From NCBI RefSeq assembly GCF_030063455.1, contig NZ_JASITB010000001.1, forward strand, positions 186,001-250,000: a DNA stretch of 64,000 nt, written 5' to 3'. The translations under genes were made by a program, and so were the position numbers. This document shows, piece by piece, positions 1 to 64,000 of this stretch. The stretch comes from Cryobacterium sp. PH31-O1 (GTDB lineage Bacteria > Actinomycetota > Actinomycetes > Actinomycetales > Microbacteriaceae). Position 1 is the first letter of the stretch, and each line of letters opens with the position of its first letter. The notes under the pieces are model-generated. The model was not told the DNA's origin. It saw only the letters and a list, made by a program, of their open reading frames with translations, and did not search any database.

Positions 1-2
1 GC

Positions 3-761
3 AGGTTCTCCGACCGCTGGGCGGTACGGGGGCGAGGATTGCAACCGCCAGCCTGGTTGGGTCGGGCCCTCGCGACCGTGGTCGACTCGCATCCGCTCAG
101 AGACGCCGGGCACGTGCTCCGCAAGCGGCTGCACGGCCACCGACGGCCACTCCTGGTGTCGGTCCTCGGCGGTGCGAGCGTTTTCGTACTCGCTCTTACC
201 CTGTTTCCCGTGTCTGGGCAGGCAGATGGAGTGGGGGCAGATAAAGACACAGTCTCACGGGCCCCGGCCAGCGACTCTCCACCGGCCACTGCACCAGCGG
301 ATGCCGCAGGCTCGGCCGACCCGCCTGCCGACCCGCCTGCCGACCCGAACACCGATTCGAACACCGACCGGGCTGGCGCACGGCCCGTCGCGGACGGTGC
401 GGCAGCCCCCGACCCGGCGGCAATAGCGGGAGACGACCCCGTACCGGCAGTCGTGGCGCTGCTTGCGCGCCGGGCGTCCTGTCTGGCGACCTCGTCCCTG
501 GTCTGTCTGGTCGACGTGGATCAGACCGGTTCGGCCATGCTGGCCCTAGACAGCTACGACGCGCGCGAACGTCAGCAGGGCAGAACGGGCCGCAACATGG
601 CCGACTACGTGGGTTTCCTGCCGGCACTGGCGGAACGAAACGGCGACTTGGCCGTCGTCGGGCTGACCCCGGAGCCGGGGGACGAAAAAGGCCAGCCAGC
701 CTCGGTCCTTGTGGTCAAGGGCGAGGGTGGCTGGCGTCTCCGTGAGATATTCGACTACTGA
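3..761 (+). CDS. Membrane-anchored protein of unknown function, 5' end outside the window
   Basis: The reading frame is open from the first bases of the window, so the N-terminus is probably missing; the first start codon inside is a TTG at 39. What is visible is a basic stretch, one hydrophobic membrane segment (about residues 45-65 of the visible part, around LLVSVLGGASVFVLAL), a low-complexity Ala/Pro/Asp linker with repeated PPAD units, and a C-terminal globular domain of about 110 residues ending in GWRLREIFDY. The order cytoplasmic part, membrane segment, disordered linker, external domain resembles the C-terminal half of an actinobacterial receptor-type protein such as a Ser/Thr kinase, but no kinase motif lies in the window, so that is only a possibility. 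It converges on sucB. Confidence 0.6.
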   Translation, partial: RFSDRWAVRGRGLQPPAWLGRALATVVDSHPLRDAGHVLRKRLHGHRRPLLVSVLGGASVFVLALTLFPVSGQADGVGADKDTVSRAPASDSPPATAPADAAGSADPPADPPADPNTDSNTDRAGARPVADGAAAPDPAAIAGDDPVPAVVALLARRASCLATSSLVCLVDVDQTGSAMLALDSYDARERQQGRTGRNMADYVGFLPALAERNGDLAVVGLTPEPGDEKGQPASVLVVKGEGGWRLREIFDY

Positions 762-803
762 GTCAGCTCGGTGAGCGTCAAGCAGGTTCGAAGATGCCCG
801 GCA

Positions 804-2234
804 TCAGATGCCGAGGTCGCCCTCGAACGCTCCGGCTTCGAGCCGTGCCTTCATCGTGGTCAGGAAGCGGGCAGCATCCGCTCCATCGATGATGCGGTGG
901 TCGTAAGACAGCGCGAGGTACACGCTGGATCGGATGGCGATGGAGTCGAGGCCGTCGTTGGTAACCACAAGCGGCTTCTTGTAGACGATTCCGGTTCCGA
1001 GAATGGCGCTCTGCGGCAGGAACACGACGGGGGTATCGAACAAGGCACCGCGCGAACCGGTGTTGGTCAGCGTAAACGTTCCGCCACTCAATTCATCGGG
1101 CTTGAGCTTGTTGTCACGGGTGCGAGCGGCGAGGTCGGCGATCTGGGCGGCGAAACCGGCCAGATCGAGTTCCCCGGCGTTACGCACGACCGGAGTCAGC
1201 AGGCCACGCTCGGTGTCAACGGCGATACTGATGTTCTCCGAGGCCGGATACACGATCGTGTCTCCCTCGATCGTGGCGTTCACGATCGGGATAGCCCGAA
1301 GTGCCTCGGCGGCAGCGAGGGCGAAAAACGGCAGGAATGAGAGCTTGTTGCCCGTCTTCTCGGCGAACGCACCCTTGACCCGGTCACGCAACATAGCGAC
1401 GCGGGTGACATCGACCTCGACCACGGTGGTGAGCTGAGCTGATGACTGCATCGAGATGACAGCACGCTCGGCGACGACCTTGCGCAGGCGGGACATCGGC
1501 TGGGTGGTGCCGCGCAGCGGCGAAACCTCCACCACGGGGGCAACTGCGGCCGCGCCGCCAGCCGAGGCGGCCTGCACGATGTCTTCCTTGCGGATACGTC
1601 CGCCCACGCCGGTGCCGCTAATCGTCGACAGGTCGACGCCGGCCTCGTTCGCGAGCTTGCGCACGATCGGGGTGACGTAACCGCTGGTGCCGGCGTGTGA
1701 GCCACGAGCTGCGGGGGAGGCGACGGCCGGTGCCGCAGCAGCGACGGGCGCGGGTGCTGCAGCGACGGGGGCGGGGGCAACCGGTGCAGGAGCGGCCACG
1801 GGGGCGAGGGCGACCGGTGTTGGAGCAGCCACGGGCTCCGGTGCTGCAACCGGTGCTGGAGCTGCCACGGGGGCTGCGACGGGCTCCGGTGCTGCGACCG
1901 GTGCCGCGACGGGCTCCGGTGCTGCGACCGGTGCCGCGACGGGCTCCGGTGCTGCAACCGGTGCAGGCGCCTCGGCAGCGGGTGCGGCAGCGCCGGATCC
2001 ATCGCCGATAGTGACGAGCGGGGTGCCGACCTCGACGGTCTCGTCTTCCTGCACCAGGATGGCTTCAATGATGCCGGCGACCGGGGACGGGATTTCCGTG
2101 TCCACCTTGTCGGTCGATACCTCGAGCAACGGCTCATCGACCTCCACGCGGTCGCCCACGTTCTTGAGCCAGCGGGTGACCGTGCCCTCTGTAACACTCT
2201 CTCCGAGTGCCGGGAGGCTGACGGATTCGCTCAT
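804..2234 (-). CDS. sucB: Dihydrolipoamide acyltransferase (E2 of 2-oxoacid dehydrogenase complex)
   Basis: E2 transfers acyl groups from the lipoyl arm to CoA in the pyruvate (and, in actinobacteria, shared pyruvate/2-oxoglutarate) dehydrogenase complex. The 476-residue protein has one N-terminal lipoyl domain with the lipoyl lysine in the STDKVDTE motif (K43), a long Ala/Pro/Val-rich swinging linker (about 88-175), a peripheral subunit-binding domain (about 185-223) and a catalytic domain with the active-site HRIIDG motif (H446, D450). A strong GAAGGAGA ribosome site lies about 8 bases before the ATG. It is the last gene of the leftward unit pepA-lpdA-sucB. Actinobacterial OdhA often carries its own acyltransferase domain, so the main partner here may be pyruvate dehydrogenase AceE; the symbol follows common annotation. 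No E1 gene is in the window. Confidence 0.93.
1876..1965. repeat. Three tandem 30-bp repeats in the sucB linker
   Basis: A 30-bp unit beginning GCGACGGGCTCCGGTGCTGC occurs three times in a row; the first two copies are identical and the third differs at the gaccggtgcc/aaccggtgca end. On the coding strand each unit encodes a ten-residue [10 protein letters not shown]-type block of the E2 linker. Shorter degenerate copies flank it from about 1700 to 1990. This is a coding tandem repeat, not a CRISPR or mobile element, and is a likely site of length variation between strains. Confidence 0.9.
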
Positions 2235-2296
2235 GCGTATGTCTCCTTCAAAACCGTTTGCTTGTCTAAAATTTGGATGAAAATGGTGGGATCCGC

Positions 2297-3670
2297 CTAC
2301 ATCGCGTGAAGCGGTTTGCCAGCGAGGGCCAGGAAGGCCTCACCCATCGCTTCATTCTGCGTCGGATGCGCGTGCAGGAACGGAGCGATGTCCTCCGGGT
2401 ACGCTTCCCAGTTCACCACGAGCTGGCCTTCGCCGATGAGCTCGCCGACGCGGGCACCGATCATGTGAATGCCCACGATGGGGCCGTCCTTGACCCGTAC
2501 GAGCTTGACGGAACCGGCGGTACCGAGAATCGAGCTCTTGCCGTTTCCGCCGAGGTTGTACTCGTAGGTGGAAATCTGGTCGGCACCGAATTTGTCGGCG
2601 GCCTTGGCTTCGCTGTACCCGACGGAGGCGACTTCTGGGTCACAGTAGGTGACCTTGGGGATGTTCACGTCCTCGACAATGATCGGGTTCAACCCGGCGA
2701 TTTCCTCGGCAACGAAGATGCCCTGTTGAAAACCGCGGTGCGCGAGCTGCAGCCCGGGAACGATGTCTCCTACGGCGTAGACGCCCGGGATGTTCGTGGC
2801 GAGGCGCTCGTCGGTGAGAACAAACCCACGGTCCATGGTGACTCCGACCTCGTCGAAGCCGAGATCCGCCGTGACCGGGCCACGGCCGACGGCCACGAGC
2901 AGGAGGTCGGCCTCAACGGTCGCACCGTTCTCGAGGGTGACGACGACGCCAGAGTCGGACTGAGTGACACTCTGAAAGCGGATGCCGAGGGAATACTCGA
3001 TACCGCGCTTGCGGAACGCGCGCTCGAGCTGCTTGGAGATGGACTCTTCCTCGTTGGGAACGAGGTGCGGCAGGGCTTCGATGATCGTGACGTCGGCGCC
3101 GAAAGACTTCCAGACGCTGGCGAACTCAACACCGATAACGCCGCCGCCGAGCACGGCAACCTTCTTCGGAACGTAGTCCAGGGCGAGTGCAGTCTCGCTC
3201 GTGATGACGCGGCCGCCGATCTCGAGGCCTGGCAGGGACCGGGAGTAGGAACCCGTGGCCAGGATCACGTTCTTGCCGACGATCAGGTCGTCGCCGACCT
3301 GAACGGACGTAGGCGAGACCAGGTGGCCTTCGCCCGCGATCACGGTGATGCCGCGAGCCTTGATCAGACCCTGCAGTCCCTTGTATTTGCTCGCCACGAT
3401 TCCCTCGCGGAACGCGGTGACGGCAGCGATGTCGATGCCCTCGAACGCCGTCTTGACGCCGTATTTCGCGGCTTCCCGGCTGACGTCGGCAACCTCGGCC
3501 GAGTGCAGGAGGGCCTTGGTCGGGATGCAGCCAACGTGCAGGCACGTGCCGCCGAGTTTGCCCTTCTCGATCAGACCAACGGTGAATCCCAGCTGCACGG
3601 CCCGCAGCGCTGCTGCGTATCCACCGCTTCCGCCACCGAGAACGACAATGTCAAAATTCTGTTCCGACAC
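2297..3670 (-). CDS. lpdA: Dihydrolipoyl dehydrogenase (E3)
   Basis: This flavoprotein reoxidises the dihydrolipoyl groups of E2, passing electrons through a redox-active disulfide and FAD to NAD+. The 457-residue protein shows the N-terminal FAD fold ([13 protein letters not shown]), the disulfide motif [10 protein letters not shown], the NAD-binding fold around [13 protein letters not shown], the second FAD site (GVYAVGDI) and the C-terminal HAHPTQNE with the His-Glu pair of the active site. It sits 62 bp upstream of sucB and downstream of pepA on the same strand, which fits co-transcription with its E2 partner. Confidence 0.96.
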
Positions 3671-3769
3671 TCAGCTACTCCCTCGCGCATTACGTTCTGT
3701 CACAACGACCGACGGATTGTGCTGATCGGCCGCGTGGTTTGACAAGCTTTTCTTGCCCCTACGACTGTA

Positions 3770-5263
3770 CTACGGGCGTGAAAAGTCCTCGGCCAGTCGA
3801 AGCAGCGCTCGAACGGACACGCCGGTCGGTCCGGTTGCCGTGAATCCCCAGCCGGCTCCGGAGTTCTGGGCCGGTCCGGCGATGTCGAGGTGAGCCCACG
3901 GAATCGTCTGCCCGGCGGCATCCGTTCCGATGAATTCCCGCAGAAAGACCCCGGCGAGGAGCATCCCGCCGGCTGTGCTGCCAATCTTCGCGTTTGCGAT
4001 GTCGGCGACGTCTGAATTGAGGGTGGCGCGCAGCTCGTCCGGGAACGGCATTGGCCAGGCAGCCTCGCCGACCGCGGCGCTGGCCGCGAGCACCTGCTGC
4101 ACGAGAACGTCATCGCCCATCGTGCCGAAATAACGGTTGCCGAGGGCGACCACCTGAGCTCCGGTCAGGGTCGCGACGTCGACGATGGCGTCGGGGTGTT
4201 CCTCGGCCGCGGCGACGAGGCCGTCGGCGAGTACGAGGCGACCCTCGGCATCCGTGTTGAGCACTTCGACGGTTCGGCCACCGCGCATTCGAAGCACGTC
4301 ATTGGGTCGAATAGCCGAACCCGACGGCATGTTCTCGGCGATGCACATCCACGCGGTGATGCGCACCGGCAGCTTGAGCCGGGCAGCGGCGACGACCACG
4401 GCGAGTACCGTGGCTGCACCGGTCATGTCGTATTTCATGCCGACCATCGATGCCGGTGGTTTGAGGGAGAGTCCGCCGGTGTCGAAGGTGATGCCTTTGC
4501 CGACGAGGGCGAGGTGCTTGACGGCCTCGGCCGGGGAATAGCTGAGCTTGACCAGGCGCGGCGGTCGGGTGGATCCGGCTCCGACGCCGACGATGCCGCC
4601 GAACCCGTCGGCGGCGAGCTCGTGTTCATCCCAGACGGTCACCTGGAGCGGCAGGTCGCGCGCGGCCAGGATCGCCAGGTCGGCGAGCGACGCCGGGTAA
4701 AGGTCGAGCGGCGGCATGTTCACGAGGTCCTTGACCAGGCGGATCGCCTCGGCGCTGGCCAGGGCGCGGTCCACAGCGGATGCCGCCGGAGTCGTGCTGT
4801 GCACGACGACGCTGTGGGCTGGCAGCTTCGCGTCGGCGAGTGAACTGTGACGGTAGGTCGTATAGGAGTAGCCGCCGAGGGCAGCACCCTCGAGCACAGC
4901 CTCCACCTGAGCGGCGTCGGTCAGCGGAATTGCGAAGGCAACCGAGGCGGCACCGGTCAGTTGGCGTACGGCTGAACCCGCCGCGTGGCGGAGGGTGTCG
5001 GTGCTGACCTGCCGTCCGAGCCCGACGATGGCGATCCCGCGCGGGGTCCCGACATCGGCCACCAGACGCACCACCTCATCACGCGCGCCGGTCGCGTTCA
5101 GCAGCGGTAGTTGAGCCGCCACCGACGAGATCAGGGCCTCACCGAGCGTGACGTCGGCGAGCAGCCGCGCTCCATCATCCGTTTGGAGCGCAGCGAGGAT
5201 GAGAACGTCGGCGGCAGAGGCCCGCGCGGACTCGGTGGACAGGGACAGTGTGGGAACAGTCAT
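3770..5263 (-). CDS. pepA: Cytosolic leucyl aminopeptidase, M17 family
   Basis: A 497-residue di-metal aminopeptidase that removes N-terminal residues from peptides; family members work as cytosolic hexamers. The catalytic C-terminal half has the M17 signature NTDAEGRLVLAD and the metal/substrate lysine segment GKGITFDTGGLSLKP. The N-terminal third is the less conserved M17 N-domain. The ATG at 5263 leaves a 129-bp divergent spacer to the PAC2 gene, so the promoter of the pepA-lpdA-sucB unit probably lies there; lpdA follows after about 100 bp. Confidence 0.95.
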   Translation of the reverse strand: MTVPTLSLSTESARASAADVLILAALQTDDGARLLADVTLGEALISSVAAQLPLLNATGARDEVVRLVADVGTPRGIAIVGLGRQVSTDTLRHAAGSAVRQLTGAASVAFAIPLTDAAQVEAVLEGAALGGYSYTTYRHSSLADAKLPAHSVVVHSTTPAASAVDRALASAEAIRLVKDLVNMPPLDLYPASLADLAILAARDLPLQVTVWDEHELAADGFGGIVGVGAGSTRPPRLVKLSYSPAEAVKHLALVGKGITFDTGGLSLKPPASMVGMKYDMTGAATVLAVVVAAARLKLPVRITAWMCIAENMPSGSAIRPNDVLRMRGGRTVEVLNTDAEGRLVLADGLVAAAEEHPDAIVDVATLTGAQVVALGNRYFGTMGDDVLVQQVLAASAAVGEAAWPMPFPDELRATLNSDVADIANAKIGSTAGGMLLAGVFLREFIGTDAAGQTIPWAHLDIAGPAQNSGAGWGFTATGPTGVSVRALLRLAEDFSRP

Positions 5264-5392
5264 ACATCGATGGTAGCCGTGGCCTGTTGGCGCCGACGGT
5301 CCGGCCTGTTCGCTTGCCCCTGTTCGCTCTCGGCGCGATGCTGAACGCCCGCAAACACAACACGAAAGGGGCCTCCGGATTAGAGTTAAGGA

Positions 5393-6316
5393 ATGTCAGA
5401 CCCAGAGGAGCTCTACGAACTCACCGTTGACGCCGATGGCGTCCCGCAAGGTTTACATCTGGTTATGGGCCTGACCGGCTTCGCGGATGCCGGCGGTGCG
5501 GTCGCGCAGTTCACCGACTACCTTTTGACCACACTGGATCACACGGTGGTGGCGTCCTTCGACACCGACACCCTGCTCGACTATCGGGCCAGACGCCCGA
5601 TCATCTACTTCGATCAGGACCACCTCACCAACTACCAGCCGCCGTCACTGCGACTGTATCTGGCCCGCGACGAGATCGGGCAGCCCTTCCTGTTTTTGAC
5701 CGGCTTTGAGCCCGACTTTCGCTGGGAGCAGTTCACCGCGGCCATGCTGCAGCTCGTCGACCGATTCACCGTCGCGTCGACCACCTGGGTGCACGCCATC
5801 CCCATGCCAGTGCCGCACACCCGCCCGGTCGGTGTAACGGTCAGCGGCAATCGTTCTGATCTCATCGAGAACCGTTCGGTGTGGCGGCCACACACCCAGG
5901 TGGCCGCCAACGTTCTGCACCTGCTGGAATATCGCCTGCAGGAGCGAGGGGCATCGACGGTCGGATACGTGTTGCTCATTCCGCATTACCTCGGCGACAC
6001 CGAGTTTCCGGCGGCAGCATTGAGCGCCCTCGAAAGCACGAGCGCGTCCACCGGATTGATCTTTCCGACCGATCGCCTGCGCGAAGCCAATCGCGAGTTC
6101 GTCGCGCGCATCGATGATCAAGTGCAGAGCAACCCCGAACTGGCCAAGCTCGTTGGCACCCTCGAGCAGCGGTACGACGCTTATATGGAGGGCAGCCCGC
6201 TGCGCTCGCCCCTCACAGATGAAGACGGGGAGCTACCATCGGCTGATGAAATCGCCGCGGAACTCGAGAATTTTCTCGCCCTGCGCCGTAGTCGTGACGA
6301 TGGGGCCACCAGCTGA
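5393..6316 (+). CDS. PAC2 family protein
   Basis: A 307-residue member of the PAC2 (proteasome assembly chaperone-like) family, recognisable from the N-terminal strand-loop LVMGLTGFADAGGAVAQF, the following HTVVASFDTDTLLDY segment and the later VYVLLIPHYLGD-like region. Bacterial PAC2 proteins have no settled function; the name comes from the eukaryotic chaperone and does not show a proteasome role. The C-terminal 60 residues are charged and probably helical. A second, divergent PAC2 gene lies at 54307-55266, near the pafBC region. Confidence 0.88.
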   Translation: MSDPEELYELTVDADGVPQGLHLVMGLTGFADAGGAVAQFTDYLLTTLDHTVVASFDTDTLLDYRARRPIIYFDQDHLTNYQPPSLRLYLARDEIGQPFLFLTGFEPDFRWEQFTAAMLQLVDRFTVASTTWVHAIPMPVPHTRPVGVTVSGNRSDLIENRSVWRPHTQVAANVLHLLEYRLQERGASTVGYVLLIPHYLGDTEFPAAALSALESTSASTGLIFPTDRLREANREFVARIDDQVQSNPELAKLVGTLEQRYDAYMEGSPLRSPLTDEDGELPSADEIAAELENFLALRRSRDDGATS

Positions 6317-6394
6317 ACATAACTGATCACGCCTTTCATCGCCCGCCGGAGCGATCTGATTCATCGCTGCGGGGAACGCGATAGGTTTGATCGG

Positions 6395-7723
6395 GTGAAC
6401 TCTCGTCGATCCACCCTGATCTTTATCATCGGGTCGTTCGCGTACCTGTCGGCCGTCTTGCAGCGCACCTCGATGGGCATAGCCGGGGTGGCCGCCACGG
6501 AGCGGTTTGGAGGCTCAGCTGCCATCCTGTCGAGCCTGGCAGTCGTTCAGCTCATCGTGTACGCCGCGGCGCAGATCCCAGTTGGCGTGTTGATCGACCG
6601 ATTTGGGCCGCGGGTGCTCATGATCACCGGAACCGCGCTGATGGTGACCGGCCAGATCACCCTGGCCCTGGCGCCTGATATCAGCGTCGCGGTCATCGGC
6701 CGTATTCTCGTCGGCGCGGGCGATGCCACCATCTTCATCTCGATGATCCGCCTGATCAGCTCCTGGTTCAGCGGACGCATGGTTCCCCTGTTGTCGCAGT
6801 GGATGGGCAATATCGGCCAACTCGGTCAGGTGCTCTCCGCGGTTCCTCTGGCCTGGCTGCTGCACAGGAGCGGATGGACCCCAGCCTTTCTCTCGGCCGC
6901 CTCCGTAGCAGTTATCGCTCTGATCGTGGTCATCATTTTTGTGCAGGACCGCCCCAGGGATGTCACCGAGCACGTGCGCGCCAACAGCCTCGGCATGGCG
7001 CTGACCCAGTTGCGGCACAGTTTTCGGCGCCCGGGCACCCAACTCGGATTCTGGTCCCACTACGTGACGCAGTCGTCCGGTACCGTGTTCAGCCTGCTCT
7101 GGGGCTATCCGTTCATGGTCTTCGGTCTCGGCTACGAACCGGCGTTCGCCGCCGGGATGCTCACCGTACTGGTCGGCGCCGGTCTCGTGTTCGGCCCGAT
7201 CCTGGGTTTGCTGACGGCACGCCACCCGCTGCGCCGGAGCAATATCGTGCTGGGCATCGTGACGGCTATCGGCGTCGCGTGGGCGATCGTGCTCCTCTGG
7301 CCCGGGGTTCCGCCGCTCTGGACGATCGTGGTGTTGTTGGTGGTGCTCGGCATCGGCGGTCCCGGATCTCTGATCGGTTTTGACTTCGCGCGCACCTTCA
7401 ACCCACAACGCAGCCTCGGCTCGGCCAACGGCGTCGTCAACGTCGGCGGCTTCACCGCGAGCTTCGTCATGATGTATCTGGTCGGGTTACTGCTCGACCT
7501 GCAGAACGGATGGCGCGTCGCCGGGGGAGCGTCGGGCGACCTGTACGCGCTTGATGCGTTCCGGCTGGCCTTCTCGGTGCAATACATCGTCGTCGGAATC
7601 GGCGTTGGCTTTCTGGTGCACGCGCGGAGGCGCACGCGGCGTCAACTCTCCCAAGATGAGGGAATAGAAGTCGCCCCGATCTGGGTTGCACTATCACGCG
7701 CCTGGAAACGGGGTAACAGATGA
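6395..7723 (+). CDS. Major facilitator superfamily transporter
   Basis: A 442-residue polytopic membrane protein with about 12 hydrophobic segments. The loop after TM2 carries the MFS motif-A like GVLIDRFGPRVL, and a long basic central loop (about residues 195-220) separates two halves. It starts at a GTG just after TTTGATCGG. The substrate cannot be told from sequence; the fold resembles nitrate/nitrite-type and general solute MFS carriers. It stands alone between the PAC2 gene and sigA. Confidence 0.85.
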   Translation: MNSRRSTLIFIIGSFAYLSAVLQRTSMGIAGVAATERFGGSAAILSSLAVVQLIVYAAAQIPVGVLIDRFGPRVLMITGTALMVTGQITLALAPDISVAVIGRILVGAGDATIFISMIRLISSWFSGRMVPLLSQWMGNIGQLGQVLSAVPLAWLLHRSGWTPAFLSAASVAVIALIVVIIFVQDRPRDVTEHVRANSLGMALTQLRHSFRRPGTQLGFWSHYVTQSSGTVFSLLWGYPFMVFGLGYEPAFAAGMLTVLVGAGLVFGPILGLLTARHPLRRSNIVLGIVTAIGVAWAIVLLWPGVPPLWTIVVLLVVLGIGGPGSLIGFDFARTFNPQRSLGSANGVVNVGGFTASFVMMYLVGLLLDLQNGWRVAGGASGDLYALDAFRLAFSVQYIVVGIGVGFLVHARRRTRRQLSQDEGIEVAPIWVALSRAWKRGNR

Positions 7724-7742
7724 TCGTAGTACGTGCTGTGGC

Positions 7743-7772
7743 TTGTCGTCCAGACAAACCGTGCAATAATTA
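7743..7772 (+). promoter_or_regulatory. Candidate sigA promoter with an inverted repeat over the -35 region
   Basis: Between the MFS gene and sigA lies TTGTCG (7743-7748), then 18 bases, then TAATTA (7767-7772), a weak housekeeping-type promoter. The -35 element is half of a perfect inverted repeat TTGTC-N5-GACAA (7743-7757), which could bind a dimeric regulator. Seen by eye only. Confidence 0.3.
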
Positions 7773-7923
7773 TTCCTAGGACCCGTTCTGGTCCGGGGCA
7801 CGCTGATTTCGTTTCAGTGTGGGCATCCCGGGACTTGACATGGGTCCAAGTTCTGCCCAAAAACGCTTCTGGCTCCTTTCTGGCTTCCAGAAGCAGGTAA
7901 GACTCCGCATGAGAGGTGTTCGA

Positions 7924-9204
<1,281 letters not shown>

Positions 9205-9238
9205 ACGTGACAGTGACAGGGTTCGCCCGGTTCACGAC

Positions 9239-10525
9239 GTGCACTTCGTGAGCTCCCTTCGGTACGCTCCCGCGATTCTCGTCGGACGGGCCGTTAGGGT
9301 GCTGGCGCGGTGGCGCAAGCCGGGCGGCGGCTCCGCCATACCCGGGGTCGTCGTCAATCGCATCGCCCCCGGCTTTCTCGCCACGACCCTCAACGGGTTC
9401 CCGCTCGGGCTCGTGATCGTCACGGGATCCAGCGGCAAGTCAACGACGACGAAAATGCTCGTCGCGGTTCTACGAGCCCACGGCCTGAACGTCTTCACCA
9501 ACCAGTCGACGGCGAACATCAGCCAGGGTCTGACCAGCGCCCTCCTGGAGCGGGTTAACCTGTCCGGGCGGATCGCCGGCGACGTCGCCGTGCTCGAAAT
9601 GGATGAAGGACACGGCGCGTTGATCGCCGAATCGCTGACTCCTCGCGTCGTCGCCCTCACCAACGTCATGGTGGACCAGATCGACCGGTTCCACGACTCC
9701 GAGATGGTCGCCGCCCTGCTCGCTAAGATCGCTGCGCGCGCCACGGAGACGGTCGTACTCAACGCCGACGACCGTTACCTCGCCGATCTCGGCTCCAGCC
9801 TTGACGCCACCGTGCGGGTTGCCCGCTACGGGGTGACCGCGGCAGTGCTCGGCCAGTATCCCCGCGGGCTGGGTTACGCCGACACCGCAGCGAATCGACT
9901 GCCGGCCGGCACAGGCCTTCAGCTGACCCGAGTGGTGGGTCGTGACGCCGACGTACAGTTCCCTACGGGCGACCGCAGCATCCGTCTGCCGGCGCGGGGC
10001 ATCCACTATGCCGTCGATGCTGTGACCGCGTTGAGCACGGCCCAGGCAACCCTTGGCGAAAGCTTCAGTCCCTCCGTGGCCTGTGCGTCACTGTCGGCCA
10101 TGCCAGCCGTTTTCGGTCGCGGCGAGGTCGTCACTGTTCGTGGTAAAACCATTGAGTTCGTGCTCGTGCAAAACCCGTCCAGCTTTCAACTCAACGTTGA
10201 CAGCCTCGAGGCCGGCACCGAGCAAATTCTGATGATCATCGGATCCGATGTTCGGGACCCATCGTACTTCTGGCCGGTGGATACCTCCGGCCTGGGTCAC
10301 GTACTCATCGCGTCGGGCCTGAAGGCGCACGACATCGCCCTGCAGCTCGCCTACGACAACGTTGCAGTGGAACGCATCGAACCCGATGTGCCGACGGCCC
10401 TCGACGCGTTCCTGGCCCTGCCCGATCCCGTGTCCGGGGTGAAAACCATCATCTTCTCTGCCGACGGCATGCGTCGCACCCGCGCCCACCTCGGCCTCGT
10501 CTCCAACGCTGAGGATCCGGAATGA
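9239..10525 (+). CDS. murT: MurT-like Mur ligase homologue lacking the zinc ribbon
   Basis: MurT is the ligase subunit of the MurT-GatD lipid II isoglutaminyl synthase: it phosphorylates the alpha-carboxyl of D-Glu2 in lipid II, which ammonia from GatD then amidates. The 428-residue frame has the Mur-ligase P-loop (TGSSGKSTTTKML, about 62-74), an ATP/Mg segment (EMDEGHG), the NADDRY motif and the C-terminal DUF1727 region. Oddities: the Cys4 zinc ribbon that canonical MurT carries after NADD is absent (the only cysteine is C282), and the C-terminal segment that carries the triad-completing Asp reads FWPVD. GTG at 9239 is the chosen start (GTG at 9248 is possible); no strong ribosome site. It overlaps the gatD homologue by 4 bases. 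Activity as a canonical amidation subunit is doubtful. Confidence 0.85.
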   Translation: MHFVSSLRYAPAILVGRAVRVLARWRKPGGGSAIPGVVVNRIAPGFLATTLNGFPLGLVIVTGSSGKSTTTKMLVAVLRAHGLNVFTNQSTANISQGLTSALLERVNLSGRIAGDVAVLEMDEGHGALIAESLTPRVVALTNVMVDQIDRFHDSEMVAALLAKIAARATETVVLNADDRYLADLGSSLDATVRVARYGVTAAVLGQYPRGLGYADTAANRLPAGTGLQLTRVVGRDADVQFPTGDRSIRLPARGIHYAVDAVTALSTAQATLGESFSPSVACASLSAMPAVFGRGEVVTVRGKTIEFVLVQNPSSFQLNVDSLEAGTEQILMIIGSDVRDPSYFWPVDTSGLGHVLIASGLKAHDIALQLAYDNVAVERIEPDVPTALDAFLALPDPVSGVKTIIFSADGMRRTRAHLGLVSNAEDPE

Positions 10526-11313
10526 CCGCCACGTCCCTGGGGCGACCGTTCACGGTCGTCTCGCTGCTGCCTCGCCTGCTCGACACCAACGGTGATGCCG
10601 GAAACGCCCGGGTGCTCGCCCAGCGCATGCGCTGGAGCGGCCACGACGCCCAGGTTGTCGATGTGCACTCGCGCGCCGATCTGCCCGGGCAGGTCGACGC
10701 CGTTTCGATCGGTTCAGGAACGGACGCTGCGCTCCTGCCGGCCCGAGATGGGCTGCGCACTCTGGTCGAAGAACTCCGCGTCTGGTCTAACAACGGGGTT
10801 CCCATCCTGGCCGTCGGGACCGGTTGGGAATTGCTGAGCTGGGGCGTCGACCTGGCCGACGGCAGCGTAGTGGAGGGCCTCGGGCTCGTTGCCGGCCATG
10901 CTGTGCCCCGGGCGACCCGAGCCACCGATGACATTATCGTCGCCTCGAAGTATGGGCGGCTGATCGGATTCGAGAACCACGCCCGTGACTATGTCGGCGC
11001 CGAAGCCAGTCCGCTCGGACGAGTCGTCCACGGCACAGGAAACGGCGACCAGGCAACTGGTCCCCAGATCGAAGGGCTGACCATGGGCGAGGTGTTCTGC
11101 ACCCACCTGCACGGTCCGGTTCTGGCGCGCAATCCCGGCCTCGCCGACCATCTGCTGCTGGCAGCATTCAGTCGTCACGGACTCGAGTATTCCCGCGGTG
11201 CCTTGGCGGTCAGCGTCGATGCGACCGCACAGGCCGCACGCAATCAGGTTGCTGTTCGCTTAGGCCAGAGCGCCGAATACCCCAACGCGGGCAACGAGAA
11301 ACCGCGCAGGTAG
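10522..11313 (+). CDS. gatD: GatD-like class I glutamine amidotransferase homologue without the catalytic cysteine
   Basis: GatD is the glutaminase partner of MurT. The 263-residue protein aligns along its length with GatD: start of the fold TVVSLLPRLLDTNGDAGNA, the region VDAVSIGSGTDAAL, the nucleophile-elbow segment, GFENHARDYVG, and THLHGPVLARNP with the catalytic histidine (H197). The nucleophile position, normally CGGYQ in LAICGGYQ-type elbows, is AVGTGWELL, so the cysteine is Gly99 (codon GGG, 10816-10818). The GGGxDxxQ-type loop is also altered (GSGTDAAL). The only cysteine, C193, is next to the histidine, not at the elbow. ATGA overlap with the murT homologue shows tight coupling. It should not hydrolyse glutamine by the known mechanism; a structural or new role is inferred. 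Confidence 0.87.
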   Translation: MTATSLGRPFTVVSLLPRLLDTNGDAGNARVLAQRMRWSGHDAQVVDVHSRADLPGQVDAVSIGSGTDAALLPARDGLRTLVEELRVWSNNGVPILAVGTGWELLSWGVDLADGSVVEGLGLVAGHAVPRATRATDDIIVASKYGRLIGFENHARDYVGAEASPLGRVVHGTGNGDQATGPQIEGLTMGEVFCTHLHGPVLARNPGLADHLLLAAFSRHGLEYSRGALAVSVDATAQAARNQVAVRLGQSAEYPNAGNEKPRR

Positions 11314-11340
11314 CTGGTATCTACCAGCCGCCTGCGCGGT
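11301..11340 (+). terminator. Hairpin terminator over the gatD stop codon
   Basis: ACCGCGCAGG (11301) pairs perfectly with CCTGCGCGGT (11331-11340), with an inner CTGGT/ACCAG stem and a small internal loop. It is followed by ATTTGTT. The TAG stop of gatD lies inside the hairpin. It separates the murT-gatD unit from the convergent small gene. Confidence 0.65.
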
Positions 11341-11367
11341 ATTTGTTCTGAACGAACTCCCCAATAA

Positions 11368-11619
11368 TTAGGAGCGCTGGTCTTCGAGCAATCTGCTCGA
11401 CTCGTCGTGCCAGCTTTCGGCGATGCTCGCGAGCTTCTCTTGGTGCTTTCGGCCGTGGTGGGCGCAGAACAGCAATTCGCTGTTCTTCACGACGACACGA
11501 ATGTAAGCCTGGGCACCGCAAGCGTCGCAGCGGTCGGCTGCGGTGAGCTGGTGGGGGGTGCCCTGCTTGTTTACAGCACCGTTGTCTACAGCACCATTCT
11601 CGGTGGCGATCTGGGACAT
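11368..11619 (-). CDS. Small zinc-ribbon-like protein, DUF7455 type
   Basis: An 83-residue protein with CDACGAQAY followed about 20 residues later by LLFCAHHGRKH, a CxxC...CxxH pattern that suggests a bound zinc. This matches the small actinobacterial proteins grouped as DUF7455, of unknown function. The internal ATG at 11619 was chosen because a very strong GGAGGAGGAG ribosome site lies just upstream; the upstream ATG at 11646 has none. In related genomes it is commonly found next to sigA/topoisomerase genes, as here beside parE. Confidence 0.85.
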   Translation of the reverse strand: MSQIATENGAVDNGAVNKQGTPHQLTAADRCDACGAQAYIRVVVKNSELLFCAHHGRKHQEKLASIAESWHDESSRLLEDQRS

Positions 11620-11796
11620 ATTCTCCTCCTCCAGACTGAATTGCATGAACTCTATTCACTAATGTAAGCACGCCGGAGGACCAATGACGAGATGAACGGC
11701 CGGTATTTCGCTTACCGCGTAGACGTGGGCGGCCGGGTGTCGACCACCAACCAGCAAGCCGGCGCAAAAGATCACCGGTCGCGGCCGGTATTCTTG

Positions 11797-13881
11797 ATGG
11801 TTGTGAGCTCCGACTATTCCGCCCGCCACCTGTCAGTCCTCGAGGGACTGGAGGCAGTGCGCAAACGCCCCGGCATGTACATCGGTTCCACCGACTCGCG
11901 CGGTTTGATGCACTGCCTGTGGGAGATCATCGACAACTCCGTCGATGAGGCCCTGGGCGGACACGGCGCGAGAATCCAGATTGAGCTTCACCCCGACCAG
12001 AGCGTCGAAGTGCGCGACACGGCTCGCGGGATCCCGGTCGACATCGAGCCCAAGACCGGACTGACCGGCGTCGAGGTCGTGTTCACCAAGCTGCACGCGG
12101 GCGGAAAATTCGGTAGCGGGTCCTACGCCGCGTCCGGCGGGCTGCACGGGGTGGGGGCATCCGTTGTCAACGCCCTGTCCGAGCGCCTCGACGTCGAGGT
12201 CGATCGTGACGGCAAGACCTGGGCCATGTCCTTCCACCGCGGCGAGCCAGGCCTGTTCGCCGATTCTGGGGAGAAGAGCCCCGACGCGCCCTTTACGCCG
12301 TTCGAAAGCCAGAGCGAACTGCGGGTGATCGGCAAGGTCAAACGCGGCGTCACCGGCACCCGAATCCGCTATTGGGCCGATCGCCAGATCTTCACCAAGG
12401 GCGCCACCTTCCAAACCGACGACGTGCTGAACCGAGCCCGCCAGACGGCCTTCCTCGTCCCCGGACTGGCCATAGAGGTGGCCGACCGACGAACAGAGGA
12501 GCCGGTCACGAGCCTGTTCCAGTTCGACGGCGGTATTTCCGAGTTCGTCGAACACCTCGCGACGGATGCCCCGATCACCGACACCTGGCGGTTGACCGGC
12601 AGCGGCACGTTCAGTGAGACGGTCCCCGTGCTGACCGACAAGGGTGCCATGGTGCCGACCGAGCTCGTTCGTGACTGCCAGGTCGACATCGCCCTGCGCT
12701 GGGGCACCGGCTACGACACGATCGCGCAGAGCTTCGTTAACATCATCGCCACCCCTAAGGGCGGTACCCACCAAGCCGGATTCGATGCCGGATTGCTGAA
12801 GTTTCTGCGAGGGCAAGTGGAGTTGAACGCCCGCCGCCTCAAGGTCGGCAGTGACAAGCTCGACAAGGACGACGTGATGGCCGGGCTCACCGCCGTGCTC
12901 ACCGTGCGCCTGCCCGAACCCCAGTTCGAGGGGCAGACCAAGGAGGTACTTGGCACTCCGGCGGTACGCGCGATCGTCGCAAACGTCGTCGCCACGGCCA
13001 TGGCCGAGCGCTACGCCTCAACGAAACGCGACGACAAGACGCAGTCAGCTTTGCTGCTCGACAAGATCGTCGCCGAGATGAAATCGCGCATCTCCGCCCG
13101 GGCCCACAAAGAGACCCAGCGGCGCAAGAATGCTCTGGAAAGTTCATCCCTGCCGGCGAAGCTCGTCGATTGCCGCAGTAACGACGTCTCCACGAGCGAG
13201 CTGTTCATTGTCGAGGGGGACTCGGCCCTCGGTACCGCCAAGCTCGCCCGCGACAGTGAGCATCAGGCGCTGCTACCGATCCGCGGCAAAATTCTCAACG
13301 TGCAGAAGGCGTCCGTCGCCGACATGCTCTCCAACACCGAGTGCGCCTCGATCATCCAGGTGATCGGAGCCGGCTCCGGCCGCAGCTTCGACCTGTCGGC
13401 AGCCCGTTACGGCAAGGTCATCATCATGAGCGACGCCGATGTCGACGGCGCCCACATCCGCACCCTGCTCCTCACACTGTTCTTCCGCTACATGCGACCG
13501 ATGATCACCGAGGGCCGTGTCTTCGCCGCCGTTCCACCGCTGCACCGGGTCGTCGTCATGAACCCGGGCAGCAAACCCAACGAGACCATCTACACCTACT
13601 CGGAGACAGAACTCCATTCGGTGCTGAGCGCGCTAGAGAAGAAGAACCGCCGCTACCAGGACCCAATCCAGCGCTACAAGGGTCTCGGTGAAATGGATGC
13701 CGACCAGCTCGCAACCACAACCATGGAACGTGCCCACCGCACGCTGCGGCGGGTACGCGTCGACGACGCCGAGTCCGCCGGAAAGGTGTTCGAACTCCTG
13801 ATGGGTAATGACGTGGCCCCCCGCAAGGAGTTCATCATCGACAGCTCCGACACGCTCTCTCGGGACCGCATCGACGTCTAG
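11797..13881 (+). CDS. parE: Type IIA DNA topoisomerase, subunit B (ParE/GyrB-like)
   Basis: The ATPase/TOPRIM subunit of a second type IIA topoisomerase. The 694-residue protein has the GHKL ATPase Bergerat motifs (EIIDNSVDEALGG, DTARGIPVD, SGGLHGVGASVVNAL) in the first 220 residues, the transducer domain, and the TOPRIM domain with EGDSALGTAKLARDS, PIRGKILNVQKAS and the metal-binding SDADVDGAH. The usual DNGRGIP box reads DTARGIP. These features match the actinobacterial ParE-like paralogue rather than oriC-linked GyrB. Start chosen at ATG 11797; no clear ribosome site, and GTG 11803 is an alternative. It converges on the partner parC with only 27 bp between stops. Confidence 0.93.
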   Translation: MVVSSDYSARHLSVLEGLEAVRKRPGMYIGSTDSRGLMHCLWEIIDNSVDEALGGHGARIQIELHPDQSVEVRDTARGIPVDIEPKTGLTGVEVVFTKLHAGGKFGSGSYAASGGLHGVGASVVNALSERLDVEVDRDGKTWAMSFHRGEPGLFADSGEKSPDAPFTPFESQSELRVIGKVKRGVTGTRIRYWADRQIFTKGATFQTDDVLNRARQTAFLVPGLAIEVADRRTEEPVTSLFQFDGGISEFVEHLATDAPITDTWRLTGSGTFSETVPVLTDKGAMVPTELVRDCQVDIALRWGTGYDTIAQSFVNIIATPKGGTHQAGFDAGLLKFLRGQVELNARRLKVGSDKLDKDDVMAGLTAVLTVRLPEPQFEGQTKEVLGTPAVRAIVANVVATAMAERYASTKRDDKTQSALLLDKIVAEMKSRISARAHKETQRRKNALESSSLPAKLVDCRSNDVSTSELFIVEGDSALGTAKLARDSEHQALLPIRGKILNVQKASVADMLSNTECASIIQVIGAGSGRSFDLSAARYGKVIIMSDADVDGAHIRTLLLTLFFRYMRPMITEGRVFAAVPPLHRVVVMNPGSKPNETIYTYSETELHSVLSALEKKNRRYQDPIQRYKGLGEMDADQLATTTMERAHRTLRRVRVDDAESAGKVFELLMGNDVAPRKEFIIDSSDTLSRDRIDV

Positions 13882-13908
13882 CGCGTTCCTTACACAGAGC
13901 GGTGGAAC

Positions 13909-16392
<2,484 letters not shown>

Positions 16393-16512
16393 TGTGACTT
16401 CTGCTTCAGGCGTGCGACGAGAACCGGTCGAAACGGTCACCGCTGCACTATGGAGGGAGCGCCTTCGAGCGCTGGAGGGCTCGGGTTACTCCCTGTGAGA
16501 GAATAAGACCCG

Positions 16513-17667
16513 ATGCCCACCATGCTACCGGCCCGCCAATTCAGTGCCCTCCGCCTTGCCGATGTTCTCACCAGTTCCCTCGATGCCGTCTGCGCCCGGC
16601 CGAACGCGCTGGGGCTTCCCGCGGTGCGGAAGGCCGTGATTATTTTGGCCGACGGTCTCGGCGCCAGCTCAATCCGCGCGCGGGCCGGGCACGCCCGTTT
16701 TCTGTCGTCCCGACTGAACAAGTCCAGCATCATCGACAGCGTTTTCCCGGCCACGACCGCCGCAGGAATCGCTACCCTGACCACCGGGGTGGAACCGGGC
16801 CAGCACGGCCTGGTCGGTTACCAGGTGCTCGATGGAGCCCGCGACCGCGTCGTGAACCAGCTCACTGGTTGGGATGGCGAAATGCAGCCAGCTACCTGGC
16901 AGCGAGCCCGCACCGTCTTCGACCGCGCCGCCGATGAGAACGTGCCGAGCTTCGCCATCGGCCCGAAACGGTTCGTGGCGTCCGGTTTCACCCAGGCAGT
17001 GCTCCGCGGCGCCCGGTACGTTCCTGCCGACACTGTGGCCGACCGCTTCGCTGCCGCGCGCAGCATCCTCTCGCAAAACCCGACGGCACTGATCTACCTC
17101 TACGTGGCCGAGCTCGACGTCGCCGCGCACGCGCACGGCTGGGAGTCAGACCGGTGGCTGGCCCAGCTCGAAACCCTCGACTCCGAAGTGAGCCGCTTCG
17201 CGTCCACCCTGCGCTCCGACGAAGGCCTGCTGCTCACCGCGGATCACGGTGTGATCGATGTGCCGAGCACCCGCCACGTCTTGTTCGACACCCAACCCGC
17301 GCTCATCACCGGTGTGCGCCATGTCGCGGGGGATCCCCGCTGCGTGCAGCTCCACCTGGAGCCGCAGCTGACGGCGGCGGAGCCCAGCGCCGCCGACACA
17401 CTGGCGGACGCCTGGCGAGAGTCCCAGGGGGACCGCGCCTGGGTTTTTACCCGCGCCGAAGCTGTCGCCGCCGGACTGTACGGCCAGGTCGCCGAGGAGG
17501 TACTCCCGCGCATCGGCGATGTGCTCATCGCCGCCCGCAAATCCATCGCCTATTACGATTCTCGACCAGCGAATCAGAAGGCCCGCGGAATGATCGGGCA
17601 GCACGGTTCCCTCACCGATGAGGAAGTGCGGGTGCCGCTGATTCGCGCGGGCGCCTTCGCGAGATGA
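16513..17667 (+). CDS. Alkaline phosphatase superfamily phosphodiesterase / nucleotide pyrophosphatase
   Basis: A 384-residue protein of the nucleotide pyrophosphatase/phosphodiesterase branch of the alkaline phosphatase superfamily. The metal site begins with VIILADGLGAS, the nucleophilic threonine is in FPATTAAGIATLTTG, and further metal ligands appear as YVAELDVAAHAHGW and LLTADHGVIDV, with a final IGQHGSLT. No signal peptide is seen, so it looks cytoplasmic. The natural substrate cannot be assigned. It is divergent from parC with about 120 bp between and ends at a shared terminator. Confidence 0.87.
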   Translation: MPTMLPARQFSALRLADVLTSSLDAVCARPNALGLPAVRKAVIILADGLGASSIRARAGHARFLSSRLNKSSIIDSVFPATTAAGIATLTTGVEPGQHGLVGYQVLDGARDRVVNQLTGWDGEMQPATWQRARTVFDRAADENVPSFAIGPKRFVASGFTQAVLRGARYVPADTVADRFAAARSILSQNPTALIYLYVAELDVAAHAHGWESDRWLAQLETLDSEVSRFASTLRSDEGLLLTADHGVIDVPSTRHVLFDTQPALITGVRHVAGDPRCVQLHLEPQLTAAEPSAADTLADAWRESQGDRAWVFTRAEAVAAGLYGQVAEEVLPRIGDVLIAARKSIAYYDSRPANQKARGMIGQHGSLTDEEVRVPLIRAGAFAR

Positions 17668-17679
17668 TCCCGCCGAAAA

Positions 17680-17718
17680 GCTGACCGTCCGGCGCCCCCG
17701 GGGCACCGGACGGTCAGC
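17680..17718. terminator. Bidirectional hairpin terminator
   Basis: GCTGACCGTCCGG (17680-17692) and CCGGACGGTCAGC (17706-17718) form a perfect 13-bp stem between the convergent phosphodiesterase and DUF3043 genes. There is a short A run on the left and no long T run on the right, so it may act mainly leftward. Confidence 0.7.
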
Positions 17719-17737
17719 GAGCTGTGGCGCGGCCCCG

Positions 17738-18331
17738 TCAGACCGGGTACTGGCGGCGCTTGACCTGCGGCTTGGGCAGACGCATGGGCCGCAGCTGCAG
17801 CGCGCGCATGGCCGCATACCAGCGCACCCGTTCTGCCTTGTCAGCCCCGAACTTGGCTTCGATCTTCTTGGTGAGGATGAAACCGAGCACAACGCAGTCG
17901 ACGACAGCGAAGATAAAGAAGGCCCAGAGCGCAATGATGGACACGCCGGCGACACTAGGAACCGTGGTGAGCAGGATGACCAGGAACATGACCGGAATCA
18001 TCAGCTCGCCCACGTTGAACCGTGCGTCGACGTAGTCGCGGGCGTACCGCTTCTGCAGGCCGCGTTCACGAAGCGGCAGGTACTTGTCGACACCGGCGGC
18101 CATGCCGGCCCTCGCCACATCGCGGGCGGCGGTGGACTTGGCACGCGCCTGCTTGGCGGCGAGCTTACGGTCGTCCGGAACCAGCGGGCGCTTGTTCGCC
18201 GCTTCCTGTTTCTTGCGGGTGGGGGTCGCCTGACCCTTACCCGCGTTGTGCGTGAGACCGAGACGTGCTGCGGTCTCGTCGGAACTTTCAATCGACGGCT
18301 GGGCGTCGGGGTCTACGGGAGGCTTGGCCAC
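17738..18331 (-). CDS. DUF3043 family membrane protein
   Basis: A 197-residue actinobacterial protein of unknown function. A basic, Ala/Lys-rich N-terminal half (KKQEAANKRPLVPDDRK region) leads to the conserved KYLPLRERG and RYARDYVDARFN segment, then two membrane helices (about 115-165) and a basic C-terminus. This is the DUF3043 pattern. The GTG at 18331 was chosen because AAGGA lies just upstream; an upstream TTG would add five residues. It is divergent from the M20 peptidase with a 38-bp spacer. Confidence 0.88.
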   Translation of the reverse strand: MAKPPVDPDAQPSIESSDETAARLGLTHNAGKGQATPTRKKQEAANKRPLVPDDRKLAAKQARAKSTAARDVARAGMAAGVDKYLPLRERGLQKRYARDYVDARFNVGELMIPVMFLVILLTTVPSVAGVSIIALWAFFIFAVVDCVVLGFILTKKIEAKFGADKAERVRWYAAMRALQLRPMRLPKPQVKRRQYPV

Positions 18332-18369
18332 ATCAAATCCTTGCAATTGGGTGCCTTAAGATTACCCGT

Positions 18370-19818
18370 ATGACTGGTAACCCACAGACAAATTCCCGTT
18401 CCGACGGCGCAAAACTTGACCTCGCGGCCGATCCTGGCGCGCGCGATGCCCTCCGAACCGCGGTCGAACGGGGGCTCCCGAGCACGATCGCAGATCTCTG
18501 TGCGCTGGTGCGCATTCCCTCGGTGTCGTGGGCGGCGTTCGATCCTTCGCGGGTCGCCGCCAGCGCCGACGCCGTCGCCGCGCTCGTGCGCGAACTCGGC
18601 GTGTTTGAATCGGTCGAAATCGTGCAGGCCCGCATTCCGGGCGGCACCGAGCTTGGCCAGCCGGCGATCCTGGCGTCGCGCCCGGCCAGAAAGGGCCGTC
18701 CGACCGTTTTGCTCTACGCCCATCACGACGTACAGCCCCCCGGCCGAGATGAGGACTGGGAGTCGGACCCGTTCACACCAACCGTGCGCGGCGATCGCCT
18801 CTACGGGCGCGGCGCCGCCGACGACAAGGCCGGTGTCATGGCGCACGTCGCCTCCATTCGTGCCCTGGTCGCGGCCGTCGGCGCGGATTTCGATCTGGGA
18901 ATCGCCCTGTTCATCGAGGGGGAGGAGGAGTTCGGAAGTCGCTCCTTCGCGACTTTCCTCGACGAAAACCGTGAATCCCTGCGCGGCGATGTGATCGTCG
19001 TAGCCGACTCGAACAACTGGGACATAAACACGCCGGCCATCACCACCGCTCTGCGCGGCAACGTCACCCTGCGTTTGACGGTGCGCACTCTGGCCCATGC
19101 CTCGCACTCCGGCATGTTCGGGGGAGCGGTGCCCGACGCCATGCTCGCCACCATCAAGCTGCTGGCCACTCTGTATCAGGATGATGGCTCGGTGGCCGTG
19201 GCAGGTCTCACCAGCATCGATGTCCCTACCCCCGAGTACTCTGAAGCACAGTTGCGCGCGGAGACGGGGTTGTTGCCCGGCGTCACACCGATCGGCCACG
19301 GCTCCATCCTCAGCCGGATCTGGTCGCAGCCCGCCCTGACTATCACCGGCATTGACGCGCCTACCGTGGACAACGCGTCCAACACGCTCACACCGTCGGT
19401 CAGCGTTCGCGTCAGCACGCGCATCGCCCCCGGCCAATCGGCGGTCGAGGCCGCCACGGCGATCGAGACCCATCTGCGTGAGAATGCACCATTCGGCGCC
19501 GTTGTCGAAATCGACGATGTAGACACCGGCGAGCCGTTCCTCGTCGACACCAGCGGGTGGGCCGTCACCGAGGCTCGATCTGCCATGACCGCTGCCTGGG
19601 GCGTGCCGCCGATCGACATCGGTGTCGGCGGGTCAATCCCGTTCATCGCCGACCTGGTGCGGGTCTTTCCGACCGCTCAGATTCTGGTCACCGGAGTGGA
19701 GGATCCGGATTCCCGGGCGCACAGTCCGAACGAGTCCCTCCACCTCGGCGTTTTCAAACGCGCGGTCCTGAGCGAGGCCTTCCTGCTCGGCAGCCTGAAC
19801 GAACGCGTCGAGCCTTAG
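18370..19818 (+). CDS. M20 family metallopeptidase (dipeptidase-like)
   Basis: A 482-residue zinc peptidase of the M20 family. The N-terminal catalytic domain shows the first zinc motif YAHHDVQPPG, then YGRGAADDKAG, and the catalytic/zinc glutamates in IEGEEEFGS. A dimerisation domain follows (about 200-330), and the final zinc histidine lies in RAHSPNESL. These features match cytosolic dipeptidases and related amidohydrolases; the substrate is not fixed by sequence. A second M20 gene of a different subgroup lies at 57563-58930. Confidence 0.88.
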   Translation: MTGNPQTNSRSDGAKLDLAADPGARDALRTAVERGLPSTIADLCALVRIPSVSWAAFDPSRVAASADAVAALVRELGVFESVEIVQARIPGGTELGQPAILASRPARKGRPTVLLYAHHDVQPPGRDEDWESDPFTPTVRGDRLYGRGAADDKAGVMAHVASIRALVAAVGADFDLGIALFIEGEEEFGSRSFATFLDENRESLRGDVIVVADSNNWDINTPAITTALRGNVTLRLTVRTLAHASHSGMFGGAVPDAMLATIKLLATLYQDDGSVAVAGLTSIDVPTPEYSEAQLRAETGLLPGVTPIGHGSILSRIWSQPALTITGIDAPTVDNASNTLTPSVSVRVSTRIAPGQSAVEAATAIETHLRENAPFGAVVEIDDVDTGEPFLVDTSGWAVTEARSAMTAAWGVPPIDIGVGGSIPFIADLVRVFPTAQILVTGVEDPDSRAHSPNESLHLGVFKRAVLSEAFLLGSLNERVEP

Positions 19819-19970
19819 CCCAAAGTGAAGTCCATCACCAGCGGACCGCCAAGAAAATGTGAGACGGTGGGAATGCCCACGTCGACTTTCTGGTTGTCGC
19901 AGGTAGAATTTATGAGATCGCAACTCACTGCGATCGCAACTGTGCGTGACTGCGTGAACCGAGGAGAAGC

Positions 19971-20357
19971 ATGACCGACACCATGACCGAAACCGTCAGC
20001 ACTGCTGACACCGCACCCGCCCCGGCCGCTGCCCATGGCGTTGGTCTCACCGAGGCCGCCGCCCTCAAGGTGCGCAGCCTGTTGACTCAGGAAGGTCGTG
20101 AAGACCTCCGTCTGCGCGTCGCCGTGCAGCCCGGCGGTTGCTCAGGCCTGATCTACCAGCTGTACTTCGACGAGCGCGTCCTCGACGGCGATGCTCTCGT
20201 CGATTTCGACGGCGTCGGGGTCGTCGTCGATAAAATGAGTGTTCCCTACCTGGATGGCGCCTCGATCAACTTCGAGGACACCATCGAGAAGCAGGGTTTC
20301 ACCATTGACAACCCGAACGCCGGCGGCAGTTGCGCGTGTGGAGATTCCTTTCACTAG
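19971..20357 (+). CDS. erpA: Iron-sulfur cluster insertion protein, A-type carrier
   Basis: A 128-residue A-type (HesB/IscA/ErpA) carrier that passes Fe-S clusters to apoproteins. The three cluster cysteines are C57 (GGCSG) and C121/C123 (SCACGDSF), with the usual spacing. The first 22 residues are an Ala/Thr/Pro-rich extension. GAGGAGAAGC lies directly upstream of the ATG. It precedes the ctaCDF genes but is separated from them by a strong terminator, so it is probably transcribed alone; the Rieske protein in this window is one plausible client. Confidence 0.93.
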   Translation: MTDTMTETVSTADTAPAPAAAHGVGLTEAAALKVRSLLTQEGREDLRLRVAVQPGGCSGLIYQLYFDERVLDGDALVDFDGVGVVVDKMSVPYLDGASINFEDTIEKQGFTIDNPNAGGSCACGDSFH

Positions 20358-20396
20358 CGCAGGTTTATTGCAGCATAGGTGTTGGAAAACACCCGG

Positions 20397-20431
20397 CAGG
20401 GACATCATCACTGAGATGATGTCCCTGTTTT
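20397..20431 (+). terminator. Rho-independent terminator after erpA
   Basis: CAGGGACATCATC (20397-20409) and GATGATGTCCCTG (20415-20427) make a perfect 13-bp stem with a five-base loop, followed at once by TTTT. A textbook intrinsic terminator. Confidence 0.9.
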
Positions 20432-20604
20432 CTTGCCCGAAATGCGCTCCATCCGCCCAAAATTGTGCGTCCCCCAGCCGCCCCGAGCATAAATTGCCTG
20501 CGACCCGACCGGGAGTGCACTTCATGCCCGCTCTCGCGGAGTAGGCTAGGAATCGATCAAAACGCTTCCTGAGAAGTGTCCTCGAATCTCCCGAAAGGTC
20601 CCCG

Positions 20605-21495
20605 GTGCGCAATAACCACCGCCTTCGTTGGGCTGCTATTCCGCTCGCAGCGACGCTCGCCGTTGTACTGGCCGGATGCACGCAGGCCCAACTCCACGGC
20701 TTCATGCCCGGTTTTGAAGAAGAGGGCGAAACGGCGGTGACCAATCAGACCGACCGCATTGCCGGCCTCTGGACCACCTCGTGGATCGTGCTCCTCATCG
20801 TCGGTCTCATCACCTGGGGCCTGATCATCTGGACGATCGTCGTCTATCGGCGCCGCAAGGGCCAGACCGGCTTGCCGGTTCAGTTGCGTTACAACATGCC
20901 GATCGAGATCTTCTACACGGTTGTGCCGCTCATCCTCGTCATCGGCTTCTTCGCCTTCACGGTGCGCGATCAGATCGCCATTGAATCGCGTTACGACAAC
21001 CCCGATGTGTCGATTGAAGTGCAGGCCAAGCAATGGGCTTGGGACTTCAACTACGTCGACGAAGATGTCTACTCACCCGGCATCCAGGGCCAGCCCGATC
21101 CCGATGGGGAGCGCGGCTCGCTGATCGAATCGGAACTCCCCGTGCTTGTGCTCCCTGTCAACAAGACCATTGAGATCGCTCTGGAATCACGCGACGTCAT
21201 CCACTCGTTCTGGGTTATCGACTTCCTGTACAAGAAAGACGTCATCCCGGGCAAGACCAACTACATGTCGGTCACCCCCGAGCGCATCGGGACCTACGCG
21301 GGAAAGTGTGCCGAGCTCTGCGGTGAATACCACTCCCTCATGCTCTTCAACGTCAAGGTCGTTTCCGAGGCCGACTACGACACATACATCCAGTCGCTGC
21401 GCACCGCGGGTAACGTCGGTCAGCTCGACAATGAATTCGACCGTAATCAGAATCAGCCGGGCACGAGTGCCCCGACGGCTCCGGAGGGCAACTAA
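20605..21495 (+). CDS. ctaC: Cytochrome c oxidase subunit II (aa3 type)
   Basis: Carries the CuA centre that accepts electrons from cytochrome cc of the bc1 complex. The 296-residue precursor has a lipoprotein signal with lipobox LAGC (C25), two membrane helices (about 55-82 and 102-122) and an outer cupredoxin domain whose CuA ligands are H200, C235, C239, H243 and M246 (motif CAELCGEYHSLM). It begins with GTG at 20605 after GAAAGG. First gene of ctaC-ctaD-ctaF; the 173 bp after the erpA terminator should hold its promoter. Confidence 0.96.
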   Translation: MRNNHRLRWAAIPLAATLAVVLAGCTQAQLHGFMPGFEEEGETAVTNQTDRIAGLWTTSWIVLLIVGLITWGLIIWTIVVYRRRKGQTGLPVQLRYNMPIEIFYTVVPLILVIGFFAFTVRDQIAIESRYDNPDVSIEVQAKQWAWDFNYVDEDVYSPGIQGQPDPDGERGSLIESELPVLVLPVNKTIEIALESRDVIHSFWVIDFLYKKDVIPGKTNYMSVTPERIGTYAGKCAELCGEYHSLMLFNVKVVSEADYDTYIQSLRTAGNVGQLDNEFDRNQNQPGTSAPTAPEGN

Positions 21496-21498
21496 GCC

Positions 21499-23229
21499 AT
21501 GACCACGACCATCGCACCCGCCCCGCCACGTCCGGCAGCACCGGTCTCCACGTCGGCGGAACGCAAGGGCAACGTACTTGTCCGGTGGATTACCTCCACC
21601 GACCACAAGGTCATCGGGTACATGTACCTGATCACGTCCTTCATCTACTTCTGCATCGGCGGCGTCATGGCGCTGATCATTAGGGCCCAGTTGTTCGCGC
21701 CGGGCCTCGATGTGGTGCAGACCAAGGAGCAGTACAACCAACTCTTCACGATGCACGGCACGATCATGCTCCTGATGTTTGCTACGCCGCTCTTCTTCGG
21801 CTTTGCAAACTTCCTGGTTCCGCTGCAGATTGGCGCCCCCGACGTTGCGTTCCCGCGGCTGAACGCCCTCGCCTACTGGTTCTTCAACTTCGGCAGCCTG
21901 ATCGCCGTTTCTGGGTTCCTTACCCCGCAGGGTGCGGCCTCCTTTGGCTGGTTCGCCTACCAGCCCCTTGCCAGCACAACGTTCTCGCCTGGAGTCGGCG
22001 GAAACCTGTGGATGGTCGGCCTCGGACTCTCCGGTTTCGGAACCATCCTCGGCTCCGTGAACTTCATCACTACGATCATCACCATGCGCGCCCCTGGCAT
22101 GACGATGTGGCGCATGCCGATCTTCACCTGGAACTCGCTGATCACGTCGCTGCTCGCTCTCATGGTCTTCCCCGTGCTGGCCGCTGCTATGCTCGCCGCA
22201 GCATCCGACCGCATCTTTGGTTCGCACATTTACGATCCGGCCAACGGTGGCGCCATCCTCTGGCAGCACCTGTTCTGGTTCTTCGGCCACCCTGAGGTAT
22301 ACATCATCGCGTTGCCGTTCTTCGGTATCGTCTCCGAGGTCTTCCCGGTCTTTAGCCGCAAGCCGATGTTCGGCTACAAGACTCTGGTCTACGCGACCAT
22401 CTCCATCGCGGCGCTGTCTATCTCGGTGTGGGCGCACCACATGTATGTCACCGGCTCTGTACTGCTGCCGTTTTTCTCCCTCATGACGATGCTGATCGCG
22501 GTCCCGACCGGGGTGAAGATCTTCAACTGGATCGGCACCATGTGGCGCGGCTCCATTACTTTCGAAACTCCCATGATCTGGGCCATCGGTTTCCTCGTGA
22601 CCTTCACTTTTGGTGGTCTGACCGGAGTCATCCTGGCCTCACCGCCGCTCGACTTCCACGTGTCCGACACCTACTTCGTCGTCGCGCACTTCCACTACGT
22701 TGTCTTCGGCACCGTCGTCTTCGCTATGTTCAGCGGATTCTACTTTTGGTGGCCCAAATGGACCGGCAAGATGCTCAACGAAAGCCTTGGCAAGTGGCAC
22801 TTCTGGCTCCTGTTCATCGGTTTCCACACCACCTTCCTGATCCAGCACTGGCTGGGAGTCATGGGAATGCCGCGACGCTACGCGACGTATTCGCCCGAGG
22901 ACGGTTTCACCTGGATGAACCAGGTGTCCACCATCGGTTCCATGATCCTCGCCGTGTCAATGATCCCGTTCTTCCTGAACGTGTACATCACGGCTCGGAA
23001 GGCTCCGCTGGTGACCGTGAACGACCCGTGGGGCTATGGTTCCTCGCTCGAGTGGGCGACGTCCTGCCCGCCGCCGCGCCACAACTTCACTTCTATTCCG
23101 CGCATCCGCTCCGAGCGTCCCGCCTTCGACCTGAACCACCCCGAAGCCGGCGTACCCGTCGGTATCGGCCCCGGTAAGGATGCGCCCGACGCTGCGGTCT
23201 ACGACATCGACTCGAATCAGGTTAAGTAA
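21499..23229 (+). CDS. ctaD: Cytochrome c oxidase subunit I (aa3 type)
   Basis: The catalytic subunit with heme a and the heme a3-CuB site where oxygen is reduced. The 576-residue protein has 12 membrane helices. Visible signatures include the heme-a histidine segment [12 protein letters not shown], the CuB His-Tyr segment [12 protein letters not shown], the two-histidine WAHHMYVTG and the final heme-ligand region [10 protein letters not shown]. It starts 3 bp after ctaC and runs directly into ctaF. Confidence 0.97.
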
Positions 23230-23652
23230 ATGAAGACCAACGTCAACATCCTCTGGGTCCTCACCGCTTTCTTCGGAATTGTCACAGTCGTCTATGTTGC
23301 CTGGAACCTGCTCGACCCTAATCACGGAAAGATCGAGTGGGCCGGCACGTTCATGCTCGCCCTGTCGGCGCTGCTCGTGGCTTTCATAGCGTTCTATCTC
23401 GACAAGGTACGCGGCGCCCAGGGCGGCGAGCTGCCCGAGGACCGCCTCGATGGCAACGTCGATGACGGTGACCCCGAAATGGGGTTCTTTAGCCCGTGGA
23501 GCTGGTGGCCGATCTTCCTCGCAGCGTCCACCGCGCTGCTGTTCCTCGGCCTGGCTGTTGGCATCTGGATCTGCTTCATCGGGCTTGGTCTCGGTCTGGT
23601 CGCCCTCACCGGGTGGGTCTACGAGTACTACCGGGGCTTGTTCGCCCGCTAG
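23230..23652 (+). CDS. ctaF: Actinobacterial cytochrome c oxidase subunit IV
   Basis: A 140-residue membrane protein of the CtaF type found only in actinobacterial aa3 oxidases. Four hydrophobic segments lie around residues 8-28, 36-57, 90-108 and 110-130, with an acidic loop (PEDRLDGNVDDGDPEMG) in the middle and the conserved FFSPWSWWP before the third. Its ATG follows the ctaD stop with no gap, so translation is probably coupled. Confidence 0.94.
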   Translation: MKTNVNILWVLTAFFGIVTVVYVAWNLLDPNHGKIEWAGTFMLALSALLVAFIAFYLDKVRGAQGGELPEDRLDGNVDDGDPEMGFFSPWSWWPIFLAASTALLFLGLAVGIWICFIGLGLGLVALTGWVYEYYRGLFAR

Positions 23653-23666
23653 ACGTTTTCGCTAGT

Positions 23667-23700
23667 CGATACCGATCTCCCTTCGGGGAGGTCGGTATCG
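23667..23700. terminator. Hairpin terminator between ctaF and the RlmA gene
   Basis: A 15-bp stem CGATACCGATCTCCC / GGGAGGTCGGTATCG (one G-T pair) closes on the stable loop TTCG. It lies between the convergent ctaF and methyltransferase genes; there is no strong T tract, but the stem is strong on either strand. Confidence 0.8.
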
Positions 23701-23747
23701 TCGGTTAACGGAGTTCCTGAGCCTGATCAGCGCCTGATCAGGACCGG

Positions 23748-24572
23748 TCAGCGGCGACGGAACCCGAAGATGTCGAAGGCAACTGTGACCTGCCGATCAC
23801 AACCGACGGAGTCGACTGCAGCGGCACTGTCGGTGTGGTGCGCGGACGGGCCCATGCCGATGAGCGATGTCACCTCAGTCATCGACAACCGCACTGTGCG
23901 CTCAAGCTGGTCGTGCGACTCCAGGCTGAACCAGGCGGCAAGGCTCGTTGTCAGGTGTGCAGCCTTGTCAGCCTGCATTTGCACGGCAAGGCCCGACTCC
24001 CGCAGCTGCCACAGGTGGGACGGCTGCGGCACGACGACCAGCAGCAGGCCATCGGCCCGAAGCACACGGTGGAACTCTGCAGCGTTACGCGGTGCGAAAA
24101 CGTTCAGAATAATGTCGGCGGTCCCATCGCGCAGGGGGAGGGGCGACCAGACATCCGCTACCAGCCCGTCAACGCGATCGTCCGGCCGGATCGTGCGACC
24201 GACGGCGACGGGGGAGAGGTCCATGCCCAAGGCGCGCACGCCGCCTGATGGGGGCAGCGCCGCGCCCAGGTAGTAGCCGGTGCCGCACCCGACATCGAGG
24301 AGGCGCCGGGGGGATTCACCGGCGACACGGGTGCGGATGGCGTCGCGGAGCGGTTCGTACCATCCGGCGTCAAGAAACCGATCACGAGCATCGAGCATGG
24401 CCGCACTATCGCCGATGAACTTGCGCGGCCCGGTGAGCAGGTTGACGAATCCCCGCTTGTTGACGTCGAAGGAATGCCCACGTTCACACCCCAAAAGAAG
24501 ATGACCGCTGGGATGCAAGGGGAGAAAACAGTTCGGGCACCGAAGCCACTCCGATAACGTCTGGAGTGACAT
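23748..24572 (-). CDS. 23S rRNA (guanine-N1)-methyltransferase, RlmA/TlrB type
   Basis: A 274-residue SAM-dependent methyltransferase. The N-terminal zinc module has C12, C15, C29 and H33 (LRCPNC...GCERGHSFD), typical of RlmA family enzymes that methylate N1 of G745/G748 in 23S rRNA. It is followed by the conserved GFVNLL and GDSAAMLDARDRFLDAGWYEPL and the SAM motif LLDVGCGTGYYLG. In Gram-positive relatives (TlrB) the target is G748 and the modification can affect mycinosyl-macrolide susceptibility; which guanine is modified here cannot be told. It lies 24 bp downstream of qcrB on the same strand and may be co-transcribed. Confidence 0.85.
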   Translation of the reverse strand: MSLQTLSEWLRCPNCFLPLHPSGHLLLGCERGHSFDVNKRGFVNLLTGPRKFIGDSAAMLDARDRFLDAGWYEPLRDAIRTRVAGESPRRLLDVGCGTGYYLGAALPPSGGVRALGMDLSPVAVGRTIRPDDRVDGLVADVWSPLPLRDGTADIILNVFAPRNAAEFHRVLRADGLLLVVVPQPSHLWQLRESGLAVQMQADKAAHLTTSLAAWFSLESHDQLERTVRLSMTEVTSLIGMGPSAHHTDSAAAVDSVGCDRQVTVAFDIFGFRRR

Positions 24573-24596
24573 CGATGCCCGTTCTGTTGGTTTCTG

Positions 24597-26246
24597 CTAC
24601 TTGTCGGTAATCTCCGCGGGGTGATCGCCGTGGGCGTGATCAAGCTCGGGCTGCGTGACCGGGGTGATCCGATCTTCAAAGAACCAGCGAGACAGGCCGG
24701 CACGAACCTTCTCGGTCGCACCAATCTTGCCTTGGGCGTTGGGACGCAGCATGAGCGGCTTGAAGTCACTGTAGCTGACCAGCTTCCAACGCTCGTACTC
24801 GTCCACGGGCTGGTGCACCTCAACGAATTCGCCACCGGGAAGCCGAACGATACGGCCGGACTCGTAACCGTGCAGAACGATTTCGCGGTCCTTCTTCTGC
24901 AGGGCCAAGCAGACGCGTTTGGCGATGAAGAACGCGAGGAACGGGCCGAGCAGGGTAGTCGCCTGAAGGGTGTGGATGACCCCCTCCATGGTGAGGTGGA
25001 AGTGCGTTGCCATGATGTCCGATGATGCTGCTGCCCACAGCGACGCATAGAACGTGACGCCAGCTGCGCCGATCGCGGTACGAGTCGGTGCGTTGCGCGG
25101 GCGATCGAGAACGTGGTGCTCACGCTTGTCGCCGGTGATCCAGGCTTCGATGAAGGGGTAGATCATGACGGTAACGATGAACAAGCCGACAACGATCAGT
25201 ACCACGAGGATATTGAGCGAGTAGGTGTGGTTCAGCCAGACGAACTCCCAACCGGTCGGAATGAGCCGCATGGCACCGTCGGCGAAGCCGATGTACCAGT
25301 CGGGCTGGGTGCCGGCCGACACCGGTGAGGGGTCGTACGGGCCGTAATTCCAGATCGGGTTGATCGTGAAGAAGGAAGCGATGAGCATGACGACACCGAA
25401 CACGATGAAGAAGAAGCCACCGGCCTTGGCGGCGTAGACCGGGAGCACCGGGTAGCCGACAACATTCTGATTGGTGTGTCCCGCGGCCGGGTACTGGGTG
25501 TGCTTGTGCACGACGACGAACAAGAGGTGCATGGCGATCAAGGCGACAATGATGGCCGGCAATAAGAGGATATGCAGCGAGTACAACCGCCCGACAATGT
25601 CCGTGCCGGGAAATTCCCCACCGAACAGCAGGAAGGAGACCCAGGTGCCCACGACCGGGATTCCCTTGATCAGCCCGTCGATGATGCGCAGGCCGTTTCC
25701 GGAGAGCAGGTCGTCGGGGAGGGAGTATCCAGTGAAGCCTTCAGCCATGGCCAGGATGAAGAGGACGAAGCCAATGACCCAGTTGAGCTCTCGCGGCTTG
25801 CGGAACGCACCCGTGAAATAGATGCGCAGCATGTGCAGGCCGATGGCGGCTACGAACAGCAGGGCAGCCCAGTGGTGAACCTGACGCATGAGCAGGCCAC
25901 CGCGAATGTCGAACGATATGTCCATCGTCGAAGACATCGCGGCCGACATCGGGATTCCCTTGAGCGGCGCATAGGAGCCGTCGTAGACGACTTCGGCCAT
26001 GGAAGCCTGGAAGAAAAACGTCAGGAAAGAACCCGACAGCAAAATGATGACGAAGCTGTACAGTGCCACCTCGCCGAGGAGGAAGGACCAGTGATCGGGG
26101 AAGATTTTGCGACCAAGTTCTTTGACCGCACCTGAAATACTGGTGCGTTCGTCAATGTAATTGGCAGCGGATGCGGTGAAGCCTCCGGATTTCTTCACCC
26201 CGACTGCTTGATCCTCAGTGGATTCGCGGGTGGTTATCGTTGTCAT
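24597..26246 (-). CDS. qcrB: Cytochrome bc1 complex cytochrome b subunit
   Basis: The quinol-oxidising cytochrome b of the actinobacterial bc1-aa3 supercomplex. The 549-residue membrane protein has the heme-ligand helices (VHHWAALLFVAAIGLHMLR and LLLPAIIVALIAMHLLFV), the hydrophobic core of eight or more helices, and a long cytoplasmic C-terminal tail (about 430-549) typical of actinobacterial QcrB, with the PGGEFVEVHQPV segment. It overlaps qcrA by four bases (ATGA). Last respiratory gene in the leftward ctaE-qcrC-qcrA-qcrB unit. Confidence 0.96.
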   Translation of the reverse strand: MTTITTRESTEDQAVGVKKSGGFTASAANYIDERTSISGAVKELGRKIFPDHWSFLLGEVALYSFVIILLSGSFLTFFFQASMAEVVYDGSYAPLKGIPMSAAMSSTMDISFDIRGGLLMRQVHHWAALLFVAAIGLHMLRIYFTGAFRKPRELNWVIGFVLFILAMAEGFTGYSLPDDLLSGNGLRIIDGLIKGIPVVGTWVSFLLFGGEFPGTDIVGRLYSLHILLLPAIIVALIAMHLLFVVVHKHTQYPAAGHTNQNVVGYPVLPVYAAKAGGFFFIVFGVVMLIASFFTINPIWNYGPYDPSPVSAGTQPDWYIGFADGAMRLIPTGWEFVWLNHTYSLNILVVLIVVGLFIVTVMIYPFIEAWITGDKREHHVLDRPRNAPTRTAIGAAGVTFYASLWAAASSDIMATHFHLTMEGVIHTLQATTLLGPFLAFFIAKRVCLALQKKDREIVLHGYESGRIVRLPGGEFVEVHQPVDEYERWKLVSYSDFKPLMLRPNAQGKIGATEKVRAGLSRWFFEDRITPVTQPELDHAHGDHPAEITDK

Positions 26247-27316
26247 GCTCGCTCCCAGAAACTCGGGCCGACTGGTTCAGTGAAATCGCTCTGCGCGATC
26301 AGGTAGCCCTCAGCGTCCACGGCGATCGGGAGCTGGGGTAGTGCCCGTTTGGCCGGTCCGAAGATGACCTTGCAGTGGTTCTCAACGTCGAACTGCGACT
26401 GGTGGCACGGGCAAAGCAGGTGGTGCGTGTGCTGTTCGTAGAGCGCGACCGGGCACCCGACATGGGTACAGATCTTAGAATAGGCTACGATCCCGTCATA
26501 CGACCAGGACTTGCGGTCCTCTTCTTCGACGAGGTCATCCGGGTCCATGCGAATGAGCAGAACGGCGGCTTTCGCCTTTTCTTCCAGACGACCGTGGCCC
26601 ATCTCGGCCAAGCCCTCTGGAATGACGTGGAACGACGATCCGAGCGTGACATCCGCTGCCTTGATCGGGGTGCCACTGGGGTCCATGGTCAGGCGAACGC
26701 CCTTCTTCCACAGGGTTTCGTTGAGGAGAGCAACCGGGTCCTGGTCCATCGGGCCAAGACCACGAAACAATACGACGGCCGGGAGTGGAAAGACGACGAG
26801 GGCACCGATGAGGCTGTTGCGAATGAGCGTACGGCGACCGAAGCCCGATTCTTCATTGGCCTGCTGGAAGATCTCCACGGCGCGGGCCCGCACTGGCTCG
26901 GTTCCACGAACGGGGTGACGTTCGTCGACACCTTCATGATCACTCATGAGGGCCTTACCCCAGTGCACGGCTCCGATACCGATGGCGAGCAGCGCGAGAC
27001 TGAGACCGAGGCCGATGAAGAGGTTGTTCAAGCGAACAGAACCGGGATCTTCGGCGACGATCGGAAAGGCCATGTAGGCAGCGATGGCAAAAACGCTACC
27101 CACGATGGAGACGTAAAACAGCGTGTAAACGGCACGCTCAGCCTTGCGCTCTTCCTTGTGGTCAAGGTCGGTGATGCGCGGACGGTGCGGCGGGAATCCC
27201 GGATTGACCAGGGCATCCCGTGTAACGACGGCTGTGCTTGCGGCGGATGTCGCGAGCTGCGCGCCAGGCGAGTCGGCGGCGGTTACGTGCTCCGCGCCGT
27301 TATCGTCCTTGGCCAT
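26243..27316 (-). CDS. qcrA: Rieske iron-sulfur subunit of cytochrome bc1
   Basis: Transfers electrons from quinol to cytochrome cc through a 2Fe-2S cluster. The 357-residue protein has three membrane helices, two near residues 65-85 and 98-118 and one near 166-186 (the actinobacterial arrangement), and a C-terminal Rieske domain with CTHVGC (ligands C283, H285) and CPCHQS (ligands C302, H305); C288 and C304 should form the stabilising disulfide. Overlaps qcrB by four bases and lies 95 bp after qcrC. Confidence 0.96.
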   Translation of the reverse strand: MAKDDNGAEHVTAADSPGAQLATSAASTAVVTRDALVNPGFPPHRPRITDLDHKEERKAERAVYTLFYVSIVGSVFAIAAYMAFPIVAEDPGSVRLNNLFIGLGLSLALLAIGIGAVHWGKALMSDHEGVDERHPVRGTEPVRARAVEIFQQANEESGFGRRTLIRNSLIGALVVFPLPAVVLFRGLGPMDQDPVALLNETLWKKGVRLTMDPSGTPIKAADVTLGSSFHVIPEGLAEMGHGRLEEKAKAAVLLIRMDPDDLVEEEDRKSWSYDGIVAYSKICTHVGCPVALYEQHTHHLLCPCHQSQFDVENHCKVIFGPAKRALPQLPIAVDAEGYLIAQSDFTEPVGPSFWERA

Positions 27317-27411
27317 TGTTCTCCTTTGTGGGCTGTGTAAATACTCTGCACTCCGCTGCTGGGCGGCAATCGATCGGAACCGAATGCCGCGTCAACACCA
27401 GATACCGATGC

Positions 27412-28224
27412 TTAGTTTGATTTTGCGGTGATCCACACGGTGAGGGCAACGATTGCTCCCAGTCCGAAGATCCAGATGAAGAGGCCTTCGGCTACCGGCC
27501 CCAAGGAACCGAGAGCCAATCCGCCCGGAGACGGGTTGTCCTCGACGTACTTGAGGTACGTGATGATGTCGCGCTTGTCTTCGGGCGAGATATTCATGTC
27601 GTTGAAGACCGGCATGTTCTGCGGGCCGGTGATCATGGCCTCGTAGATGTGCTGGGCAGAGACGTTCTCGATTGCGGGGGCGAACTTACCCTCGGTTAGC
27701 GCGCCACCAGCGCCGGCGACGTTGTGGCACATGGCGCAGTTGATGCGGAACAGCTCGGCACCATTAGCAGAGTCACCCGCACTGTCCAGGAGCTCAGCGG
27801 CAGGAATCGCCGGGCCGGGTGCGAGCGACGCCACGTACGCTGCGAGAGCCGCTGTCTGCTCGGCGGTGAACTGAACGGGCTTCTTCTGCGCCTGCGGGCC
27901 CTGCATCTGCATCGGCATGCGGCCGGTACCGACCTGGAAGTCTACCGAGGCGGCGCCGACTCCGATCAGGCTGGGGCCTTCTGACGAGCCCTGAGCGCTG
28001 AGCCCGTGGCATGTGGCACAGTTCGCCGCGAAGAGCTTTTCACCCTGGGCGATGGTCTGCTGCGACGACGCATCCGTTGTGGCAATTGCGGTACTCGTAC
28101 TGAAAGCTGCGTAGGCGCCTCCGGTGAAGAGCAACCCGATGGCTATCAGTGCAACGCTGGCGAGAGGATGGCGACGACCGGCTTTGCGTGCCCGGCGTGC
28201 GCGAGGGGTTTTGATCTTGGTCAT
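27412..28224 (-). CDS. qcrC: Diheme cytochrome c subunit of cytochrome bc1
   Basis: Cytochrome cc bridges the bc1 complex to CuA of the oxidase without a soluble cytochrome c, a hallmark of actinobacteria. The 270-residue protein has a basic N-terminus, a signal/anchor helix (about 22-42), two CxxCH heme sites, CATCH (C69-H73) and CAMCH (C163-H167), and a C-terminal membrane helix (about 243-265). It lies between ctaE and qcrA on the leftward strand. Confidence 0.96.
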   Translation of the reverse strand: MTKIKTPRARRARKAGRRHPLASVALIAIGLLFTGGAYAAFSTSTAIATTDASSQQTIAQGEKLFAANCATCHGLSAQGSSEGPSLIGVGAASVDFQVGTGRMPMQMQGPQAQKKPVQFTAEQTAALAAYVASLAPGPAIPAAELLDSAGDSANGAELFRINCAMCHNVAGAGGALTEGKFAPAIENVSAQHIYEAMITGPQNMPVFNDMNISPEDKRDIITYLKYVEDNPSPGGLALGSLGPVAEGLFIWIFGLGAIVALTVWITAKSN

Positions 28225-28260
28225 GCTGAAAAGTCCGCTCCCGTTTCTAAGTTTGAACGT

Positions 28261-28890
28261 CTATTTGAGAACGTAGATGACCAGGAAGAGCCCGATCCAG
28301 ACGACGTCGACGAAGTGCCAGTAGTAGGAAACCACGATGGCGCTGGTGGCTTCCTTGTGGCCGAAGTTCTTGACCGCGAATCCGCGCCCAATCACAAGAA
28401 GAAAGGCCAGCAGGCCGGCTGTCACGTGGATGCCGTGGAAACCGGTTGTGATGTAGAACGCGGAACCGTACGCGTTGGAGGAGAGCGAAATCCCCTCCGA
28501 CACCAGGGTGGCGTATTCGAACACCTGACCGGTGACGAAGATGGCACCGAGCGCGTAGGTGAGGAAGAACCACTCGACCATGCCCCACTCACTCGGCTTC
28601 CAGCCGGTCGAGCGCGCCTGCAGCCGTTCGGCGGCAAACACTCCGAACTGGCAGGTCACCGAGGACGACACCAAGACGAGCGTGTTGATCAACGCAAAGG
28701 TGAAGTTGTGCTTATCGGCCTCGAAAAGCCACAGCTCGGGGGAGGTTGAACGGAGCGTGAAGTAGATAGCGAAGAGCCCCGCGAAAAACATCACCTCGCT
28801 GCCCAACCACACAATGGTGCCTACAGCCACGCTGTTGGGCCGGTTCACGACGGGCGCACTCGCCGTCTGAGTAATTGAGGTGCTGGTCAC
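28261..28890 (-). CDS. ctaE: Cytochrome c oxidase subunit III
   Basis: A 209-residue membrane protein of the heme-copper oxidase subunit III family, with five or more helices and the conserved [17 protein letters not shown] near the N-terminus and [11 protein letters not shown] later. The GTG at 28890 was chosen because the product then begins like other actinobacterial CtaE (TSTSITQT...); upstream codons give an unlikely leader. A CATAAT box ends six bases before the GTG, which suggests a leaderless mRNA. Heads the ctaE-qcrC-qcrA-qcrB unit, so the supercomplex genes are split into two convergent groups around the RlmA gene. Confidence 0.93.
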
Positions 28891-28896
28891 CCCTCC

Positions 28897-28902
28897 ATTA
28901 TG
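28897..28902 (-). promoter_or_regulatory. Candidate -10 element for a leaderless ctaE transcript
   Basis: On the minus strand CATAAT (one mismatch to TATAAT) sits six bases upstream of the ctaE GTG, putting the expected transcription start at or next to the start codon. The GGAGG between them is too close to the GTG to be a normal ribosome site. No good -35 is seen. Confidence 0.4.
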
Positions 28903-29033
28903 GCCGATATTCCCACAGGTTTTTCTCAATCAGGCGTGCAAGTGGGTGTTTTTGCCTGGTTTGGGTGGGCAATTTCGGTGCGCGGATGCCGTGAATTCGG
29001 GGGAGTTGGGCCCGTTCTCCTATGATCGGAATC

Positions 29034-30086
29034 ATGCTCGAATCGCAGTCCTGGCCAAACATCTTAAATTCCCTTCTTGACGGACGGGACTTGAGCGTGG
29101 CGGATGCTGCCTGGAGCATGGAACGGATCATGCTTGGCGAGGCATCTCCGTCTCAGTTGGGTGCCTTTTTGGTGGCTCTCCGTGCCAAGGGCGAGACGGT
29201 CGACGAGATTGTCGGATTTCGGGATGCGATTCTGGAACAGGCCGTTGTGCTGCCGGTGAACCCTATGGCGCTCGACATCGTCGGAACCGGTGGTGACCAG
29301 TTCGGCACGGTGAATATATCCACCATGGCCTCCATCGTGTGCGCGGCGGCGGGTGTGCCGGTTGTCAAGCACGGGAACCGTGCCGCCAGCTCCGCGTCCG
29401 GATCGTCGGACGTGCTCGGTCAATTGGGCATCGACCTGTCCAGGGATGCCACGCGTGTGGCGCAGGTGTTCAAGGAGACCGGGATCACCTTTGCCTACGC
29501 GGCGGCATTTCATCCCGGATTTCGACATGCAGCCCTCACCCGTAAGGAGCTGGGGATCCCCACCGTGTTCAACTACCTCGGACCGCTGTGCAATCCGGCG
29601 CGACCGGAGGCATCCGCTGTCGGTGTGGCCAGCCTCGACCGGGTACCGCTCTTTGTGGGTGTGTTCCAGACACGCGGAGCGACGGCACTGGTCTTTCGCG
29701 GCGATGACGGGCTCGACGAACTGACCACCACCGGGCACAGCCACGTCTGGGAGGTTTCCAGAGGACTGGTGACAGAACACGACATCGACCCGCGAGAACT
29801 TGGTATCAAACGTGCGCAGATCAGCGATTTGGTGGGCGGCTCACCCCAATACAATGCGGACGTCGTACACTCCGTTCTCGCCGGCGAGCCGGGTGCGATT
29901 CGCGACATCGTGTTGCTCAACGCCGCCGCCGGGCTCGTCGCCTTCGACCTGGCCAACGATTTCTCACAAATGCAGGTGGCCATCCTCGACCGATTTCGGG
30001 ACAAAATGGCCGTCGCCGCCGAAGCAATCGACTCCGGCGCGTCGACAGCCAAGTTGTCGGCGTGGATTGCGGCGACCCAGGTTTGA
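29034..30086 (+). CDS. trpD: Anthranilate phosphoribosyltransferase
   Basis: Joins anthranilate to PRPP in tryptophan synthesis. The 350-residue protein has the glycine-rich PRPP loop DIVGTGGDQFGT, the anthranilate-binding KHGNRAASSASGSSD, and FAYAAAFHPGFRH and FNYLGPLCNP segments of the family. Start at ATG 29034 (MLESQSWP) after GATCGGA; an ATG at 29022 would add four residues. It stands alone, unlinked to other trp genes in this window, as is usual in Micrococcales where trpD is found near the cytochrome genes. Confidence 0.94.
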   Translation: MLESQSWPNILNSLLDGRDLSVADAAWSMERIMLGEASPSQLGAFLVALRAKGETVDEIVGFRDAILEQAVVLPVNPMALDIVGTGGDQFGTVNISTMASIVCAAAGVPVVKHGNRAASSASGSSDVLGQLGIDLSRDATRVAQVFKETGITFAYAAAFHPGFRHAALTRKELGIPTVFNYLGPLCNPARPEASAVGVASLDRVPLFVGVFQTRGATALVFRGDDGLDELTTTGHSHVWEVSRGLVTEHDIDPRELGIKRAQISDLVGGSPQYNADVVHSVLAGEPGAIRDIVLLNAAAGLVAFDLANDFSQMQVAILDRFRDKMAVAAEAIDSGASTAKLSAWIAATQV

Positions 30087-30100
30087 TTCCGGGTCGCCGC
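30069..30100. terminator. Hairpin terminator over the trpD stop codon
   Basis: GCGGCGACCC (30069-30078) pairs perfectly with GGGTCGCCGC (30091-30100); the TGA of trpD is inside the 12-base loop. It lies between convergent trpD and glpK. No T tract follows on the plus strand. Confidence 0.55.
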
Positions 30101-30144
30101 AGGCGCTGATTGCTCCAGACTGATTCGGACAGCCAGGCGGCGCC

Positions 30145-31659
30145 CTACAGAACGTCTTCGTCGACCCAGTCGAACGTTTTAGTGACGGCCTTCTTCCAGT
30201 TGCGCAACTGGCGGCTGCGTTCGGCCTCGTCCATCTGGGGCGTCCACCGACTGTCTTCCTGCCAGTTGGTGCGCAGTTCGTCCAGACCGCTCCAGAAGCC
30301 GACCGCGAGGCCGGCGGCGTAAGCAGCGCCCAGGGCCGTCGTCTCGGCGACGACCGGTCGCACCACCGGAACACCGAGGATATCGGCCTGGAACTGCATG
30401 AGCAGGTTGTTCGCAATCATGCCGCCGTCGACCTTGATCTCGGTGAGGGGAACACCGGAGTCGGCGTTGACCGCATCGATCACTTCCCGAGTCTGGAATG
30501 CCGTTGCCTCCAGTGCCGCGCGGGCAATGTGGCCTTTGTTCACGTATCGGGTGAGGCCGACCAGGGCGCCGCGAGCATCGGACCTCCAGTACGGAGCGAA
30601 CAGTCCCGAAAACGCCGGCACGAAGTAGGCTCCGCCGTTATCGTCGACCGTCTTCGCCAGGCTTTCAATCTCAGCGGCCGAGCTAATCATGCCGAGGTTG
30701 TCGCGCATCCACTGCACCAGTGCCCCGGTCACGGCAATGGAACCTTCCAGAGCGTAGTGCGGAGCATCGTCGCCGAGTTTGTACCCCAGGGTGGTCAGGA
30801 GGCCGTTCTTGGAGTGCACGATCTCCGTTCCGGTGTTGAAGATCAGAAAGTTTCCCGTGCCGTAGGTATTCTTGGCTTCGCCCTGGTCAAACGCCGCCTG
30901 ACCGAACGTCGCCGCCTGCTGGTCACCGAGGATGCCTGCCACCGGCACTTCTCGTAACAGGCTCGAGGTGTGCGCGGTACCGTAGACCTCCGACGACGAG
31001 CGGATCGATGGCAGCATCGACTTGGGCACATCGAAAATTGCGAGAATCTCGTCGTCCCATTGCAGGGTCTCTAGATCCATGAACAGGGTGCGGCTCGCAT
31101 TGGTCACGTCGGTGGCATGCACGCCGCCGTCCACTCCGCCGGTCAGGTTCCAGAGCACCCAGGAGTCCGTGGTTCCAAAGAGCAGGTCGCCGGCGTCCGC
31201 CTTGGCCCTGGCACCTTCGACGTTTTCGAGGATCCAGACGATTTTTGTCCCCGAGAAGTAAGTAGCCAGTGGCAAGCCCACCTTCTTCTTGAACCGCTCG
31301 ACACCGCCGTCGGCGGCGAGGCGATCGACGATCGGCTGGGTGCGGGTGTCCTGCCAGACGATGGCGTTGTAGACGGGAACACCCGTCGTCTTATCCCAGA
31401 CCACGGCCGTTTCGCGTTGGTTAGTGATCCCAATGGCCCGGATATCGTGGCGGGTAAGGTTGGCCTTGGATAGAGCCTGCCCGATCACTTCACGGGTGTT
31501 GTCCCAGATCTCTTTCGGGTCATGCTCGACCCAGCCGGCCTGAGGAAAAATCTGTTCGTGTTCGAGCTGGCCGGTCGACACGATCGAGCCGGCCTTGTCG
31601 AAGATGATGGCGCGGGAACTGGTGGTTCCCTGATCGATGGCGAGAATGTAGTCAGTCAT
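30145..31659 (-). CDS. glpK: Glycerol kinase
   Basis: Phosphorylates glycerol to glycerol 3-phosphate with ATP. The 504-residue FGGY-family protein begins with the phosphate loop [10 protein letters not shown] and has the [13 protein letters not shown] segment, the second-domain [11 protein letters not shown] and [11 protein letters not shown] and the C-terminal [20 protein letters not shown]. Length is typical. It follows glpF on the same strand after about 90 bp, so uptake and phosphorylation are probably co-expressed. Confidence 0.97.
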
Positions 31660-31750
31660 TGGTACGAGTCCTTTTCTTTAGTCGTTCAGGAAACATGTTT
31701 TGTGCACGACAACGAACCGGTCCACTGGGGAACCGGCCCGTTGGTTCGGG

Positions 31751-32518
31751 TCAGGAGGTCAGCAGGGGCAGGAGGGGCAGCGCGGCCCACCCGGCCAGCA
31801 GGCCGCCGATGACGGGGCCGACGACGGGAACCCAGGAGTACGCCCAGTCGGAACTTCCCTTGCCCTTGATTGGCAGGATGAAGTGAGCGATCCGCGGACC
31901 GAGGTCACGGGCGGGGTTGATGGCATACCCGGTCGGGCCACCGAGCGAGGTGCCGATGACGAGCACGAGCAGTGCCACGGGGAGGGCGCCGAGCGAGGCC
32001 AAACCTCCGGTTTCGCCCTGCCGGTCGCCACCGAAAGCGATGACGACGAACACCAGCACGAAGGTTCCGATGATCTCTGTGACGAGGTTCCAGCCGTACG
32101 AGCGGATGGCCGGCCCGGTCGAGAAGACGCCGAGTTTGTTGGCCGGGTCGGGTTCGGCGTCGAAGTGTTGCTTGTAGGCGAGCCAGCAGGCCACGGCGCC
32201 AAGAATGGCACCGATCATCTGCGCGCCGATGTAGGCGAGAACGGAGACCGCGTTGACGGGGACATCCATCCCGAATTTTTCGGCGCCATTGGCGACGAGA
32301 CCCAGGGTGACGGCGGGATTGAGGTGTGCCCCCGAACGGTAGGCGACCACGACGCCGGCGAACACGGCAAATCCCCAGCCGACGGTCACCATGAGGAACC
32401 CGCCCCCGAGGCCCTTGTTCTTGGCCAGGGCGACGTTGGCGACCACGCCGGTTCCCAGGAGAACCAGCATTGCGGTGCCAACGACCTCCGAGACGAATAC
32501 AGCTCCGATATTTTCCAC
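31751..32518 (-). CDS. glpF: Glycerol uptake facilitator (MIP/aquaporin family)
   Basis: A 255-residue channel with six membrane helices and both half-helix motifs, the first in AHLNPAVTLG and the second in YAINPARDLGPR; the Asp after NPAR is typical of aquaglyceroporins. I chose the GTG at 32518 because AGAAAGG lies six bases upstream and the protein then starts just before the first helix; an upstream ATG at 32629 would add an implausible leader. Leads the glpF-glpK pair and is divergent from dhaK. Confidence 0.92.
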   Translation of the reverse strand: MENIGAVFVSEVVGTAMLVLLGTGVVANVALAKNKGLGGGFLMVTVGWGFAVFAGVVVAYRSGAHLNPAVTLGLVANGAEKFGMDVPVNAVSVLAYIGAQMIGAILGAVACWLAYKQHFDAEPDPANKLGVFSTGPAIRSYGWNLVTEIIGTFVLVFVVIAFGGDRQGETGGLASLGALPVALLVLVIGTSLGGPTGYAINPARDLGPRIAHFILPIKGKGSSDWAYSWVPVVGPVIGGLLAGWAALPLLPLLTS

Positions 32519-32755
32519 GAGAACCTTTCTGATCAGGCCGGGGATGCCGAAGCTGCCCCTCTGCGGCGAGCGGATGGCAATAACATAGCGCGGGCTGTGA
32601 TCAAGGGGAATGGGCTGATGGAGTTCCATGCCGCCCCTTACCGTGTGAAGTTGCAGCGCGTATGTTGACCGTGGGAAAATGGCAGCACTGGGCGGTTCCG
32701 CCCCGCACAGCCAGCACCTGATCGAACCGTGGCATCACCGAGTGAATGGATGGTC
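32519..32755. promoter_or_regulatory. Divergent control region between glpF and dhaK
   Basis: The 237-bp spacer must hold promoters for both the glpFK and the dhaKLM units. I see TATGTT boxes facing both ways (about 32587-32592 read leftward and 32660-32665 read rightward) and three ACCGTG copies (in TTACCGTG, TGACCGTG and GAACCGTG), but no convincing long palindrome and no regulator gene nearby. Weak evidence for any single site. Confidence 0.35.
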
Positions 32756-33757
32756 ATGAAGAAGCTCATCAACGATCCCAAGAACGTCGTCAACGAGGCC
32801 GTCGCCGGATTCGAAGCGGCGCACGGGGATATCGTGCGTGTCTCGCACGATCCGATCTTCATCGTGCGCAGTGATGCGCCCGTTGCGGGCAAAGTGGGTA
32901 TCGTCAGCGGTGGTGGAAGTGGTCATGAGCCGCTTCACGGCGGGTTCGTGGGGTACGGAATGCTGGATGCTGCCGTGCCGGGAGCCGTATTTACGTCGCC
33001 AACGCCCGACCCGATTCTCGCGGCCACCCAGGCCGTCGATGGCGGCGCCGGCGTGCTGCACATCGTGAAAAACTACACCGGGGACGTGTTGAATTTTGAG
33101 ACCGCGGCCGATCTGGCATCCGCTGAAGGCATCGACGTGCGCTCTGTCATCATCAACGACGATGTGGCGGTCAAGGATTCGCTCTATACAGCGGGACGCC
33201 GCGGCGTGGCCGGAACGGTACTGGTGGAAAAAATCACCGGAGCCGCCGCTGAACGCGGCGATGACCTGGCTGCCGTCGTCGCCGTGGCCGAGAAAGTGAA
33301 CTCGTATGTGCGCACCATGGGCGTGGCGCTGACCCCCTGTGTGGTTCCACATGCGGGGGAGCCGAGCTTCGTTCTCGCCGACGACGAGATCGAGATCGGC
33401 ATTGGGATTCACGGCGAGCCAGGCCGGGAGAGGATCAAACTTGAACCGGCCGACGCCATAGTTGACCGGCTACTGGCTCCCATCCTCGAAGACCTGCCCT
33501 TTGTCCGTGGCGACAAAGTGCTCCTGTTCGTCAACGGAATGGGGGGAACACCTCAGATTGAGCTGTACATCGTGTTCCGCCGTGCCGCCGAAGCGCTGGC
33601 AGAGAAGGGAATCACGGTCGCCCGCAGCCTGATCGGCAACTACACGACCAGTCTTGAAATGGCCGGAACCTCCATTTCTATTCTTAAACTTGATGAGGAA
33701 CTCACGAGCCTGTGGGACGCCCCGGTTCAGACAGCGGCGCTACGGTGGGGACGATAG
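32756..33757 (+). CDS. dhaK: PTS-type dihydroxyacetone kinase, subunit DhaK
   Basis: Binds dihydroxyacetone covalently for phosphorylation by DhaL. The 333-residue protein has [17 protein letters not shown] near the N-terminus and the substrate-binding histidine in GIGIHGEPG (H219). Length matches the single-subunit DhaK of PTS-type systems, not the fused ATP-dependent kinase. Start at ATG 32756 (MKKLINDP), with ATG 32750 and GTG 32729 as alternatives. First gene of dhaK-dhaL-dhaM. Confidence 0.95.
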
Positions 33758-33768
33758 AAAGAGAGTCG

Positions 33769-34479
33769 ATGACCTCGAAGGAACAACCCGACACCGCCAA
33801 GGCTGGTGCAGACCCGAGCGACACAGCGCCCGGTACGGCATCGCTCACGCTCGACACAGCCTGGACCGTTCGTTGGATTCGCCGGAGTGCCGAGGTACTC
33901 GCCGCCAGCCGCGCCGCACTCAACACCCTCGACCGGGACATCGGCGACGGTGATCACGGTGAGAACATGGATCGAGGTTTTCAGGCAATCCTGCCCAAAC
34001 TCGAGGACTTGGCCGACGACACCACCCCCGGCGCGGTGCTCAAGCTGGTCGCCACAACTCTTATCTCGACCGTGGGTGGCGCCGCCGGGCCACTGTATGG
34101 CACGGCTTTTCTCAAAGCAGCTGGCGCCGTCGGGTCGGCCTCGTCGCTGGATGCGGCCGCACTTGTCGTTCTGCTGACGGCGGCGCGCGACGGCATCGTG
34201 CTGCGAGGCAAGGCCGAGGAGGGTGACAAGACCATGATCGACGCCTGGACTCCCGCGGTCAATGCGGCGGCGACAGCGCAGGCGGCTGGTTCGGCCGTGG
34301 GCGCCGTCCTGTTGGCCGCAGCGGATGCCGCGGTATCCGGCGCGCAGGCCACGGAACCGCTGATCGCGCGCAAGGGTCGGGCGAGCTACCTCGGTGAGCG
34401 AGCGATCGGCCACCGAGACCCCGGCTCCCAGTCGACCACGCTGCTGCTGCGCGCCGCCGCCGACGTGGCTGCTGCGTGA
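33769..34479 (+). CDS. dhaL: PTS-type dihydroxyacetone kinase, subunit DhaL
   Basis: The ADP-carrying subunit that transfers phosphate to dihydroxyacetone held by DhaK. The 236-residue protein has the Mg-ADP motif DIGDGDHGENMDRGF and the later AEEGDKTMIDAW, with GGAAGPLYGT between. The ATG at 33769 has AAAGAGAG upstream; about 30 extra residues precede the usual family start. Overlaps dhaM by four bases. Confidence 0.95.
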   Translation: MTSKEQPDTAKAGADPSDTAPGTASLTLDTAWTVRWIRRSAEVLAASRAALNTLDRDIGDGDHGENMDRGFQAILPKLEDLADDTTPGAVLKLVATTLISTVGGAAGPLYGTAFLKAAGAVGSASSLDAAALVVLLTAARDGIVLRGKAEEGDKTMIDAWTPAVNAAATAQAAGSAVGAVLLAAADAAVSGAQATEPLIARKGRASYLGERAIGHRDPGSQSTTLLLRAAADVAAA

Positions 34480-35195
34480 TGATCGCGGCATCCACTCAGC
34501 GTGTGGGAATCGTTTTCGTCTCCCACAGCGAAAAAATCGCGACGGGGCTCGTTGAACTGGCGCGGCAGATGGCTCCGACCGCGCACCTCTTCGCAGCGGG
34601 GGGGACGGATTCCGGCGGAATTGGGACCAGTTTCGACAAGATCAGTGACGCGATCACTGCGGCGGACACCGGGGGAGGTGTCGTGATTCTCTGTGATCTC
34701 GGGTCGGCGATACTGACGGCGGAAACGGCACGGGACTTTCTCGACGAGACGGTGCAGCTCCGGGTACGGATCGTGGATGCCCCGCTCGTCGAGGGCGGGG
34801 TGGCCGCGGCGGTGGCCGCAGAGACCGGGGGAGATCTGGACGCTGTCATGGCGGCCGCCCAAACTTCGCTGCAGCTGACCAGTCCAAACCCATCCCCGGT
34901 CGGTGACCACGACACCACCGCCGGCGCCTCGGTTTCGGGCGCGATCGCACGCACGGTGATCCTGATCAACAAGGACGGCCTCCACGCCCGGCCGGCCGCA
35001 GAGTTCGTTAACCTGGCGAGCTCGTTCTCGGTTCCCATCACGGTAAACGGAACGGATGCGCGAAGCTTGCTGAGCATAATGTCGCTCGGGCTGGCCAGGG
35101 GGAGCAGCGTGCGGCTCGCCTCGACCGATCCGTCGGCCGGGCCGGCGATCACGGCCCTCGCGGACCTGCTGGAATCAGGCTTCGGCGAGGACTAG
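34476..35195 (+). CDS. dhaM: PTS-type dihydroxyacetone kinase phosphotransfer subunit DhaM (EIIA-HPr fusion)
   Basis: Passes phosphate to ADP on DhaL. The 239-residue protein has an N-terminal mannose-type EIIA domain with the phospho-histidine in FVSHSEK (H17) and a C-terminal HPr domain with KDGLHARPAAEF (H170), joined by a Ser/Pro/Thr-rich linker (about 135-152). The fused HPr means it should take phosphate from Enzyme I directly or with help of free HPr. No Enzyme I gene is in the window; none is expected beside it. Translationally coupled to dhaL. Confidence 0.94.
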   Translation: MMIAASTQRVGIVFVSHSEKIATGLVELARQMAPTAHLFAAGGTDSGGIGTSFDKISDAITAADTGGGVVILCDLGSAILTAETARDFLDETVQLRVRIVDAPLVEGGVAAAVAAETGGDLDAVMAAAQTSLQLTSPNPSPVGDHDTTAGASVSGAIARTVILINKDGLHARPAAEFVNLASSFSVPITVNGTDARSLLSIMSLGLARGSSVRLASTDPSAGPAITALADLLESGFGED

Positions 35196-35272
35196 TCTTT
35201 TCGGGCATACGTCGAGACGAATTTACCTAGCAGTTCCGTGCCTTTTAGTCTAATCCGGCGTATCGTAATGGC

Positions 35273-35494
35273 ATGATTCAGGACAGGAACACCTCAAACA
35301 GTCCGGAAGAGCGGAGCGCGATTGACCGGCAGGCGTGCCCGATCTGCGGTCAGGCGATGCGCGAGCACACCATCGATCATTCCACCCGAAACACCCTGGT
35401 CAACTGCCCGGTTGCCCACCCGGGGGCGTGGGACCGCGACGCCTTTGAACCGGTCAATGAGTTTGGCATGGTCATTCACCGTACCCAGGCCTGA
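35273..35494 (+). CDS. Small cysteine-containing protein of unknown function
   Basis: A 73-residue protein with ACPICGQAM (CxxC), a histidine-rich middle (EHTIDHSTRN) and NCPVAHPG, which suggests a small zinc-binding fold. I do not recognise the family. The ATG at 35273 lacks a clear ribosome site; TATCGT a few bases upstream could be a -10 box for a leaderless message. It follows dhaM by 77 bp, just before the decayed stretch. Confidence 0.6.
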   Translation: MIQDRNTSNSPEERSAIDRQACPICGQAMREHTIDHSTRNTLVNCPVAHPGAWDRDAFEPVNEFGMVIHRTQA

Positions 35495-35532
35495 CGAAGC
35501 GACGACCAACGAGCTTGCTGGGTGCTTGTGAC

Positions 35533-35772
35533 CTAGTGCAGTGCTGGGGCATCCACGAGGCGCTGGTTCTGTACCGAGACCGGTTGGACGATCGTCTCGG
35601 GGGTCAGGGGTGACGCTTCGGGTGGCTTCCACGTCGTGGTCATCGAGACCACACCCGCCCAGACAGCGCGGTCTTCGCCGTCGTCGATGCTCTCGCTCGG
35701 CGGCCCGGTGCGCACCTTCAGGCTCACCTCGTCGAGCGGAATACGCAAGACGATCGTCGCCGCGAGTTCGCA
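35533..35772 (-). pseudogene. Relic: C-terminal part of a pyridoxamine 5'-phosphate oxidase-like (PPOX) gene
   Basis: The minus-strand frame ending at the TAG at 35535-35533 reads RIPLDEVSLKVRTGPP, then VWAGVVSMTT, the usual C-terminal pattern of FMN-binding PPOX-fold proteins. Only about 75 residues remain; the N-terminal part and start are gone, and the frame runs straight into the divergent regulator relic. It looks like one half of a divergent enzyme/regulator pair that lost its centre by deletion. Confidence 0.6.
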
Positions 35773-36204
35773 TACATCTCGGTATCACCCTAGAACGCTC
35801 AGGCTCTGAATCGATCAGCGCACAAATCGGGGCGCAGTTGCGCGGCAGCATCCTGTTGGGCGAGTTACGCCCGGGTGAGAGTAAGCCGTCCACGGGGGCT
35901 CTCGCGGGTCGGCTCGGCGTGTCGCGGGGGAGCGTGGTCCCGGCCTATGATCAGCTCAACGGGGAAGGCTACCTTGTCACCAGGCAGGGCGCACCGGCAC
36001 GGGTGGCGGTCTTGCTGCATGGTGCAGGCGCGGTGACACCGACCCGGGTCGTTGTCGCACCGGCTCCGGGGCGGGCAACTTCGTCTGCTGCACTGGGCGA
36101 GCCAAGCGGATGCCTGCATCATCGAAGACGACTACGACAGCGAATTCCGCCACGCCGGACCGCCGCTTCCGCCCCTGGCGTCGCTCGATCACGGAATACC
36201 GTAG
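35766..36204 (+). pseudogene. Relic: MocR/PdxR-type GntR regulator with aminotransferase-like domain
   Basis: From 35766 the frame encodes an N-terminal GntR winged helix (ERSGSESISAQIGAQLR, RLGVSRGSVVPAYDQL, GEGYLVTRQG). A different frame, 36073-36204, encodes LRLLHWASQADACIIEDDYDSEF, cut here at its best-known part IIEDDYDSEF, the conserved aminotransferase-fold core of MocR regulators, and stops at a TAG. A working MocR protein is about 450 residues; here about 150 residues between the two parts and all of the C-terminus are missing and the frame is broken. There is no proper start codon. A clear pseudogene; MocR/PdxR regulators often control vitamin B6 genes, fitting the PPOX relic next to it. 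Confidence 0.75.
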
Positions 36205-36429
36205 AAGTCACGACGACGCCCAACCCTAAGCAGAGGGCTGAACGATGGTCGGGGAGGCCCCGATCGGACTCGGAATCGGTAGCGGCACGGTCGCCGATTC
36301 TGACTTATTGACATAATGTGCATTATCGGTCACGAACCATGCGGCTCAAGTGAGGCTAGTCGACGGCCAGCACACGACGCCAGAGCCATGTCGTATGCGC
36401 TTGGGCGCACAGCGCGTTTGCAAGAACAA

Positions 36430-37401
36430 TCAAGCGGACGTTCGGCTCGGTTCCGATGCTGGCGTTTCGGCGACAGGAACACCCTTACGGGACCAGTAGC
36501 TCGCGAGCAGCGAACCAGACACATTGTGCCAGACGGAAAAGATGGCTGCAGGGAGCGCTGCGACGGGGTTGAAGTGAGCGACGGCCAGCGCCGCGGCGAG
36601 ACCGGAGTTCTGCATTCCCACCTCAATGCTGATGGCACGACGACTGGCGATCGGCAGTTTGAATACGCGGCCGATCAGGTAGCCGACGGTGTAACCGAGC
36701 GAGTTATGCAAAACTACCGCAACCACCACGAGGATGCCGATTGACAGGATGGTTGATGAGCTCGCGGCCACGACCGCCATGACCACGACGGTGATACCGG
36801 CCACGGAGACGAGCGGCAAAATATCGAGGAGCTTCTCCACCATCCGGGGCAACAGCATGCGCAAGAAAAGCCCGGCGAGTACGGGCACGAGCACAATTTG
36901 CAGGATGGAGATGAAAAGCGCACCCGGGTCGACTGGCAAGAATTCCCCTGCGAGAACGAGAACCAGTAAGGGCGTGAGAAGCGGGGCGAGCAGGGTGGAG
37001 ACCGTGGTCATCGCAACCGACAGCGCGGTGTCCCCCTTCGACAGGAAAACCATGACATTGGACGATGTTCCGCCGGGTGACGCGCCAACCAGGATCATTC
37101 CGGCCGTTAGCAGCGGGGACAAGTCGAGCGCGACCGCGATTCCGAGCCCGAGCAGCGGCATGACGATGTACTGCGCAGCAACTCCGAGCAGCAGCGGCCA
37201 CGGTCGCCGGGCGACGATGCCAAAATCGGCCGGGCGCAGTGTCATCCCCATGCCGAGCATAATGATGGAAAGCAGCCACGGGATGGCCACGGTCAGGCCG
37301 GAGAAAACGCTGGGGGCGGCCAAAGCGATACCACCCGCCGTGAGCACAATCAGGGCGAACCAGCGTCCAATAAACGTGCTGACGGTACGGATACGATGCA
37401 T
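36430..37401 (-). CDS. Bile acid:sodium symporter (BASS) family transporter
   Basis: A 323-residue membrane protein with about ten helices. Family features include GMGMTLRPADFG, the GASPGGTSSNVMVFLSKGD crossover region and EVGMQNSGLAAALA near the C-terminus. Bacterial BASS proteins carry various organic anions such as pantoate, keto acids or sulfonated compounds; the substrate here is unknown. The preceding 230 bp (36205-36429) and the 229 bp downstream of its start (37402-37630) hold no gene I can support. Confidence 0.9.
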   Translation of the reverse strand: MHRIRTVSTFIGRWFALIVLTAGGIALAAPSVFSGLTVAIPWLLSIIMLGMGMTLRPADFGIVARRPWPLLLGVAAQYIVMPLLGLGIAVALDLSPLLTAGMILVGASPGGTSSNVMVFLSKGDTALSVAMTTVSTLLAPLLTPLLVLVLAGEFLPVDPGALFISILQIVLVPVLAGLFLRMLLPRMVEKLLDILPLVSVAGITVVVMAVVAASSSTILSIGILVVVAVVLHNSLGYTVGYLIGRVFKLPIASRRAISIEVGMQNSGLAAALAVAHFNPVAALPAAIFSVWHNVSGSLLASYWSRKGVPVAETPASEPSRTSA

Positions 37402-37630
37402 GTGACAACCCCTGATAACTGCAGAAAGAACTCAGGCGCGCATGGCACCCGTTGATCAGGTTACCAAGATGCCTACAACCATTGGAGCGGCGTGACGTCT
37501 CGTGACAATAATTGGCCGGGAGATGGCGCCTCGCTCACCGTCAAACCGACTCCCCCAGTGCCACCGCCCACCGATATCAGGGAGCAGGCCGAGGCTTCCC
37601 GACTACCGTGCCGCCTGGCCGATCCAAGCA

Positions 37631-40021
37631 TCACGCTCCGACGTAGGCGGCCAGATGCTTGCCCGTAAGGGTGGAGCGAGTCGACACGAGGTCTGCCGGG
37701 ATACCTTCAAAAACGATGTGGCCGCCGTCGTGGCCAGCCCCCGGGCCCAGGTCGATAATCCAGTCGGCGTGCGCCATCACCGCTTGGTGGTGTTCAATCA
37801 CGATGACCGACTTGCCGGAATCGACGAGCCGGTCCAGGAGGCCAAGCAGGTTCTCAACGTCGGCCAGGTGCAGGCCAGCAGTGGGTTCATCCAGAACGTA
37901 GATCTCCCCCTTTTCCGCCATTTGGGTGGCGAGTTTCAGCCGTTGCCGTTCGCCGCCGGAGAGGGTCGGAAGCGGTTGACCCAGTTTGATGTAGCCAAGC
38001 CCCACGTCGGCGAGGCGGCCCAGAATAGCGTTGGCAGCGGGAGTGCGAGCATCGACCGAGCCAAAGAATTCTTCGGCCTCGGTGACCGACATCGCCAGCA
38101 CCTCACTGATGTCGCGGCCGGCCAGGTGATATTCCAAAACGGAAGCCTGAAAGCGTTTGCCCTCACACACTTCGCATGTTACGGCGATGCCCGCCATCAT
38201 GCCCAGATCGGTATAGATCACGCCGGCCCCATTACAGTTCGGGCACGCCCCTTCCGAATTCGAACTGAACAGTGCCGGCTTGACACCATTGGCCTTGGCA
38301 AATGCCTTGCGAATCGGTTCGAGCATTCCCGTATATGTGGCCGGGTTGCTCCGACGAGAACCCTTGATCGCACCCTGGTCGACCGTCACCACTGTGTCCA
38401 GGCCCGAAACGGAGCCGTGGATGAGCGAACTTTTTCCAGACCCGGCAACCCCGGTCAACACTGTAAGAACGCCGAGGGGAATATCGACATCCACGCCCTG
38501 AAGGTTGTGCTCGCTGGCACCCCGCACCGGCAGCATGCCAGACGGAACCCGCACGACTTCCTTCACGGCAGCGCGGTCATCGAGGTGCCGACCGGTCAAT
38601 GTGCCGCTGGATCGAAGTCCGGCCAGGGTACCTTCGTAGACGATGTCTCCCCCGTCCGCTCCTGCCCCAGGGCCAAGATCGACAACGTGGTCGGCGATCT
38701 GGATCATCTCCGGTTTGTGCTCCACAACGAGCACCGTGTTTCCCTTGTCACGCAGTTGGAGAAGCAGTGTATTCATCCGCTGAATATCGTGTGGGTGCAG
38801 CCCGATCGTGGGCTCGTCGAAGACGTAGGTGACGTCGGTGAGGGAGGAACCGAGGTGGCGGATCATCTTGGTGCGCTGCGACTCACCGCCAGAGAGGGTG
38901 CCTGAGGAGCGGTCGAGGGACAGATAGCCCAGCCCTATCTCTACGAACGAGTTGAGCAGGTGCTGCAACGCCGCCAGTAGCGGGGCAATCGACGGCTCGG
39001 TGACAGTCCGGGCCCAGACAGCGAGGTCACTGATTTGCATCATGCAGGCGTCCGCGATGCTGATCTCGTTGATCTTGGACGACCTCGCGCCCTCATTGAG
39101 GCGGGTGCCTGTGCAATCGGGGCAGAGCGTGAAGGTCACGGCTCGTTCCACAAACGCACGAATGTGTGGCTGCAGGGTGTCGACGTCTTTGGAGAGCATC
39201 GATTTCTGGATCTTCGGAATCAGCCCCTCATAGGTGAGGTTGATGCCATCGACCTTGATCTTGGTCGGCTCCTTATAAAGCAGATCGGCCAGCTCTTTCT
39301 TGCTGAATTGCGCAATCGGGCTGTCGGAATCGAAGAATCCACAGCTGGTGAAGATGCGACCATACCATCCGTCCATGCTGTATCCCGGAATGATGAGCGC
39401 GCCATCGTTCAACGATTTGGTGTCGTCGTACAACGCCGTCAAATCGATGTCTGTGACCGACCCGCGACCCTCGCACCGGGAACACATGCCCCCGGTGATG
39501 CTGAAGCTGCGACGCTCCTTGACGGTCTTTCCGCCGCGTTCGCTCGAGAAGGCCCCGGCGCCGCTGATCGAGGCAACGTTGAAGGAATAGGCCTGCGGCG
39601 AGCCGATGTGCGGCTGGCCCAGCCGGCTGAACAGGATGCGCAGCAGCGCGTTGGCGTCTGTGGCGGTTCCGACGGTGGAGCGCGCGTTGGCGCCCATGCG
39701 TTCCTGATCGACGATGATCGCCGTCGTTAGTCCGTCCAGAACGTCGACGTCGGGCCGGGCCAGGGTCGGCATGAATCCCTGCACGAAGGTGCTGTACGTC
39801 TCGTTGATCATGCGCTGGGATTCGGCGGCGATGGTACCGAAGACCAGCGAGCTCTTGCCGGAGCCGGATACCCCGGTGAACACGGTCAGGCGCCGCTTCG
39901 GAATCTCAACGCTGACGTCTTTGAGGTTGTTCTCCCTGGCGCCCTGCACGCGGATCAGATCGTGGCTGTCCGCAATCTGCGGTTCAGCGGGCGGGGTAGC
40001 CGTTTTCGTGGTCGTGCTCAT
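37631..40021 (-). CDS. UvrA-like ABC ATPase (short, drug-resistance/UvrA2 type)
   Basis: A 796-residue soluble protein with two ABC ATPase cassettes in the UvrA arrangement: Walker [14 protein letters not shown] and [13 protein letters not shown], signatures [13 protein letters not shown] and [13 protein letters not shown], and FDEPTIGLH and LDEPTAGLH. Zinc-type pairs are [25 protein letters not shown] and CEVCEGKRF. It is about 150 residues shorter than UvrA of nucleotide-excision repair, lacking much of the UvrB-interaction region, so it belongs to the UvrA-like group that includes DrrC-type self-resistance proteins. No antibiotic genes are nearby; role unknown. Confidence 0.88.
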
Positions 40022-40074
40022 CGGTTCTCCTGTGATTCGATTCTGCGCGACTCGGGCTCCGCGCTTGCAACCAG

Positions 40075-40839
40075 TTAGTCGCCGACGAAACCGGTCGTGT
40101 CTCCGATGAGTCGGGTGTTGCCGACCGGAACCGGCTCGATCGCGGCTCGGACGATCTCCGCCGCGAACTCGCTGACGTTATACAGTCGACCCGCCGCCTC
40201 CTTACGTGCGTTAAGAGCGCCCGGATTGGACCGTTCGAGGAGAGTGGCCGTGATGGTGCCCTCGATCATGTCGCCTGATACGACGACGAATCCGATGCCG
40301 GACTCTTCGAGCTGAGGGATGACGGCGCGCAGGGCGTCCTCGCCAGCGCGCTTGCTGCGGGCAACCGGCTCATATTCCGGCATGGTGGGGGTGGTCTTGA
40401 TGAAGTGTGCCTGGTGACTCGTGACATAGACGATTCGCGAGTCGTCGCCGAGCAGCGGAATCGCCTCCGTCAGCAAGTTCACCTGCGCGTCACGGTTGAG
40501 GGTCATGGCGTAGTCCTCGGCCATGCCGCTTTCCATACCGCCAGAGGCGTTCATCACGAGAATGTCGAGGCCGCCGTATTCCGCCTGAATGCTCGCGAAC
40601 ATCGCTGATACCGACGCCGGATCCGTCAGGTCAGCGCCGACAGTGATGGCTTCTCCCCCAGCGGCGCGAATGGCGTCGGCGAGTTTGTTGGCTCGTGCCT
40701 CTTTATTGCGGTAGTTGATGACGACGCGAGCTCCGGCCCCCGCGAAATAGCCGACGGTATCTGCGCCGATGCCGCGGGACGAGCCGGTGACGAGTACACG
40801 CTTGCCCTCGAGTGATCCTGCTGCAAGTGGATTGGTCAC
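40075..40839 (-). CDS. Short-chain dehydrogenase/reductase family protein with atypical active site
   Basis: A 254-residue Rossmann-fold protein with the cofactor motif VTGSSRGIGA (about 17-26), NASGG and S141 in VTSHQ. The usual YxxxK is not present: the sequence is EYEPVARSK, where the residue four before K163 is valine and the nearest tyrosine, Y156, is seven before it. Related actinobacterial SDRs share this PVARSK pattern, so it is probably a family trait. GTG at 40839 was chosen for its GAGGAGC ribosome site. It lies 53 bp upstream of the UvrA-like gene on the same strand; a link is possible but unproven. Confidence 0.85.
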   Translation of the reverse strand: MTNPLAAGSLEGKRVLVTGSSRGIGADTVGYFAGAGARVVINYRNKEARANKLADAIRAAGGEAITVGADLTDPASVSAMFASIQAEYGGLDILVMNASGGMESGMAEDYAMTLNRDAQVNLLTEAIPLLGDDSRIVYVTSHQAHFIKTTPTMPEYEPVARSKRAGEDALRAVIPQLEESGIGFVVVSGDMIEGTITATLLERSNPGALNARKEAAGRLYNVSEFAAEIVRAAIEPVPVGNTRLIGDTTGFVGD

Positions 40840-41003
40840 GCGTGCTCCTCTATTAATCGGTCGGAATATTTCCTGGCGAAGTTTGGCTTGATCGGCCATC
40901 CCATCAGGTTCTGACCTTATCAACAAGCCTCGGCCGCTCCCCGGCGTGTTGTCGCCGGCACCTGCTAGTTTCAGAGGGAAACGGATTGTGGAGGGTCTCA
41001 TTC

Positions 41004-41495
41004 ATGGTCGATCTGACCGACTATCTCTGGATTTTGTGGCTCGTGTTCATTTTCGTGGCCATCACCATCGAATTGTTGAGCCTGGAATTCACTTTTCTCA
41101 TGATTTCGATCGGCAGTCTCGGGGGTCTCGCGGCCAATCTGCTCGGCCTGGACTGGTGGCTGCAGATCGTGGTTGCCGCTGGCCTGTCGGTGCTGCTGCT
41201 CCTGACCATCCGCCCCTTTCTACTGCGGGCTCTGCGCAAGGGCGGCGATCCGGCGTTGAGCAACATCGATGCCCTAATCGGCATGACCGGCCGGGTCGTC
41301 TCGACGGTCACTGAGACCGGCGGTCTCGTGAAACTGGCCAATGGTGAGACCTGGACGGCTCGGCTCCTGACATCCGGCGGCGACAACATCGGGTTCCGAT
41401 CCAGCGTGGAACCCGGCCAGCCGGTCACCGTGCATCTCATCGAGGGCTCCACCGCCGTCGTCATCTCCGTTGAAAGGACCCAGAACAATGCTTGA
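41004..41495 (+). CDS. NfeD family membrane protein
   Basis: A 163-residue protein with two or three N-terminal membrane helices (about 5-28, 30-50, 55-75) and a C-terminal OB-fold (LIGMTGRVVSTV, GETWTARL, PVTVHLIEGSTAVV) characteristic of NfeD. NfeD proteins work with SPFH-domain partners in membrane microdomains. GGAGGG lies nine bases before the ATG. It overlaps the SPFH gene by eight bases, the standard pairing. Confidence 0.9.
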   Translation: MVDLTDYLWILWLVFIFVAITIELLSLEFTFLMISIGSLGGLAANLLGLDWWLQIVVAAGLSVLLLLTIRPFLLRALRKGGDPALSNIDALIGMTGRVVSTVTETGGLVKLANGETWTARLLTSGGDNIGFRSSVEPGQPVTVHLIEGSTAVVISVERTQNNA

Positions 41496-42453
41496 TCCCG
41501 CAGCCTTCATCGGGCAGATCTTCGTGATCGCCCTGCTCGCCGTTTTGGCGGTGTTCGTCATCGTTATCCTCGTGCGCGCCATTCGCATCATTCCGCAGGG
41601 AAACGCCGGGGTGGTGGAACGCCTGGGCAAATATCACAAGACGTTGCTGCCCGGCCTAAACCTGCTCGTTCCCTTCGTCGACCGGGTGCGCCCGCTGCTC
41701 GATATTCGCGAGCAGGTCGTGTCGTTCCCGCCGCAGCCGGTGATCACCGAGGACAACCTCGTCGTCTCCATCGACACCGTCGTCTATTTCCAGGTGACGG
41801 ATGCCCGCGCCGCGACCTACGAGATCAACAACTATCTCGGTGCGGTCGAGCAGCTCACCACGACAACCCTGCGTAACGTGGTCGGCGGACTGAACCTCGA
41901 GGAGGCGCTGACCAGCCGTGACAACATCAACAGCCAGCTGCGCATCGTGCTCGACGAAGCCACCGGCAAATGGGGCATTCGCGTGGGCCGAGTCGAACTC
42001 AAGGCGATCGAACCGCCCCACTCCATCCAAGATTCGATGGAAAAGCAGATGCGGGCCGAACGTGACCGTCGCGCGCTCATCCTGACCGCCGAGGGTACCA
42101 AGCAGTCAGCCATCCTCACCGCTGAGGGCGCGCGCCAGGCGGCGATCCTCGAGGCTGAGGGCGATGCCAAAGCCGCCGTCCTGCGCGCCCAGGGCGAAGC
42201 CGAAGCCATCACCACGGTGTTCAAGGCCATTCACGACGGAGATCCCGACCCAAAATTGCTCGCCTACCAGTACCTGCTCACTCTGCCCAAACTCGCCGAG
42301 GGCAGCGCCAACAAGCTGTGGATCGTGCCGAGTGAGCTAACCGAAGCGATGAAGGGCATCGGCAGTGCGTTCGGTGCAAATACTGCCCAGTCCCCCGAGG
42401 CTGCGCCGTCCGGCGCGGCGGCACCGGCAGCATCCGCCTCGCCCCAGGTCTAG
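41488..42453 (+). CDS. SPFH/Band 7 (stomatin-like) membrane protein
   Basis: A 321-residue protein with one N-terminal membrane helix (about 5-27), an SPFH domain (VVERLGKYHKTLLPGLN to about residue 190) and an Ala/Glu-rich helical region with repeated ILTAEG units that should drive oligomerisation, then an Ala/Pro/Ser tail. Resembles QmcA/stomatin-like proteins. GAAAGGA precedes the ATG at 41488, which lies inside the end of nfeD. Confidence 0.92.
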   Translation: MLDPAAFIGQIFVIALLAVLAVFVIVILVRAIRIIPQGNAGVVERLGKYHKTLLPGLNLLVPFVDRVRPLLDIREQVVSFPPQPVITEDNLVVSIDTVVYFQVTDARAATYEINNYLGAVEQLTTTTLRNVVGGLNLEEALTSRDNINSQLRIVLDEATGKWGIRVGRVELKAIEPPHSIQDSMEKQMRAERDRRALILTAEGTKQSAILTAEGARQAAILEAEGDAKAAVLRAQGEAEAITTVFKAIHDGDPDPKLLAYQYLLTLPKLAEGSANKLWIVPSELTEAMKGIGSAFGANTAQSPEAAPSGAAAPAASASPQV

Positions 42454-42456
42454 TCG

Positions 42457-43221
42457 GTGGTAGAAAGCCCACAGTCGGAGTTCTTAACGGCACCGTCGCC
42501 CCGGGTATTCGCCCACCGCGGCCTGGCACAGGATGCGCCGGAAAACACCCTGCTGGCCTTCGTAAAAGCCCTCGCGGTCGGAGCCACCCACTTGGAAACC
42601 GACGTGCACGTGTCGCTGGACTGTGTGGCCGTCATCAGCCACGATCCGGTCCTGGCGAGCCTAGGACGGGACGTGCGCATCGACCAGCTGACCATGGCCG
42701 AGTTGAGACACATCAATCTGGGCTACGGCCAGGGTTTCACGTCCCTAGCGGAAGCACTCGAGGCCTTTCCCACCGCATTATTCAATATTGATATCAAAAC
42801 GGATGCCGCCGCGGAACCGGCCGCTCGCGCGATCAAGGCCCAGCGAGCGACCGCTCGGGTGCTCGTTACCTCGTTCAATGAACAACGCCGCCGACACGTG
42901 GTTAGCCTGCTGCCCGGAGTGGTCTCGTCGGCATCCGCGCCCCTCGTGGGTCGGGCTGTGGCGGCGGCGAATCTGGGACTCACCGCCCTGGTCCGCCGCA
43001 CCCTCCAGGGCTGTGTCGCCGTGCAGGTTCCCGAGCGAGCCGGGCCCGTGCGAATCATTACGCCTCGCTTCATCACGATGATGCACAGAGCAGGAGTCGA
43101 GGTGCACGCGTGGACCATCAACGACCCCCTCGACATGATTCGCCTCCTCGACCTCGGCGTCGACGGACTGGTCACAGACCGCACAGATCTGGCAGTTGCC
43201 GCCATTACTCGCCGAACCTGA
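42457..43221 (+). CDS. Glycerophosphodiester phosphodiesterase family protein
   Basis: A 254-residue GDPD-fold enzyme that should hydrolyse glycerophosphodiesters to glycerol 3-phosphate and an alcohol. Motifs: FAHRGLAQDAPENTLLAF with the catalytic histidine, ETDVHVSLD with metal ligands, SHDPVL with the second histidine, and INDPLDMIRLLDLGVDGLVTD at the end (shown in part). No signal peptide, so cytosolic. The GTG start lies 4 bp after the SPFH stop, suggesting the same transcript. Confidence 0.92.
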   Translation: MVESPQSEFLTAPSPRVFAHRGLAQDAPENTLLAFVKALAVGATHLETDVHVSLDCVAVISHDPVLASLGRDVRIDQLTMAELRHINLGYGQGFTSLAEALEAFPTALFNIDIKTDAAAEPAARAIKAQRATARVLVTSFNEQRRRHVVSLLPGVVSSASAPLVGRAVAAANLGLTALVRRTLQGCVAVQVPERAGPVRIITPRFITMMHRAGVEVHAWTINDPLDMIRLLDLGVDGLVTDRTDLAVAAITRRT

Positions 43222-43248
43222 GAATTACCTCCCAGAACAGGGGGTCCG

Positions 43249-43275
43249 GGAAGGTTAATACCCAGCTTGATGGTT
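43249..43275 (+). promoter_or_regulatory. Candidate SigR/SigH-like promoter for rbpA
   Basis: GGAAG (43249-43253), 19 bases, then GTT (43273-43275) resembles the redox-stress sigma consensus GGAAT-N18-GTT, off by one base in the box and one in spacing. rbpA is under SigR control in Streptomyces, which makes the match worth noting, but the sequence alone is weak. Confidence 0.22.
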
Positions 43276-43333
43276 TACAACTGTGAAAGCGTCGTGATCG
43301 GACCCGTGATTGCGAGCGAGAGGAGACCACACT

Positions 43334-43702
43334 ATGGCTGACCGCAGTTTGCGTGGCATGAGATTAGGCGCACAAAGCCTACAGAGCGAAGAAGGCGTCA
43401 CCTTCTCCCCCCGAGTTCCGCACACCTATCGGTGTGAGACGTGTGGGCGAGAGACGGTAATGATTTTTTCGGCCGAAGCTGAGGCTCCGGACGAATGGGA
43501 ATGCAAGTACTGTGCACGGACGGCGACCCGGCTCGTCGACTCCCTGCCGGTGATCGTTGACCACTCCGACGAGAAGATACCCCGGACCCACTGGGACATG
43601 CTGCTGGAACGCCGCACGAGAGACGAACTCGAAGAGTTGCTCGAAGAGCGCCTCTCCGTGTTGCGTCTGCGCCGTGGTGGCCAGCAAAAGATCGGCGCCT
43701 GA
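43334..43702 (+). CDS. rbpA: RNA polymerase-binding protein RbpA
   Basis: An actinobacterial transcription factor that binds RNA polymerase and the principal sigma factor and stabilises the open complex. The 122-residue protein starts MADRSLRGMRLGAQS, has the zinc-ribbon core with YRCETCGRET and WECKYCAR, and the C-terminal sigma-interaction domain with HWDMLLERR and a helical tail. GAGGAGA lies upstream of ATG 43334. Its target SigA is encoded in the same window. Confidence 0.96.
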   Translation: MADRSLRGMRLGAQSLQSEEGVTFSPRVPHTYRCETCGRETVMIFSAEAEAPDEWECKYCARTATRLVDSLPVIVDHSDEKIPRTHWDMLLERRTRDELEELLEERLSVLRLRRGGQQKIGA

Positions 43703-43720
43703 CCGCCGGTTGCACTCCGC

Positions 43721-43748
43721 ACGACCCCGCACCCCGTGGCGGGGTCGT
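43721..43748. terminator. Bidirectional hairpin terminator between rbpA and lnt
   Basis: ACGACCCCGC (43721-43730) and GCGGGGTCGT (43739-43748) form a perfect 10-bp stem with an eight-base loop between two convergent genes, followed by CGTTGGTT. Confidence 0.7.
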
Positions 43749-43798
43749 CGTTGGTTAACCAAGCCTTTCCAGCAAGGCCGTTCGATATCCCGGAACGG

Positions 43799-45325
43799 CT
43801 AGCGGCGGTGCCGTCGCCGAGCGGCACCGCTGCAGAGCGCCAGGCCGGCCAGGCCCAGTCCCGAGACGAGCCATTCCAAGCCTCGGCCGGCCAGCATCGC
43901 TGGCGTAACGGCGTCGCTGAGCGGCACGGTCTGCACCATAGCGCCCGCCGTGAAGGTCGGCAGGCTATCCAACGTCTGTCCGTCGGGAGTGATGATGGCG
44001 CTCGACCCAACCGTGGAGATGTTCACCACCGTGCGTGAGGTTTCCAGCGCGCGCAGCCGGGCTATGGCGAGCTGCTGCACGCTCTCGTCGGTGCGGCCGA
44101 AGTCGGCGTTGTTGGTCTGGGCGAGGATGATCTGGGCGTTCCCGTCAATCATCTCGTGCACGAGCTGATCGTCTGCGATGTCGAAGCAAATCGCGATGCC
44201 GGCCAGGACACCGTCAATGTCGAAGATGTTGTCTCGGGTTCCAATGCCGTAGTCCCGGCCGATGAGGTCGATCAGGTCGGGGGCAAAAGGTCGCCAAAAG
44301 GCACGATCCGGCATGTATTCCGCGAACGGTACCGGATGAATCTTGTCGTAGACGTCGACGGCCCCCCGGCCGGCTTTCCAAAGCAGCGAACTGTTGTAGT
44401 AGGTGTCTTCTGGCCGGGTGATGGTGCCCGTGATGAGCGGGGCATCCATTTCGGTGCTGATGTAGTCGAGAATCTGAGCGGCGGCAGCCGACTGCGTGGG
44501 GTCGACGTCGCTCGCGTTCTCCGGCCACACCACGAAATCAACCGTTTCGCCGAGCAGGGGCAGGGTGGCCGAGGTGTGGTCCTCCAGGATCTGACCAGGA
44601 GCGTACTCGGCGAACAGTCCGGCATCCGCGTTGCCCTGCACTGCGGCCAGGCGGGTCGTACCGGTCTGGACAGTCGGCCAGGCCGGGATGGCGAGCAGGA
44701 GGGCGACAGCTCCGACGGCAACGCCCGCGCGCAGGGTGCGGGCCAGTTCGGGCTCGCGGCACAGCTGCACGGCGATGGCGCTCAGCCAGACCATGAGAAA
44801 GCTCAACCCGGACAAGCCCACCCAGGCAACGAGTGGTCCAAACGGGCTCTCCGACTGCGACAGCGCGATCCGACCCCAGGCGAAGCCACCGTAGGGCCAG
44901 ACCGCGCTGATGGCCTCACGCGCCGTCCACAGACCGGCGACAATGACCGGCATAACACCGAGACGGCCTCCGACGCCCGGCCACACAAGGTGACCGTGCC
45001 GCAGCACGACGGCGGTGAGTCCGAGTCCGGCCGCAAAGAACAGGCTCTGCAGCCCGCCGAGCGCGAACCACGGCACCAGGCCGAGGTACAGCGTGATCCA
45101 AAAGATGTGGATCAGCCAGAACGACAACCCAGCGACTAACCCTACGAGCAGCCCGGTACCCAGGCTGCGTCCGAGCAGCGCCAGCAGCATGAGTGCGACG
45201 CCCACGGGCGCGAGAAACCACCAGTCTCGATCCGGGAAACCGGCGTCGAGAATCGCTCCGGCACCCGCCGCAACGAGAACGGATGCCCACAACGGCAGGC
45301 TGAACGCACGCTCACTCCCCCACAT
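43799..45325 (-). CDS. lnt: Apolipoprotein N-acyltransferase
   Basis: Adds the third acyl chain to the N-terminal cysteine of lipoproteins at the membrane. The 508-residue protein has about six N-terminal helices, a nitrilase-like domain and a C-terminal helix. The catalytic triad is visible as E269 (VVWPENAS), K328 (DKIHPVPFAEYMP) and C380 (AGIAICFDI), close to the numbering of E. coli Lnt. The ATG at 45325 lies 7 bp after the helY stop. The window also encodes lipoproteins (CtaC, FKBP) that could be substrates. Confidence 0.93.
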   Translation of the reverse strand: MWGSERAFSLPLWASVLVAAGAGAILDAGFPDRDWWFLAPVGVALMLLALLGRSLGTGLLVGLVAGLSFWLIHIFWITLYLGLVPWFALGGLQSLFFAAGLGLTAVVLRHGHLVWPGVGGRLGVMPVIVAGLWTAREAISAVWPYGGFAWGRIALSQSESPFGPLVAWVGLSGLSFLMVWLSAIAVQLCREPELARTLRAGVAVGAVALLLAIPAWPTVQTGTTRLAAVQGNADAGLFAEYAPGQILEDHTSATLPLLGETVDFVVWPENASDVDPTQSAAAAQILDYISTEMDAPLITGTITRPEDTYYNSSLLWKAGRGAVDVYDKIHPVPFAEYMPDRAFWRPFAPDLIDLIGRDYGIGTRDNIFDIDGVLAGIAICFDIADDQLVHEMIDGNAQIILAQTNNADFGRTDESVQQLAIARLRALETSRTVVNISTVGSSAIITPDGQTLDSLPTFTAGAMVQTVPLSDAVTPAMLAGRGLEWLVSGLGLAGLALCSGAARRRHRR

Positions 45326-45332
45326 GGCCGGT

Positions 45333-47792
45333 TCAAGCCACCGAGGAGTACGCGACGATGCCGCGACGGATGGCATCCATGGCCGTGCGGGCGGTCGGTC
45401 CAACGTGTCCGTCGCCGGCAATGGAGAGCTGGTCGAGCAGGTCGATGGTCTGCTTGGTCCAGCGCACGAAATCACCGGCGGCCATCTCTGCTTCGTAGAG
45501 CACATCGCTCAGCGACGCACCGCGAGCCCACTTCCACATGGCCAGGCTGAGACCTACCGCAAGCGGATTACTGCCGGGCAGTTTGTGATCGCGTTCGAGG
45601 TCGTCGATGCGGCTCCACAGATCTTGGGTCTCGTCGAGGGCGGGTCGGAATGCCCCCTTCGGCAGGTAGCGGGCATCGATGAGTCCCTCTTCCCGTCGCG
45701 GCTCGAAGACGAGCGCGCACGCCATCGCTGCAAGGCTCGCGGCATCGAGTTCGTGCCACAGACCCCGGCGCAGGGACTCAGCAACGAGAAGGTCGCGTTC
45801 CGCGTAAATGCGGCGCAGGATGCGTCCGCTTTCGCTGAGCGCGATGGCGCCGCTGGCATCGGATTCGAGGTACCCGTAGCCGAGCAGAACATCGGTCACC
45901 CGGTCGAAAACGCGGGCTATGGCTCCGGTGCGCTGCGAGATTTGCTGGTTGAGGGCATCCGTTTGCCGTTTGAGCTTGAACCATCGTTCCGCCCACCGGG
46001 AGTGCGCCTCCCGGTCGGGGCAGTGGTGGCAGCCGTGCGCCCGCATCTGCTTGCGCAGGCTGGCCACCTCCCGCTGGCGCTTGTCGCGCTCTCCGCGGAG
46101 AGAATTATCGGCCTTGGCGCCGGCGCGTTCCACCTCGGTGAGACGGCGACGAACCGCTGAGTACTCCTCGAAATCACCCAGGTGACAGGTCATTCCGGTC
46201 TTGAACCCGGCCAAAGATTCCTCTTGCTGGCGCACAGAACGGGCTAGGTCGACGACGGCGCGATCGGCTTGAAACTGCGCGAACGACGACTCCAGCACAC
46301 CGCGGGTGCGCACGACACCGAACTGGTCGATGAGGTTGACGGCCATGTTGTAGGTCGGTTTGAAACTCGAATTCAGTGGGTAGGTGCGCCGGGAGGCGAG
46401 CGAGGCAACGGCCTGCGGATCGAGGCCCTGCGCCCACTGGATGACCGAATGGCCGAGCGTGTCAATGCCGCGGCGACCGGCCCGTCCGGTCAGCTGGGTG
46501 TATTCCCCCGGGGTGATCGGAACCCGAGCCTCGCCGTTGAACTTCTCGAGCTTGTCGAGAACGACCGTGCGGGCCGGCATGTTGATGCCGAGCGCAAGCG
46601 TTTCGGTCGCGAACACCGCTTTGACGAGCTTCTTCTGGAACAGCTCCTCCACGACTTCCTTGAACGCCGGAAGCAGACCGGCGTGGTGGGCGGCGACACC
46701 GCGTTCGAGCCCATCCAGCCACTCGAAGTAACCGAGCACGCCGAGATCTTCGTCGAGCAGGGTGCGGCACCGATCGTCGACGATTCGGCGAATTTCATCG
46801 CGCTCGTGTTCCTGCGTCAAACGCACCCCGGAGCGAAGAACCTGACGCACGGCCTGGTCGCAGCCAACCCGGCTGAAGATGAAGAAGATCGCCGGCAGCA
46901 GATGTTTGCCGTCGAGCATGCGCACGATATCGCCGCGATCCATGCGACCGGCATCAAACTGCGGGCGCTGCTTGTCATGCCCCCGATAGCCGCCAGAGGT
47001 GCCGCCCTGACGGCCGGAACCTCTGCCGCGACCGCCGGCCGAGCGTCCCCCGGCGTGGGCCAGCCGAACGAGTTCGGGGTTCACCCGGTGAGTACCGATC
47101 AGACCGGTGGAATCGAACAGGTCGAGCATATTGTTCTTGACGAGCACGTGCTGTTCAAGCGGGACCGGCCGCTCCTCAGACACGATCACGTCGGTCTCTC
47201 CGCGGACCGCCTGCAACCAGTCGCCGAATTCCTCGGCGTTCGACACGGTCGCGCTGAGCGACACCATGCGCACCGGTTGCGGCAGGTGGATGATCACTTC
47301 TTCCCACACGGCTCCGCGAAAACGGTCCGCGAGATAGTGCACTTCATCCATGACGACGAACGCGAGGTCGGTGAGCAGGTCGGAATCGGCGTAGAGCATG
47401 TTCCGGAGGACTTCGGTGGTCATCACGACGATGCGCGCGCCCGGGTTGACGTTGCTGTCTCCAGTTAGTAGTCCCACCTGGTGAGCGCCGTACTCGGCGA
47501 CGAATTCCTGAAACTTCTGGTTGCTGAGCGCCTTCATCGGTGCCGTGTAGAACACTTTCGCGCGAGGCTGCTGCATGGCCAGGTAGATGGCGAACTCGGC
47601 CACGATGGTTTTGCCGGCACCGGTCGGGGCAGCCACGAGCACACTGTTGCCGGTCTCCAGGCAGGCGCAGGCCTCGCGTTGGAAGGGATCGAGGTCGAAT
47701 TTGAGGCCGCCTTCGAAGGCCTGCAGCCTTGGTTGGCCGGCCCGGGTGCGTGCGGCTGCGTACCGTTCAGCTGGCGATTGGGTGTGCGTCAC
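45333..47792 (-). CDS. helY: Ski2-like DExH-box RNA helicase HelY
   Basis: An 819-residue superfamily 2 helicase related to Ski2/Mtr4, conserved in actinobacteria and thought to act in RNA metabolism. Motif I APTGAGKTIVAEFA, motif II DEVHYLAD, motif III SATVSN, and the second RecA domain ending QLTGRAGRRGIDTLG are clear; a Gly/Arg-rich insertion (GGRSAGGRGRGSGRQGGTSG) lies at about 250-280 and a CxxHCPD-type segment (HGCHHCPDREAH) at about 590. Located after tatC on the same strand, the standard tatA-tatC-helY order. Confidence 0.95.
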   Translation of the reverse strand: MTHTQSPAERYAAARTRAGQPRLQAFEGGLKFDLDPFQREACACLETGNSVLVAAPTGAGKTIVAEFAIYLAMQQPRAKVFYTAPMKALSNQKFQEFVAEYGAHQVGLLTGDSNVNPGARIVVMTTEVLRNMLYADSDLLTDLAFVVMDEVHYLADRFRGAVWEEVIIHLPQPVRMVSLSATVSNAEEFGDWLQAVRGETDVIVSEERPVPLEQHVLVKNNMLDLFDSTGLIGTHRVNPELVRLAHAGGRSAGGRGRGSGRQGGTSGGYRGHDKQRPQFDAGRMDRGDIVRMLDGKHLLPAIFFIFSRVGCDQAVRQVLRSGVRLTQEHERDEIRRIVDDRCRTLLDEDLGVLGYFEWLDGLERGVAAHHAGLLPAFKEVVEELFQKKLVKAVFATETLALGINMPARTVVLDKLEKFNGEARVPITPGEYTQLTGRAGRRGIDTLGHSVIQWAQGLDPQAVASLASRRTYPLNSSFKPTYNMAVNLIDQFGVVRTRGVLESSFAQFQADRAVVDLARSVRQQEESLAGFKTGMTCHLGDFEEYSAVRRRLTEVERAGAKADNSLRGERDKRQREVASLRKQMRAHGCHHCPDREAHSRWAERWFKLKRQTDALNQQISQRTGAIARVFDRVTDVLLGYGYLESDASGAIALSESGRILRRIYAERDLLVAESLRRGLWHELDAASLAAMACALVFEPRREEGLIDARYLPKGAFRPALDETQDLWSRIDDLERDHKLPGSNPLAVGLSLAMWKWARGASLSDVLYEAEMAAGDFVRWTKQTIDLLDQLSIAGDGHVGPTARTAMDAIRRGIVAYSSVA

Positions 47793-47822
47793 GGGGTCCT
47801 TAACAGTCGCTGCATCAAGGCG

Positions 47823-48614
47823 CTAGAGCGCGAGTTCTTTTTCGAACGCGAGCATTTTTCGGGCCGCGCGCCGATCGTGCAGCCAGGCGATGCCATAGGC
47901 GGCAAAGTACAACATGACCATGGGAATGGCCAGCAGGAACATCGAAACCACGTCGGCGGCCGGAGTGGCGATCGCGGTGAAGAGCACGATGACCAGTATC
48001 GCGATGCGCCAGGATTTGATTATGGACGCGGCACTGATAACGCCGGCGAAGTTGAGCAGCACGATGAAGACAGGCAGCACGAACGCGATACCGATGGCTA
48101 CCACGAGCTTGAGCACGAAATCGAAGTAGCCCTGCGCGTTGATGAACGCGGAGTCCTCGGTCGGGGCGAAACTCGTCATAAGCTCCACGACGTGCGGCAG
48201 CACGATCCAACCCGCCGCGCAGCCGGCCAGAAACAGAGGTATAGCCGTAAAGAGAAATCCGAAGGTGTACTTCTTCTCGGTACGCGTGAGCCCAGGCACG
48301 AGAAAAGCGAAGACCTGATAAAGCCACACCGGGCTGGAAACGATCAGACCGACGTAGAGTGAGATCTTCAGCTTGAGGTCGAAGGCACTGGTGATGTCGG
48401 GATAGTTGATCTGGGCGTTGCGATGCTGCGCGTTGATGATGGCGTAAATGGGTTCGCGCAACTGATCCCATACAAAATCCGAGAGGAACCAACCAGCGAT
48501 GGCACCGATGAGAAGACCGGCCGCCGCCAGATAGAGGCGCTTGCGAAGTTCGATCAGATGCTGCCCCAGCGACATCTTTCCCGCTTCGGTCGCACTTCGT
48601 CGGGAGCGGACCGC
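47823..48614 (-). CDS. tatC: Sec-independent protein translocase TatC
   Basis: The signal-peptide receptor of the Tat pathway. The 263-residue protein has a short basic N-terminus, MSLGQHLIELRKRLYLAAAG, and six membrane helices; the conserved LYQVFAFLVPGLTRTEK is present. GTG at 48614 was chosen: it falls 7 bp after the tatA stop and removes a basic, non-coding-looking leader that extends to 48740. The Rieske protein QcrA is a typical Tat client. Confidence 0.94.
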   Translation of the reverse strand, partial: AVRSRRSATEAGKMSLGQHLIELRKRLYLAAAGLLIGAIAGWFLSDFVWDQLREPIYAIINAQHRNAQINYPDITSAFDLKLKISLYVGLIVSSPVWLYQVFAFLVPGLTRTEKKYTFGFLFTAIPLFLAGCAAGWIVLPHVVELMTSFAPTEDSAFINAQGYFDFVLKLVVAIGIAFVLPVFIVLLNFAGVISAASIIKSWRIAILVIVLFTAIATPAADVVSMFLLAIPMVMLYFAAYGIAWLHDRRAARKMLAFEKELAL

Positions 48615-48621
48615 CACGGTG

Positions 48622-48879
48622 CTAAGGCTTGACGGCGGGATCGGCTGGGCCGGCCGCCGTCGGGCCGGACGTCTTCGATGCGTCATTGCCCGTGGTGCTC
48701 GCCGACGGAGTCGGGGCGTTGGGATCAGGATCGACAGCATCGCTCTTGATCTCGCTCTTGAAGATCTTCATCGACTGGCCGAGGCTGCGAGCGAGTCCGG
48801 GAAGCTTGGGCGCACCGAAGAGGAGCAGGACGACGACGAGGATGATCAGGAAATGCCATCCGGTGAGGTTTTGCAGCAT
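48622..48879 (-). CDS. tatA: Sec-independent protein translocase TatA
   Basis: An 85-residue protein with one N-terminal helix ([15 protein letters not shown]), the hinge [19 protein letters not shown] that forms the amphipathic helix, and a disordered Asp/Pro/Thr/Ser-rich tail. Directly upstream of tatC. Confidence 0.94.
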
Positions 48880-48913
48880 GAGGGCGTGTCCTCTGTTTTG
48901 GCGGGCGTGGCGG

Positions 48914-49228
48914 TTAGCGGACGTTTCGCATCAGTTTACCCCGCACGATCAGCGCATCGCGACGCAGCTGGCGTCGGCGGGTACGTTCCACTCGCCGCTG
49001 CTCGACGTTCTCACGCAGCTCGGCAGAGTCGGCGAATACGGCCGGGGTGAACGTGGCCGCCGGGTGCGTTTGATCATGGTCCAGTGCGGAGATCTGATCG
49101 CTGAGGGCCTCAACCGCCCGCAGGGTACCAAGCGCCTTGCGGTAGAGGACGACCGCACACCAACTGAGCACGGCGATCAGGCCCAGCACGAGGCCGCACC
49201 AGATGAGCACCCACGACCACCACGGCAT
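48914..49228 (-). CDS. Small membrane protein of unknown function
   Basis: A 104-residue protein that starts [13 protein letters not shown] and has one N-terminal membrane helix (about 3-30) followed by a charged, probably helical cytoplasmic part rich in Arg/Glu/Ala ([16 protein letters not shown]) with a basic end. The ATG at 49228 lies 2 bp after the pafBC stop. I do not know the family; a single-span protein at this place, between pafC and tatA, is common in Micrococcales. Confidence 0.75.
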
Positions 49229-49230
49229 TG

Positions 49231-51372
49231 CTAGTCCGTTGCCGTCGGCGGCTGATTTGCAGCGTCGTACTGCGCGAGCCCGGCTGCAGCCCACTCAGCC
49301 ACCACCCGGCGTGATTCGGACGGTTCGAGCACGGTGACGATTCCGGCCAGGCCGGTGACCAGTCGTTTGAGCGCGTGGAAATGGGCAACGCGCAGGGTCG
49401 TGCGGGTGCGTGCGCCCGAACCGACCGGCTCTGATCGTTCGGGCCGGTAATCCGCCAGCAGGGGCAGCGCTGTGGTCGCGAGCTCCAGTCGCACATCGAC
49501 ATCGTCGGTGGACGCCTGAAACAGGGCGTCGGGCAGCAGCAGATCGGCGGCGTGGGTGCTGCGTGGCGTCGCGGTGACGTGAGGAGCACTCATACGGTCC
49601 AGCCGGAAGGTGCGCACCGCTTCGCGCAGGTGGCACCACCCGCGCAGATACCAGTCGCTGTCGATGGATTCGATGCGCAGGGGGTCGACCAGTCGGTGTT
49701 CCTGCCCGCCGCGAGCGTTCAGGTAGTCGAAGTCGACCTGCATCTGAGTGGTCAGAGCCTTCTGCACGATGCCGCGCGTTGTTCCGGCATCGCGCTGTGC
49801 CACGGCGACCTGGGTGGGCGGGGCGGAGGCGCCGCGGGTCAGCTTCGCCATCAGCGAGGCGATCGCGTCGGTATCGACATTGGCGGGCAGGGCTGATAAG
49901 TATTGCAGTCCGGCGATGAGGGCCGCGGCCTCCCTGGCCGAGAATCGCGGAGAATCGTCGATCGCGACCTGGTGGGTAAGCACGATGCGATCATTCGTCT
50001 CGAATTCATCCCAGAGGATGTCGAAAAGGTCGCCGTGCAGGTATTGACGGGTTTCCCCGGGAATGCCGGACAGCGCGATGAGGCGCACCAGCCCGCGCAC
50101 TCGGTCTGGGGATAGGCCGAACTGTTCAGCTACCTCGGTGACCGTGACCGGCCCCTGGTCGATGAGGTACGGAACGAGAGAGAGCAACAGGGTCAGCTGG
50201 TCGCCGGCGACACGAGGTTGGTTGGCGACTTTGACCGGCTGGAGGTGCGCGGGTGGCGTGCGGCGGCGAAGTTTGCGACCGGTCACGGCCTCGGGCAGCG
50301 CGTTGGCGTGGGCGTCTCGGGTGGCGACCAGCCGTTCTCGCACCGCGGCGCGCAGGTTGACGGGACTCTCGACGAACACTTCCGGGCCGAATGCTGCCAA
50401 TTCGTCGGCGAAGATATTCAGGTCGGTGAAGTGCAGGGTGAGCGCGTCGTCCGTGGACAGCGTCTGCGCACCACTGGTGTTCTGTGTTGACTGCCGGGCA
50501 CCCAGCCGCACAGCCGCGTCTGACTGCGGTAGAACGACGATGCGCGCGGAGTTACTGGCCCACAAGGCGTCGAGCTCGGCGAGGGCCGTTGCGCTGTCGG
50601 TGGCGCCGCTGTTCGTGCCGTCACTGTTCGGAACGAAAATCGCGTTGGGAACCACAGCGATTGCACCGACGATGCGCGCCAACAGAAAGGTCCGAGAGGC
50701 ACGAACAGCCTCATCTGTGGCATACAGGTGCCAGCGCCCTTCATGCTGCACGAGCGCCCGGGGCGCGACCACGCGACGTGCAGGCTTGGTCTCTCCGGGT
50801 TTGAGATAGAGGAATGCCACGACCTGCGACCGGTCGAGGGCCCTGCTCAGGGGGTCGAAGCTCGGATCTTTCGTGCGAAGCACAGGCGCATAACCCAGAA
50901 CCGGTTCGCTCGATTCCACCCCGAGGGAGTTCAGCTTCATTAAGGCCCGGCGGGATTCCCCGGACAGCGACCCTTCGCGCCAGACCGTGCCTGCCAGTTT
51001 GAGGAGGGATACCTCGTTCGGTGTAAAGGTGACATCGGCGGGCAGATCATAGAGACCCTTGGGAATTCGATAGCGCAGAAAGTGGTTGCTGCCAGGATCG
51101 TCCGGGGGCTCAATGGTTTCCAGCGGTATGCCCAATTCGCGGATGTCGTCCTTGTCGCGCTCGAACTGGCGTTCCAGACTCTCGTTCGAACCGTTAGCGG
51201 CAAACCGCTGGCGGTATCCCTGCACGTTGGCCAGGATGTCACCCTTGGTCAGGCCCGCTTCCGTCGCGACGAGAGCCAAGACGAGGCTGAATAGTCGCTC
51301 CGGAGCCGTGACAGACGCCGGCTTACGCTCGCTCAGGCTTTCCGAGGGCTTAGATCCCGGCTGGATTGGCAT
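49231..51372 (-). CDS. pafBC: PafBC: fused PafB-PafC WYL-domain transcriptional regulator
   Basis: A 713-residue natural fusion of two proteins that are separate in mycobacteria. Each half has an N-terminal winged helix, a WYL domain and a C-terminal WCX extension: half one begins APERLFSLVLALVATEAG with LERQFERDKDDIRELGIPL; half two begins near residue 385 (QLTLLLSLVPYLIDQGPVT) and has DSDWYLRGWCHLRE. PafBC activates the SOS-independent DNA-damage response with the housekeeping polymerase. ATG 51372 follows the FKBP stop by 13 bp; GGACC upstream is a weak ribosome site. The Pup-proteasome genes usually next to it are absent here. Confidence 0.92.
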   Translation of the reverse strand: MPIQPGSKPSESLSERKPASVTAPERLFSLVLALVATEAGLTKGDILANVQGYRQRFAANGSNESLERQFERDKDDIRELGIPLETIEPPDDPGSNHFLRYRIPKGLYDLPADVTFTPNEVSLLKLAGTVWREGSLSGESRRALMKLNSLGVESSEPVLGYAPVLRTKDPSFDPLSRALDRSQVVAFLYLKPGETKPARRVVAPRALVQHEGRWHLYATDEAVRASRTFLLARIVGAIAVVPNAIFVPNSDGTNSGATDSATALAELDALWASNSARIVVLPQSDAAVRLGARQSTQNTSGAQTLSTDDALTLHFTDLNIFADELAAFGPEVFVESPVNLRAAVRERLVATRDAHANALPEAVTGRKLRRRTPPAHLQPVKVANQPRVAGDQLTLLLSLVPYLIDQGPVTVTEVAEQFGLSPDRVRGLVRLIALSGIPGETRQYLHGDLFDILWDEFETNDRIVLTHQVAIDDSPRFSAREAAALIAGLQYLSALPANVDTDAIASLMAKLTRGASAPPTQVAVAQRDAGTTRGIVQKALTTQMQVDFDYLNARGGQEHRLVDPLRIESIDSDWYLRGWCHLREAVRTFRLDRMSAPHVTATPRSTHAADLLLPDALFQASTDDVDVRLELATTALPLLADYRPERSEPVGSGARTRTTLRVAHFHALKRLVTGLAGIVTVLEPSESRRVVAEWAAAGLAQYDAANQPPTATD

Positions 51373-51385
51373 GAGACGGTCCGAT

Positions 51386-52330
51386 TTAGTTGACGCCGAG
51401 AATATCGACAACGAAGACGAGAGTGGACTCGGCCGGGATGGTATCGGTTGCGGTGGCTCCGTAGCCCTGGTCGGGCGGGATCACGGCGACGATCTGCGAG
51501 CCGACCGTCTGTCCGATGAGCGATGTCCCCAGCCCTTTGATAACCCCGTTGGGCACCAGTTGGGTGGGCGAGCCGTCGCTCCAAGTCGAGGACAGAACCG
51601 TTTTGTCTTTCCAGAGAACGCCAATGAGGTTTACCAGAACGTTTGAGTCCTCCTCGATCTTTTCCCCGGCACCCTTCTTCAGCACGCCGACTTCGAGCGT
51701 GGTCGGCGCGTCGCCGCCCGGTACGACAATTCCCGGGACACCGTTTTCATCGAGTACCACTGCGGGCAGGCCGTTGGCGACTGTCTGGTCCACACCGTTC
51801 GCACGGGGGAGGAAAGCCTTGACGACGTCGACGACGACGACGAGGGTATCGGTCGGTGCGACACCCGCTGGCAGAGTGTCTGTACCCGCTAATCCGTCCT
51901 CGGGCGCCACAACGATCACGGCGCGTTCACCAACTCGGGCGCAGAGCAGCCCGTCCGTGATGCCGCTGATATCGGCGCCATTTAGCAGGAATAGGGGCGC
52001 GTTGGCTTCGTCATAGGCGCCCTGCGCGATGACATTGCCGTTGGTTCCGTTGTAAATATTAATCTCAGCAGAGATCAGCTGGCCGGCAACGATCTTCTCC
52101 CCCGAACCCGCGATGATTTCGCTGCGCTGAGTGGTGGCCGATTTCAGCGGCGTCGGAAAGTTGACGTCGGGGGCGGTACCGAGGTCCCCGGTGACCGAAA
52201 CCAGATCTGTAGCCGCGCCCGCTGTGGTCGTGCTGTCACAGCTGGCTTGAGCCGAGCCGGGGCTCGCACACGCGGTCAGTGCCGTCATCACGAGGCCGGC
52301 GGTGATGATCAGCGCGGATGCTTTGCGCAC
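51386..52330 (-). CDS. FKBP-type peptidyl-prolyl isomerase lipoprotein, two FKBP domains
   Basis: A 314-residue exported protein with a lipoprotein signal (lipobox LTAC, about C21) and two FKBP-like domains: a divergent first (about 75-185, SGEKIVAGQLISAEINIYNG) and a more typical second (about 205-314, GVIKGLGTSLIGQTVGSQIV, IPPDQGYGA, ESTLVFVVDILGV). It should catalyse proline isomerisation in exported proteins. In related genomes an FKBP gene of this kind belongs to the proteasome-linked neighbourhood; here it sits between trmI and pafBC. Confidence 0.9.
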   Translation of the reverse strand: MRKASALIITAGLVMTALTACASPGSAQASCDSTTTAGAATDLVSVTGDLGTAPDVNFPTPLKSATTQRSEIIAGSGEKIVAGQLISAEINIYNGTNGNVIAQGAYDEANAPLFLLNGADISGITDGLLCARVGERAVIVVAPEDGLAGTDTLPAGVAPTDTLVVVVDVVKAFLPRANGVDQTVANGLPAVVLDENGVPGIVVPGGDAPTTLEVGVLKKGAGEKIEEDSNVLVNLIGVLWKDKTVLSSTWSDGSPTQLVPNGVIKGLGTSLIGQTVGSQIVAVIPPDQGYGATATDTIPAESTLVFVVDILGVN

Positions 52331-52460
52331 AAGTCCTTCTTTCGGTACTGGGTTGCTGCAGCGTGGATCTGCTGCGCGGGTTTGAGGGGCGGTACGGGTG
52401 CTGAGGGCGCATGATGGCCGTGGCTTAGGCGCACTACAACCAAAAGGGCCGGGGCCTATC

Positions 52461-53462
52461 CTAACCGGCGTCGAGGTCTCGAGCCTTGGAAAGCTCTGCG
52501 CTCGATCCGGCCGCCCGAACGCGTTTGCGCATAACCTTCGCGCTCACGTTGCGTTCGCCGAGCGCTCCCGGGGTCCAGGCCTCGACATCCGCGTCGCTGA
52601 AATCTGTTTTGGACGGTCGTCGCTTCAGTTCGGGAAGTATCGTGTCGGGGGCCAGACGTCGAGCGGTAATGAGGAAGCCGGTGTGACCGATCATGCGATG
52701 ATCCGGCCGCACGGCGAGCCCCTCGACATGCCAGCCGCGAATCATCGTTTCGTTGGAATCCGGGTTGGTGTAGAACCCGGTGCCGCGAATGGCTTCAGCC
52801 ACGCGAGAGAGCTGCGTCACCGTGGCTACGTAGCAGAGCAGCACTCCCCCAGGTTTGAGGGCGTCGGAGACGGCTCCGAGGCATTCCCAAGGCGCCAGCA
52901 TGTCCAGCACGACCCGGTCGACGCTGTGCACCGGCAGGGTGTCTGGCAGCGTTTCGGCGAGGTCACCGAGCGTGATCGTCCAGTTCTCCGGGTCGTTTCC
53001 GAGAAAGGTGGCGATATTGTCTCTGGCCACATCGGCGAATTCCTCCCGGCGTTCGAAGGATGCGAGGCGGCCAGCCGGGCCGATTGCGCGCAGCAGCCAG
53101 AGCGACAGCGCCCCCGAACCGACGCCGGCCTCGACGACCGTTGCGCCGGGAAAAATATCGGCCTGCGCCAGAATCTGGGCAGCGTCCTTGGGATAGATGA
53201 TGGCCGCACCGCGCGGCATGCTCATCACGAAATCCACCAGCAGGGGTCGCAGCGCCAGATGTTCGACCCCGACATTGTTCGTGACGACGGATCCGTCTGG
53301 CTGCCCGATGATGTCGTCGTGCGCGAGGATGCCGCGGTGCGTGTGAAAGGTAAGGCCGTCCTGAAGCGTGATGGTGTTCATCCGCCCCTTCGGCCCGGTG
53401 AGTTGCACACGGTCGCCAATGCGAAAGAGCCCACTGTTTTGAATGACCTGGTTGTTGCTCAT
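52461..53462 (-). CDS. trmI: tRNA (adenine-58-N1)-methyltransferase
   Basis: Makes m1A58 in the T-loop of tRNA. The 333-residue protein has an N-terminal beta domain (FRIGDRVQLTGPKGR, TLQDGLTFHTHRG), the SAM site VVEAGVGSGALSLWLLRA, the catalytic-region DRVVLDMLAPWE and ETMIRGWHVEGLAVRPDHRM. The C-terminal 40 residues are a basic tail. The ATG at 53462 overlaps the HAD gene by four bases (ATGA), so the two are coupled. Confidence 0.94.
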   Translation of the reverse strand: MSNNQVIQNSGLFRIGDRVQLTGPKGRMNTITLQDGLTFHTHRGILAHDDIIGQPDGSVVTNNVGVEHLALRPLLVDFVMSMPRGAAIIYPKDAAQILAQADIFPGATVVEAGVGSGALSLWLLRAIGPAGRLASFERREEFADVARDNIATFLGNDPENWTITLGDLAETLPDTLPVHSVDRVVLDMLAPWECLGAVSDALKPGGVLLCYVATVTQLSRVAEAIRGTGFYTNPDSNETMIRGWHVEGLAVRPDHRMIGHTGFLITARRLAPDTILPELKRRPSKTDFSDADVEAWTPGALGERNVSAKVMRKRVRAAGSSAELSKARDLDAG

Positions 53463-54247
53463 GCGAGTGGTGCGCTTTCGTTTCGGGCGGACCCGGTGGG
53501 GGCGAGAGGATGAACCGGAGAGGACGAATCGGAACGAGTCGAGAACTCGTACAGCGCGACAATGTCGCCGAGGGTGCGCCCGGTGAGGGTAGACCAGCGG
53601 GTGTAATACTCGCTCTCCGGCAGGTCGATCTGGTGCGGAACGGCGATGGTGATGGTGCCGGCAGCAACAGCGGACGCGACGCCGGGCACGGAATCCTCGA
53701 TTGCGATGCACTCGGCCGGGTCGACGCCGAGGCGTTTAGCGGCGACCAGGTACGGGTCGGGGTGGGGCTTGCTGTTGGCGACCATATCGCCGGCGACGAC
53801 GACGTCGAAGGCGGCGAAATCGATGAGGTCGATGATCTGGCGGGCCATGCGCTCCACCGACATGGTTACCAGTGCCGTCGGGACGCCGGCATCTTTCAGC
53901 TCCTGCAGTAGCTCGCGGGATCCGGGACGCCACGGAATGCCGTGTTCGGCCAGTTGCTCCTGCACCCGATCGGTAAGCCGGGCCACGATGGCATCCGGGG
54001 AGAGATCCACGCCTCGGGATTGCAGAATCGCTGCGGAATTCCACAGCCCGGACCCGACCAGCAACATGCCGTCGTCGTGAGTCCAGACCCCGCCGAATTC
54101 GGTCACAAGTTCGGTTTCCGCCCGCATCCAGTACGGTTCGGTATCGACGATTGTGCCGTCCATGTCCCACAGGACGGCGGCGGGCAGGGAGGCGGGCGTT
54201 GGCAGCGGCACAGGAAAAACGTTCACGGGGTTCAAGTGTAGGGCCAC
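53459..54247 (-). CDS. HAD family hydrolase (beta-phosphoglucomutase-like subgroup)
   Basis: A 262-residue HAD phosphatase-type enzyme with motif I LWDMDGTIVDTEPYW, motif II LVTMS, motif III lysine (SKPHPDPYLVA) and motif IV CIAIEDSVPGV. The cap is alpha-helical between motifs I and II. Substrate unknown. GTG at 54247 is taken as start; a second GTG seven codons in is possible. Coupled to trmI. Confidence 0.88.
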   Translation of the reverse strand: MALHLNPVNVFPVPLPTPASLPAAVLWDMDGTIVDTEPYWMRAETELVTEFGGVWTHDDGMLLVGSGLWNSAAILQSRGVDLSPDAIVARLTDRVQEQLAEHGIPWRPGSRELLQELKDAGVPTALVTMSVERMARQIIDLIDFAAFDVVVAGDMVANSKPHPDPYLVAAKRLGVDPAECIAIEDSVPGVASAVAAGTITIAVPHQIDLPESEYYTRWSTLTGRTLGDIVALYEFSTRSDSSSPVHPLAPTGSARNESAPLA

Positions 54248-54306
54248 CGCCTATCCTTGACTGAGGCCGTCCACGCGGAAGGCCGAAGGAATTGAGGACG
54301 AACACG

Positions 54307-55266
54307 GTGGCTGACGGTAATGGGTTTCTGGGTGGACGACTTCTCGTCGTCGCTTTCGAAGGCTGGAATGATGCCGGTGAGGCCGCGACGGGTGCCGTCC
54401 GTGCGCTCAAGGACCTGCTCGACGTTGAGGTGATCACCGAAGTCGATCCGGAACTGTACTTTGACTATCAGTTCAACCGACCCACCGTCTCGAACAATGA
54501 AGATGGCGTTCGCGTTCTTGGCTGGCCGGGCGCGATCATGTACGGGCCGAAAACCCCCGGTGCGGTCAGCGTTCCGTTGGCCGAAGACGCGCAGTTACGC
54601 GTCAGCGGGACCAACGCAGGAAACATCTACCTCCTGATCGGTACGGAGCCGTCGCGCAGCTGGAAGAGTTTTGCCGCAGAGATTCTCGACGCGGCCCTGG
54701 CGGCGGACGTGAGCGGCGTGGTGTTCCTGGGGGCGATGCTCGCCGACGTTCCCCACACCCGTCCAATTTCGATCTTCGTTTCTAGCGACAATGCGCAGGT
54801 GCGGGCTGAACTGCAGATCGAACGCAGCAACTACGAAGGGCCGGTCGGTATTCTCAGCGTGCTGTCGGATGCCGCCGAGACGGTAGGAATTCCTACTCTG
54901 TCGATTTGGGCATCCGTCCCCCACTATGTGCATAATGCCCCGTCGCCCAAGGCGATGCTCGCGCTGATCGACAAGCTCGAAGAAGTCATCGACGTGGTGA
55001 TCCCCCGGGGTGTGCTGGTGACAGAGGCCGCCGAATGGGAGACAGGGATCGACGTTCTCGCCGGCGAAGATGAGGAAATGGCGGCGTATATCGCCCAGCT
55101 CGAGCAGGCGAGGGATACGGTCGACTCGCCGGAGGCGAGCGGCGAAGCTATCGCCCAAGAATTCGAGAAATACCTGCGCAAACGCGGCAGCGACGGACGC
55201 GCCGATGGCCGACCCGACGGTCGGCCGGATGGCCCAGGCAGCAGGCCTGACGGGCCCCGACACTAG
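54307..55266 (+). CDS. PAC2 family protein
   Basis: A 319-residue PAC2 protein beginning ADGNGFLGGRLLVVAFEGWNDAG (shown in part) and continuing with ALKDLLDVEVI, LFLGAMLADVPHTRP-like and ASVPHYVHNAPSP segments. The C-terminus (about 285-319) is a low-complexity Gly/Arg/Asp/Pro tail of GRADGRPDGRPDG units. GTG 54307 was chosen with GAGGA upstream; a TTG at 54292 is possible. In many actinobacteria a PAC2 gene sits next to HAD-trmI and the proteasome cluster, as here; the function is unknown. Confidence 0.87.
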   Translation: MADGNGFLGGRLLVVAFEGWNDAGEAATGAVRALKDLLDVEVITEVDPELYFDYQFNRPTVSNNEDGVRVLGWPGAIMYGPKTPGAVSVPLAEDAQLRVSGTNAGNIYLLIGTEPSRSWKSFAAEILDAALAADVSGVVFLGAMLADVPHTRPISIFVSSDNAQVRAELQIERSNYEGPVGILSVLSDAAETVGIPTLSIWASVPHYVHNAPSPKAMLALIDKLEEVIDVVIPRGVLVTEAAEWETGIDVLAGEDEEMAAYIAQLEQARDTVDSPEASGEAIAQEFEKYLRKRGSDGRADGRPDGRPDGPGSRPDGPRH

Positions 55267-55286
55267 GCGCACCCAGCAAGCCAGCG

Positions 55287-56573
55287 CTAGAGCGCCACAC
55301 CGAGCAGCCCGCTGATCGCACGATTGATCAGGTCCAGGTCGTCGAGCGGCAGATCGACCGCGTCGTCGATGAGCTGCAGGGCCTCCGGAGTGTTAAGGTC
55401 ATGGCGGAGCGCAAGCCGGAGGGCCTGCACGAGCGCGGCAGACGAGCCGGCCGCCGCCGGGCTGGCTGCGCCCGGGTTCACGGTCGCAGAGCCGAAGGCC
55501 GCCGACCACACCGACAGACGCACAACCGCCTCGTCCAACAGCGCAGCGGTCCATTCCCAGTCGGTGCGATAGTGCCGCGCCAGGAGAGCCAGTCGAATCG
55601 CGCGCGGGTCAAAACCGCCGGCTCGCAACCTGGAGACCAGAACGAGGTTGCCGAGCGACTTGCTCATCTTCTCGCCACGGTAGGCCACCATACCGGTGTG
55701 GCTGTAGACACCGGCAAGCGGATGACCGGACAGCGCCTGAGCGTGCCCGGCACTCATGTCATGGTGCGGGAAGATCAGGTCTGAACCGCCGCCCTGCACG
55801 GTGAAGTCGGTGCCGAGTTCTTTGAGGGCGATGACCGAACACTCGATGTGCCACCCCGGGCGCCCTGCGCCGACGGCCGATTCCCAGGCTGGTTCCCCGC
55901 TGCGTGCGGCTTTCCAGAGCAGCGGATCCAGGCGATCCCGTTTTCCGGCCCGGTCGGGGTCTCCCCCGCGCTCGGCGAATAAGCGGAGCATGCTGACCAG
56001 ATCGAGGTTGCTCTCGTCGCCCAGCGTCCAATCCGTGCAGTTTTCAGCGGCACGAATGTCGAAATACAGGTCGGCGGCGATCGTTCCGTCAGCGCCGGCG
56101 ATGGCGTCCTCGGTCGGCACAGCGTAGGCGAGTCCAGCCTGCTGCAACAGCGCCACGGCCGTGGCGACTTCGTCGATGACCTCCGTCACAGCGACGAAAT
56201 CGTTCGGTGGGATTATGCCGAGCGCTTCCATATCGGTGCGGAAGAGTTCGACCTGAGACTCAGCCAGATCACGCCAGTCCACGCCGGTGGCGGTCGCCCG
56301 TTCCAGGAGCGGGTCATCGATATCCGTCACGTTCTGGGCGTAGTGCACACGAAAACCAGCGTCGATCCAGACCCGCTGAAGAGTGTCGAAGGCCAGATAG
56401 GTGTTGGCGTGGCCGATATGGGTCGCGTCGTATGGCGTAATGCCACAGACGTAGAGCCGGGCGGCAGCCAGCGGCAGCGCCAGCACGAGGCTGTCGGTTT
56501 TGGTGTCGTGAAGCCAGGGGGCACTCGACTCACCGGGGACAGAGACTAGGTCGGGTCGTTCCCATGCACGCAT
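55287..56573 (-). CDS. mshC: Cysteine:glucosaminyl-inositol ligase of mycothiol synthesis
   Basis: Joins L-cysteine to GlcN-Ins in the penultimate step of mycothiol synthesis, with ATP activation of cysteine. The 428-residue protein resembles CysRS in the catalytic domain (YVCGITPYDATHIGHANTY with HIGH, and GEKMSKSLGN with KMSKS, the zinc/cysteine region WHIECSVIA) but lacks the long tRNA-binding C-domain and begins MRAWERPDL, the MshC pattern. Placement next to uppP and PAC2 is typical for Micrococcales. Confidence 0.95.
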   Translation of the reverse strand: MRAWERPDLVSVPGESSAPWLHDTKTDSLVLALPLAAARLYVCGITPYDATHIGHANTYLAFDTLQRVWIDAGFRVHYAQNVTDIDDPLLERATATGVDWRDLAESQVELFRTDMEALGIIPPNDFVAVTEVIDEVATAVALLQQAGLAYAVPTEDAIAGADGTIAADLYFDIRAAENCTDWTLGDESNLDLVSMLRLFAERGGDPDRAGKRDRLDPLLWKAARSGEPAWESAVGAGRPGWHIECSVIALKELGTDFTVQGGGSDLIFPHHDMSAGHAQALSGHPLAGVYSHTGMVAYRGEKMSKSLGNLVLVSRLRAGGFDPRAIRLALLARHYRTDWEWTAALLDEAVVRLSVWSAAFGSATVNPGAASPAAAGSSAALVQALRLALRHDLNTPEALQLIDDAVDLPLDDLDLINRAISGLLGVAL

Positions 56574-56632
56574 TCGACCAGCCTAGCTTCGCTCGGGCGA
56601 TCAGTTCGCAGGCGTCATCGCGGCGGAAACGG

Positions 56633-57487
56633 CTACGCGGAGATGACGTTGGTGCCGAGGAGTACGAAAAGCACGATGCCGAGCACGATGCGATAGATCA
56701 CAAACGGGAGAAAACTGCGCTTGGAAATGTAGTTCATGAAGAAGGCGATCACGGCGAGGGCCACGAAGAAGGCAATAATCGTGGCCACGAGTATTTCGAG
56801 CGGTCCAAAGATTTCGGGGGTACAGGTGGTCGCACCGGCCAGGCAGGGCTCAGCGATGGATTTGTAAACCTGGAAGAAGCCGCTCCCGAGTACGGCAGGA
56901 ATCGCCAGCAGGAAGGCGTAGCGAGCAGCTGCAGCGCGCTCATAGCCGAGGAACAGGCCGGCGGTGATGGTTCCGCCAGACCGAGACACGCCGGGAATCA
57001 GAGCGAGCGCTTGCGCGAAGCCGTAGATCGCGCCGTGACCGACGGTGATGTCTTGCAGTTTGCGCCGTTTGGCGCCGACGTAGTCGGCAATGCCGAGCAG
57101 CACACCGAAGACGATGAGCATGGTGGCGGTGATCCAGAGTGAGCGAAGTACTGTTTCGATCTGGTCCTGGAACAGCAAGCCGAGAATGATGATGGGCAGC
57201 GAGCCCAGGATGATCAGCCAGCCTAACCGGGCGTCCGGATCCCCACGAGGGACTCGGCCCGTAATGGATTTGGCCCACTGGCCGATAATGCGCACGATGT
57301 CGCGCCAGAAGAATATGACTACGGCTGCCTCGGTGCCGATCTGCGTGATTGCAGTGAATCGAGCGCCTGGGTCTTCCCCGGTACCGAGAAACTGGCCGAC
57401 GATGGTGATGTGCGCGCTCGACGACACAGGGAGAAACTCGGTCAGTCCCTGAACCAGGCCCAGGATGATCGCATTCAGAAAGTCCAC
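56633..57487 (-). CDS. uppP: Undecaprenyl-diphosphatase
   Basis: Recycles undecaprenyl diphosphate to the monophosphate lipid carrier for cell-wall synthesis. The 284-residue membrane protein (BacA/UppP family) has the catalytic loops [18 protein letters not shown] and [18 protein letters not shown] and about eight helices. Upstream of mshC on the same strand with a 59-bp gap. Confidence 0.95.
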
Positions 57488-57562
57488 ACACTTCGCTTTC
57501 TCGGATTACTTCGAAGACTCAGGGAATCCGCGCCCGGCTGCGCCGAGCGATACTTCACCTCG

Positions 57563-58930
57563 TCAATAGCTTGACAACAGGTCGGTCAAAACCTGCCTGC
57601 CAAACACTAATGCGTCCAGCGGTACCCGCTCGTCCACTCCGTGGAACATCGCAGGAAAGTCCAAGTCGGCGGGGAGGCGAAGCGGTGCGAAACCGTACCC
57701 TTTAATTCCCAGGGTACTGAGCGCCTTGTTGTCGGTCCCAGCCGGCAGCAGGTAAGGCAACACCGGTGCGCCGGGGTCGTGGCGTTCCAACGTTCCCACA
57801 ACCGCGTCGATCAGTGGACCGCTGAATTCGGTTTCCAGACCGATATCGCGGTGCATGGTGACAATGTCGATGTCGGAACCGATAATCTCCTGAATCTGGG
57901 CGAGTACGAGGTCCTCCTCGCCGGGCAGCGAGCGGATGTCGATGAGGGCCTCAGCCGTGTCGGGAATGACATTGTGCTTGTAACCGGCGGTGAGGCCGGT
58001 CGGGTTAGCGGTCGTGCGCAGGCTGGCCTGGATGAAGCCCGAGGCCGTCCCGGTCGCCAGGGCGAGCTCGTCGGGGCCGACGCGCTGGGGGTCAACGTCG
58101 AGAATGCGGGCGATCTCACCGAGCAGCTGCTCGGTCGTGTCGGTCAGGCGGATCGGCCATTCGTGGCGCCCCAGTTTGGCCACAGCCTCAGCGAGCCGGG
58201 TGATGGCGTTGTTCGGGTGTATGCGGGAGCCGTGCCCCGCCTCGCCGCGGGCGACGAGTTTGACCCAGATCAGCGCCTTCTCGCCGGTTTGCAGCAGGTA
58301 GGCACGTTTTCCGCCGAGGGTGATCGAGTAGCCGCCGACTTCGCTGATCGCTTCGGTAGCCCCGTCGAACAGGTGCGGGTGCTCGTTGACGAGAAAATGC
58401 GAGCCGAGCACGCCGCCAGCTTCCTCGTCGGCGAAGAACGCGATGACGAGGTCTCGTTCCGGCGCACCCTGCGCGCTGATCACGTCCTGTAGCGAGGCCA
58501 GGATCATGGCATCCATGTTCTTCATGTCGACGGCGCCACGGCCCCACAACAGACCGTCCTTGATGACACCAGCGAACGGGTCGACGCTCCAGTTGGCCGC
58601 ATCGGCCGGCACGACGTCGAGGTGGCCGTGCACGACCAGTGCCGGCCGGGAGTCGTCCCGTCCCTGCACCCGGGCGACCACACTGGTGCGGCCCGGTTCG
58701 GAATCGAACAGCTCGGGGGCGAGGCCGAGGGCGCGCAGCTTCTCGGCAACATACTCGGCGGCATCCGTCTCGCCGTTGGAACGACCCTCACCAAAGTTCG
58801 TGGTGTCGAAACGGATGAGATCACGCGCGATTTCAGCGGTCAGGTCAAGTTCCTGGGGAGCATCTGCGCGGGACGGGCCCGCTGAATGAGCGGAATGCGG
58901 AGCAGGGGGCACGTTCGGAAAGGAAGCCAT
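57563..58930 (-). CDS. M20/M25/M40 family metallo-hydrolase
   Basis: A 455-residue zinc peptidase/amidohydrolase of the ArgE/DapE/CPG2-like branch. Zinc and catalytic motifs: VVHGHLDVVPAD, WGRGAVDMKNMD, FFADEEAGG and FHGVDERVP at the C-terminus. The N-terminal 25 residues are a Pro/Ala/Ser/His-rich extension. Start at ATG 58930, two codons inside a possible TTG. Substrate unknown; differs from the M20 protein at 18370 in all motifs. Confidence 0.88.
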   Translation of the reverse strand: MASFPNVPPAPHSAHSAGPSRADAPQELDLTAEIARDLIRFDTTNFGEGRSNGETDAAEYVAEKLRALGLAPELFDSEPGRTSVVARVQGRDDSRPALVVHGHLDVVPADAANWSVDPFAGVIKDGLLWGRGAVDMKNMDAMILASLQDVISAQGAPERDLVIAFFADEEAGGVLGSHFLVNEHPHLFDGATEAISEVGGYSITLGGKRAYLLQTGEKALIWVKLVARGEAGHGSRIHPNNAITRLAEAVAKLGRHEWPIRLTDTTEQLLGEIARILDVDPQRVGPDELALATGTASGFIQASLRTTANPTGLTAGYKHNVIPDTAEALIDIRSLPGEEDLVLAQIQEIIGSDIDIVTMHRDIGLETEFSGPLIDAVVGTLERHDPGAPVLPYLLPAGTDNKALSTLGIKGYGFAPLRLPADLDFPAMFHGVDERVPLDALVFGRQVLTDLLSSY

Positions 58931-59036
58931 GGTCAAACGCTACCGGTCGCTGCCGGTGGCAGTGACACAGGGAGGGTTGGAAACCGTGCTAAGTTATTAC
59001 CTCGGCAGCCGGTTCATCCGGAGGCCGTTTCACCCA

Positions 59037-59121
59037 GTCCGGGTGGCGGAATTGGTAGACGCGCTGGCTTGAGGTGCCAGTGCCCGTTAAGGGCGTGTGG
59101 GTTCAATTCCCATCTCGGACA
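59037..59121 (+). tRNA. tRNA-Leu (anticodon GAG)
   Basis: An 85-base class II tRNA. Acceptor stem GTCCGGG pairs with CTCGGAC (one G-T), D-arm GGCGGAATTGGTAGACGC, anticodon stem CTGGC/GCCAG around TTGAGGT giving GAG at 59071-59073, a variable arm TGCCCGTTAAGGGCGTGT, and T-arm GTGGGTTCAATTCCCAT. The discriminator is A and CCA is not encoded. Confidence 0.97.
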
Positions 59122-59167
59122 CGGAGATTTCTTTCGGGAGATCAACGAGGACTGGTTGAGACAGTTC

Positions 59168-59198
59168 ACAAGGCCGGATCCCATGGATCCGGCCTTGT
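59168..59198. terminator. Strong hairpin after tRNA-Leu
   Basis: ACAAGGCCGGATCC (59168-59181) and GGATCCGGCCTTGT (59185-59198) make a perfect 14-bp stem with a three-base loop, followed by CTCGTT. It lies between the tRNA and the convergent ABC permease and can serve both. A T-rich stretch (59228-59250) follows. Confidence 0.8.
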
Positions 59199-59260
59199 CT
59201 CGTTATCGCTGTATATTCTCAAGATTGTGTCTTTTTCGCGATGTTTTTTTCGGGGGCGAT

Positions 59261-60133
59261 TTAGGACAGGATGTCCTTGGTCACGAACCGGCTGTAGGCC
59301 AACGCGCCGAACACGGCCAGGTAGCCCACCTGCACGATGGCGTTTTGGCCGAACGAGCCCAGGTCGAGGGGCTGACGGAGCAGGTCGGCGAAGCCGAGCC
59401 AATAATGGCTGAACAGCCACGGATGCAGCCAGGACAGCTGCGGAATGACATCGAGGATCTGGGCGACAACCGAGACCACGATCGTCGCCGCCATGGCGCC
59501 CACGGGAACGTCGGTGAGCGTGGAGATGAACAGCCCGATCATCGCCAGGCCCAGCAGCGAGACGGTGACATAGGCGGCCACCAACAGCGATCGCAGCAGT
59601 GATTCGGCCACGCTGATGGTGTCGCCAGACAACAGGGTGACCGGGCCGACCGGGAACAGGGCGGCTCCGATGAGCGCTCCGGAGAGGGTGAGCGTCAACG
59701 TCGCCACGAGGCAAAACAATGCCGCACCGGCGTACTTCACCAGCAGCAGCCGCACCCGACCGGCCGGCGCCACCAAGAGGTAGCGCAGGGTGCCGAGGCC
59801 GGCCTCTCCGGCGATCGTGTCTCCGGCGACCACGCCCACGGTGAGGGGCAGAAACAGGGGTATGGCGACGACCATAGCGGTGAAGCCTACGAACAGGCCG
59901 TTCTGAGTCACCCGATCGAGAAAGGGCGGCCCCTCCCCCGGGTTCAGCGTCGACGACGACAACCGCACCGCGACGGCGAGCAGGACCGGGATCAGTGCAA
60001 CGGCGACGAGCATGGCCCAGGTGCGACGACGACGAAACAGCACGGCAATTTCGGATCCGAGCAGGTCCCAGCCGCCCCCGCGGCGGGCGGGGATGGCTGC
60101 GCTTTCCGGCGTCAGAACGTCACTGGACGACAT
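59261..60133 (-). CDS. ABC-2 type transporter permease
   Basis: A 290-residue membrane protein with about six helices after a cytoplasmic N-terminus, the ABC-2 permease layout; the segment GDTIAGEAGLGTLRYLLVAPAGR is the conserved cytoplasmic loop that meets the ATPase (shown as GEAGLGTLRYLL). Overlaps the ATPase gene by 14 bases. Part of an apparent three-gene unit with the ATPase and the LolA-like protein. Confidence 0.88.
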   Translation of the reverse strand: MSSSDVLTPESAAIPARRGGGWDLLGSEIAVLFRRRRTWAMLVAVALIPVLLAVAVRLSSSTLNPGEGPPFLDRVTQNGLFVGFTAMVVAIPLFLPLTVGVVAGDTIAGEAGLGTLRYLLVAPAGRVRLLLVKYAGAALFCLVATLTLTLSGALIGAALFPVGPVTLLSGDTISVAESLLRSLLVAAYVTVSLLGLAMIGLFISTLTDVPVGAMAATIVVSVVAQILDVIPQLSWLHPWLFSHYWLGFADLLRQPLDLGSFGQNAIVQVGYLAVFGALAYSRFVTKDILS

Positions 60134-61088
60134 CGAAACCCTCCCCGGTCAAGGCGACGAAGCGTTCTTCGAGGCTCGGCTCCTCGATGCTGAAACCACG
60201 GATGCGAACCCCACCGGCGACGAGGGCCGTCACGATGGCCTCCGCCTGCCAGTGGGAGCCACGAAGCGGCGCGACCACGTCCGAATCGGCACGGTCATTG
60301 GGAGCGGGGGTTGGCTCCAGCCCGAGGTGGGTAAGCACGCGGACCGCACCGGCGGCATCCGGGGTGCGCACGCGCACCCGGGTGTCCCCGACCTGCCGCA
60401 GCGCCGCCAGGGTGCCCTGGGCGACGATCCTGCCCGCGCTCATCACGGCGGCGTGGGTGCAAATCTGCTCCACTTCGGCGAGCAGGTGGCTGGACACGAA
60501 CACGGTCGTTCCCTCCGCCGCCAGGGAACGCACGAGAGTGCGCACCTCTCGGGTGCCCTGCGGATCAAGGCCGTTCGTGGGCTCATCGAGGACCAGCAGC
60601 TGCCGTGGGAGCAGCAGTGCGTTGGCGATGCCAAGTCGCTGCTTCATGCCGAGCGAATACGCGTGCACCTTCTTGTCGGCCGCGTGGGAGAGCCCGACCC
60701 GTTCGAGGGCGAACTGCACCCGGGCGCCGCGGGTGCTCCGCGGCGCATGTCGGTCGGCGGTATCGAGTCGGCGCAGGTTGGCCGCGCCGGAGAGAAAGGG
60801 ATAGAAGGCCGGCCCTTCAACGAGGGCGCCGACCCGGGGAAGCACGTCGTGGAGTCGGCCCGGCATGCTGTGGCCCAGCACGGAAATCGTGCCGCTCGTG
60901 GCCTGGGTGAGTGCGAGCAGCATGCGAATCGTCGTGGTCTTGCCCGAACCGTTGGGGCCGAGAAAACCGAAGACGGAGCCACGGGGAACCGCGAGGTCTA
61001 TGTTGTCCACAGCGGTCTGCCTGCCGAACCGTTTGGTCAGACCCCGACTCTCGATGGCAAGGTCCCGCTCCGGGGCAGCGCTGGTCAC
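60120..61088 (-). CDS. ABC transporter ATP-binding protein
   Basis: A 322-residue ATPase with Walker A GPNGSGKTTTIRML, signature YSLGMKQRLGIANALL, Walker B LLVLDEPTNGLD and the switch histidine in VFVSSHLLAEVE, followed by a C-terminal extension of about 90 residues typical of DrrA-type drug/lipid exporters. Pairs with the permease that overlaps it. Substrate unknown. Confidence 0.92.
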   Translation of the reverse strand: MTSAAPERDLAIESRGLTKRFGRQTAVDNIDLAVPRGSVFGFLGPNGSGKTTTIRMLLALTQATSGTISVLGHSMPGRLHDVLPRVGALVEGPAFYPFLSGAANLRRLDTADRHAPRSTRGARVQFALERVGLSHAADKKVHAYSLGMKQRLGIANALLLPRQLLVLDEPTNGLDPQGTREVRTLVRSLAAEGTTVFVSSHLLAEVEQICTHAAVMSAGRIVAQGTLAALRQVGDTRVRVRTPDAAGAVRVLTHLGLEPTPAPNDRADSDVVAPLRGSHWQAEAIVTALVAGGVRIRGFSIEEPSLEERFVALTGEGFDVVQ

Positions 61089-61131
61089 AGCGTGGTGTAA
61101 GTAACTTTGGTGACCAGCATCGCTGGAGAAA

Positions 61132-62271
61132 TCACTCGGCGGCTGCCTGGAGTCGGGCGAGAGGGACCGCGCCGGCTAAGACGCGACCATCACTAGCTAG
61201 GAACACCGTGAGAAGGGACGTTGTCAGGGCGCGCCCTCCGGCAACGGACGTCGTCAGCTGGTCGAACATGGGGTTGTCACCCAGTTCGGCCGGTACCGCG
61301 GCTGCTGGCACTTCGATGATGCTGGACCAGCCGGTTCCGGTGATGATGGGAACCGCACCCGCCGCTGCACTGTGGTCACCGGGGTGTTTGACCGCACCAT
61401 TCCCGGCAGCGCTGTCGGACATCTCCGGAACGATTTGTTCCGTCACCGTAGCCCCCGCTGGTGGCACGAAGTCGAACAGTGCAGGATCCGGAACCGCGAA
61501 GTCGATGGCGGTGAAACCGACCTGCAGGGCCGGTGTGCTTTGCCCCTCCGCCAGCACGGTCACCTGCAACGGCAGGCCGGTCTCGGCGTCCACCGCGATC
61601 GACACGGAGGCGACGAGGGTATCCGTTGCCTGCGGTGTCAGCACCAGCTGGTACACGCTGCGCCCGGCCACTCGGGCGTCGGTGCCGACCGAGACCGTCG
61701 TACTCGGTTCGAGATCGTTCAAGAAGCGCTCGGCGAGCTGGGACGGTGTGGACAGGTCGGTGGGCAGCTGCGACTTGAGTTCGCCCAGTTTCGCCTCGGC
61801 GGTTGCGGAGACGTCTGGCGGGACGCTTAGGTGGGTCGATTCGTTACTGCTCGAGTCGTACAGCCAGACATCGCTGCCGTTATGAATCACGTCGCGTTCG
61901 GCCATGCGGTCCTTGATCTGCACACGCGACTGATTTTCGCCTCCGACGTACACCCGAAAATCGTGCGAACCGCTGAGTAGTTCCAGGGCCGTTGTCAGCG
62001 CCCCGGCCGCTGACGCTGTCGACGATTCGGTGGCGGCGCCCCCTCCCATGCCCCCGAGTTCGAGGGACGGAAGCCCCAGATCAGCGGACTGGGTGACCGT
62101 TCCGGAGAAGGTGGACATGGCGCTGTCGTTCACGAGCAGCAGCACTTGCTCTGGAGTTCTATCGGGCAGGTCGACGGCAGCGCCGGCTTGGAGCGGCACG
62201 GCGATGACGGCGGCGACAACAACGGCCGGCACGATGACGGCGGGGAGCCAGCGGAGAGAATTGTGAGACAT
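61132..62271 (-). CDS. Exported LolA-like lipoprotein-carrier domain protein
   Basis: A 379-residue exported protein with a signal sequence (LPAVIVPAVVVAAVIAVPLQAGAA) and a LolA/LppX/RseB-like fold: strands such as FSGTVTQSADLGL, DFRVYVGGENQSRVQI, DVWLYDSSSNES, and GRSVYQLVLTPQ, ETGLPLQVTVL. The fold binds lipids or acyl chains in other proteins. Start at ATG 62271 with GAGG upstream. It lies 43 bp upstream of the ABC ATPase on the same strand, so it may hand a hydrophobic substrate to, or receive it from, that exporter. The partner is inferred from position. Confidence 0.82.
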   Translation of the reverse strand: MSHNSLRWLPAVIVPAVVVAAVIAVPLQAGAAVDLPDRTPEQVLLLVNDSAMSTFSGTVTQSADLGLPSLELGGMGGGAATESSTASAAGALTTALELLSGSHDFRVYVGGENQSRVQIKDRMAERDVIHNGSDVWLYDSSSNESTHLSVPPDVSATAEAKLGELKSQLPTDLSTPSQLAERFLNDLEPSTTVSVGTDARVAGRSVYQLVLTPQATDTLVASVSIAVDAETGLPLQVTVLAEGQSTPALQVGFTAIDFAVPDPALFDFVPPAGATVTEQIVPEMSDSAAGNGAVKHPGDHSAAAGAVPIITGTGWSSIIEVPAAAVPAELGDNPMFDQLTTSVAGGRALTTSLLTVFLASDGRVLAGAVPLARLQAAAE

Positions 62272-62375
62272 GATCAACGACCTCGTGCATTCGGATTCAT
62301 ACCCGGATCGTACGCCCCAAGCATGCCTGAAGGCTGCTCGATCAGCGTATTTACAGGTGCGCGTACGACGGGAGG

Positions 62376-62756
62376 TCAGACCGATTCGATCGGGGTCGGC
62401 GCGTCGTCGGTGATGCCGATGAACTGGCTGCCGATGCCGTCGCACTCGGTGCGGCCAAAACCGGCGGCGGGTGCGGGCAGCTCATCGAAACCGTGGTTGG
62501 AGCAACTGATGTAGGTGAACACCGGCCACCATTTCTTCGGGCGGACGGCTTCGGTGTAGCCACAAATCGTGCAGGTGAGCTGCACCCAAACTGGCTTCTT
62601 GCCGGTGCGATTGGCGCGCGATTGCACCAGCCAGGCCGGCGGTTCAGCCTCGAGTTTGGCAAGCTGGCCCTCGCTCAGGCGAGAGGGAATGCCGTGGCGA
62701 GCCGCCATCTCCAAGGGAATATCCAGGCGCAGTGCTACTTCTCGTCGCGTAATCAT
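62376..62756 (-). CDS. Conserved small cysteine-containing protein, function unknown
   Basis: A 126-residue protein that begins MITRREVALRLDIPLEMAAR, a short helix-turn-helix-like start, then EAEPPAWLVQSRANRTG, a CTICGY pair, the aromatic RPKKWWPVFTYISCSNHG with a second Cys/His pair, and DGIGSQFIGITDD. The CxxC...CxxH spacing suggests a zinc ribbon. I do not recognise a named family. No ribosome site is seen; the message may be leaderless. Divergent from the unexplained stretch to its right. Confidence 0.7.
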   Translation of the reverse strand: MITRREVALRLDIPLEMAARHGIPSRLSEGQLAKLEAEPPAWLVQSRANRTGKKPVWVQLTCTICGYTEAVRPKKWWPVFTYISCSNHGFDELPAPAAGFGRTECDGIGSQFIGITDDAPTPIESV

Positions 62757-63307
62757 CACAGGCAACGATAGGCGCTTGTGCCTACGGGTGCAGCATCCGC
62801 TTGTCGTCACCGGCTGATTGCGCGCGGGGCGCTGTGTGGTTTGCGATCCGGCAAGACGGCATGGGTGAGGTGGTCGTCGACCGAACCCGTGCACTGCCGT
62901 CGGCGGTCATCGACGGTGCAACACGGCCTCGGCGTGCGATTCAACGAGCTCGAATTAGCGGATGCCTCCGGTGAGATTCCGTTTCGGTTGGACGCCACGA
63001 CTATTTCGAACGATCTCGAATCGGTCACCCTCAACAAGGACCACGCAGCGAAGCGCGCGCTGGCCTGCTTCGCGCAGCGCAGACCGCAGCCCCGGCTGTG
63101 GCGCTCAGTGGGCGATTCCCGCAGCGATTATCGTACGGCTGACCACCTGCACGACGCCGGTTACGGCGTCTCCCCGTGGATGTGCGCCCTCCGACGGAAT
63201 TCTGGACCGACCGTATCCGGTCGTTGTGATCGCGATCAGATCCACGATGAGGCCGGGGCGACGTTCCTGCGTCATTGGGTCGAAAAGCTGGCGCTGCCCG
63301 TCACCAG
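62757..63307. other. Stretch without an assignable gene; possible decayed plus-strand gene
   Basis: About 550 bp. On the plus strand, coding-like pieces appear in different frames: VWFAIRQDGMGEVVVDRT (from about 62835), RFNELELADASGEIPFRLDA continuing to SVTLNKDHAAKRA (62938-63070), and VDVRPPTEFWTDRI (about 63177-63218), broken by shifts and stops. No single intact frame has a convincing start and I recognise no family. It may be a pseudogene or just GC-rich noise between two minus-strand genes. Confidence 0.35.
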
Positions 63308-64000
63308 CTATGTGGTCACGAAGCGGATGCCATTCTGGAGGGTACTGCGCAGCTCGAAGACTTTCTCGAAGCTGCCGCGTTCCATACCAACCAGGCCGTC
63401 GCGGAGTACGCCGACCAGACGCGACCGCGGGATGGCGATGATCATTGGGCGGCGGCCGCGTTTTGGCAGTGACACGGCTTCATCGAGCGCCCCGTCCGGC
63501 AGGACCACGATGAGGGCGGTGAACCGCACTTTCAGAGCGCGGGTGAGGGAGCGCGCGGCATCTTCAAACTGGTGAATCGGGCGATCCTCTTCGGGCAGCT
63601 CGTCGCCGACCAGTTCGCCGCGGCGCAGTTGCATCGGTGATCCCCAGTCCTCGGAGAGCACGCCAAACAGCCCGGCCGGGCCGAGGATTATGTGGTCGAG
63701 TTTGTCGGTCTGGCCGCCGGTGTCGATGTCGTGCCAGGCGGTGAATCCGATTCCCAGGTTGGCCACCAGCTGCGCCGTTGCCTCCTCGGCGAGAGCTTTG
63801 GCGAGGCAGTGGCGTACGAGTTTGGGGGCGCTGCGAATGAGGGCAGGGGCGTATGGGTCATCGATGACCGTGCCGCGGCCGGCCCATTCCCGCACTAGAT
63901 CGAGGTATCTCAGCCGCGCCTGGCCGCCAGGGTGGCCGTGCATGCGGGTTTTCAGGCTGGATTTCGTGGCGGGACCGCGGGCGGAGGGGGCGGCGTAGGC
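63308..64000 (-). CDS. NERD (nuclease-related) domain protein, 5' end may lie outside the window
   Basis: The frame encodes HCLAKALAEEATAQLVANLG, then WHDIDTGGQTDKLDHIILGPAGLFGV, the pattern of the NERD domain (related to restriction-like nucleases, with the substrate-handling Asp/His of DHI), and a helical C-terminus. The first ATG inside the window is at 63943 (211 residues), but the frame stays open to base 64000, so the true start may lie beyond. Function of stand-alone NERD proteins is unclear; some are linked to DNA processing or defence. Confidence 0.75.
   Translation of the reverse strand, partial: AYAAPSARGPATKSSLKTRMHGHPGGQARLRYLDLVREWAGRGTVIDDPYAPALIRSAPKLVRHCLAKALAEEATAQLVANLGIGFTAWHDIDTGGQTDKLDHIILGPAGLFGVLSEDWGSPMQLRRGELVGDELPEEDRPIHQFEDAARSLTRALKVRFTALIVVLPDGALDEAVSLPKRGRRPMIIAIPRSRLVGVLRDGLVGMERGSFEKVFELRSTLQNGIRFVTT

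Follow-up and report, generated by a model that had tools for sequence, protein, structure and literature searches.

Within the window, the whole stretch of 64,000 nucleotides that was analysed, positions 9239 to 11313 hold a MurT-like and a GatD-like gene that overlap by 4 nt (10522–10525) and lie between genes for an RpoD-type sigma factor and a ParE/GyrB-type topoisomerase subunit, an interval that we refer to as the slot. The window's family (f1) is by inference Microbacteriaceae, as it holds genomes assigned to Rhodoluna lacicola and Aurantimicrobium minutum. Residue counts refer to a 193-row alignment, from which 25 of 218 loci with no MurT above 60 bits or no GatD match were left out; clade I/II denotes the f1 rows that include the window. 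The features of the locus are as follows.

7819–9204, + strand: RpoD-type sigma factor (open reading frame), left border of the slot; rpoD adjoins 74 of the 79 Cys-less f1 pairs
9239–10525, + strand: MurT-like Mur ligase, GTG start at 9239 or 9248 (Pfam and PDB matches)
9422–9451, + strand: MurT ATP P-loop TGSSGKSTTT, from the sequence; Lys64 in 55/55 clade I/II rows
9515–9517, + strand: Asn90, equivalent to S. pneumoniae MurT Asn85 (acceptor carboxylate; role from excerpts of PMC6085368); 55/55 clade I/II and 95/95 canonical rows
9602–9607, + strand: Asp119-Glu120, equivalent to S. pneumoniae Asp112-Glu113 (Mg2+; role from excerpts of PMC6085368); 55/55 clade I/II rows
9671–9673, + strand: Val142, at the position of the canonical gate Arg (S. 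pneumoniae Arg135); Arg in 95/95 canonical and 1/55 clade I/II rows
10160–10201, + strand: MurT C-terminal loop VLVQNPSSFQLNVD, altered relative to canonical KNPxGFR, with Gln308 for the KNP Lys (alignment rows)
10256–10258, + strand: Asp337, equivalent to S. aureus MurT Asp349; 55/55 clade I/II rows
10522–11313, + strand: GatD-like protein with a class I amidotransferase fold and no catalytic Cys (Pfam, pairwise alignment, AlphaFold)
10816–10818, + strand: Gly99, replacing the catalytic Cys (S. aureus Cys94; pairwise and 193-row alignments)
11110–11112, + strand: His197, equivalent to S. aureus His189, retained (pairwise and 193-row alignments)
11692–13881, + strand: ParE/GyrB-type topoisomerase subunit, right border of the slot (Pfam DNA_gyraseB and relatives)

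The pair shares with the lipid II isoglutaminyl synthase MurT-GatD of S. aureus and S. pneumoniae its arrangement as a gene pair, its folds, the P-loop and the acceptor-binding residues, and Pfam recognizes Mur_ligase_M (55.7 bits), MurT_C (28.3 bits, cut-off 25) and GATase_3 (48.6 bits). It differs from the synthase in having Gly for the catalytic Cys, no ribbon (the corresponding region of the window MurT contains no CxxC) and changes in the C-terminal loop and at the positions of the gate Arg and the KNP Lys, and it misses the NCBIfam equivalog cut-offs widely (MurT 85.9 against 800; GatD 71.2 against 400 and 100.8 against 450). Specifically, ILAVGTGWELL of the window GatD aligns with LTICGGYQFL of S. 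aureus GatD, which places Gly99 at Cys94, and His197 sits in the motif THLHGP. The AlphaFold model of MurT (mean pLDDT 90.7) has MurT chains as its top PDB fold matches, and that of GatD (mean pLDDT 93.9) best matches S. aureus GatD with a TM score of 0.81, both as predicted structures. The amino-acid-adding Mur ligases work by acyl-phosphate chemistry. MurC, MurD, MurE, MurF and the archaeal pMur ligases have the fold in common with the window protein, but their chains rank after MurT in the fold search; the best matches in both sequence and fold are to MurT, the GatD partner is kept, and Pfam gives the window protein no N-terminal Mur domain.

Both genes are under purifying selection, beyond what chance decay would leave: in comparisons with four loci from its own genus, NG86 dN/dS is 0.07–0.14 for MurT and 0.10–0.26 for GatD, at dS of 0.7–1.2. 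The first-pass annotation of this DNA had described a pair that keeps its ATP site, has lost its ammonia supply and is nevertheless maintained intact, and each part of that description holds, with Gly99 in place of Cys, the P-loop and tested acceptor residues kept, and both subunits under constraint.

The window's genome has a single MurT_C match, and profile searches of it found neither a slot-type CofE nor an ATPgrasp_ST gene. Alanine racemase gives two full matches (224 and 223 bits) and one shorter match (60 bits); as judged by eye, one of these racemases adjoins tsaE and glmS and another a LysE-like exporter. We infer that this set of ligases and racemases would suit a bridge that consists of a single residue, a D-amino acid. 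Other genes of the window are ordinary, among them an M17 aminopeptidase, an M20 peptidase, and cytochrome oxidase with a bc complex (3770–5260, 18265–19815, 21499–27313).

Loss of the glutaminase Cys and retention of the ligase site

A PF08353 profile search of 396 genomes of the order matched 142, with 11 f1 genomes scoring below 40 bits and 130 of the 131 others scoring at least 61 bits (G315 is a part match at 29.9). The 92 sequence-checked f1 pairs, one row per genome plus one second copy, comprise 74 Cys-less pairs beside rpoD, one Cys-less pair beside parE only, and 17 whose fetched flank contains neither of the two genes (about 1.5 kb for some, so that position elsewhere is judged only within it), of which 13 have the Cys and four do not. 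All 75 sequence-checked f1 pairs that adjoin rpoD or parE lack the Cys. In the other families of the order the Cys is present in 61 of 63 loci (62 genomes), the two exceptions (L069 and L070) being a MurT-GatD fusion in one frame in which Cys is replaced by Arg, His by Gln and the Mg-binding Asp by Arg. A broad contig scan gave at least 47 loci, few of them Cys-less.

A tree of 186 MurT sequences, rooted at the midpoint, requires the Cys state to change three times, each time as a loss: in clade I/II of f1 (55 tips, support 1.0), in clade III/IV (36 tips, support 0.994) and in the MurT-GatD fusion. Clade III/IV combines f1 members with Clostridia (L122, L123, L142, L144) and the family of Merdibacter massiliensis, by inference Erysipelotrichaceae, where 21 of 30 loci are Cys-less and nine have the Cys. 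The association with group B walls drawn in the first-pass annotation has to be read with these pairs in mind, as Cys-less pairs occur also in Clostridia, in the Merdibacter family and, fused, in another family. The annotation had also treated a ribbon-less MurT as a marker of the degenerate pair, which we reject: in other families of the order, many pairs that have the Cys lack the ribbon as well, so loss of the ribbon says nothing about the glutaminase, and clade III has the ribbon without the Cys.

Several individual loci deserve mention. Some genomes carry several MurT matches (G498 with L059 and L092, G792, G840, G768), and in G498 the Cys is missing from two pairs, of which one is distant from rpoD. 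In L118 and L119 a CofE-like gene directly precedes a Cys-less MurT-GatD without the Mg Asp, a fourth type, followed in L119 by two racemase-like genes. The MurT match of L292 (G405) contains one in-frame TAA, and its GatD aligns with a gap in the His column. The Cys-less locus L120 (G399) was dropped from the f1 counts because its stretch has 44% GC and may be a contaminant.

In clade I/II, Lys64, Asn90, Asp119, Glu120, Asp143, Arg147, Arg291 and Asp337 are retained in all 55 rows, Asn309 in 53 and Pro310 in 47. The KNP Lys position, Lys308 in 95/95 canonical rows, is Lys in 21 and Gln in 34 of the 55 (the window included), and loop position 312 is Ser in 54/55 rows, against Gly in 90/95 canonical ones. 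The clade has its own signature residues in Asn316 and His253 (both 55/55) and Asp257 (54/55). With the KNP Lys mostly gone and the gate Arg lost, the clade I/II site is not fully canonical. According to excerpts of PMC6113224, the substitutions C94G and C94S in S. aureus GatD abolish amidation, and D349N in MurT severely reduces activity; clade I/II retains the D349 equivalent despite its broken triad. In clade III, Lys64, Asn90, Asp119 and Glu120 are present in 8/8 f1 and 25/26 Firmicutes rows (one gap), D349 is Asn in 7/8 f1 and 15/26 Firmicutes rows and Asp in four Firmicutes rows, and GatD mostly has THNA or TGNA, with the His mostly replaced by Ile, Leu or Thr. The Mg-binding Asp has been lost from clade IV and from the fusion, and hence the ligase site is not retained in every Cys-less pair.

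An exchangeable ligase slot between rpoD and parE

Our strongest result concerns the rpoD-parE interval, which is a slot where one ligase is exchanged for another. Among 398 f1 genomes, MurT is found at E ≤ 1e-20 in 307 and a CofE-like gene at E ≤ 5.4e-31 in 69; at these cut-offs one genome (G519) has both and 23 have neither, which makes the two near-exclusive alternatives. The MurT search scored at most four candidates per genome, and its cut-off pools Cys-less with Cys-bearing pairs. A profile re-test of 80 of the weaker-scoring genomes covered 47 of the 68 CofE-like genomes (of 69) that lack MurT at 1e-20: 45 gave nothing better than 1e-13 and two belong to clade IV. As those two have a diverged MurT beside CofE, 66 genomes remain with CofE and no MurT match. 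The contingency P value of 2.4e-55 is descriptive only, since genomes are not independent. In 13 genera (g2, g3, g112, g114, g148, g156, g157, g171, g172, g173, g175, g176 and g178) both alternatives occur in different species, the Cys-less pair being sequence-checked. In G519 itself the two are on separate contigs (L289, L300), the pair being Cys-less and the CofE, which adjoins MurJ, diverged.

CofE is the F420-0:gamma-glutamyl ligase (PF01996), of a family unrelated to MurT, whose relatives fill the slot in these other members of f1. Twenty-nine loci downstream of rpoD were fetched, mostly from genomes without a MurT match (L219–L247), and 22 of them hold the CofE-like gene (46.6 bits for the copy in L233), accompanied by an ATP-grasp gene (PF14397, 148 bits) in 20 and by a racemase-like gene in 13. 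L219 is a 23rd CofE locus, masked by an overlapping match and placed by the genome-wide CofE search. Its stretch downstream of rpoD (L219:268-6547) holds CofE together with MurJ, the flippase for lipid II, and with two ATP-grasp genes and a racemase-like gene, the parE side lying beyond the fetched stretch. The remaining fetched loci are nearly empty (L237, L241, L243), hold other genes (L240, L242) or served as a MurT locus for comparison (L247), and three further CofE loci (L302–L304) all have the ATP-grasp gene. As far as the sometimes short flanks reach, ATP-grasp accompanies one and a racemase-like gene eight of 27 clade I/II loci beside rpoD, and ATP-grasp four of eight clade III loci. 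Racemase-like genes adjoin either alternative, MurT-GatD or CofE.

The 23 genomes with neither alternative are ten of genus g4, eight of g158, and G399, G411, G438, G448 and G497. Both sequence-checked members of g158 have a pair with the Cys. In g4 (L106, L107, L240, L242) neither alternative was found, and two members carry a pair with the Cys outside the slot; a group B wall in g4 would require yet another enzyme. Little lies in the slot of G411, G438, G446, G448 and G727. Besides this nearly empty slot, G446 and G727 (L243, L299) have a Cys-bearing pair outside it. G676 (L242) likewise has such a pair outside the slot, which here spans about 2.9 kb and contains none of the genes sought. 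An initial view that the pair is simply absent in many members was revised, as the slot is then usually filled by CofE-like and other genes. Because CofE so often replaces it, the pair is not a universal group B enzyme.

Proposed role in starting the group B cross-bridge

In group B walls, the alpha-carboxyl of D-Glu carries the interpeptide bridge. We propose a reading that, judged from the sequences, is on balance probable, namely that the Cys-less pair is an amino-acid ligase that acts on the alpha-carboxyl of D-Glu2 and starts this bridge from an exchangeable slot. Specifically, the pair would be a MurT-GatD relative that no longer produces ammonia from glutamine. MurT would phosphorylate the alpha-carboxyl of D-Glu2 in the peptidoglycan precursor (probably lipid II), the acyl phosphate would be attacked by a bridge amino acid rather than by ammonia, and GatD would persist as a structural subunit, so that MurT-GatD would thereby start the bridge. 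The rpoD-parE interval would be the family's slot for this step, filled in some lineages by a Cys-less pair of either of two separate origins and in others by a CofE-like ligase, usually together with ATP-grasp and in some cases also with a racemase-like gene. Where an organism's bridge consists of D-Dab, D-Dab itself is the nucleophile that we predict. An amino-acid ligase is argued for because the glutaminase was lost repeatedly, the ligase half is under selection and the slot is taken by another ligase family, and D-Glu2 is pointed to by the position of the group B bridge on D-Glu together with the retained acceptor residue. The ATP-grasp D-Asp ligase of lactic acid bacteria is likewise a dedicated bridge ligase; it differs in activating the bridge amino acid and in acting on the Lys side, not on D-Glu.

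Organisms with known walls provide two anchors. The genome G423 (3,063,596 bp), which we take to be Clavibacter nebraskensis, has the slot order rpoD, MurT, Cys-less GatD, parE, an arrangement matched by G714 (L084) from that genus. A single D-Dab bridge is given for C. michiganensis in excerpts of PMC9603630. G403, assigned to R. lacicola MWH-Ta8 (1,430,433 bp), has nothing but the Cys-less pair in its slot, and the wall of this strain, as excerpted from PMC4156110, contains Gly-D-Glu and D-Ala-D-Dab and is typed B2beta (B10), group B. As assigned, R. lacicola and Clavibacter are consistent with the Cys-less pair as a putative group B bridge enzyme. G420, assigned to Pontimonas salivibrio, has the Cys-less pair and a racemase-like gene, and in G407, presumably Tropheryma whipplei, the GatD Cys is Ser and a racemase-like gene lies nearby. 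The 2018 Pontimonas genome paper (excerpts of PMC6106888) found no pentaglycine-bridge enzymes and took the crosslinks as direct. The genome assigned to Aurantimicrobium minutum (G446; PMC4929513) is the one noted above for its empty slot and Cys pair elsewhere, and G480, assigned to Gulosibacter sp. ACHW.36C (from excerpts of PMC12243537), has CofE and ATP-grasp in the slot (L239); no wall type for either genus was found in the portions of the literature searched. The Agromyces aureus wall is B2gamma according to excerpts of PMC5217419. Within Microbacterium the bridge type differs between species, with D-Orn, L-Lys or Dab (excerpts of PMC10757982).

A broader reading, which we put forward tentatively as possible but short of probable, is that the rpoD-parE interval of Microbacteriaceae is a group B cross-bridge locus served by three interchangeable ligase systems (the two separately derived glutaminase-dead MurT-GatD pairs, and the CofE-like ligase with its ATP-grasp partner), and that the content of the slot, one or two ligases and a racemase or none, would spell the bridge. 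MurT-GatD alone would denote a single D-Dab, CofE with ATP-grasp a two-residue bridge, and a racemase D-diamino acids, with replacement of the three systems extending to within genera.

Two other activities have to be weighed, both of which we regard as unlikely. The pair might still amidate D-Glu2 with free ammonia, GatD being a mere scaffold; indeed, S. aureus MurT/GatD uses ammonia directly at pH 8.5 given GatD (excerpts of PMC6085368), and the window GatD retains both its fold and His197. However, the slot holds no Cys-bearing pair that we have seen, its alternative occupants are CofE-like genes that mostly adjoin ATP-grasp genes, and such families join carboxylates to amines, the C-terminal loop and gate Arg are altered in clade I/II, and the carboxyl to be amidated is the same one that carries the bridge in group B walls. 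Alternatively, the pair might be an amino-acid ligase for another wall or lipid-linked substrate, or for a later bridge residue, rather than for D-Glu2, as a retained P-loop and Mur fold and a slot with several ligases and racemases would allow; but the equivalent of Asn85, the canonical acceptor-carboxylate residue, is invariant, and the single D-Dab of C. michiganensis needs one ligation to D-Glu where the Clavibacter slot offers this pair only. That the pair is degenerate and non-catalytic, with a regulatory or structural role, is very improbable: the GatD motif is variable and its His also missing in part, but MurT has seven invariant ligase residues over 55 rows at dN/dS of 0.07–0.14, and other ligases replace the pair repeatedly.

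Several observations count against the bridge-ligase reading itself. The link from the pair to a bridge of known type is made by no more than two anchors, through organism names that are assigned and, for Clavibacter, presumed; 23 of the 398 f1 genomes have neither alternative by the cut-offs used; the KNP Lys and gate Arg are mostly lost in clade I/II, and the Mg-binding Asp in clade IV and the fusion; D349 is retained in clade I/II; and the keeping of GatD is not accounted for. The first-pass annotation had proposed the pair as the group B bridge ligase on D-Glu and predicted its co-occurrence with group B walls. What stands is that at least two separate clades lost the Cys and retained ligase residues, that the pair lies in a slot in which it is exchanged for other ligases, and that R. 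lacicola and Clavibacter fit; the proposal was too broad, with 66 of 398 f1 genomes having CofE and no MurT match and 23 neither.

Its statement that the enzyme starting B-type bridges is not established agrees with the titles and abstract beginnings searched, which name none, and no paper among the best literature matches listed brings MurT, GatD and Microbacteriaceae together (subscription papers lay outside the scope of both searches). If the bridge-ligase reading is true, the pair would be the missing enzyme for the start of the group B bridge, the diversity of walls on which the family's taxonomy draws would be explained and a genomic predictor of wall type would be at hand, and the conversion of an ammonia-channelling synthase to an amino-acid ligase would have happened repeatedly.
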